From: a virus
Length of the DNA stretch: 30,402 bases
Reading direction: 5' to 3' (one strand)
Virus record (IMG/VR): IMGVR_UViG_3300000101_000039
Coordinates: 1-30,402 of that record
Below are positions 1 through 30,402 of this stretch, one piece after another. The translations under genes and the position numbers were made by a program. The first letter of the stretch is position 1, and each line of letters opens with the position of its first letter. The notes below the pieces were generated by a model. It was not told the origin of the DNA. It made no database searches and worked only from the letters and a program-made list of their open reading frames with translations.

Positions 1-290
1 GCACTTAAAAAACCGTAGATACCCATACTAGTAATTAACACTAATATTACAGTAGCCAACATTAAATAAGCCTTAAGCCATTTATTTATAGTATCCCAAT
101 ATTGATAAAGTAAAGAAGCAATGACTAATTTTGCTATTTCTAAAGAACCAGCCATTATAATTACCTCAAAAGATGCACCTGCAAATAACTTAGATAATCC
201 ACTTACTGAATAAAAGGCAGCTGAAGCACTAACTGATAAAGCAGAAAATGCTATAATAAAAGGAAAAATATTAGATTTTAATTTTTTCAC
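1..290 (-). CDS. Multi-spanning membrane protein, 3' end beyond the window
   Basis: Read on the minus strand, an open frame starts at GTG (290-288) and runs off the window edge. An in-frame TAA lies 9-12 bases upstream of the GTG, so the start cannot lie further 5' and GTG is the best choice. About 96 residues are visible. They contain three hydrophobic stretches: roughly residues 9-28 (FPFIIAFSALS onward), 40-60 (EVIIMAGSLEIAKLVIASLL) and 71-93 (AYLMLATVILVLITSMGIYGFL). From memory, proteins with this multi-TM N-terminus followed by a long coiled coil recur in aquatic T4-like phages, usually labelled structural or coil-containing. The coiled-coil part would lie outside the window. It follows the endolysin gene by 12 bases, so it is probably co-transcribed with the lysis genes. 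Function unknown. Confidence 0.6.
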   Translation of the reverse strand, partial: MKKLKSNIFPFIIAFSALSVSASAAFYSVSGLSKLFAGASFEVIIMAGSLEIAKLVIASLLYQYWDTINKWLKAYLMLATVILVLITSMGIYGFLS

Positions 291-302
291 AAAAATTTTT
301 TA

Positions 303-794
303 TTATACTACTAGTGCAGCTTTAAATGCATCCCAGTCAAAAGCACTGCCAGGATCGGTTTTTCCTTTACCTTCTCCTCTAACATCATCACCAGATACAT
401 CTGAGTGTCGAACAACATTTTCAAGGGGAATATTGTACTCTTTTATCCACCATTTACACACATCTACGGATGTATCAAATTGTCCATCAGTATATGTTCC
501 TTTAGTTTCTATTGCTTTAGAAAAAGTACCCCAATCATGCTCACCAGCTACTAATAATTCAAAACCTAAATAATGTGAATTTAAACCTGATATTCCTCCA
601 TGTTTGGATTTTCCAGCATGAGAGGCTCTACCAGGTGTTTCTACCATTTTTTCATATACCCCATCAGGGTGAATAAACCCATGTACTGATAATTTAATAG
701 ACTTTAAAAAATCATGTGCCTTCATTGGTCCCTCAGGCATTTTTAAATATTCTGCCATTGAGTGAATAATTATTCCTTTAGGTATTATTGCCAT
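303..794 (-). CDS. Endolysin, N-acetylmuramoyl-L-alanine amidase (Amidase_2 / T7 lysozyme-AmpD fold)
   Basis: This 163-residue protein should cut the amide bond between N-acetylmuramic acid and the stem peptide of peptidoglycan at the end of infection. The Amidase_2 zinc ligands can be placed: His11 in GIIIHSM, His130 in VVRHSDVSG, and Asp147 in KTDPGSAFDW. Lys145, two residues before the last ligand, matches the K-x-C/D arrangement of T7 lysozyme and AmpD. The central block (NSHYLGFELLVAGEHDW) fits the substrate-groove strands of the family, and the length is that of a single catalytic domain. There is no signal peptide or separate wall-binding domain, so release should need a holin. The gene directly upstream (800-1051), 5 bases away, is a two-TM holin candidate, which supports a lysis role. 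It is separate from the peptidase domain in the baseplate hub. Confidence 0.9.
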   Translation of the reverse strand: MAIIPKGIIIHSMAEYLKMPEGPMKAHDFLKSIKLSVHGFIHPDGVYEKMVETPGRASHAGKSKHGGISGLNSHYLGFELLVAGEHDWGTFSKAIETKGTYTDGQFDTSVDVCKWWIKEYNIPLENVVRHSDVSGDDVRGEGKGKTDPGSAFDWDAFKAALVV

Positions 795-799
795 ATCTG

Positions 800-1051
800 T
801 TATTTTTTACTAAAAATTTTACCTGCTTCAGCTATACCAAATGAACCTAAGGTAATAATTACAAATGAATTGTATATAAACTCATTAATTACTAAATCTT
901 TACCCATATATCCAGTTAATAAATCTGCTATTGCAAACAGTACCATTACTACAAATGAAGCAAAACCTACTATAGTTTTTTCATTAATATCATTCTCATC
1001 CTTAAAAATGTTTTTTAAGCTCATCCATTTATTATTTAAATATTTAAACAT
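800..1051 (-). CDS. Two-TM small membrane protein, holin candidate
   Basis: The 83-residue product has a charged N-terminus (about residues 1-25), a first hydrophobic segment at about 27-48 (IVGFASFVVMVLFAIADLL), a short polar loop around GKDLVINE, a second hydrophobic segment at about 57-77 (IYNSFVIITLGSFGIAEAG) and a lysine-rich end. Size, two TM segments, basic C-terminus and position 5 bases upstream of the endolysin are what is expected of a class II-type holin, which would form the membrane lesion that frees the amidase. I recognise no specific holin family, so the assignment rests on topology and context. Another phage membrane protein remains possible. Confidence 0.55.
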   Translation of the reverse strand: MFKYLNNKWMSLKNIFKDENDINEKTIVGFASFVVMVLFAIADLLTGYMGKDLVINEFIYNSFVIITLGSFGIAEAGKIFSKK

Positions 1052-1071
1052 AATATAACATTTATTAAAAT

Positions 1072-1389
1072 TTATCTATCCTTTTTATTAGAAACTTTTT
1101 CAGTTAATTTTTCTATATGATCTTGCAAAGATTTAACATCTTCTTCTAGATCTTTAATATGCTCTTCAAACCATTGCTCTTTTAAATCATACTCTGTCCT
1201 GTCGATAGAAGCTGGTGGTAATAGTTTAGCTTCTTCAATATCAGATTGCAGTTTAAAATACATACCTCCTAGAGTAAAAACTGCTGCTATTATTAAACCA
1301 ATAGATTTTAAAGTTAAATGAAAATCAGGTCTACCATCACCATCTACATCAACTCCCATGTTTGTATCACTTCCTAATTCCTTTGCCAT
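1072..1389 (-). CDS. Single-TM protein with DxDGDG loop and C-terminal coiled coil (lysis-associated?)
   Basis: The 105-residue protein has an N-terminal polar segment with a calcium-loop-like motif (VDVDGDGRPDF, about residues 13-23). One TM helix follows at about 28-47 (SIGLIIAAVFTLGGMYFKL), then a charged heptad-rich region to the end (about 68-100: EEHIKDLEEDVKSLQDHIEKL). The layout would place the long coiled coil on one side of the membrane, as in inner-membrane spanins. It is the first gene of a short run (this gene, holin candidate, endolysin, membrane protein) after a 101-base gap from nrdA, with a motif like those before virion genes at 1418-1426. I do not recognise a family. A spanin-like role is inference from topology and neighbours; a virion protein is an alternative. 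Confidence 0.6.
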   Translation of the reverse strand: MAKELGSDTNMGVDVDGDGRPDFHLTLKSIGLIIAAVFTLGGMYFKLQSDIEEAKLLPPASIDRTEYDLKEQWFEEHIKDLEEDVKSLQDHIEKLTEKVSNKKDR

Positions 1390-1417
1390 ATTACTAATAT
1401 TATTATTTATTTGTTTA

Positions 1418-1426
1418 TTATAAATA
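1418..1426 (-). promoter_or_regulatory. ATATTTATAA-class upstream motif before the lysis genes
   Basis: Minus strand reads GTATTTATAATAAACAAATAA, about 30 bases before the ATG at 1389. It shares the TATTTATAA core with six gaps in the virion gene block and lies in the 101-base non-coding stretch (1390-1490) between nrdA and the lysis genes. It also contains TATAAT, a plausible -10 element. Role as a promoter is inferred; the rest of the gap shows nothing I can name. Confidence 0.35.
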
Positions 1427-1490
1427 CATAACTTTTACTAAACAATAATATTTGGTTCAATCATCACTTTACATATTATATGTGGAGCCA

Positions 1491-3206
1491 TTACCCATCA
1501 CAACTAATGCAATCCGCAATCCTGCTTCCTAAATCGCCTTTAATAACTGAATCTGTTCTTAAATAATAAAATGTTTTAATACCTAATTTAAATCCTTCCA
1601 TATGGACTTGATTAATCCATTTAGGTGAGTCATTAGGATCAAAACTTAAGTTAAGTGATTGTGTTTGGTCAATATATTTTTGTCTTTCTGCTGCTTGTTT
1701 AACTAGTTCTAATTGATTTACTTCAGAAAATGTTAAAAATACTTCTTTTTCCTCCATTGTTAATACAGTATCAGGTAACCCCATTACACTACCACCTTCT
1801 TGTAAGATTTGATTCCACCATTTTTCCTTATCTTCACCTTTAGATTCTAATAAGTCTTTAAGAATTTTATTTTTTCTAATAAACGTTCCTTTTGCTCCAT
1901 TAAAAGTGTAAATATTAGCAGGTAAAGGTTCAATACCAGCACTTATACCTCCACAAATAACAGAATTAGATACTGTAGGTGCTACAGCTAACAGATGTGT
2001 ATTTCTCATACCTGTGCCCTTACACCATAATGGTTCACCATATTCGGCTGCTAAATCCATAGAAGCAGATTCAGCTTCGGATCTTATCCTACTAAAAATA
2101 TTTCTAGTATGAACTGTAGAAGCTATAGAGGTAAATGGTAAGTTTTTCTGTTGTAAATAGGTATGCCAACCCATAACACCTAAACCTAATGCTCTACCTT
2201 TTCTAGCATGATTATGAGTTCTTAATAGTGAATCAGTTCCATTAGATTTTTGTATAAACTCTTCCATTACTCCATCTAAAAACCAAATAGCAGTTTGAAC
2301 ACAATCTGTATCTTTATATTCCTCCCACTTAGCTAAGTTAAGTGAGGATAAACAACAAATAAATGAATGTTCTTCATCTGTAAATAAGGTTATTTCTGAA
2401 CAAATATTAGTCATAGAAACATTTAAGTTATTCATCCTATAAGCAATAGGATTATTTTTGTTAACTGTATCCTTAAACATAATATAAGGTTCACCTGTTT
2501 CCATTCTTGATTTAAGAACCTTGGCCCATTTTTCCATAGAGGGTTGATCTCTAACCTCTAATTTTTTCATAAAATCATCTCCTACAACAACACATTGGTG
2601 TAAGTTAAGACATTGTCTGTTAGGATCTCCTTTAGGTCTTCTAATTTCTAAAAACTCATCAATATCTCCATGTTCAATATCTAGGTTAACTGAAGCTGCA
2701 CCTCTTCTTACATTTCCTTGGTTAGTAGCTATAATAGCTGAATCATAAATCTTAGCCCAAGGGACTACTCCTTCACTTTTACCATTTCCAGTAATTCCTT
2801 CTCCACGTTCTCTAATGCGAGATAACGAAATACCTACACCACCACCAGACGCTGTGAGTTTCATTAGTTCCGCGTTAGTTAAACCGATTCCACGTATTGA
2901 ATCGGGTGTATCTACACCAAAACAACTAATAGGTAAACCCCTATCAGTTCCCATATTTGATATAACAGGGGAAGCTAAACCTATCCAACCATTCCAAATA
3001 TATTTAAAGAACTTATTTTCTAGTTCAGGTTTTTTAAGTCTAGAAGCAGATGCTTTAGCCACTCTTTTATAAGCCGTCTTTACATTTTCACCAGGAAGTA
3101 AGTATCCTTTGCTAATGGTGGCAAGTGAAATTTCATCCATCCAGTCAGGATAATCTTTACCCCTTTCCCAATTTTCATAATCTGCTTGTAATGCGTTGTT
3201 CTCCAT
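1491..3206 (-). CDS. nrdA: Class I ribonucleoside-diphosphate reductase, large (catalytic) subunit
   Basis: NrdA reduces ribonucleoside diphosphates to deoxyribonucleotides using a radical from NrdB. The key residues are visible: Cys95 in LPISCFG (one redox thiol), the catalytic triple Asn267-x-Cys269-x-Glu271 in NICSEI, the second redox cysteine at 284/285 (FICCLSSLNLA), the radical-transfer pair Tyr547-Tyr548 (KTFYYLRT), and a C-terminal CxxC tail (Cys566, Cys569) that would reload the active site from thioredoxin or glutaredoxin. At 571 residues it is much shorter than the roughly 760-residue E. coli enzyme. It begins almost directly at the catalytic barrel and shows no N-terminal ATP-cone, so dATP feedback at that site is probably absent, as expected for a phage that needs high dNTP supply. 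The subunit pair (nrdB at 3491-4477) is split by one small unknown gene. The final Cys residues suggest the C-terminus is intact. Confidence 0.97.
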   Translation of the reverse strand: MENNALQADYENWERGKDYPDWMDEISLATISKGYLLPGENVKTAYKRVAKASASRLKKPELENKFFKYIWNGWIGLASPVISNMGTDRGLPISCFGVDTPDSIRGIGLTNAELMKLTASGGGVGISLSRIRERGEGITGNGKSEGVVPWAKIYDSAIIATNQGNVRRGAASVNLDIEHGDIDEFLEIRRPKGDPNRQCLNLHQCVVVGDDFMKKLEVRDQPSMEKWAKVLKSRMETGEPYIMFKDTVNKNNPIAYRMNNLNVSMTNICSEITLFTDEEHSFICCLSSLNLAKWEEYKDTDCVQTAIWFLDGVMEEFIQKSNGTDSLLRTHNHARKGRALGLGVMGWHTYLQQKNLPFTSIASTVHTRNIFSRIRSEAESASMDLAAEYGEPLWCKGTGMRNTHLLAVAPTVSNSVICGGISAGIEPLPANIYTFNGAKGTFIRKNKILKDLLESKGEDKEKWWNQILQEGGSVMGLPDTVLTMEEKEVFLTFSEVNQLELVKQAAERQKYIDQTQSLNLSFDPNDSPKWINQVHMEGFKLGIKTFYYLRTDSVIKGDLGSRIADCISCDG

Positions 3207-3217
3207 CTATAATATTT

Positions 3218-3472
3218 TTATTGATTTGCTGTAATTTCTTTTTTTATTTCTAGTATTGCCTGACATTCAGTGTACATTTCTTTCTCTTCTCCCCATTCAA
3301 GTAACTCATCTAGATCTTCTAATTTATCTTTTAAGGTTATTTCATCAGTAAAAATATAATCATTTCTTGATTCTACATTGTTGGCTAATTGCATAATACC
3401 ATCATAAAAAACCATATCAACATGCCAATCAATATTATCTAACCCATCATCTATTTTATCTTCTGAACTCAT
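3218..3472 (-). CDS. Small acidic protein of unknown function between nrdB and nrdA
   Basis: An 84-residue, strongly acidic, probably helical protein with no cysteines apart from one near residue 70 and no TM segment. It sits 18 bases after nrdB and 11 bases before nrdA, so all three are almost certainly co-transcribed. It lacks the CxxC of a glutaredoxin or thioredoxin, which often occupies this place in phage reductase operons. The tight spacing, absence of frame disruption and the ATG start support a real gene. I do not recognise it; a link to nucleotide metabolism is only suggested by position. Confidence 0.7.
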   Translation of the reverse strand: MSSEDKIDDGLDNIDWHVDMVFYDGIMQLANNVESRNDYIFTDEITLKDKLEDLDELLEWGEEKEMYTECQAILEIKKEITANQ

Positions 3473-3490
3473 TACTTAAATGTTTAAATT

Positions 3491-4477
3491 TTAAAAAATA
3501 TCTGAGGCATCCCAATTTTGAACACCTTTACTATAATTAGTTACCCTATTTGCAAAAAAGTCAGTGTGTTGTTTCCCACCAGACAAGTTATCAAACCAAC
3601 TCATTCTTTGTACAGATTCTTGGTCAATACCATTTACAATAGATTCATATCCTAAATCAGCCATTTTAGTATTTACTCTATGTTTAATAAAAGATACCAA
3701 ATCATACTTAGAACATCCTTCTAAATCACCCATTTCATAAACCTTATCTATAAAATCTAATTCTAATTTTAAAGATAAATGGGCAGCATCCTCAATTTGA
3801 GATTTTAACTCAGGAGTATTTAACTCAGGGTGTTCCTCTAATAAAGTTCTAAATAACCAACACCCCGCTTCTGAATGTAATGATTCATCTCTAATACTCC
3901 ATTCAACTATTTGTCCCACCCCTTTAAGTAAATTCCTTAGTTTAAATGATAATAAAATAGCAAAAGAAGAGAATAAATTAACCCCTTCAGTAAATGCTGA
4001 AAATATAGCTAAGGATTTTGCTCTTTCATTCCAATCAGGTGTACCATCATGAGAATCTCTAATTTTCATTAAAGCATCTATTTTAGCCATAGTTGCTTCA
4101 TCTTCCATAAATTCACTAAAATTATCTAATCCTAGTTCCTCATTTAATAAAGAATAAGCTTCAGCATGTATAGTTTCAAAGGCACCAAATGTTACTGCCA
4201 TTGCAATTACCTCAGGTTTTCTAAACCATTTTGTAACTAATGTTGACCAATAATCATTTACTACAGTTTCAGTTTGGGCGAAACCTTTTAATATGGAACC
4301 TATTATATTTTTCTCATTTTTATCTAGATTTTGTTTCCAATCATTAATATCCGACATCATTGGTACTTCAGTATGCAACCAATGTGCTTGTTGTTGTTTC
4401 ATCCAATAATCGTTAGCCTCAGGATATTCAAAAGGTTTGTAAACTATTCTTTCTTGTAATAATGATGTTTTTGCCAT
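3491..4477 (-). CDS. nrdB: Class I ribonucleotide reductase, small (radical-generating) subunit
   Basis: The 328-residue protein is the ferritin-like subunit that houses a dimetal centre and passes the radical to NrdA. Metal ligands can be aligned by spacing to E. coli NrdB (D84, E115, H118, E204, E238, H241): here Glu70, Glu101, His104, Glu164, Glu198 and His201. The radical tyrosine is conserved as Tyr108, four residues after His104 (ETIHAEAYSLL). The first ligand is therefore Glu rather than the usual Asp. That change is known in Chlamydia-type proteins, but those lack the tyrosine, so the metal content here (Fe2, Mn2 or mixed) is open. No N-terminal ATP-cone is present. The C-terminal tail (GVQNWDASDIF) would dock to NrdA. 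It lies 14 bases downstream of the helicase gene. Confidence 0.96.
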   Translation of the reverse strand: MAKTSLLQERIVYKPFEYPEANDYWMKQQQAHWLHTEVPMMSDINDWKQNLDKNEKNIIGSILKGFAQTETVVNDYWSTLVTKWFRKPEVIAMAVTFGAFETIHAEAYSLLNEELGLDNFSEFMEDEATMAKIDALMKIRDSHDGTPDWNERAKSLAIFSAFTEGVNLFSSFAILLSFKLRNLLKGVGQIVEWSIRDESLHSEAGCWLFRTLLEEHPELNTPELKSQIEDAAHLSLKLELDFIDKVYEMGDLEGCSKYDLVSFIKHRVNTKMADLGYESIVNGIDQESVQRMSWFDNLSGGKQHTDFFANRVTNYSKGVQNWDASDIF

Positions 4478-4491
4478 GTTTTTTATAAAAT

Positions 4492-5859
4492 TTATTCTTG
4501 AGTTGAAAAATATACCTCTGATAATTTTGTTTTAAAAATTTTATCAGTTTGATCAAAAGAATTAGATTGAGTCTTAGGAGCTAACTTTTCCTCTTCAAGA
4601 TCTATATTATAATCAAAAACATCAAAATGTCCAGTATTAGTATCAGCTTTAACACCAAATGTAAGACCATCCATCCCATATCTGTTTTTCATAATATGAA
4701 ATCTTCCTGTTCCGTTTACTTTATCTTCTTTCTTACGGGACAAAGACATACAAAAATCGGTAATCATCATCTTGTCATAAGACCCAGCTGCTTTATCACC
4801 TTCTATTATATCATCATGTGCCCCTGCGCGATTAACTTGTGAAACAGACCAAATAGGAATGTCCAATTGTCTAGCTAATCCTTTTGTGCTAGTATAAATA
4901 TCATCAATTTCATCTTTACGTTCCCTATTTTGTTTTTTTGATGTAAGGAGATCAACATAATCAATAATAATCAAATCTGCTTTAATTCCTAACCCTTCAA
5001 CTTTATTAATATGGGATTCTATTGTAGACATTGTTGCTCTCCCTGTGGGAAATTCCTTGATAATTAACCTACCAGGTAAACTTGGAATGATTTCTTCAGC
5101 CTTTTTTCTTAAAGGAACTGAATCACTAACTGATATATTAGTAAAAAATGCATCATATCGTTTCCCAACATATTCCTCTCCAAGCTCTAAAGTATAATGT
5201 AATACATTATAACCTAGCCTAACAGCAAATCCTCCTATTGCTACTAATGACCAAGACTTACCACCTCCCGGGCTACCAAAAATAAGACCAAAATCTCCAT
5301 TTCCAAGCCCTCCCTGGAGTAAATCATTGATTTTTTTCCAAGGTGTAGGCATAATAACTCTAGAATTTTCTCTATATCTTTCTTCAATATCTTTAATATA
5401 CTCATGTCCTATATGTTTATCATGTCCCGCTTTTAAAGCATTTTCAATCATTATTTTGATTGAATCATAATCCCCTGCTTTAAGTAAATCTACAGAAGAC
5501 ATTAGTGCCTTTTTTAATTGTTGATTTCTACAAAAATTAGTAAATTCCTCTTGTACATATTCTAGATCTTCATCAGAGCTAACATATGCCTGCTTTAGTT
5601 GATCTTTAATTGAAATTTGTAAGACATCATTATCTATTTTTTGTAATTCTCCTTTTAAGATATCGAGAGTAGGAGTTGCATGGTACTTTTCATAGTACCT
5701 TAGGATTTCTTTAATTATCCATTTGTGTGATGAAGATTCAAAATCCTCATCACTTATTATATCATTAACATTGGTTAAAAATTCTTTATGTGTTAATAAA
5801 GAAGATATAACCTTGATTTGAAATTCCTTGCCGTATGAAGTAAGCGAATTTAATGTCAT
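4492..5859 (-). CDS. gp41: Replicative DNA helicase, DnaB family, T4 gp41-like
   Basis: The 455-residue protein should be the hexameric 5'-3' helicase that opens the replication fork and recruits primase. An N-terminal helical domain (about 1-150) precedes the RecA-like motor. Walker A is GSPGGGKS at about 195-202, and Walker B is the hydrophobic strand ending in IIDYVDLL near residue 300. The sensor/H3 region with WSVSQVNR follows, then an arginine-rich stretch (MSLSRKKEDK). The C-terminal tail after about 420 is polar and may bind partners. Length matches T4 gp41 (475). The ATG lies 1 base after the exonuclease stop, so the two are translationally linked. No primase (gp61) or helicase loader (gp59) is seen in this window. 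A bacterial-type DnaB origin cannot be excluded. Confidence 0.93.
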   Translation of the reverse strand: MTLNSLTSYGKEFQIKVISSLLTHKEFLTNVNDIISDEDFESSSHKWIIKEILRYYEKYHATPTLDILKGELQKIDNDVLQISIKDQLKQAYVSSDEDLEYVQEEFTNFCRNQQLKKALMSSVDLLKAGDYDSIKIMIENALKAGHDKHIGHEYIKDIEERYRENSRVIMPTPWKKINDLLQGGLGNGDFGLIFGSPGGGKSWSLVAIGGFAVRLGYNVLHYTLELGEEYVGKRYDAFFTNISVSDSVPLRKKAEEIIPSLPGRLIIKEFPTGRATMSTIESHINKVEGLGIKADLIIIDYVDLLTSKKQNRERKDEIDDIYTSTKGLARQLDIPIWSVSQVNRAGAHDDIIEGDKAAGSYDKMMITDFCMSLSRKKEDKVNGTGRFHIMKNRYGMDGLTFGVKADTNTGHFDVFDYNIDLEEEKLAPKTQSNSFDQTDKIFKTKLSEVYFSTQE

Positions 5860-5860
5860 T

Positions 5861-6898
5861 TTATTTATAACCTTTAAAGTGTTCGAAATTATCTTTTACC
5901 CAATTTTCTAAATTTCTAATCATTCCTCCTAATTTATCTTCATTGTATAGTTGGATAAATAATTCAGAATTTAATTCGGGTAAATCCTCTCCAATCAAAT
6001 CATCTAGGAATTGTTTTTCTCTATCATCAATCATTGGGATACTTAAATCCATAATTTTATAACTATTTTCTAATCTTTTTCTATCTAATACTATACGTGA
6101 ATATACAACATGCTCCTTGTGTTTCCTAGCAGATATGTCGAAAATGTCATTTAAAGTTAATTCTTGTGTTGCTAATTCGGGAAATCGTTTAAATAATCCT
6201 TTTTCACCTAACCCTTTAATTCCTGGTACTTTATCTGAAGCATCACCTAATAAGGTTTTATATAAAATAAAATTATGAGATAATACCCCAAATTTTTCCT
6301 TTACGGTTTTGGGGGTGTAATACTCCTTTTCTATTGGTCTATATAATATAATTTTATCAGTTACCAATTGAACAAAATCCTTATCGCTAGAAATTATAAA
6401 ACAGGTCGAATTATGTTTTTCAACTAGTTTTGTAGCTAACACGGCTATAACGTCATCCGCTTCCACTTTGTCGATTAGGGTGGTTTTAACGGGTAACATT
6501 TTTAAATACTGGATAAGACGCACTATCTGGTCAATTTTTGAGTCATGTTCGTCTCCTATATCCTCAAATACCTCCCAGTTAGTAACTCTTGATACATTCC
6601 TTCCAGATTTATATTCAGGGAGTAAATTCTTCCTATTATTAGAAGAACCTGCACCATCAAATACCATATACACTGAAGTGGGCTGCATTTGTCTTATTAA
6701 AGCACCTAAAGAACGTAGGGAACCGCCTAACCCCCCAATGTGGACTCCATCGGGGTTTACCATATTCATCATAGCAAAGTTTCTAAAGAATAGATTTAAT
6801 CCATCTATCAACAATACTTTATCATGTTTATTTTGGGTAGGCGTTTCCCCTTGTTCCTGGACTTCGTCCAGTAACTTAAATAGTTCTTTATGCTTCAT
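5861..6898 (-). CDS. 5'-3' exonuclease of the FEN / T4 RNase H-like family
   Basis: The 345-residue protein has the ordered acidic motifs of structure-specific 5' nucleases, which remove RNA primers and flaps during lagging-strand synthesis. They are LLIDGLNLFFRNF near residue 30, VYMVFDG near 98, the paired acids in VEADDVIAVLA, the ISSDKDF motif, and the second metal site plus helix-hairpin-helix in LLGDASDKVPGIKGLGEKG. The first 25 residues are polar and probably extended. Length is close to T4 RNase H (305). It lies 2 bases after uvsX and 1 base before the helicase gene, which suits a lagging-strand maturation role in the same operon. Whether it also acts in recombination cannot be told from sequence. 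Confidence 0.93.
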   Translation of the reverse strand: MKHKELFKLLDEVQEQGETPTQNKHDKVLLIDGLNLFFRNFAMMNMVNPDGVHIGGLGGSLRSLGALIRQMQPTSVYMVFDGAGSSNNRKNLLPEYKSGRNVSRVTNWEVFEDIGDEHDSKIDQIVRLIQYLKMLPVKTTLIDKVEADDVIAVLATKLVEKHNSTCFIISSDKDFVQLVTDKIILYRPIEKEYYTPKTVKEKFGVLSHNFILYKTLLGDASDKVPGIKGLGEKGLFKRFPELATQELTLNDIFDISARKHKEHVVYSRIVLDRKRLENSYKIMDLSIPMIDDREKQFLDDLIGEDLPELNSELFIQLYNEDKLGGMIRNLENWVKDNFEHFKGYK

Positions 6899-6900
6899 GT

Positions 6901-7980
6901 TTATTCGGGTTCTGCTATAAACTGGACTGTGTCAGTAGGGACATAACTTTCTTCTACAACATCAAAATCGGTACCACCTAATATGGCACTCCATTCTTCA
7001 GCATGTGAGGATTTATAATCTTTAAGTTCCTTCTCATCATCATTAATAAAACCATGAGGTGTCATTATAATTTTACCTCTAGTAGTCATACCATTAATGT
7101 GATTTTTATCAATTTGTAAGTTTACTCTTTTAGCAAATTCAACTTGTTTACCTTCTTTAATAGCTTTAATCTTAGAAGTTCCCGCATTAGATATATTACC
7201 AAATGTTACTACAAATGTAGAATCAAACCACATAGCAAATCCACCTTTGTTCATCAACTTTGGTTTACCCATAGGGGATTCTGCTTTAGCAGTCCAAACT
7301 TTATTAATACAAACTAATGTATTAGTATAGGTAGATGATTCTTTACGTGATAAAGTGATTCTTTGATTTACACTATTACCAAATTGAGTAGACATAGCGC
7401 CGGCATTCCATTCATTGTTGTTCTTATTAGAACGTACTGATAGTTCACAAGGTACTGATCCAATTGAGTCCCATAGGAATAATAAATCATAAGGTAAATT
7501 ACCTTTTTTCTGCTCATCTATTAAATCTAAAATAAATGCGGCAACATCCTCTATTGTATGAAGTGTTTCCCTATCTACATAAATGAAATTACCATTATAA
7601 TCAAGTATCTCATTAGTATCAGGATCTCTTTCAATATCAATATCTAAACCCATTTGAGTAGCATGCTCCCAATTCCATTTCATTTCAGTAATGATAAAAA
7701 CTGGTAATATTTTTCGTTTTTGAGCTGAGACTGCTGCTTCAATTAAAGCTGTAGTTTTACCTGTATCTGAATGACCCCTTAAGATCACAATGTGACCCAT
7801 AGGGATACCAGGTATAGATGTAACATCTTGGAATGCTTGCGATAATGGAATCCATTCTTGATCCTTAAACTTTACATTTTTATCTAAACCTTTTTTATTC
7901 TTAAATTTGTTTAGATCGAAACTGCTCCTTACCTCAGCAGATACTGCTTCAGATAAAGATTTTGCTTTCTTTTTAGCCAT
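6901..7980 (-). CDS. uvsX: UvsX / RecA-like recombinase
   Basis: A RecA-fold ATPase that forms filaments on ssDNA and drives strand exchange and recombination-dependent replication. Walker A is GHSDTGKT at about 69-76 from the chosen start; Walker B is LLFLWDSIGS. The L1/L2 DNA-binding region is represented by NEWNAGAMSTQFGNSVNQ and the following segment. About 359 residues, against 391 in T4 UvsX. I chose the ATG at 7980, which overlaps the gp32 stop codon as TAATG. The frame is open 12 bases further to a TTG that would extend it to 363 residues, but the overlap start is the common arrangement for coupled phage genes and leads into a typical lysine-rich start (MAKKKAKS). Direct coupling with gp32 fits the known UvsX-gp32 partnership. 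Confidence 0.95.
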   Translation of the reverse strand: MAKKKAKSLSEAVSAEVRSSFDLNKFKNKKGLDKNVKFKDQEWIPLSQAFQDVTSIPGIPMGHIVILRGHSDTGKTTALIEAAVSAQKRKILPVFIITEMKWNWEHATQMGLDIDIERDPDTNEILDYNGNFIYVDRETLHTIEDVAAFILDLIDEQKKGNLPYDLLFLWDSIGSVPCELSVRSNKNNNEWNAGAMSTQFGNSVNQRITLSRKESSTYTNTLVCINKVWTAKAESPMGKPKLMNKGGFAMWFDSTFVVTFGNISNAGTSKIKAIKEGKQVEFAKRVNLQIDKNHINGMTTRGKIIMTPHGFINDDEKELKDYKSSHAEEWSAILGGTDFDVVEESYVPTDTVQFIAEPE

Positions 7981-8819
7981 TAATCTTTCCAAGGTAAGTC
8001 ATGTGTCCCACTTGGTTTTTCCTCAAATAATGAATCAAATTGATCCGATTTATTTTTCTTAACATTAGAGGTATCAACATTAAATTTTAATTTAGGTTCA
8101 TCATTATCAAACCCTACAGCAGGTTCAGAAATAATAGAATCTTCATTATCCTCCTCAGGTGCTAACCATTTTTCTAAAGCCGATTTCATTTCATCAAATG
8201 TAAATCTCTTAAATTCAGCATTTGGGTCTGGTTGTTCAGTTGTCCAAAGTGTTACCTCATCAGCTTTAGTACTAAGTGCGGATTCCTTCATCTTAACTCT
8301 AATAGATGATTTATTATATGGAGTACCAGTAGACTCAGGCCCAACTGTTTCAACAGTCATATCTCTACCATTTACAATATCAGTGTAATCACCAATTTCC
8401 TCATCAACAGCAAGTGAAAGTAATTCCTCATATACTTGTTTTCCGAATTGCCATAATCTAACTCCTTTTTCTTCTTCACCTCTTACAACTACAGGAACAA
8501 AAATACGATTTTTAGCATCTAGTTTCTTAGCTAACATATAATTTTCCTTATTATATTCAGATCTAAGTTTAGTGGCAAATAATGCAATAGGATCTTTTTC
8601 ACCATAATTTAATGGTGAGATCATCACTTTATTTGTGATTCCATAATAAAATCTAAGTTCGGTAAAGGGATTTTTAGGGGTAAATACAGATGGTACTATT
8701 CTAATTTGTTGTTTTCCAAGTGAGGGTTTCCAAAAAGTTAAACTATAATCTCGTTTTTGTCCTACATTGGTTTTTTGTTGGAGTCCATCCAACTTATTCT
8801 TAAGTGCTTCTAAGTCCAT
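7980..8819 (-). CDS. gp32: Single-stranded DNA-binding protein, T4 gp32-like
   Basis: The 279-residue protein is laid out like T4 gp32. A short basic N-terminal region (residues 1-25) for cooperative binding comes first. An OB-type core includes the diagnostic IRIVPSVFTPKNPFTELRFY segment near residue 40 and aromatic-rich strands. A strongly acidic, disordered C-terminus (from about 220) ends in DLPWKD, the tail that in T4 recruits replication proteins. I do not see the Cys3-His zinc site of T4 gp32; its absence is known in other distant gp32 proteins. The gene begins after a 73-base gap with promoter-like elements and its stop codon overlaps the uvsX start, so it heads the recombination/replication operon. 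Confidence 0.9.
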   Translation of the reverse strand: MDLEALKNKLDGLQQKTNVGQKRDYSLTFWKPSLGKQQIRIVPSVFTPKNPFTELRFYYGITNKVMISPLNYGEKDPIALFATKLRSEYNKENYMLAKKLDAKNRIFVPVVVRGEEEKGVRLWQFGKQVYEELLSLAVDEEIGDYTDIVNGRDMTVETVGPESTGTPYNKSSIRVKMKESALSTKADEVTLWTTEQPDPNAEFKRFTFDEMKSALEKWLAPEEDNEDSIISEPAVGFDNDEPKLKFNVDTSNVKKNKSDQFDSLFEEKPSGTHDLPWKD

Positions 8820-8825
8820 AATAAC

Positions 8826-8873
8826 TATTTTTATTTATAACATTTATTTATTCTAATACATCAATATACAAAC
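8826..8873 (-). promoter_or_regulatory. Candidate promoter for gp32, with a near-copy upstream of gp26
   Basis: Minus strand carries TTTGTATATTGATGTATTA, then about 14 bases, then AATGTTATAAATAAA, ending about 15 bases before the gp32 ATG. The gap before the gp26-like gene contains the same two blocks in the same order (TTTGTATCTTGATATGTATTA and AATGTTATAAATAAA). TTGAT to TATAAATA is about 20 bases here and 21 there. TATAAATA is the T4 late promoter core. Promoter function is inferred from this duplication and position. Confidence 0.45.
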
Positions 8874-8876
8874 AAT

Positions 8877-8894
8877 AATTCGGGTATCCAAATT
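8877..8894 (-). terminator. Weak hairpin after the 155-residue gene
   Basis: Minus strand AATTTGG-ATAC-CCGAATT can fold into a 7-bp stem with one G-T pair and a 4-base loop, overlapping the stop codon of the gene at 8893-9360. It is followed by a mixed rather than a pure T tract, so intrinsic termination would be weak at best. Confidence 0.25.
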
Positions 8895-9360
8895 ATAGGT
8901 CAATTATCTTATGTATTTTTGTATTTAGTTGATTTAAATCGTTATGCTGTGTTAACAGTATACAATTTTTATAGTGTTGCCAATCAATTTGAAAGCTGGT
9001 ATCTACAACACCATTATTGAGTTTTTTAATTAATTCATTAAGTGCATTAATAGTGTATAGAGTATTAGATTCTTTTTTTCTATGTACTAATATAGTGTTA
9101 TCAGGAATAGTACTAATGTTTCCTTGATCAACATTATATGTAACTACATACTCTTCTTTTCCCACAATTTCTAAAACAAACATCTTGTTGTAGATTATAG
9201 TGTATTTAGATGTAATATCTTCTATTAAATTATCTAAATTATCTAAATTGGTAAATGTACAAAATAGTTTATTATTCAAATCTCCTACGCTTTTAATATC
9301 CGTTATGATATCATAACTCACATTATACGTATTTACCTCATTATTTAAAATCGTAATCAT
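8893..9360 (-). CDS. Unknown protein paired with the divergent family A polymerase
   Basis: The 155-residue protein has no motif I recognise, no TM segment and no signal peptide; it is Asn/Ile/Leu rich with alternating strands and helices. Its ATG lies inside the last codons of the polymerase gene (20-base overlap in another frame), so the two are translationally linked. Both share the unusual leader AAAAACAAGG(G)TTATG, found before no other gene here. Its last 18 residues (HNDLNQLNTKIHKIIDL) resemble residues 60-76 of the polymerase (HNETMNVLNTRIHEIVD), which may mean a common fold element or a duplicated fragment. A polymerase accessory role is suggested by context only. Confidence 0.75.
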   Translation of the reverse strand: MITILNNEVNTYNVSYDIITDIKSVGDLNNKLFCTFTNLDNLDNLIEDITSKYTIIYNKMFVLEIVGKEEYVVTYNVDQGNISTIPDNTILVHRKKESNTLYTINALNELIKKLNNGVVDTSFQIDWQHYKNCILLTQHNDLNQLNTKIHKIIDL

Positions 9361-10609
9361 AACCTTGTTTTTCCTTTATGTTTAATTTATATTTCTTAAA
9401 TACCGTTTTAACTTCATCTACCACATTTACTTCGCTTTCATCCACATCTAAAAGAAATGAATCATATACATATAGTATCAACTTTGTATTTTTTCCTCGT
9501 AATATTTTCAATATATCCCACAATATACATACATTTGTTGACGTTTCCAAATTTTGCAGCAAATAATTAAATAATTTTTGCGGATTCATATTTTCCAAAT
9601 TCTTTTTGTCAAACACGTAATTCGATATTGGGCACGTTATAAACCCTTCACTCTCAAACTCTTCCCATAACTCTTTTACGTATATATCAATACGCTTAAA
9701 GAACTCTATGTCTTTGTAGTTATCAAATACTCCACCATACAGTTGTTTAAATGTCAGTTCTTTTGATTTCTTGTAATCTACATTATATAATTCCGATAAG
9801 TGCGTGTGTATATCCACCATATCGGGAAACCTATAATCAACAAGATTACAACACAAAGTAGGGTGGAAAGCAGAAATATCCAATTCAACAAAAACATCAT
9901 TAGTTGGAACAAACGACTTTCGGCATCCATTCTTTTGATTAAGTGCTCCATAATTTATTCCTTTGTAGGTGTTTGATGGTCGTGTTGTAAGTGTCTTAAG
10001 GTTGTACTGAGTATAGACTTTGGTATTGGTTTCATCATAAAAGTGTGTTCTAAATTCTTCCTTTTGTATTTGAATTCCCACCCTTTCGATGGCGTTAAAT
10101 ACCATTGATACTCTTTCATTATAAAATTTTCCATAATCATCGGTTTTGTTTATATTTGCTTTTAGCTCTAAAAAAATGTTCTCACATACCTCATAGTGTT
10201 TAACAATAGGGATAAATTCGTTTACGTTCGGTTCATCCTTGTGGATACTATATAGTATATCGTGTGCCTTAGTGGTTGGTAATATATATGTATGAGGAGG
10301 GGGTGTGATGTCATAAAGAGCTTTGCTTGGAAAATAATGTAATATTTCCTTTTTATCTCTACAATATAATACCTCGAATTTATCTACTATTTCGTGAATG
10401 CGCGTATTTAATACATTCATAGTTTCGTTGTGCGCAACGCCCAACATATAACCTTTACTCGCTTCAATTGGCCTAATATACACCAAAGACACGCGATTGA
10501 GTGTGGGGTGTGTGGTGTGACTACTTGGTATTACCTCTATAAAAGCTTTTTTGTAGCCACTGTTTAATAGTACATCAAATTGTGAATCGTCTTCGACCAA
10601 CCAATACAT
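9341..10609 (-). CDS. Highly divergent family A (Pol I-like) DNA polymerase
   Basis: The 422-residue protein carries the family A landmarks in order. A TGRLS-like motif with following Asn/Gln and Arg is seen as LTTRPSN ... ALNQKNGCRKSF (about 207-233). Motif A is FVELDISAFHPTL with Asp244. The DIHTHLSELY segment follows. The O helix has Lys283, Phe287 and Tyr291 spaced exactly as K758/F762/Y766 of E. coli Pol I (SKELTFKQLYGG). A Q-helix-like LLQNLETSTN comes next, then motif C as LYVYDSFLLDV with Asp383. Both metal-binding aspartates are kept, but the usual VHDE is YDSF and the Arg of the O helix is not obvious. The N-terminal 130 residues could be a degenerate exonuclease domain; no exonuclease carboxylates stand out. 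CG dinucleotides and C-ending codons look commoner than in neighbours. It may be the main replicase or an accessory repair polymerase. Confidence 0.8.
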   Translation of the reverse strand: MYWLVEDDSQFDVLLNSGYKKAFIEVIPSSHTTHPTLNRVSLVYIRPIEASKGYMLGVAHNETMNVLNTRIHEIVDKFEVLYCRDKKEILHYFPSKALYDITPPPHTYILPTTKAHDILYSIHKDEPNVNEFIPIVKHYEVCENIFLELKANINKTDDYGKFYNERVSMVFNAIERVGIQIQKEEFRTHFYDETNTKVYTQYNLKTLTTRPSNTYKGINYGALNQKNGCRKSFVPTNDVFVELDISAFHPTLCCNLVDYRFPDMVDIHTHLSELYNVDYKKSKELTFKQLYGGVFDNYKDIEFFKRIDIYVKELWEEFESEGFITCPISNYVFDKKNLENMNPQKLFNYLLQNLETSTNVCILWDILKILRGKNTKLILYVYDSFLLDVDESEVNVVDEVKTVFKKYKLNIKEKQGYDYDFK

Positions 10610-10649
10610 AACCCTTGTTTTTATTCACCGTAAATATACGAACAATATT

Positions 10650-11246
10650 TTACTTCTCCAAGCCTTCCCAGTATTTAGTGAATTTACCTCTAAATGATTC
10701 AAAGAAACCAAATATGTTATTTTGTTGTTGGTATAATAATACTATGTTTTTGTTAGTATTATATACTTTTTCTCGCTTACCTGTTAATATCCAACTTATT
10801 TGAATAGGGGCATATAGTTGCCACTGTACACCTTGATCTTCATCGACATATTTTTTGTAAGTATCACTATTAATTTCTATATATTTAAACTCATTTCTTT
10901 TTCTTGCAAAATATCTTTGAAATTCACCGGTTTGATAATCATCTTCAGTAGGGAAAGTTATACTAGAAAGTGGTGGTGAAGGTGCTACTTCACTAAATTT
11001 TTTATTTTGAGAATTGTAATATGAAGGGTTACTTTTATAATATGAAATTGTGGGTTCTACACTTAAATCTGTAGGGGTTGATTTAGGAGTTAATAAATTA
11101 TTAGGTGGGTTTTGGGGGGATTTACCACTATAACTATTACCTTGAGAGTTAACCCAATAATTACCAATATAATCTTTTTCATTTAATGTAAATTCATTTC
11201 CATTAGTATATAAAGGGGTAGATATTTGAGATTTAGGATAATACAT
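10650..11246 (-). CDS. Probable virion (tail/baseplate) protein, last gene of the structural block
   Basis: The 198-residue protein begins MYYPKSQISTPLYTNGNEF and contains a Tyr/Asn/Ser/Pro-rich N-terminal half (YIGNYW, YSGKSPQNPPNNLL) and a more globular C-terminal half. I recall this opening from small proteins in the tail regions of aquatic Bacteroidetes-type T4-like phages, but I know no function. It starts 9 bases after the hub gene and ends 40 bases before the polymerase gene, so it belongs to the structural operon. No TM segment or enzymatic motif is visible. An alternative is a tail assembly factor absent from the virion. Confidence 0.7.
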   Translation of the reverse strand: MYYPKSQISTPLYTNGNEFTLNEKDYIGNYWVNSQGNSYSGKSPQNPPNNLLTPKSTPTDLSVEPTISYYKSNPSYYNSQNKKFSEVAPSPPLSSITFPTEDDYQTGEFQRYFARKRNEFKYIEINSDTYKKYVDEDQGVQWQLYAPIQISWILTGKREKVYNTNKNIVLLYQQQNNIFGFFESFRGKFTKYWEGLEK

Positions 11247-11255
11247 TTTTAAAGT

Positions 11256-14200
11256 TTAAATTTCAACAAAGTTATCTGAGACTGAAAAGTGGAAATGTGG
11301 GCCTGTAGCTTTACTACTAGGGTTGTAATATTCATTTATGTAACTAGTACCTAGGTTTTGTTTGACAAAATCCCCCATTACTTTATCTATTAAATTAATG
11401 TATTCATATTCGGAATTGGGTAATGCCTTGCCCCAAGTAGGGTCATTAGGAGGCCCTAAAGTAAAGTCTAGAGCATTTCCTTTATTATGTCTACTATTCC
11501 TAGATGAATGAGCGGTATCATTGCCAGCAGTTATTCTGATTTCAATAGGTTTTAGGGGTGAAGGAATTTTAGAAATAGCCTCATTAAGTGATTGGAGTAA
11601 TGCAATAGTACTATCTTTAAGTCTAGCAGATATATCCCCATTATTAGATATCTCATTACCTTTTTCGAAAAAGTTATTATTAATTACAGAAATACCTCCT
11701 TGTAAATAGTTTCTTAATTCCGTAGCATTAGGGGTAGGTTCATTAATTAACCCATCAGATAGAAGAACGTTATTGTATTTAGGGGTACCATCTAAATTTA
11801 ATGCTGCTTCTACATTAGGTATGCTAAGAGTATTTATATTAGTACTCCAATCATTATTACTAATACTATGATTTACACCCTTTATTAGAAATTTTAATGA
11901 TTTAGGGTATTGTTTAGGTAAAAAATCCTGTCTAACCCTTAATTGTTGGTATATTTTTATTCCTGAAAGACCTTTAAATGTTAAATTTACATCTGCCGGG
12001 ATATAACCAATAGTATTTGAGGGTAAATTTTCACTATTAAATTGGGCATTAGTAATATTAGTATTAATATAAGATTGAAAAACACTTTTCCCATCTTCAA
12101 TAAAAGAATTTTCCATTAAAAAATACTGTGATTGAAGTTCTGTAATTGTTCCTGCTAAACTTGTGGCATCAGATGAAGATAATTTACCACTAAATGCTCT
12201 AATTAAATACCATTTATATGAAGATTTATGTATTTCATTTAATTCTTCAATTGTAAATTGTTTATTTTTAAGCCTTTCTTTATTTGCCTCATAATCTTCA
12301 ATAACTTTAGTAATATATTGAGGCCAATTTAATACCCCAGAAAAGGCATTATCTTTATAAGTTTTACCATTAAGGGGGGATGGTATTTTATTAGTATACT
12401 GGTTTAGAGAATTAGTTGGAGTACCATCATGACCATATACATTTAATTCTTTGCCTGCTGCTCTATATATTTGTGAATTTCGTTGATTAGAATCTCTTCT
12501 AGCTCTACTCTCCCACGCTTCCCATTCAGCATCTATCTGTTCTTGGGTTAAGGGTGTATCTTTTACGAAAGTAGATTTTACTTTAGCAATTTGTGATGGG
12601 TCTTCAAAAAAGGAAGAAAATCTATCTTGTAATCCAGTATTCCATTTACTAAAAACAGTACCATCATAGTTTTTAGTAGTAACATTGTTAGCAGTAGTCC
12701 CAATACTAATGGAGGTTGCTAGTTGAGGGGTAATCTTTGTATTAAAACCAAAATCAGTTACAAAATTAGAACTAATAGAACCCGTTGTATTAAACCCAAA
12801 TACCTCAAAAGGAGTAATATTATCTGTTTTAATGTCAGGATATAGTAATTCTAGACCTGGTATAGGATTTTGGTCTTGAATAGTAACAAAAACCTCATCT
12901 CTTATAACGGCCTCTAATTTTTGAAAATTACCTAATGAAGAATTTATACCATCACATATTCGTGTTAAAAATTTATAAATAGATATATTACCATCTTTAT
13001 CCATATTTTGAGATAAACAAGTACTTATAAAATCATAATTAAGGTATATATTCATTATATTACCATAGAGCAAAGTTTTGTTTTCTGTTAAAGTACCAAA
13101 ATCTGCTAATTTACTAAACCAAGACCAATATTTTATATTATTTTCAGAGGTATCTTGACTACCTACCATATTAGGGGTAAAAATTGGTTTAATTAAGCAT
13201 ACTCTAGGATCAAATGATATTTGGTTAGGAAATGCAGAACATAAATTATTATTACCTCTTGGTAAAACACTAATTTGTTTTTCAGGATTAGATTCTGTTC
13301 CTATGCTAGGTATACAATATTGGTTTATTCTACTTAAAAGTATATCAAAAGTCATATAATAGGAATATCTATCATTACTTTGTAATGGGTTTTGAGGACC
13401 ATCATTAATTAAACCACTAAATCCACCATAAAGGGCACCTGCGATTTGGTTAATACCTATACCTGTAGTAGATCCTACTGCAGCACCTTCTTGAAATCTT
13501 TCGAGTGCAGTAGGAAGAGAGGATTCAAATGCGTCACGTTGGTTATTAAAACTAAAGTAATTTTTATTTGTATTACCCCAAAGATTAGGATTAATAATAT
13601 CTATAAAAAGAGATTGTGCTAAAGGGGAAGAACCAGCATTACTAACTGTAGATGATTCTTGAAGTCTTGTCAATCTTTCTTTTTCATTATCATCAGCAGA
13701 TGATATTAGGGAAAATATTTCTGATTGTGTTAAAGTTGTAGCAGTACTATTTGTTTTAATAGATTCAACTACATCTCCTAAAGTTACTAATTTAAGAGTT
13801 ATGCTATAAGTACCATTTTTATTAAAATTCCAATCAAAATTAACTACTTTACCAAAGAAACCATCATAATTACCATTATATAAATTTCTATAGGATTGAA
13901 TTGTTTCTAACATATCTAATTGAGATGAAGGATTATTACTAAACCAACTATCCTCAATAATAGTATTACCCATATTAGTAATAGTTTTTCCGTCAGTAGT
14001 ATATTTATCCCAACCCCACTCTAACATCATAGTAAAACCTAATCTTAAGTAAACTAGTTCAAGCATTTCAAATTGGAATTTGTTATATGCTTTTATTTCA
14101 ATTTCTGCAGTTCTTATTGAACCTCTATTTTTGTTGTCTACTTTAGCAGATATTAACCCAGGGGCAGGAGTTAATCCAAAATTACTACCTCCTAAACCAT

Positions 14201-14684
14201 ATGAATTTGAAGAGTTCCATAAACTATCAGATTTAGAAACACCAGATCTAAAATTATAACTACCTAAGGTATCAATTTGGTCTGTTAATTCTCCTGTTTC
14301 TTCATTTTTTTTATAAGTAGTAGGAGTAAACTCTGAAAGTGTATTAAATAGTATTGCTTTTTGAGCAAGTTGAGATCCTAAAAATTTAGGAGCTTCACCT
14401 TGACCTATTCCTATATCTACTAATCTACTAGTTCCTAAAGTTGTTAATGGTTTAGTCGCGTTAGTTATAGCAGATGCTAATTCAGCCTCAGTAGTAACAA
14501 GTCTTGATTCATTAACTACATTAACAGAAGATGCTAGTTTTAACCAAGCATTTCTATTATTTAATAATAAAAGATCACTAGGAGATAAGGTAGCCTCACC
14601 AAATCCTTTACCAGAAAGAGATTGCCTAGCATTAATTTGGTTGATAACAAAATCATCAAATTTTTCTCCAACTATATTTCCCAT
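11256..14684 (-). CDS. Large baseplate hub/spike protein with C-terminal M15-type (LAS) peptidase domain
   Basis: The largest gene here encodes 1142 residues. The middle of the first third (about 185-240, RTAEIEIKAYNKFQFEMLEL then LGFTMMLEWGWDKY) resembles hub proteins of large contractile phages. The last ~100 residues form a LAS-type zinc peptidase: SRHNKGNALD gives the H-x6-D pair at about His1066 and Asp1073, and GPHFHFS supplies the HxH at about 1130-1132, as in VanY/M15 D-Ala-D-Ala or endolysin peptidases. I infer a tail-carried enzyme that cuts stem peptides so the tube can cross the wall, the job gp5 lysozyme does in T4. The region between, over 700 residues, has no domain I can name. 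The gene lies 3 bases after the LysM-like wedge gene. The hub assignment is moderately sure; the peptidase domain is more certain. Confidence 0.82.
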   Translation of the reverse strand: MGNIVGEKFDDFVINQINARQSLSGKGFGEATLSPSDLLLLNNRNAWLKLASSVNVVNESRLVTTEAELASAITNATKPLTTLGTSRLVDIGIGQGEAPKFLGSQLAQKAILFNTLSEFTPTTYKKNEETGELTDQIDTLGSYNFRSGVSKSDSLWNSSNSYGLGGSNFGLTPAPGLISAKVDNKNRGSIRTAEIEIKAYNKFQFEMLELVYLRLGFTMMLEWGWDKYTTDGKTITNMGNTIIEDSWFSNNPSSQLDMLETIQSYRNLYNGNYDGFFGKVVNFDWNFNKNGTYSITLKLVTLGDVVESIKTNSTATTLTQSEIFSLISSADDNEKERLTRLQESSTVSNAGSSPLAQSLFIDIINPNLWGNTNKNYFSFNNQRDAFESSLPTALERFQEGAAVGSTTGIGINQIAGALYGGFSGLINDGPQNPLQSNDRYSYYMTFDILLSRINQYCIPSIGTESNPEKQISVLPRGNNNLCSAFPNQISFDPRVCLIKPIFTPNMVGSQDTSENNIKYWSWFSKLADFGTLTENKTLLYGNIMNIYLNYDFISTCLSQNMDKDGNISIYKFLTRICDGINSSLGNFQKLEAVIRDEVFVTIQDQNPIPGLELLYPDIKTDNITPFEVFGFNTTGSISSNFVTDFGFNTKITPQLATSISIGTTANNVTTKNYDGTVFSKWNTGLQDRFSSFFEDPSQIAKVKSTFVKDTPLTQEQIDAEWEAWESRARRDSNQRNSQIYRAAGKELNVYGHDGTPTNSLNQYTNKIPSPLNGKTYKDNAFSGVLNWPQYITKVIEDYEANKERLKNKQFTIEELNEIHKSSYKWYLIRAFSGKLSSSDATSLAGTITELQSQYFLMENSFIEDGKSVFQSYINTNITNAQFNSENLPSNTIGYIPADVNLTFKGLSGIKIYQQLRVRQDFLPKQYPKSLKFLIKGVNHSISNNDWSTNINTLSIPNVEAALNLDGTPKYNNVLLSDGLINEPTPNATELRNYLQGGISVINNNFFEKGNEISNNGDISARLKDSTIALLQSLNEAISKIPSPLKPIEIRITAGNDTAHSSRNSRHNKGNALDFTLGPPNDPTWGKALPNSEYEYINLIDKVMGDFVKQNLGTSYINEYYNPSSKATGPHFHFSVSDNFVEI

Positions 14685-14687
14685 AAC

Positions 14688-15005
14688 TTAAATATTGTTT
14701 AGTGCATTATATGAACTTACTATAGCGGAATAATTTGCAGGTATTCTTATCTGAATGTCTAAAGGTAAAAAATAAGTAGATTGACTTAATGCCTCATTAG
14801 CTATTGATATTATCCACCATAAAGAGGAATCACCGTAATATTGTAAAGCTAAAGTATCAAATCTATCCCCTTGAGATGCATATACATAAGTGTCACTAGG
14901 ACTTAATCCAACCTCAGGATATTTATTACCTACATAGTAGCCACGTCCGGTAGTACCATTAATTTTTCTACTATTTGCTATTCCTATTTGTGTATATCTT
15001 CCCAT
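14688..15005 (-). CDS. gp53: LysM-domain baseplate protein, T4 gp53 / P2 gpX-like
   Basis: The 105-residue protein contains a LysM-like unit at about 40-92: YASQGDRFDTLALQYYGDSSLWWIISIAN, then a leucine/proline turn and IQIRIP. This is the layout of tail protein X and of the N-terminal part of T4 gp53, which joins baseplate wedges around the hub; there the LysM fold works in assembly rather than glycan binding. The first 40 residues are glycine-rich and extended. It sits between the tube-cap-like gene (15-base gap) and the hub gene (3-base gap), as expected for a baseplate component. T4 gp53 is longer (196), so equivalence to the whole protein is not certain. Confidence 0.72.
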   Translation of the reverse strand: MGRYTQIGIANSRKINGTTGRGYYVGNKYPEVGLSPSDTYVYASQGDRFDTLALQYYGDSSLWWIISIANEALSQSTYFLPLDIQIRIPANYSAIVSSYNALNNI

Positions 15006-15020
15006 TTATATTTTTGTTTA

Positions 15021-16958
15021 TTATACCCCTGGAATGCTAGTTGGAATACGATCAGTAATTGATGGAGTAGCTAAAGATGGAGGTAGGGGTTTTACTAAAG
15101 TTTTATAGGGTGCATAGGTGGGATTAGATGGATTTCCTCCATAATTATCACCACTTCCTGCTGCTAAACTAATATATCGTTCATCACCATATTGATTAAT
15201 AAATCCTACTTCATTTTCAGCTGCATTTGTACTACCATATGTGTTACTTTGGATTTTAGGTACAAAGTTATGTATAGGAACAAATGTAAATCCTGTTACT
15301 TTTACTATCATAGGTAATTCTTTAACTGTAGAATCATTTGCCTCTATTGTATCATTAATACCTATTTCCCAAGGTGATTCTGTAGGGACTTCTAAATTAA
15401 TTCCTTTCATTATTCCTATTTGTTCATAACACCAACCACCTACAGTTAAAGATATTAAATTGCCTCTCATATATCCATTACTTGAATAATCAGGAGCGCA
15501 TACTGAAGCAAGATAATTTAATTTTTGATACATTGGTATTAATTCTTGTTTAGACTGTGCTGCTACAGTCCAAGATAATGAAATTTGTCTGTCAAACCCA
15601 CTATATTTGTAAAAATTTTCACCCCTACCCATAAATTTTTGAGCTTCCCATTCTGAGGAATAATTATCACTCATACTATCAATAAGTGCCCTAAAATGAA
15701 TATAAGTTTTTTTACTAGGATCATTATTATTTATTACACCTATTCTAAATTTAACTAAATCATTAGTATCCTTAATTGTAACTGGTGAATTATCAATTGC
15801 ACTTTGATATATGGGGAGGGCATTTAATTTATCTAAAGCATTTTTATAAGTAAGATTTTCTCTAATGCCTTTATTATTATTTAATTCTCTTCTTCCTATA
15901 ACATAACTTGATCTATTAGCTCTTTTACCAGGATCTCCTAAATTGACCCTAGTATCCATTCTTAAATCAGGGTTAATATCCCAAGGGATACTTTGAGGAA
16001 CAGCTTGTGAAATTAAAGGTGCAGAGAAATTTTGATAAGTTGCTCCAACACCTAACCCTACAGGGGTTATTAAATTTATTTCGTTTTGACTTAATACAAA
16101 TCTATTAGTAACACTATTACCATTACCACTATTATAACGAGGATCATTAGCGGTAAAAAAAACACTACTGCCTCTTCCTGATGGTTGACCAGGTGCTACT
16201 TTAATAATTGTTCGCCCTACCCCTAATGTTGCACCAGGACCTCCAGAATAGCTTATTAGATTAGTATCGCTTGGATTAGAACTTCCTAGTTGTTTAAGGA
16301 ATAACCCTTCCATTCTAGTTTTAGGACCTTCAATACCCAAACCTCCAATAGTATTTAAATATGTTGGTAAAGCTAAAGGTAAATTTCCCCCTACAGTAAA
16401 ATTTGTAGTATTTTTAAAGGGATTTAATCCCTGCTTATTTAAATGTGTACCTAGAGCATTTACTCCTGCTTGTGCTATTGTAGATGTTGGCGAATAAATA
16501 CCTTGATTTATAGGGTTAATATCTTGAACTTTACTATTAATAAAGCTGCCAACTTGGGCTCCTACTTGAAAAAGGTTACTACCTATTTCTAATGCCCTTC
16601 CTAAAAAGGTATCTGCATCACTTTTAAAAATGCCTTTAAGAGAAATAGAAGGGGGGAGTAAAGGAGCATAACCAACAGATGAATCTACATTAGTTAGAGA
16701 CAATACATTTTGTTTTGCTGTAAATAAACGACCTCTACTTGTGGATGTAAGAAGTTGGGTTAATCTAGATATATCTCTAGCAGATGCCCCAAGGGCATTA
16801 GCTCTTAATAAGAAATCAGTTCCTCCTGTATTTCCTACATCAGAAAAAGAGTTTGGAATGGATTGAGTTACAAGTGGTTCTCTACTATTTCCACCACCTA
16901 CTGTATCCTGGCCATACCTTAAAGATTTAAGATTTGTTTTTTTGCTAATTAACCCCAC
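15021..16958 (-). CDS. Baseplate/tail-tube initiator, possibly gp48/gp54-like
   Basis: The 645-residue protein starts at GTG (16958); no in-frame ATG lies between it and the previous gene. The first ~330 residues are low-complexity (Asn, Gly, Ser, Pro) and lack obvious motifs. The C-terminal part, from about 400, has a tube-type arrangement: HFRALIDSMSDNYSSEWEAQ, FMGRGENFYKYSGFDR, then LSWTVAAQSKQELIPMYQKL and a two-strand end. This resembles the tube-fold proteins that cap the hub and start tail tube polymerisation (T4 gp48/gp54). Its place between tape measure and LysM/hub genes supports this. The match is pattern-level, so a different baseplate role is possible. The long N-terminal extension is unusual and may reach into the hub or the tube lumen. 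Confidence 0.65.
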   Translation of the reverse strand: MGLISKKTNLKSLRYGQDTVGGGNSREPLVTQSIPNSFSDVGNTGGTDFLLRANALGASARDISRLTQLLTSTSRGRLFTAKQNVLSLTNVDSSVGYAPLLPPSISLKGIFKSDADTFLGRALEIGSNLFQVGAQVGSFINSKVQDINPINQGIYSPTSTIAQAGVNALGTHLNKQGLNPFKNTTNFTVGGNLPLALPTYLNTIGGLGIEGPKTRMEGLFLKQLGSSNPSDTNLISYSGGPGATLGVGRTIIKVAPGQPSGRGSSVFFTANDPRYNSGNGNSVTNRFVLSQNEINLITPVGLGVGATYQNFSAPLISQAVPQSIPWDINPDLRMDTRVNLGDPGKRANRSSYVIGRRELNNNKGIRENLTYKNALDKLNALPIYQSAIDNSPVTIKDTNDLVKFRIGVINNNDPSKKTYIHFRALIDSMSDNYSSEWEAQKFMGRGENFYKYSGFDRQISLSWTVAAQSKQELIPMYQKLNYLASVCAPDYSSNGYMRGNLISLTVGGWCYEQIGIMKGINLEVPTESPWEIGINDTIEANDSTVKELPMIVKVTGFTFVPIHNFVPKIQSNTYGSTNAAENEVGFINQYGDERYISLAAGSGDNYGGNPSNPTYAPYKTLVKPLPPSLATPSITDRIPTSIPGV

Positions 16959-16965
16959 ACTTATA

Positions 16966-17193
16966 TTATCTAGGTAAGTTTAAGATATAAGGCTCTGGTG
17001 AGTTAGGAGGATCTAATTGTGATTGTTGAGGTAATACTCCATTTCTAGGTCTTACTTTCTCCGAATTAGGATCTCCAATTGTTGAATATTCTCTATGTAA
17101 AGTAGATTGGTCAAAATTAGGAATAGATGGTGATACACCATTTAAACCTGCTAATTGGCTATTGCCACTTGTTAATTTTTCTAATAGGCTCAT
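16966..17193 (-). CDS. Small Pro/Asn/Ser-rich protein between tape measure and tube-cap genes
   Basis: A 75-residue protein, largely disordered-looking (NGVSPSIPNF, QLDPPNSPEPYILNLPR), with no enzymatic or membrane feature. It has its own upstream ATATTTATAA-class motif (17207-17215) and ATG start, 7 bases before the next gene. I do not recognise it. The position suggests a minor virion or tail assembly protein. Confidence 0.65.
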   Translation of the reverse strand: MSLLEKLTSGNSQLAGLNGVSPSIPNFDQSTLHREYSTIGDPNSEKVRPRNGVLPQQSQLDPPNSPEPYILNLPR

Positions 17194-17206
17194 AATTACG
17201 TTTTGT

Positions 17207-17215
17207 TTATAAATA
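17207..17215 (-). promoter_or_regulatory. ATATTTATAA-class upstream motif
   Basis: Minus strand AATATTTATAAACAAAACG fills the 27-base gap after the tape measure stop, ending about 8 bases before the ATG at 17193. It is nearly identical to the copy before the gp13-like gene (ATATTTATAAACAAAA). Confidence 0.4.
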
Positions 17216-17220
17216 TTAAA

Positions 17221-19290
17221 TTATTGAATTTCATACAACCCTACAGGAGACAATTCAGGTTTTTTAGCATTTTGCATTATTAATGCCTCTAATAATTGAT
17301 TTGTTTTTTCACCTGTTCTATTATCTCCACCTCCTAAATTGGTACCTGCTACTACTGTATCGTCATTATTTAATGCTATTGTGTCTTTACCACGTTTAAT
17401 AATGGTTTCTCCATATCCTGGTGGTATTATTGCATCATCTGCAGTTACTGTTTTAGCTGCCATTACTCCCGCAGCTAATGCCCCCACTCCTGCTATTGCT
17501 ATAGGTAATCCTAAGGGACCAGCCATAAATGCTCCTTCAAATATTGCAGAAGTAGCTGTAATTAAGGAAGCAACCATTAATCTAAGTTGATTAGCTACTA
17601 ACCCTCCTAGTATAGCACCCATTATTGCTAAACCCGCTTTTGATTGAGATATTGAAGTTGCCATCATAGCAAAAAGATCAACAAAAGGAGTTATTATAGT
17701 GGCTATACCTACAAAAATTTCTTGCATCTTTTCTATACTGGCAGTTAATCGTTCTTGAACAGAAGCTTGACTTTTTAATCTATCAATTCCTCCTTCTTCT
17801 AATTCTTTTTGAGCTTGAGCTAAACCTACTTCCTCAATTCTTCTATTTAATATTTCTTGTCTTCTTTCTTTTTCTCCTTCACTTGCCCCCGCTAATTGTT
17901 CTTGTACAAATAAAGTTTGTGCTAAATCATCTCTACCCATTCCAACAGCTTTAGCAATAGCTTCCTGTTGAATTCTATTCATAGCACCAAACTCAGCAGC
18001 AGTTCCTGCTTGTTCTGATATTTCTTTTGCTACAGTAGCTAAGTCGTTATTTAAAGCTGCTTGTCTTGCTTTTTCGAGATTAATATTTCTACCTAATAAT
18101 AATTCAGCTTCTAATTCAGATGAGATTGATGATTCAAAATCTAATAAACTTCCTGCTATTGCATCTACCTTAGACAATTCTATACCTAAGGCTTTAGCGG
18201 TAGCTACTGCTTCTGCTATTAATCCCGGATTTTTACCTAATGAAAGAGTAGTAGATGCAGATACATCTTTAATACCTTTAAGTATTTCCTTTTCATTTAA
18301 ATATATTCCAGTTTGACGATTTAAAGAAGAGACTTGATTTAATATAGTATTAGCATTATCCTCTAAACTTTCACCATTAGCTAATGAAAGACTATTAATT
18401 CCTATTAATTCCTCATTAGTTAACCCAGCAGATTCTCTCAATTGTGTAAAAATTGCTAAATTTTCTTTATTTAACATTACACTAGTACCTAGCTGTTGAT
18501 TAATAGCCCCTAAAGATTCACTCATACCCTTAGTAGTAACAAAAACAGAATTAGAGTTTACAGCTGCTACAAACAACTCTTTTTGTAAGGCATTAGCTTC
18601 AGAATAGGATACATTTAAATTTTTAGCTAGATCTCCTGTAGATTTATCAAGTTCTGTAAATGCCTTTAAAAGAGCATTACCCATAGCAACTGCACTTATT
18701 TCTGCTATTCTAGTAGCAGTAACTACCTCTTTAAAATTACCTGATAGAATACCAGATAAGGTACCAGTTTCATCAATTTTATCAGCATATGATACGGCAT
18801 TTTCTAATAATATAGAGGATAAACTTTTATTCCTTTGTTCGATTTTATTTTTTTCTTTAAGAGTATTTAACTCCTTTAATCTTAAGGTTGTTACTTCATT
18901 TATTGCCGATTTTTCTTTTTCTAATTCTGCTTTAAGTTCCCCGGATGCATCTGTTATTTTTTTATCAAGTATTAGTTGTCTTGATGTTACTTTTTCAATT
19001 TCTTCTTGGATTTCCTTTTGGACATTAATCCCTTTATTTATTTTCATTTGAAGGGTAACATCTTTTTCTAAAGATTTTGATTGGGCTTTTAAAGAAGCTT
19101 CTATATCTCTTTTATAAGATTTAGCAATTTTTTCGGAGATTTTATCTATACCACTTAAGGAATCTGCAGCCTCTTCTAAAGCAGTGGTTATAACTGCAGA
19201 TAAAGATTTAAAGGCATTATCTAATACCCCTACTTCTTCTACTTGATCTTTAAGAAGTTGTTTTCCTTTTTCTAAATCTTTATTAGCCAT
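17221..19290 (-). CDS. Tail tape measure protein (T4 gp29 equivalent)
   Basis: The 689-residue protein has the hallmarks of a tail length determinator. Residues 1-170 are highly charged coiled coil (SKSLEKDVTLQMKINKGI, KAELEKEKSAINEVTTLRL), followed by a long alanine/leucine-rich helical region. A second coiled coil with many Glu/Gln/Arg (GEKERRQEILNRRIEEVG) comes next, and a hydrophobic section lies near 525-620 (IFVGIATIITPFVDLFAMM, then GLPIAIAGVGALAAGVMAA) that could enter the host membrane. It lies directly downstream of the frameshift-like chaperone pair, the standard place for a tape measure. If fully helical, about 1.5 angstroms per residue would give a tail near 100 nm, similar to T4. 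It has no lysozyme or peptidase motif; that job appears to sit in the hub. Confidence 0.85.
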   Translation of the reverse strand: MANKDLEKGKQLLKDQVEEVGVLDNAFKSLSAVITTALEEAADSLSGIDKISEKIAKSYKRDIEASLKAQSKSLEKDVTLQMKINKGINVQKEIQEEIEKVTSRQLILDKKITDASGELKAELEKEKSAINEVTTLRLKELNTLKEKNKIEQRNKSLSSILLENAVSYADKIDETGTLSGILSGNFKEVVTATRIAEISAVAMGNALLKAFTELDKSTGDLAKNLNVSYSEANALQKELFVAAVNSNSVFVTTKGMSESLGAINQQLGTSVMLNKENLAIFTQLRESAGLTNEELIGINSLSLANGESLEDNANTILNQVSSLNRQTGIYLNEKEILKGIKDVSASTTLSLGKNPGLIAEAVATAKALGIELSKVDAIAGSLLDFESSISSELEAELLLGRNINLEKARQAALNNDLATVAKEISEQAGTAAEFGAMNRIQQEAIAKAVGMGRDDLAQTLFVQEQLAGASEGEKERRQEILNRRIEEVGLAQAQKELEEGGIDRLKSQASVQERLTASIEKMQEIFVGIATIITPFVDLFAMMATSISQSKAGLAIMGAILGGLVANQLRLMVASLITATSAIFEGAFMAGPLGLPIAIAGVGALAAGVMAAKTVTADDAIIPPGYGETIIKRGKDTIALNNDDTVVAGTNLGGGDNRTGEKTNQLLEALIMQNAKKPELSPVGLYEIQ

Positions 19291-19305
19291 CTAAAGTGTA
19301 TTTTA

Positions 19306-19314
19306 TTATAAATA
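19306..19314 (-). promoter_or_regulatory. ATATTTATAA-class upstream motif before the tape measure gene
   Basis: Minus strand CAATATTTATAATAAAATAC lies in the 27-base gap between the second tail-chaperone ORF and the tape measure ATG (19290). The TATAAT within it could be a -10 element. Confidence 0.4.
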
Positions 19315-19317
19315 TTG

Positions 19318-19611
19318 TTATTTATAACCTGTTTTACCTTTATATTGTTTGCTAGCTTCTAAAAATGAAGGGGTATTAACTTTACCATCTTTATCTACTA
19401 ATGTAGAAGAACCTTTTTGGGTATTATCTTCCGAGGATTTATTTTGTTCTTTAAAATGATTTTGAATTTCAACAAATGTAAATTTTCTTAACCATATAGG
19501 CATATTATACACTGTATTATAATCAAACCCACCATTTCCATGGAATACTATATCATGGAGAGATTTAAATAAATTTTTTCTAATTTGAGGAGCTATTTCA
19601 GAGGTCAGGCC
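19318..19611 (-). CDS. Frameshift extension of the gp26-like protein (tail assembly chaperone second part)
   Basis: This frame is open from just after a TGA at 19623-19621 down to the TAA at 19320-19318, but offers no ATG, GTG or TTG until the GTG at 19512. The residues before that GTG look like real, conserved protein (KSLHDIVFHGNGGFDYNT, continuing into VYNMPIWLRKFTFVEIQNHF). Starting at 19512 would cut this block in two. The best reading is that ribosomes translating the gp26-like gene slip at the T7 run (19618-19612) into this +1 frame (equivalent to -2) and add about 97 residues, giving a fusion of about 335 residues. This mirrors the lambda G/GT and P2 E/E' chaperones, also placed just before the tape measure. 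A non-standard start or an assembly homopolymer error are alternatives. Confidence 0.7.
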   Translation of the reverse strand, partial: GLTSEIAPQIRKNLFKSLHDIVFHGNGGFDYNTVYNMPIWLRKFTFVEIQNHFKEQNKSSEDNTQKGSSTLVDKDGKVNTPSFLEASKQYKGKTGYK

Positions 19612-19623
19612 AAAAAAAGTTCA
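19598..19623 (-). other. Candidate programmed frameshift site at the gp26-like 3' end
   Basis: Frame 0 reads AAC TTT TTT TGG CCT GAC CTC TGA. Between the TGA of the +1 frame (19623-19621) and the frame-0 TGA (19600-19598) lies a 20-base window in which a ribosome can switch frames, and the T7 run is inside it. Phe-tRNA on TTT can re-pair with TTT after a +1 or -2 slip, so the change is energetically plausible. No strong downstream stem is obvious by eye. Confidence 0.6.
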
Positions 19624-20326
19624 GACCAATAGGGATGGTCACCTCCTCTCCGTTTTCAAGAATATAATTTAGATTAACATCAGGTTGTGTTTTTCTAATG
19701 TGCTCTCTAAATGCTCTTGAATCTCGGGCTAATAAATAATTGTCTACAAAATTTCTAATATCTTTTTTCTCTTCCTTACCATCCACTGAAAGAATCATGT
19801 GTTTTAAACGTGTAGTTAGATCAGCGGAAGATTCTTTATTAATTTTTTTAAGACCTGCTATTTCTCTTTCTATAGCTTTTTCATCTCTTCCGGTTAAAAT
19901 TTTATAAGTAAGAACAGTACCAGTATTTTCTAAAGTATAGGAAAATTCATTTTTCCCTTGTTCTAAATCCTTAGTATCAAATTCTTTACTATCTAGAGTT
20001 GATAAATCTATTGTGTGGGATTGATTTTTAATAGTGACTTCATAATTTTTACCATACCCTAATACCCTGGCGGCTACAAATACAGCATTTTTATCTCCTA
20101 CTATTAAATCATCTATATTAATATCTTTATTTACAATTAAAGAAGACATTAACCTATCTAATACGGTACCTTTTTGAATAAATGATTGGTTAGAAAGAAT
20201 ATCTTCCTCCTTAGCAGTCATATATTTTATTTCTATTTTACCACTTGATAAGGGGTGATCTTTGGGATATACTATACCTTTTGAAGGCAGTTCTACTTCT
20301 TCAGTAGGAAATTTAAATTCATCCAT
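19598..20326 (-). CDS. gp26: T4 gp26-family baseplate/tail assembly protein (T4_baseplate family)
   Basis: The 242-residue protein begins FKFPTEEVELPSKGIVYP and continues with an acidic IEIKYMTAKEEDIL segment, then ends GLNFFWPDL. This PSKG-Y-P / MTAKEEDIL opening is what I associate with the T4_baseplate (gp26) family, listed in T4 as a hub assembly component. Its final codons contain seven T residues (19618-19612) and overlap another conserved frame that runs on to 19318. With the tape measure next in line, I infer that this is the first half of a tail assembly chaperone pair analogous to lambda gpG. It has its own upstream promoter-like region after the gp19 terminator, so it probably begins a transcription unit. 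T4 gp26 itself is 208 residues. Confidence 0.8.
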   Translation of the reverse strand: MDEFKFPTEEVELPSKGIVYPKDHPLSSGKIEIKYMTAKEEDILSNQSFIQKGTVLDRLMSSLIVNKDINIDDLIVGDKNAVFVAARVLGYGKNYEVTIKNQSHTIDLSTLDSKEFDTKDLEQGKNEFSYTLENTGTVLTYKILTGRDEKAIEREIAGLKKINKESSADLTTRLKHMILSVDGKEEKKDIRNFVDNYLLARDSRAFREHIRKTQPDVNLNYILENGEEVTIPIGLNFFWPDL

Positions 20327-20336
20327 AATCTTTATT

Positions 20337-20378
20337 TATTTATAACATTATCTTTGTTAATACATATCAAGATACAAA
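20337..20378 (-). promoter_or_regulatory. Candidate promoter for the gp26/tape measure unit
   Basis: Minus strand TTTGTATCTTGATATGTATTA, a short spacer and AATGTTATAAATAAA lie between the gp19 terminator and the ATG at 20326. The same pair of blocks precedes gp32. Being directly after a terminator makes a transcription start here likely. Confidence 0.5.
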
Positions 20379-20400
20379 AAAGCTTGACCAAAGCCAAGCT
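20375..20400 (-). terminator. Rho-independent terminator after the tail tube gene
   Basis: Minus strand AGCTTGGC-TTTG-GTCAAGCT followed by TTTTT forms an 8-bp stem (one G-T pair), a 4-base loop and a T tract, 28 bases after the gp19 stop codon. It should end abundant tube/sheath transcription. Confidence 0.8.
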
Positions 20401-20428
20401 ATTTGTAATGTATTTTAAAATAAAATTA

Positions 20429-20917
20429 TTAGAAATTCAATATACAGTAATCAGGTTGTACTTCTAAAGTTAATTCTTGAGCAGCATTTTCAGTATCCCA
20501 ACTGTAATCACCAAAATTAGCAGAAGTAATTAAAGCACCTTTAATAATCCATTCTGATACAATATCACCTACAGGACCAAGTACATCTAAAGTAAGATCT
20601 TTCTTATAGAAATCACTATACCCATCTCTACCTGTTACTGATTCGTGATGTAATCTAACCCATTCCATTACGGCTTGAGCACCACTAGGTGTAATAGGAT
20701 CAAATAGGGTCATTGATATTGGGGCCCATGTTGTTTTACCTTTTACAAATCTTTGGACATTTATATGATTTAGAGCAACGGTGCCTTGATTTAATGTAAC
20801 GGCTCCCATACCTTTAATTTGGTATGAAGGGATTCCATCTACATAGAGAATAAACCTATTCTTTTGTTTGGGCTCGAATGCTGTAAAAAATATTTCGTTT
20901 GGATCTAATACTGCCAT
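20429..20917 (-). CDS. gp19: Tail tube protein, gp19
   Basis: The 162-residue protein matches T4 gp19 in size (163) and layout. It opens FFTAFEPKQKNRFILYVDGI (the strand pair that starts the tube barrel), then has IPSYQIKGMG, the VQRFVKGKTTWAPISMTLFD strand/loop region, a helix AVMEWVRLHHE, and ends on a beta strand (ELTLEVQPDYCILNF). It stacks as hexameric rings around the tape measure inside the sheath. It is encoded directly after gp18, as in T4, with its own upstream motif and a terminator behind it, which suits a highly expressed structural gene. Confidence 0.95.
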   Translation of the reverse strand: MAVLDPNEIFFTAFEPKQKNRFILYVDGIPSYQIKGMGAVTLNQGTVALNHINVQRFVKGKTTWAPISMTLFDPITPSGAQAVMEWVRLHHESVTGRDGYSDFYKKDLTLDVLGPVGDIVSEWIIKGALITSANFGDYSWDTENAAQELTLEVQPDYCILNF

Positions 20918-20940
20918 TTTATTTTATATTATTTATTCTA

Positions 20941-20949
20941 TTATAAATA
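20941..20949 (-). promoter_or_regulatory. ATATTTATAA-class upstream motif before gp19
   Basis: Minus strand AAATATTTATAATAGAATAAA lies in the 49-base gap between gp18 and gp19, about 24 bases upstream of the gp19 ATG. The gap holds little else, so the motif itself seems to be what is conserved. Confidence 0.4.
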
Positions 20950-20966
20950 TTTAAACTCTAAATTTC

Positions 20967-22733
20967 TTAATCTGGGAATGTTGCTCCTGTAGGGAGAACA
21001 TTAAAGTCTAAGATTATAAATTCAGCTGTTTTTGTTGGTTGTAAAAATATTTGACCAACTAATTGGTTTCTATCTATTACGTCCGGGGTGTTATTGGTTT
21101 CATCCATTACTACTTTAAATGCATACAAACCTTGTCTTTGTTGTACAGATTCTAAATATGGATTGACTTGGCTTAAGAAATTATTTCTAGTAGAAATAGT
21201 ATTTTGTTCAAATACTAAATTGTCAGATACTTGAGAAATATAACTCTTAAGAGCAATTAACAATCTTCTTACATTTACCCTATCTAATGCACTTGCCCTT
21301 TTCTGTAATGTTTTCTGTCCAAATACTACAATACCATTTCCAGGGAATGTAGCTATTGGATTAATATTAGATACATATAATGTATCTCTATTACCCGAGG
21401 TTAAAGCTCTTTCAGCTCTTACTACATTTCCTAAAGATCCTCTAATAAGACCTGCTGGTGCGAACCATGGATCTGAAGAAGCATCTGTAAAGGCATAAAC
21501 ACCAGGAATATATGTTGATGGTGGAGCCCATACTGTTTGTCCTGATCCAGGATCAACAGTTTGTAGCCAAGGCCAATATGTTGCAGCATAAGAACTATCA
21601 AATCCTGATGCTTGTGTTACAGCAGCATTAATAGTTGAACTGTAAGGAACTATATCAACTACAGCTATACAATCTGTTCTATTTTGAGCTAAACTCACTA
21701 ATGAAGTAACTTGGGAAGAGTGTAATGACTTTATTAAACCAGGGGCTGCTACCACATTAAAATCATACAAATCAGTATTATTTAGTAAAGCAATTGATTG
21801 TGTATAATCATTAGCACTAATACCTTGAATGTTATCTGCATCAATATTTTCATTAAATAAAGCAGTATTGTTTTCAAAGTTATTACCTGTAGCATCTGTA
21901 AATGAACCTGATCCTATTGCAGGTAAACTACCTGTAAAAATGTTTTTAGCAGTCCCATCATTATCAAAATATCCAGGTGTTGGGGTGTTAACGGCAGAAA
22001 CATAAACTAAATTACTCGCTTGTGGGTAATTCCCATTTGTCTTTACATAAGTATCTGATCCATCAGTAGCAATTGTAAAATAAGTATCTCCTATTACCTT
22101 AGCAACATAATTAGGTGCTGTAGGATCCATTGAAAGATCATTATATGATTCTAATACAGTTCTTGCATTAGATGTATCATTTCCTCTTCTAATAAGTAAT
22201 GAAAAGTTTCCAGAAGCAGTATTAGATGAGTTAATTTCCCATCTTAAATTGTCTGCAGAACCAGAAACTAATGTACCACCAGCTGATGAAGTTAATTGGT
22301 AATTGTTCATTATAACTCCTTCAGAAAGAGTTTTTAATTCAAATGATTGTTTTTCATATGCTAAAGTACTATTAACTCCAATGTCTATAGCGTCAATTCC
22401 TGAATTATTAACTCCTTCGGCACTACCTGAAGTAACTGCACCTGAAAATGAACCTGTAACTACTCTAGTTATTAATAAACCTTCGCCTCCTTGAGAAAAA
22501 TAATTTCTTGCTGCTATTGAATTTAAATAACTATAATATTGGGAACCACTTTCTACAGTACTTCCAAAAATAGATTCGTATTGTGAGAAAGAAGAAACGG
22601 CTGTTGGTATCCCAACAGGACCTTTTACTGCGGGGCCTATAATAGCTGCGCCATAAGTAACTGGTCTACCTCCAACAAAGGACTGATCGTTTTCTCTTGC
22701 TAATACACCTGGGGATATTAATGTTTCTGCCAT
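20967..22733 (-). CDS. gp18: Tail sheath protein, gp18
   Basis: The 588-residue protein opens with the typical sheath start (SPGVLARENDQSF), then PVTYGAAIIGPAVKGPVGIP and SFSQYESIFGS, a segment shared by contractile sheaths. The C-terminal domain that forms the extended mesh shows KTLQKRASALDRVNVRRLL, SQVSDNLVFEQNT and the ending EFIILDFNVLPTGATFPD. The middle (about 100-300) is Ser/Gly/Thr/Asn-rich and is probably the variable, outward-facing insertion. Length is close to T4 gp18 (659). It precedes gp19 as in T4 but is preceded by an 86-residue coiled-coil gene instead of terminase. It has its own upstream motif (22762-22770). Confidence 0.96.
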   Translation of the reverse strand: MAETLISPGVLARENDQSFVGGRPVTYGAAIIGPAVKGPVGIPTAVSSFSQYESIFGSTVESGSQYYSYLNSIAARNYFSQGGEGLLITRVVTGSFSGAVTSGSAEGVNNSGIDAIDIGVNSTLAYEKQSFELKTLSEGVIMNNYQLTSSAGGTLVSGSADNLRWEINSSNTASGNFSLLIRRGNDTSNARTVLESYNDLSMDPTAPNYVAKVIGDTYFTIATDGSDTYVKTNGNYPQASNLVYVSAVNTPTPGYFDNDGTAKNIFTGSLPAIGSGSFTDATGNNFENNTALFNENIDADNIQGISANDYTQSIALLNNTDLYDFNVVAAPGLIKSLHSSQVTSLVSLAQNRTDCIAVVDIVPYSSTINAAVTQASGFDSSYAATYWPWLQTVDPGSGQTVWAPPSTYIPGVYAFTDASSDPWFAPAGLIRGSLGNVVRAERALTSGNRDTLYVSNINPIATFPGNGIVVFGQKTLQKRASALDRVNVRRLLIALKSYISQVSDNLVFEQNTISTRNNFLSQVNPYLESVQQRQGLYAFKVVMDETNNTPDVIDRNQLVGQIFLQPTKTAEFIILDFNVLPTGATFPD

Positions 22734-22761
22734 TGTTTATATTATATTTATATTATTTTAA

Positions 22762-22770
22762 TTATAAATA
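22762..22770 (-). promoter_or_regulatory. ATATTTATAA-class upstream motif before gp18
   Basis: Minus strand TAATATTTATAATTAAAATA lies about 30 bases before the gp18 ATG in a 59-base, purely A/T-rich gap. The sheath protein is needed in large amounts, consistent with a late promoter. Confidence 0.4.
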
Positions 22771-22792
22771 TTAAAAATTATTTTAAAAAAAT

Positions 22793-23053
22793 TTATTTTG
22801 ATGTAGATTTTTCTTCGGGTGTAAATTCACCACTTTCTAAATCTATATTACCTGCGCCGTATTTATCTTGTAATTCTTTTGCAGAGGCATTTTGCTCATC
22901 TTGTAATTTTTGAAAATCTTCTAATACTTTGTCTTTTTGGCCTTTTAGAATATTAATATTTAATTCAATTGTTCCTAAATCAGCTACTATTTTATTGTTT
23001 TTTTCTTGGAATTCTTTTAATGCTTTCAATTCCTCTTCTGATAACTTTTTCAT
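22793..23053 (-). CDS. Small coiled-coil protein between gp15 and gp18
   Basis: An 86-residue, highly charged protein predicted to be one long helix/coiled coil (LSEEELKALKEFQEKNNKIV, KGQKDKVLEDFQKLQDEQ), with a short acidic C-terminal tail. No cysteines, TM segment or enzymatic motif. In T4 the small (gp16) and large (gp17) terminase genes lie between gp15 and gp18. T4 gp16 is also a coiled-coil protein of 164 residues, but this one is half that size and no gp17 follows, so I do not call it terminase. Its own upstream motif (23090-23098) and ATG support a real gene. Confidence 0.7.
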   Translation of the reverse strand: MKKLSEEELKALKEFQEKNNKIVADLGTIELNINILKGQKDKVLEDFQKLQDEQNASAKELQDKYGAGNIDLESGEFTPEEKSTSK

Positions 23054-23089
23054 ACGAAAATTTTAATTTAATTGTTTATATTTGATTTA

Positions 23090-23098
23090 TTATAAATA
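23090..23098 (-). promoter_or_regulatory. ATATTTATAA-class upstream motif before the coiled-coil gene
   Basis: Minus strand CATATTTATAATAAATCAAA follows the gp15-like stop codon by about 20 bases and precedes the ATG at 23053 by about 36 bases. Confidence 0.4.
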
Positions 23099-23118
23099 TG
23101 AAGAAATTTTTTAAAAAA

Positions 23119-24063
23119 TCATCTTCTTTCCCTTCTATCGCTAGTAGGGTTTCTTTGTACTAAAGTATCTTCCATACTGTTAACTACCTCACTGGTAATT
23201 GTGACTTTTGCCTTAGAATTATACTTTTTCATTGAATTTAATTCTTTTTGTATTGTATCTGGGATAATATATCCTCGTAATCTAATACCAAATGTACCTT
23301 TTACTAACCTATCTTGGTTAATGGTTAATTCGGTAGCGGTATTAAAACTATCTATAAAGGCTCTAAATTGGAATCTTTCAGGGTTACCCCAATATGAATC
23401 AGATGCATATTCACATGCTTCTACTATTTTATTCAATTGTTCCATGTAATAGGTCTGAATTATACAGCTATATTCCAAAGTAACATAATCGGGTTGTGCT
23501 ACTACTTGGAAAGTTTCTACGGGTTTTCTATTATTTAAAGTTGCAAAATTACTGTAGAAATTTTTAGAACTAAAGCTTTTAGAAAATACTCCATATAAAT
23601 TAGGTTGATTAGAGTCTAATTTATTAGCTACTGTTCTATCCTTAGATAAAGTATCTCTTTTTATTACTAAAATAGGCAACATTATAGCACCTCCCTTATC
23701 TCTGTAATACCCATCACGTTGAAAAGATTTCCACCTTTCGGGTGCAGCATAAATTACAGGTACTTCTCGCCTTTCTCCATTTTGATAAACAAAAGGTTTA
23801 ATTACGTTTTGAAAGTAATAAAATACCGCTTCATCTATATCCTTAATACCAACTGAAAATTGTTTAGTACTATCTCCTTTAAAACTCATCTGTTCAGATC
23901 TATTAAAATCTATACCAGTTGATTGAGAATTAGGATTTGTATTTATATCAGCTTTATTAGGGTTACCTACATTCCCACGGTCTTCTATTCCTTTAAAAGC
24001 AATCTGTTTGCTATTACTTATGGTTAATTGTGATTTTGGAATTGGTTTTCTAGGTCCGGCCAT
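23119..24063 (-). CDS. gp15: Tail sheath stabiliser / tail terminator, gp15-like
   Basis: The 314-residue protein aligns in pattern with T4 gp15 (272). It has VPVIYAAPERWKSFQRDG (T4: VPITYASKEHF), a hydrophobic strand MLPILVIKRDT, the central VTLEYSCIIQTYYMEQLNKI and VEACEYASDSYW helix-strand unit (T4: YELSIFTRYEDDMFQIVEQI), FRAFIDSFNTATELT, and the final strand GTFGIRLRGYIIP. gp15 forms the hexameric ring that locks the top of tube and sheath and joins the neck. The N-terminal ~75 residues (Asn/Ser/Lys-rich) are an extension relative to T4. The start codon overlaps the gp14-like stop as TAATG. Confidence 0.85.
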   Translation of the reverse strand: MAGPRKPIPKSQLTISNSKQIAFKGIEDRGNVGNPNKADINTNPNSQSTGIDFNRSEQMSFKGDSTKQFSVGIKDIDEAVFYYFQNVIKPFVYQNGERREVPVIYAAPERWKSFQRDGYYRDKGGAIMLPILVIKRDTLSKDRTVANKLDSNQPNLYGVFSKSFSSKNFYSNFATLNNRKPVETFQVVAQPDYVTLEYSCIIQTYYMEQLNKIVEACEYASDSYWGNPERFQFRAFIDSFNTATELTINQDRLVKGTFGIRLRGYIIPDTIQKELNSMKKYNSKAKVTITSEVVNSMEDTLVQRNPTSDRRERR

Positions 24064-24593
24064 TAGAATCTCTCTATATAAGGTGAAATAGCAACTTTAT
24101 CTGAAGGGATATAATAAGTTGATACTAAAATTGATAAATTATTACCAAATTGATCTAAATCTGGATTTAGTGGGTTAGGTTCACCATTTGAATCATTATT
24201 AGGATAAGATGGATTTTTACCACCCCAATATTGGTTAGCAACTGTACTCTGTACACCATAATAACCTTCTTGGTATAAAATAATATCTCCAACTTCTGGA
24301 ACGACTTTGGCATCTACCAAATCATCTCTAAAGAAATAAAATTCTATAGGTTGATTAAATTGGATACCTTCATCACCCTCAGCATATGCTTCATTTGATC
24401 GATTTATTAAAACATTAAATAGAAAAGGACCATCGTAATATTTCTCCTCAGCTGCTTCACCATATATATTAACCTTAGTTTCTTCTAACTTAAATTGATA
24501 TATAGCGCATTGCTGGGTGATAATATTACCCATTAATTCTCTATTGAATTTTCTTATTAGAGAGACATCTCTCTGTCTTGTAAACATTGCCAT
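24063..24593 (-). CDS. gp14: Neck protein, gp14-like
   Basis: The 176-residue protein lies between gp13- and gp15-like genes and should form part of the neck. Visible features are an N-terminal RDVSLIRKFNRELMGNII helix, the YYDGPFLFNVLINRSNEAY segment, FYFFRDDLV, and GDIILYQEGYYGVQSTVANQ, which resembles the GDLIYFP...FYQLG region of gp14 proteins in T4-like phages. It ends with paired beta strands (LSILVSTYYIP). It is shorter than T4 gp14 (256), so the name rests partly on synteny. Its stop codon overlaps the gp15-like start. Confidence 0.7.
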   Translation of the reverse strand: MAMFTRQRDVSLIRKFNRELMGNIITQQCAIYQFKLEETKVNIYGEAAEEKYYDGPFLFNVLINRSNEAYAEGDEGIQFNQPIEFYFFRDDLVDAKVVPEVGDIILYQEGYYGVQSTVANQYWGGKNPSYPNNDSNGEPNPLNPDLDQFGNNLSILVSTYYIPSDKVAISPYIERF

Positions 24594-24594
24594 A

Positions 24595-26064
24595 TTATGC
24601 TACGTAAATAGTATAAGGTACTTGTTGTAATTCTGTCATTTTTGCTTCCGCCTCACTTGCTCTTCTATTTAATAACGCTTGTCTTGAAGTTTCATCAAAA
24701 TAAGCTCTTAATCTTTCTATAAGTGCTGTCTTTTCAGCAGTAGCGGCCGAAATTAAATCTCCTTGATTTAAATTAACCTCAGCATTTGGTATAGGTATAC
24801 TGCTATACTTACCTCTTACATACCCTAACATTTCTTTACTTAAAGCTAAGGAATACTCAAAAATCCATTGCCTACCAACGGAATTGATATAATCATAATT
24901 TGGATTATTATATGGAGAATTTGAAACATTAGTTACTTGAGTAGGTAATTGTTGAATTGAACTATTTACCCTTTCATTTCTTAAGATATATTCAAACCAT
25001 ACTCTTCCTGCTTTAGTATTTAATGGTAAATTACTAGTAGAAATTGTAATATTTACTGCAGCATTAGCAACCGTAAAACCTGCATTTAGTAAATCATTTT
25101 GGGAAATTGTTACTGTGTCTCCATCAATATATCCACTTCCTCCAGTAACAACTTCTACTTTATATATCTTAACCCCATCACTATATACTTTTCCAGTAGC
25201 TCCAGTTCCAGATATACCAGTTAAAGGTAAAATAGCATTAATATTTGCTGTAGTAGTAGGATTATTATTTAATGTTAAAGAATTTCCTACAACTAAGTCA
25301 TTCCCCACTCCTATTCCAGTATTACCTGTAGGGATAGGAAAAAGTCGTAGTTTATCATTTTTTATTTCAAAACTATAATTATTCCTTCTAACAGTTTGAT
25401 TCATTTCAATAGATTGAATAACTTGCATGTCATAATTTAATGGCATCATTAAAAAACCCATTCCTCCTCCAAATCCACCAACACCTAATAAACCAGCAGA
25501 TATTGACCCCCCAAAACCGAAACCACTATAAGGAGATAATAAAGCAGCAGATGCAGGTACGGGTTCTTGATAAAATACTCTTTTAACTTCTAATCCTAAA
25601 TTATAATTAGAACCTGTAAGACCACTGCCTGAAAGGAAATTTGAAAATGAATAATCTTGTATACTTGAAGTTAAAACAAATGAACCTGAATACCAAGGTA
25701 CGTTTCCACCAGAACCTGCTTCAGCACCATATTGTTCAGTTAGTTTAACTATTGGCTCAAAACTTGGTGTTATTAACGCTTGGTTTAAATTACTGCCCGT
25801 TGACGCGCCTTCTAGAGACAATTGATTATCTCGTATAGTGTACGCATATAACTCGTTACCATATATGGTAACGGCCTCCTCAAAAGCCGTAAAAAATGAC
25901 CCTGATTGTAATTCAATATCAGTTAAAGGGTAACCTAATCGTGTAGCACAAAATTTAGCTACTTTTACCGCATCTCCCGAGAAATCTGTTTGATTATTAT
26001 AAAATCCAAATGGCACTGCGTTTGCATCCCAAACAGGATTACCATCATATATTGGTACATTCAT
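24595..26064 (-). CDS. gp13: Neck protein, gp13-like, with an inserted Gly-rich loop and extra beta domain
   Basis: The 489-residue protein carries the gp13 ends. N-terminally, AVKVAKFCATRLGYPLTDIE and AFEEAVTIYGNELYAYTIRD match the 'C..LG.P...I....Q....V.EA...Y' pattern of neck proteins. C-terminally, RQWIFEYSLALSKEMLGYVR and ALIERLRAYFDE match the closing helices. The T4 protein has 309 residues; the excess is explained by a glycine-rich loop at about 180-203 (GFGFGGSISAGLLGVGGFGG) and a beta-rich insertion at about 255-350 containing VVTGGSGYIDGDTVTIS. gp13 joins portal and tail as part of the connector ring. It lies 122 bases after gp23, behind a terminator and an upstream motif. Confidence 0.8.
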   Translation of the reverse strand: MNVPIYDGNPVWDANAVPFGFYNNQTDFSGDAVKVAKFCATRLGYPLTDIELQSGSFFTAFEEAVTIYGNELYAYTIRDNQLSLEGASTGSNLNQALITPSFEPIVKLTEQYGAEAGSGGNVPWYSGSFVLTSSIQDYSFSNFLSGSGLTGSNYNLGLEVKRVFYQEPVPASAALLSPYSGFGFGGSISAGLLGVGGFGGGMGFLMMPLNYDMQVIQSIEMNQTVRRNNYSFEIKNDKLRLFPIPTGNTGIGVGNDLVVGNSLTLNNNPTTTANINAILPLTGISGTGATGKVYSDGVKIYKVEVVTGGSGYIDGDTVTISQNDLLNAGFTVANAAVNITISTSNLPLNTKAGRVWFEYILRNERVNSSIQQLPTQVTNVSNSPYNNPNYDYINSVGRQWIFEYSLALSKEMLGYVRGKYSSIPIPNAEVNLNQGDLISAATAEKTALIERLRAYFDETSRQALLNRRASEAEAKMTELQQVPYTIYVA

Positions 26065-26076
26065 ATTATATTTTGT

Positions 26077-26085
26077 TTATAAATA
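26077..26085 (-). promoter_or_regulatory. ATATTTATAA-class upstream motif before gp13
   Basis: Minus strand CATATTTATAAACAAAATAT ends a few bases before the ATG at 26064. It lies downstream of the gp23 terminator, so something must restart transcription for the neck genes, which makes this copy the best-supported promoter candidate. Further up, TTTGTATCTAATAA (about 26114-26128) resembles the TTTGTATCTTGAT block before gp26. Confidence 0.5.
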
Positions 26086-26133
26086 TGAAAGGAATTTTTG
26101 TTATTTAGTTTTTTTATTAGATACAAATAAGAT

Positions 26134-26160
26134 AAAAAAAGAGGCGCAAAAGCGCCTCTC
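26134..26160 (-). terminator. Strong rho-independent terminator after the major capsid gene
   Basis: The hairpin AGAGGCGC-TTTT-GCGCCTCT (minus strand) is a perfect, GC-rich 8-bp stem with a 4-base loop, followed by seven T residues, 27 bases after the gp23 stop. In this AT-rich genome such a stem is conspicuous. It should isolate high-level capsid transcription. Confidence 0.92.
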
Positions 26161-26186
26161 TTTATTTTTAAGTAAAAATATTCTAA

Positions 26187-27866
26187 TTATAGAGTATTCA
26201 AACCATTTACTTCGATAGTACCATAAAATTCTGGTCTAACCATCTTCTTAGCATAACGAGTCAAGAGACCTTTTCTTGGAGTGAAGGTTTCTGGATCGTA
26301 GATAAGAGGAGTCATGATCAAAGGAATATAAGGAGCAAATACAGCACCAGTTTCCAAGAACTGAGCACCTCTAAATCCTAATAGGATTACGTTTTCAGTC
26401 ATATATGGATTTTTGTACACTTTGTATCTACCATTCAATTGACCAACTTTTTGTACACCAAATGCGTAGCTAGCTTGTGCAGCATCACCATCTGAATCAG
26501 CAGCAAATCCTGGAATTGATTCCAAAATAGTACCGATAGCTGGGGAACATACCATAAAGTTAGCACCACCTCTAAGAGTTTTCTGGTGAATAATGTTGCT
26601 CAATTTTTGGATTTTAGTTCCTAATGTTTGGAACCACTGTCCTTGAGAGTTATAGAAACCTAAGTCACTAATAGTACCATCAGCACCATTATCAACAATA
26701 GATCTGTTATTAACTGCAGACCATACTTCAGTACCAGCGGCAGCACCTTCAATCAACATAGATAAAATTTCTAGGTCAATTTCTAGTGAAATATACTCAC
26801 TTAAGATAGAAGTCAATTCAGCTTCAGCATCCAATGCATGGTAAGCATTAAGATCTTGTGCGAACTCAGGAGTCCATACAGCCTTTAGCTTCTTAGTTTT
26901 GGCCACTATAGCAGATGATTTCATCTGTACATTAATCTCAGGAATTGTGATTGAAGGAGAATTTAAGCTGTTAGGCTGAGCATTTCCATCTTCAAAATCA
27001 CCTCTGTATTGATCAGTAGGTTGGATTTGATAAACTATTGTTTGTGATCCAGTAGCATTAACTGCAGGATACAAAGATTTAGTTACCATAAAGTTTACAT
27101 TTGCAGCTCCATTATAAGTAGTAAATGCAGCAATTTGATCACCTGCATTTGCAGATGTTACAGCAGCAGCAACGGATCCAGAAAATAACTGGAAACCAGC
27201 TACACCATGTGCATCAAGATTTACTAAAGATGATGTTGGGATAGCAATTTTGTAAAACTCATTATTTACAGCAGATGCTGAATAAGTAGAATCAAAATTA
27301 AAATCACTCCATGTTGCATCAGTTACAAAAGTACCACCGGCAGTTGCTACGACAGATTGAGTATTTTGTGTAGAATATCCAAATCTTCCAGCACCATATA
27401 ATCCTCCTGCTGAATCATTTCCAAAAGGAGCAGTTGCTGCAGTACCATTACCATATAGTGAATTTCCAGCAGCAAATGGAGTTTTGTTAGATCCGTATTG
27501 GAAATCTAAGAAAAATACAAGACCAGAAGGTAAGTTCATTGGTTGAACTGAAACGAATTCTTTCGCTGCAATTTGACCAAATACTTTTCTTACTAATGGT
27601 AAAGCAACTCCAGCCCACTGTCCACCTGTATTTACAGCTGTTTGTGATTGGAATGTTCCACTTGAACTAGCTCCTCCGCCTGTTTGCGAGGACTCAACAA
27701 CAAGTTGTTTAGCTTGGTTTTCAAGAATAATACCCATATTGTTTTTGTGGGTACCATCTAAACCTTCTAACAAACCTGTTTTTTCCCATTTACCAGATAG
27801 TTTGGCGGCATCACTCTGTACAGAGTGGTAGGGATTTGCACTTTCTAAAAGAGTATCTAAGCTCAT
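26187..27866 (-). CDS. gp23: Major capsid protein, gp23
   Basis: The 559-residue protein shows the gp23 signature. There is a short N-terminal region before a probable gp21 cleavage site, then QWAGVALPLVRKVFGQIAAK, EFVSVQPMNLPSGLVFFLDF, the SPSITIPEINVQMKSSAIVA and KLKAVWTPEFAQDLNAYHAL blocks, and the C-terminal ENVILLGFRGAQFLETGAVF and APYIPLIMTPLIYDPETFTP with RKGLLTRYAKKMVRPEF. Length is near T4 gp23 (521). A cleavage point such as VVE-SSQ at about residue 58 is inferred from the T4 rule of cutting after Glu. CG-poor but otherwise well-kept codons suggest high expression; a strong terminator follows. I do not see a gp24 vertex gene in the window. Confidence 0.98.
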   Translation of the reverse strand: MSLDTLLESANPYHSVQSDAAKLSGKWEKTGLLEGLDGTHKNNMGIILENQAKQLVVESSQTGGGASSSGTFQSQTAVNTGGQWAGVALPLVRKVFGQIAAKEFVSVQPMNLPSGLVFFLDFQYGSNKTPFAAGNSLYGNGTAATAPFGNDSAGGLYGAGRFGYSTQNTQSVVATAGGTFVTDATWSDFNFDSTYSASAVNNEFYKIAIPTSSLVNLDAHGVAGFQLFSGSVAAAVTSANAGDQIAAFTTYNGAANVNFMVTKSLYPAVNATGSQTIVYQIQPTDQYRGDFEDGNAQPNSLNSPSITIPEINVQMKSSAIVAKTKKLKAVWTPEFAQDLNAYHALDAEAELTSILSEYISLEIDLEILSMLIEGAAAGTEVWSAVNNRSIVDNGADGTISDLGFYNSQGQWFQTLGTKIQKLSNIIHQKTLRGGANFMVCSPAIGTILESIPGFAADSDGDAAQASYAFGVQKVGQLNGRYKVYKNPYMTENVILLGFRGAQFLETGAVFAPYIPLIMTPLIYDPETFTPRKGLLTRYAKKMVRPEFYGTIEVNGLNTL

Positions 27867-27891
27867 TTTTTAAGTTTTTAAATGTTTAAAA

Positions 27892-29118
27892 TTAAATTAA
27901 TCCCGCAAGCTTGCGCATACGGTTATATACATCATTTGATTCAATGATAGGCTGTTTTTCTGTTCGCTTAGGTTCTAAACCTGTTGCTTTTGAAGCAGCA
28001 CCTAATTTGATTGATTCATTAATAGTAGGGGTATCTAATATCCCTTCACTTAAAGTTTCAAAAATAGATTTTGCATCTTTAACAGTTTTCGCATTATCAA
28101 ATGCTTTTAACACCTTAACTTTTTTATTTTCAGTTAAGTTTTTTTCTTTGAAGATTTTATTAGTATAAAGTAACTTAGCATTCAAAAGATTAACTTCTTG
28201 TAATTCAGACTTAAGAGTTTCGATTTCACTCATTACCTCTTTAAATCTCATTTTTTCAGTTTCTTTTTCAACTTCGCTATCTCCTTTATCTCCATGTCGC
28301 ATGTCAGGATCAGACATTTCTTCGTCAATTTCTACATCTACATCAACTTCGTCTTCAACTTCTACGTCTTCAACATCTGTGACTTCAACATCATCCTCTA
28401 CGAATTCATCTCCTGGCTCAATTTCACCTGCAGCTACCATATCAGTAATAACGCTTTCAATGAAAGATTTAAGATCATCTTCTGACATATCTTCAAGATC
28501 AATTTCTTCATCTTCCATACCGTCTTCCATATCTTTCTTTTCATCTTCTTCGCCATCTTCATAGCCTTCTTCCTCAGCATCAGTACGAGCATCTTCTTTC
28601 ATATCTTCTTTCTCGTCTTTCATACCGTCTTTATAGCCTTCTTCTTCAGCGTCAGTACGGGCGTTTTCATCAAGGTCTTCTTTTTCGTCCTTCATTCCAT
28701 CTTTATACCCTTCTTCTTCAGCGTCTGTTCTAGCATCTTCTGCAAGCTCCTTAAGCAATTCATCCAAATTAACTTCTTCTTCTACTTCTTCTTCTTTAAT
28801 ATCTTTCATTACACTAGCTTTATCAGCATAGCTTTTTGATTGACTTTTCCCAACCTTTGCAGGTATAGGATCTAAAGTAGGTCCAGCAGTAGAATTAGCA
28901 TAATCAAATGCGGTTGTTTCGCTGTTTTCGTCAACTTCCTCTTTTTCGACCTCATTTACCTCTTCTTCATCATCCATTTCCTGCAACTTAGCAGATAACA
29001 TAGATTTTAAATGTGGAGTAAAAGCTTCTTCTAGAGCAAGTTTAGCATTGGCAATAGCAGTCTCTTTAACGGCTTTTGCATCAGCAATTGCTTCTTTTAA
29101 CAAATTTTTATTTGTCAT
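27892..29118 (-). CDS. gp22: Prohead scaffold (core) protein, gp22
   Basis: The 408-residue, very acidic protein ends in a region typical of gp22: MRFKEVMSEIETLKSELQEV, then NLLNAKLLYTNKIF and KVLKAFDNAKTVKDAKSIFE. The N-terminus (residues 1-45) is a basic/alanine-rich helix. Between these are low-complexity Glu/Asp stretches and three 24-residue tandem repeats at about 129-200 (ARTDAEEEGYKDGMKDEKED unit). gp22 forms the inner core on which gp23 assembles, and gp21 degrades it. It sits between gp21 and gp23 exactly as in T4. The repeats make it longer than T4 gp22 (269). Confidence 0.9.
   Translation of the reverse strand: MTNKNLLKEAIADAKAVKETAIANAKLALEEAFTPHLKSMLSAKLQEMDDEEEVNEVEKEEVDENSETTAFDYANSTAGPTLDPIPAKVGKSQSKSYADKASVMKDIKEEEVEEEVNLDELLKELAEDARTDAEEEGYKDGMKDEKEDLDENARTDAEEEGYKDGMKDEKEDMKEDARTDAEEEGYEDGEEDEKKDMEDGMEDEEIDLEDMSEDDLKSFIESVITDMVAAGEIEPGDEFVEDDVEVTDVEDVEVEDEVDVDVEIDEEMSDPDMRHGDKGDSEVEKETEKMRFKEVMSEIETLKSELQEVNLLNAKLLYTNKIFKEKNLTENKKVKVLKAFDNAKTVKDAKSIFETLSEGILDTPTINESIKLGAASKATGLEPKRTEKQPIIESNDVYNRMRKLAGLI
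28519..28734 (-). repeat. Three tandem 72-bp repeats inside gp22
   Basis: Units 28734-28663, 28662-28591 and 28590-28519 encode ARTDAEEEGYKDGMKDEKED plus four variable residues. Units 1 and 2 are identical over these 20 residues but use different synonymous codons; the third has drifted (YEDGEEDEKKD). Copy number could vary by recombination between units. Confidence 0.92.
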
Positions 29119-29269
29119 AATAATCCCAAAATTTAGTTTGTGAAATACGTTTATTAGTAAAAACGTAATAGAAATAATACATTAATTGAACAGCATATTA
29201 GAACTTAATGCTGTATTATGATAATACGTATATGAGTATTCTTAGAAATTAAAGAATTCTTAGAAAAAT
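29119..29269 (-). promoter_or_regulatory. 151-base gap upstream of gp22/gp23 rich in small repeats
   Basis: The longest non-coding stretch here. On the plus strand it holds an 11-base direct repeat ATTCTTAGAAA at 29238-29248 and 29256-29266, an inverted repeat ACAGCAT...ATGCTGT at 29190-29214, another ACGTTT...AAACGT at 29147-29166, and a TACGTA palindrome at 29225-29230. None has a T tract typical of a terminator. A promoter or operator for the capsid genes is a reasonable guess; there is no exact ATATTTATAA-class motif in it. Confidence 0.4.
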
Positions 29270-29872
29270 TTAGAATATGGGACAGTTACCTTTAGAGCAA
29301 AGGATTTCAGTTATTATTTGATTTACTTTAGTGTAATCATATTGGACCATTTCTTTGCCTTCTTTAATCATATGCATATATGATCCGGGATTTGAAGGAG
29401 TACTTACGAAGTCCCAACATAGAAGTTCAAAATCATCTTGTACTTCCATAACACCACCTCTATCTTCTAATGAACCCATACCACGAGAGGAAACACCAAC
29501 GGTTACTCCACTTTTAATAAGTTCTTTTAGTATATTACCTGAGGGGGTAGGTAAAACTTCTATTTTACCCATTACATTATCTCCATCCCAATTATATTCT
29601 GATATTAAATGGGATACATTTTTTAAATTTACTACAGAAGATTCGGGGTGATCTAACTCACCCATTGAACGTCTTTGTTTAATGAGTTCGCTATATTTGT
29701 CCATTTCACGTTCCCACAAACCTTTTGAATAATAACGACCATTACCATTTTTAACTTCAGCAGTAGCTAAAACACCTTCAACTAATAATGTTGTACTTTC
29801 CCCATTAATTCCCTCAGTTATTTGAGAGGGAGAGATTTTAATAGCATGTGTTTCTATTAATAATTGTTTCAT
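29270..29872 (-). CDS. gp21: Prohead maturation protease, gp21
   Basis: The 200-residue protein belongs to the S80-type herpesvirus/phage prohead serine protease fold. The catalytic histidine is in MGELDHPES (His75), and the nucleophile is in TVGVSSRGMGSLE (Ser128 or Ser129), followed by the DFELLCWDFVSTPSNPGS strand and loop typical of the family. The N-terminal VEGVLATAEVKNGNGRYYSK is also standard. It is made inside the prohead and cuts scaffold and capsid proteins after Glu. Length matches T4 gp21 (212). It precedes gp22 and gp23 as in T4. An unusual late Cys-containing tail (EILCSKGNCPIF) ends the protein. Confidence 0.95.
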   Translation of the reverse strand: MKQLLIETHAIKISPSQITEGINGESTTLLVEGVLATAEVKNGNGRYYSKGLWEREMDKYSELIKQRRSMGELDHPESSVVNLKNVSHLISEYNWDGDNVMGKIEVLPTPSGNILKELIKSGVTVGVSSRGMGSLEDRGGVMEVQDDFELLCWDFVSTPSNPGSYMHMIKEGKEMVQYDYTKVNQIITEILCSKGNCPIF

Positions 29873-29898
29873 GTAGTAAATTTAATAGTATTTATTTT

Positions 29899-30402
29899 TT
29901 ACTCTGCTTCGAATGATTCAGTTTCATCTACTATCTCCTCAGGTATTTGATATGCCTTACCTGATAGTTTTTCATAAACCTTTTTCATACCTAGACTTTT
30001 CTTTTCTAAAAGTTTAATCTCTTTTTGCATTTCTTTCATCTTAGTTTTATCAATAAGTTCAGATAAATTTTCATCTTCATGTATTGAATTTACTCTACCA
30101 GATTTTGTAGCAACTTCTTCATCTAAGAAACCAATTTGAGCTTCTAGTTTTACAATATCGCCTTGTTTTCCAATTTCTGCTAATTTACTATCAATAGATT
30201 CTTTTTTCATTTTCTTTTTATCTTTACCTGCCTTTTTCATTGATTCTTCTTTATCTCCATCTCCATCGATGTCTAAAAAATCGGGTTTATCTGCTTCTTC
30301 CATTCCTGCTGCCTCTTGTGAAGCTTCTATAGCTTCTTCTCTAGCTTCTTCGAATTTTTCCTCATTTTCATCCATAGGAAGATCTTCTTCTTTATTTTCT
30401 TC
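29899..30402 (-). CDS. Acidic protein upstream of gp21, 5' end beyond the window (possible prohead core protein)
   Basis: The frame is open to the window edge: nine codons (EENKEEDLP) precede the first visible ATG at 30375, so the true start is probably outside. About 167 residues are seen. They are highly charged, with a calcium-loop-like KPDFLDIDGDGDKEE motif followed by a Lys-rich stretch (KKAGKDKKKMKKE), then coiled-coil helix (KEMQKEIKLLEKKSLGMKKV) and an acidic end. Small acidic/basic prohead core genes (gp67, gp68) lie just before gp21 in T4, so a core role is suggested by place and composition. The DxDGDG-Lys pattern also occurs in uncharacterised proteins of marine T4-like phages, as far as I recall. 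I cannot assign it to gp67 or gp68. Confidence 0.7.
   Translation of the reverse strand, partial: EENKEEDLPMDENEEKFEEAREEAIEASQEAAGMEEADKPDFLDIDGDGDKEESMKKAGKDKKKMKKESIDSKLAEIGKQGDIVKLEAQIGFLDEEVATKSGRVNSIHEDENLSELIDKTKMKEMQKEIKLLEKKSLGMKKVYEKLSGKAYQIPEEIVDETESFEAE

Follow-up and report, generated by a model that had tools for sequence, protein, structure and literature searches.

A 2016 review describes lambda-type frameshifting as widely distributed among long-tailed phages "except T4", different phages using −1, −2 and +1 shifts (PMC5009743). Both T4 proteins, gp26 and gp51, fall into PF12322/phrog_150; gp51 covers the entire phrog_150 profile and also matches phrog_634, a family that includes the short "gp51" of cyanophages. 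Vladimirov et al. reportedly identified the T4-like chaperones in 2022, under a title that argues for a mechanism other than frameshifting. A later paper summarizes that work as describing a short gene and a long fused gene (PMC10274946), and another refers to it in connection with poly-T signals in T4-like TAC-N genes (PMC12846349). The cyanophage gp51 was noted in 2010 to be about 20% of the normal length, with the first ~200 residues missing; the accessible passages of that paper hold no frameshift explanation (PMC3037559). The T4-like chaperone assignment is already published (2022); by contrast, the +1 signal and the direction switch described below look new, as no report of either was found in the literature searched, in which few subscription journals were covered.

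The window analyzed here is a stretch of 30,402 nucleotides from IMG/VR record IMGVR_UViG_3300000101_000039, a marine phage whose host is probably a member of the Bacteroidota. On its minus strand, a gp26-like gene (ORF1) and a start-less reading frame (ORF2) almost certainly form a tail assembly chaperone locus with a programmed frameshift, and comparison with relatives makes it very probable that the locus is of the G/GT type and that its shift is +1. The joining of both ORFs as a lambda G/GT-like pair, proposed in the original prediction with either a +1 or a −2 shift, remains the best reading, with +1 favored.

Layout and conservation of the ORF1/ORF2 pair

ORF1 runs from an ATG at 20326 to a TGA at 19600-19598, and the ORF2 frame, +1 relative to ORF1, is open from 19620, its stop ending at 19318 (Table 1). 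The prediction that ORF2 lacks a standard start before GTG 19512 holds, as does every coordinate checked: this GTG is the earliest ATG/GTG/TTG, and a TGA at 19623-19621 shuts the frame upstream, just before the T run. Coordinates on the minus strand likewise bear out the proposed +1 overlap of 23 bases (19620-19598) with T7 (19618-19612) inside it. The frame-0 codons from 19621 are AAC TTT TTT TGG CCT GAC CTC TGA; ORF2 would be read only once the ribosome has shifted. One skipped base gives a fusion of 335 aa and a −2 shift one of 336, the two lengths originally predicted; the former was obtained by translation with a four-base step.

Table 1. Features of the predicted chaperone locus in the window.
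Feature	Positions	Strand	Basis
ORF1, gp26-like, probable short tail assembly chaperone (TAC-N), 242 aa	19598..20326	-	ATG to TGA, phrog_150, predicted fold
ORF2, start-less probable C-terminal extension (T domain, gp51 C-terminus-like), 100 aa	19318..19620	-	+1 frame, conservation, homology
Predicted slip site TTT TTT T (frame 0: AAC TTT TTT TGG)	19612..19618	-	TTT[T/C]TTT in 119 loci
Codon AAC preceding the run; its final C prevents a canonical -1 heptamer T TTT TTT	19619..19621	-	Codon counts
Dual-coding overlap end GGCCTGACCTCTGA: WPDL-stop (frame 0), GLTSE (+1)	19598..19611	-	
Predicted frameshift product (TAC-NC), 335 aa with +1 slip	19321..20326	-	Translation with one four-base step
SD-like GGAGAGGAGGTGA, candidate 5' stimulator, role putative, unusual spacing	19639..19651	-	SD-like match statistics, Glu codons
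Putative tape measure protein, 689 aa, directly downstream of the pair	17221..19290	-	Position only
Tail tube protein, directly upstream of the pair	20429..20917	-	phrog_4542 tail tube, E 2e-21

The pair lies between the tail tube and the putative tape measure genes, the same order as annotated in phages immuto and LIS04. The putative tape measure had no family match in profile searches, and a tape measure is annotated at the matching position in immuto and LIS04. A single gp26/gp51-like gene copy is present in the 40.7-kb record, which is incomplete. Elsewhere in the window, a 72-base tandem repeat (28553-28746, 2.7 copies) codes for acidic repeats in an ORF (29118-27892) located upstream of another (27866-26187), and the C-terminus (HSSRNSRHNKGNALDFTLG) of a 1142-aa baseplate-region protein (14684-11256, minus strand) recalls, by eye, an M15-type peptidase motif.

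Relatives were gathered by ORF1 similarity alone and then scored for frame. The +1 frame is the long open one in 122 of 123, isolated phages included; one of the 123 loci (L004) has a broken ORF1, and a few contigs stop inside ORF2. The overlap and the T run thus recur among relatives, as the original prediction would have it: TTT[T/C]TTT is present in frame in 119 loci (TTTTTTTGG in 109, TTTCTTTGG in 5, TTTTTTTTC in 3, TTTCTTTAC in 2), most of them with T7 or T8, while seven carry an interrupted run, TTTCTTT, and keep the same +1 relation. The relation extends to far relatives that lack TTT[T/C]TTT, namely SP-15, GXN1 and LR756508 (sites TTT TTT C, TTC TTT C and TTT C, respectively), to a sister clade of ~40% identity (L138 and others; TTC TTT T) and to the Streptomyces phages BRock and LuckySocke (CTG TTT C). 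In LR756508 and LIS04, +1 fits only if the slip occurs one codon earlier. The CCTGA core of the overlap end is nearly invariant, and the ORF1 stop drifts by a few codons. Isolates with the +1 relation are immuto, Mel-JY01, SP-15, GXN1, LIS04, BRock and LuckySocke; the host of immuto is Flavobacterium sp. LMO8. In isolated relatives, ORF2 is annotated as a short hypothetical protein or is absent. The contig of one relative with the same site (L124) is binned as a Woesearchaeota genome; it probably comes from a phage and was misbinned.

Is the start-less part of ORF2 a protein at all? Among representatives below 85% identity, 71 of which have a complete ORF2, the 34 leading well-filled ORF2 codons have entropies of 0.82, 0.63 and 1.31 at codon positions 1, 2 and 3, a pattern indicative of protein constraint from the slip onwards and in line with the earlier claim that the residues ahead of the GTG are conserved as protein. 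The alignment of these 71 representatives has no conserved start codon ahead of the Met of NMP (column 38). Because the arrangement recurs in 122 of 123 relatives and the start-less part is conserved in a codon-position-specific manner, it is far beyond chance.

The slip site and competing explanations

Of 75 ORF1 columns in which the amino acid is conserved, all but the two slip codons vary at the wobble base, a count made on loci filtered on the run pattern, the filter having dropped only three far relatives. Elsewhere in these genes TTC accounts for 17% of Phe codons, yet neither slip codon ever changes its third base. The codon ahead of the run is biased too: where it encodes Asn, it is AAC in 34 cases and AAT in none (elsewhere, 75% AAT), and where it encodes Ser, it is AGC in 14 of 15 (elsewhere, 5%). 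The base before the run is never T (73/73 representatives), with a product probability of about 2e-31 under an assumption of independent representatives that does not hold. These preferences are not explained by dual coding, since the +1 frame is untranslated upstream of the slip; judged by codon choice, the slip codons are tuned beyond the amino acids they encode. A T before the run would create a canonical −1 heptamer, and the exclusion can thus be read as avoidance of −1 slippage, which suggests a site built for forward movement. A −1 programmed frameshift (X XXY YYZ) was rejected for the window: ORF2 is in the +1 frame, and no T precedes the run.

A second element may assist. An SD-like GAGGAGGT lies 22-26 nt ahead of the run; matches of at least 6 nt are found in 46 of 73 representatives, compared with about 6% of control windows. 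At this element, GAG outnumbers GAA 92 to 25 (79% GAG), the reverse of Glu usage elsewhere (197 to 1215, 14% GAG), and at Gly codon −5 GGG is strongly over-used (33/60 vs 84/934). Stimulatory SD sequences lie 3 nt from the slip site in prfB and 10-14 nt in dnaX, and the spacing here matches neither. SD sequences are not recognized by Bacteroidia ribosomes (PMC9976891). Downstream RNA structure gave no signal (mean z of about −0.5, compared with −0.3 in a control stretch).

How would the frames be joined? We infer that slippage takes place in cells and that it is the less frequent outcome: most ribosomes would stop at the ORF1 end, giving a short chaperone like lambda gpG and T4 gp26, and a minority would slip +1 at TTT TTT T. 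The P-site Phe-tRNA, placed on the second TTT or, in some relatives, on CTT, would re-pair with the overlapping TTT; the ribosome would then read GGC CTG and carry on to the end of ORF2. The product would be a long chaperone comparable to lambda gpGT and T4 gp51, and its additional C-terminal helical domain would recruit tail tube protein to the tape measure, the product of the next gene. All 27 +1 loci placed on the tree have UUU or CUU followed by a pyrimidine, so a P-site tRNA can re-pair one base on. At the immuto junction, a +1 shift would give ...GVSFLGLTPEYR, with the junction peptide FFPEDGPDGGVDIPIGVSFLGLTPEYR, and a −2 shift ...GVSFLFGLTPEYR.

The rival that survives best, a −2 shift in which the tRNA moves back by two bases from the second TTT and an extra Phe is read (336 residues), is known in Mu (PMC5009743); re-pairing two bases back is also possible on T7 and on TTTCTTT, and the invariant wobble T of the first TTT would suit it. 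However, the L138 clade (TTC TTT T), GXN1 (TTC TTT C) and BRock and LuckySocke (CTG TTT C) keep the frame relation, and there a −2 slip would place Phe-tRNA on UCU or UGU, with a middle-base mismatch, while a +1 slip re-pairs well. We infer that the shift is +1, which these variant sites make highly likely, and consider −2 unlikely.

ORF2 could also be translated alone, from a non-standard or internal start or by reinitiation after ORF1, so that no fusion would be made. The original prediction named relatives with an ATG of their own before the FHGNGGF block as evidence against a frameshift, and such relatives exist: in L149 (2199-2531) and L153 (from about 2205), the T-domain ORF starts at its own ATG right behind the ORF1 stop and no longer stands in the +1 relation. 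On the tree, the two group as a single derived pair beside immuto, outside the clade of the window, which itself has no such ATG; as judged from sequence, they represent a natural loss of the frameshift. Fusion is not obligatory across the whole family, since both carry ORF2 as a separate gene. The SD-like GAGGAGGT upstream and a CTG in the ORF2 frame conserved within the near clade could be counted in favor of reinitiation, but the CTG is missing in Mel-JY01, SP-15 and LR756508, and the hosts of the clade are probably Bacteroidota, whose ribosomes do not recognize SD sequences (PMC9976891). In the window, an own start for ORF2 was rejected: the TGA at 19623-19621 leaves no usable upstream start, and no start codon is conserved. 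Reinitiation would also leave the tuned slip codons unexplained, and it is very improbable.

RNA polymerase slippage on the T run would give a fraction of mRNA of altered length, to be translated in frame. Most loci do have T7 or T8, but runs of 7 are usually too short for polymerase slippage, and the seven TTTCTTT loci, along with the TTCTTTT and CTGTTTC relatives, keep the relation; this route is more improbable still. A sequencing or assembly error that splits what is really one in-frame gene, the T6 case named at the outset as refuting, can be set aside with near certainty: homopolymers are error-prone, but 122 of 123 loci from separate assemblies (119 with the motif, some as TTTCTTT) and several isolated phages agree, interrupted and non-homopolymer variants require the same shift, and the shift persists even though the ORF1 stop moves.

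Homology to gp26 and gp51, and predicted folds

ORF1 matches phrog_150, labeled "baseplate hub" (E 1.7e-9), and PF12322 (E 6e-4; its 19.9 bits fall below the cut-off of 24.5, which relatives L123 and L037 pass with 36.6 and 56.4). For ORF2, the link to gp51 is bridged via phages with a −1 arrangement because direct comparison of the window-clade fusion with the T4 proteins gave no significant match in hmmsearch or hhalign. In hhalign, T4 gp51 and the −1 fusions of Aer65.2, S-RIM8 and SRB7757 align over their full lengths (Prob 99.0, E 9e-18). The +1 T domains in turn match the −1 T domains taken together with gp51 C-termini (Prob 94.6, E 7e-8; reversed control E 0.3), against a Prob of only 10.6 with gp51 alone. 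Through this bridge, ORF2 is identified as homologous to the gp51 C-terminus. Its match to PF16459 Phage_TAC_13 (E 7e-4, below the cut-off) is suggestive only, and a PDB sequence search returned no match. On sequence evidence, the frame relation, the tuning of the slip codons, the coding constraint on ORF2 and its homology to the gp51 C-terminus can be regarded as established.

Structures of ORF1 and ORF2 were predicted separately. Among solved folds, the ORF1 model (mean pLDDT 89.9) comes closest to YqbN (3klu, Z 5.6), followed by the tail assembly chaperone of HK97 (2ob9, Z 4.9). The two matches cover residues 1-93 and, with the next row at Z 3.6, stand apart from most others, but they are modest. 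A Foldseek search of ORF1 against the PDB gave nothing significant, chaperones appearing only as modest matches with E above 1, and among predicted viral structures ORF1 matches those of SP-15 and VH7D and an Acidovorax "baseplate hub assembly chaperone". The ORF2 model is helical (pLDDT 76) and has no significant match in the viral structure library. Recasting the gp26-like family from baseplate component to chaperone, as originally suggested, is consistent with the gp51 homology and with chaperone folds being the nearest solved.

A possible direction switch and comparison with known systems

In several phages (S-RIM8, Aeromonas 65.2, SRB7757, VH7D, phiM19, Yut3, XacN1, Atu_ph07 and others), a gp26 homolog ends in Phe-Phe at T TTT TTY, with a T-like ORF in the −1 frame. 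Short "gp51" ORFs of cyanophage and T4-related loci (L134 3169-3369, L133 3178-3357, L169 and others) also lie in the −1 frame of gp26; they resemble the portion of gp26 that a frameshift would add, and their annotation as baseplate hub assembly catalyst genes in their own right is likely an error. Given the alignment of −1 fusions with gp51 and the homology of the T domains, T4 appears to have ended up with two genes where others use a frameshift.

On a tree of the N-terminal domain, four states (+1, −1, duplicated, separate start) require 4 changes, compared with a minimum of 3: there is one large +1 group, the T4 duplication falls beside the −1 phages, and L149 and L153 fall beside immuto. 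The tree is unrooted, so the direction of the first switch is not readable from it; LR756511 (L038), ambiguous with a −1 frame and a possible own ATG, was omitted. Taken with all its parts, it seems reasonably probable that a homologous Phe-Phe chaperone frameshift site reversed direction during evolution. It would run backward (−1, T TTT TTC) in T4-, cyano- and Vibrio-type phages and forward (+1, C TTT YTT T) in a clade with Bacteroidota, Firmicutes and Streptomyces phages, with both products kept throughout the switch; the T4 lineage would have replaced the site by gene duplication, and L149/L153 by separate initiation. The +1 shift would work in Bacteroidota, perhaps with the conserved SD-like element, at an undescribed spacing.

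The locus would add a very widespread +1 programmed frameshift signal overlooked by automatic annotation, and the long-noted "truncated" cyanophage gp51 would have a simple explanation as the frameshift-read end of gp26. A single chaperone that occurs in −1, +1, duplicated and separately started forms offers a natural series for comparison, and the mechanics of forward slippage become testable in hosts whose ribosomes ignore SD sequences.

How does the locus compare with described systems? Like lambda G/GT, P2 and Mu, it would use overlapping frames, placed between the tail tube and tape measure genes, to make one short and one extended product, the shift lying close to the end of the first gene; unlike lambda, which shifts −1, and Mu, which shifts −2, it is predicted to shift +1, and its N-terminal protein (PF12322/phrog_150-type, about 242 aa) has no detectable sequence similarity to lambda gpG. 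T4 gp26 and gp51 are of the same family (phrog_150), gp51 bearing the ORF2-homologous C-terminal domain, but in T4 the short and long forms are two separate, divergent genes with no shift, whereas the window has one gene and a predicted frameshift. In S-RIM8, Aeromonas 65.2, Vibrio VH7D and Salmonella SP1, a gp26 homolog is likewise followed by a T-domain ORF in another frame and the shift is expected at the same Phe-Phe codons; their shift would be −1, mostly at a canonical T TTT TTY, while the window clade excludes that T. The prfB (RF2) site CUU_UGA shares with the window a P-site YUU followed by U and forward re-pairing, but has a stop codon in the A site and an SD 3 nt upstream, as opposed to TGG and an SD-like element at 22-26 nt. 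The original prediction held both the shift direction and the heptamer to be uncommon; the heptamer is indeed unusual, but +1 in a tail chaperone has a precedent. This is HSTV-2, a haloarchaeal myovirus whose tail chaperone likely shifts +1 (cited in PMC5009743): an archaeal virus, unlike the phage of the window, it resembles it in the direction of the shift in a myovirus tail assembly chaperone.
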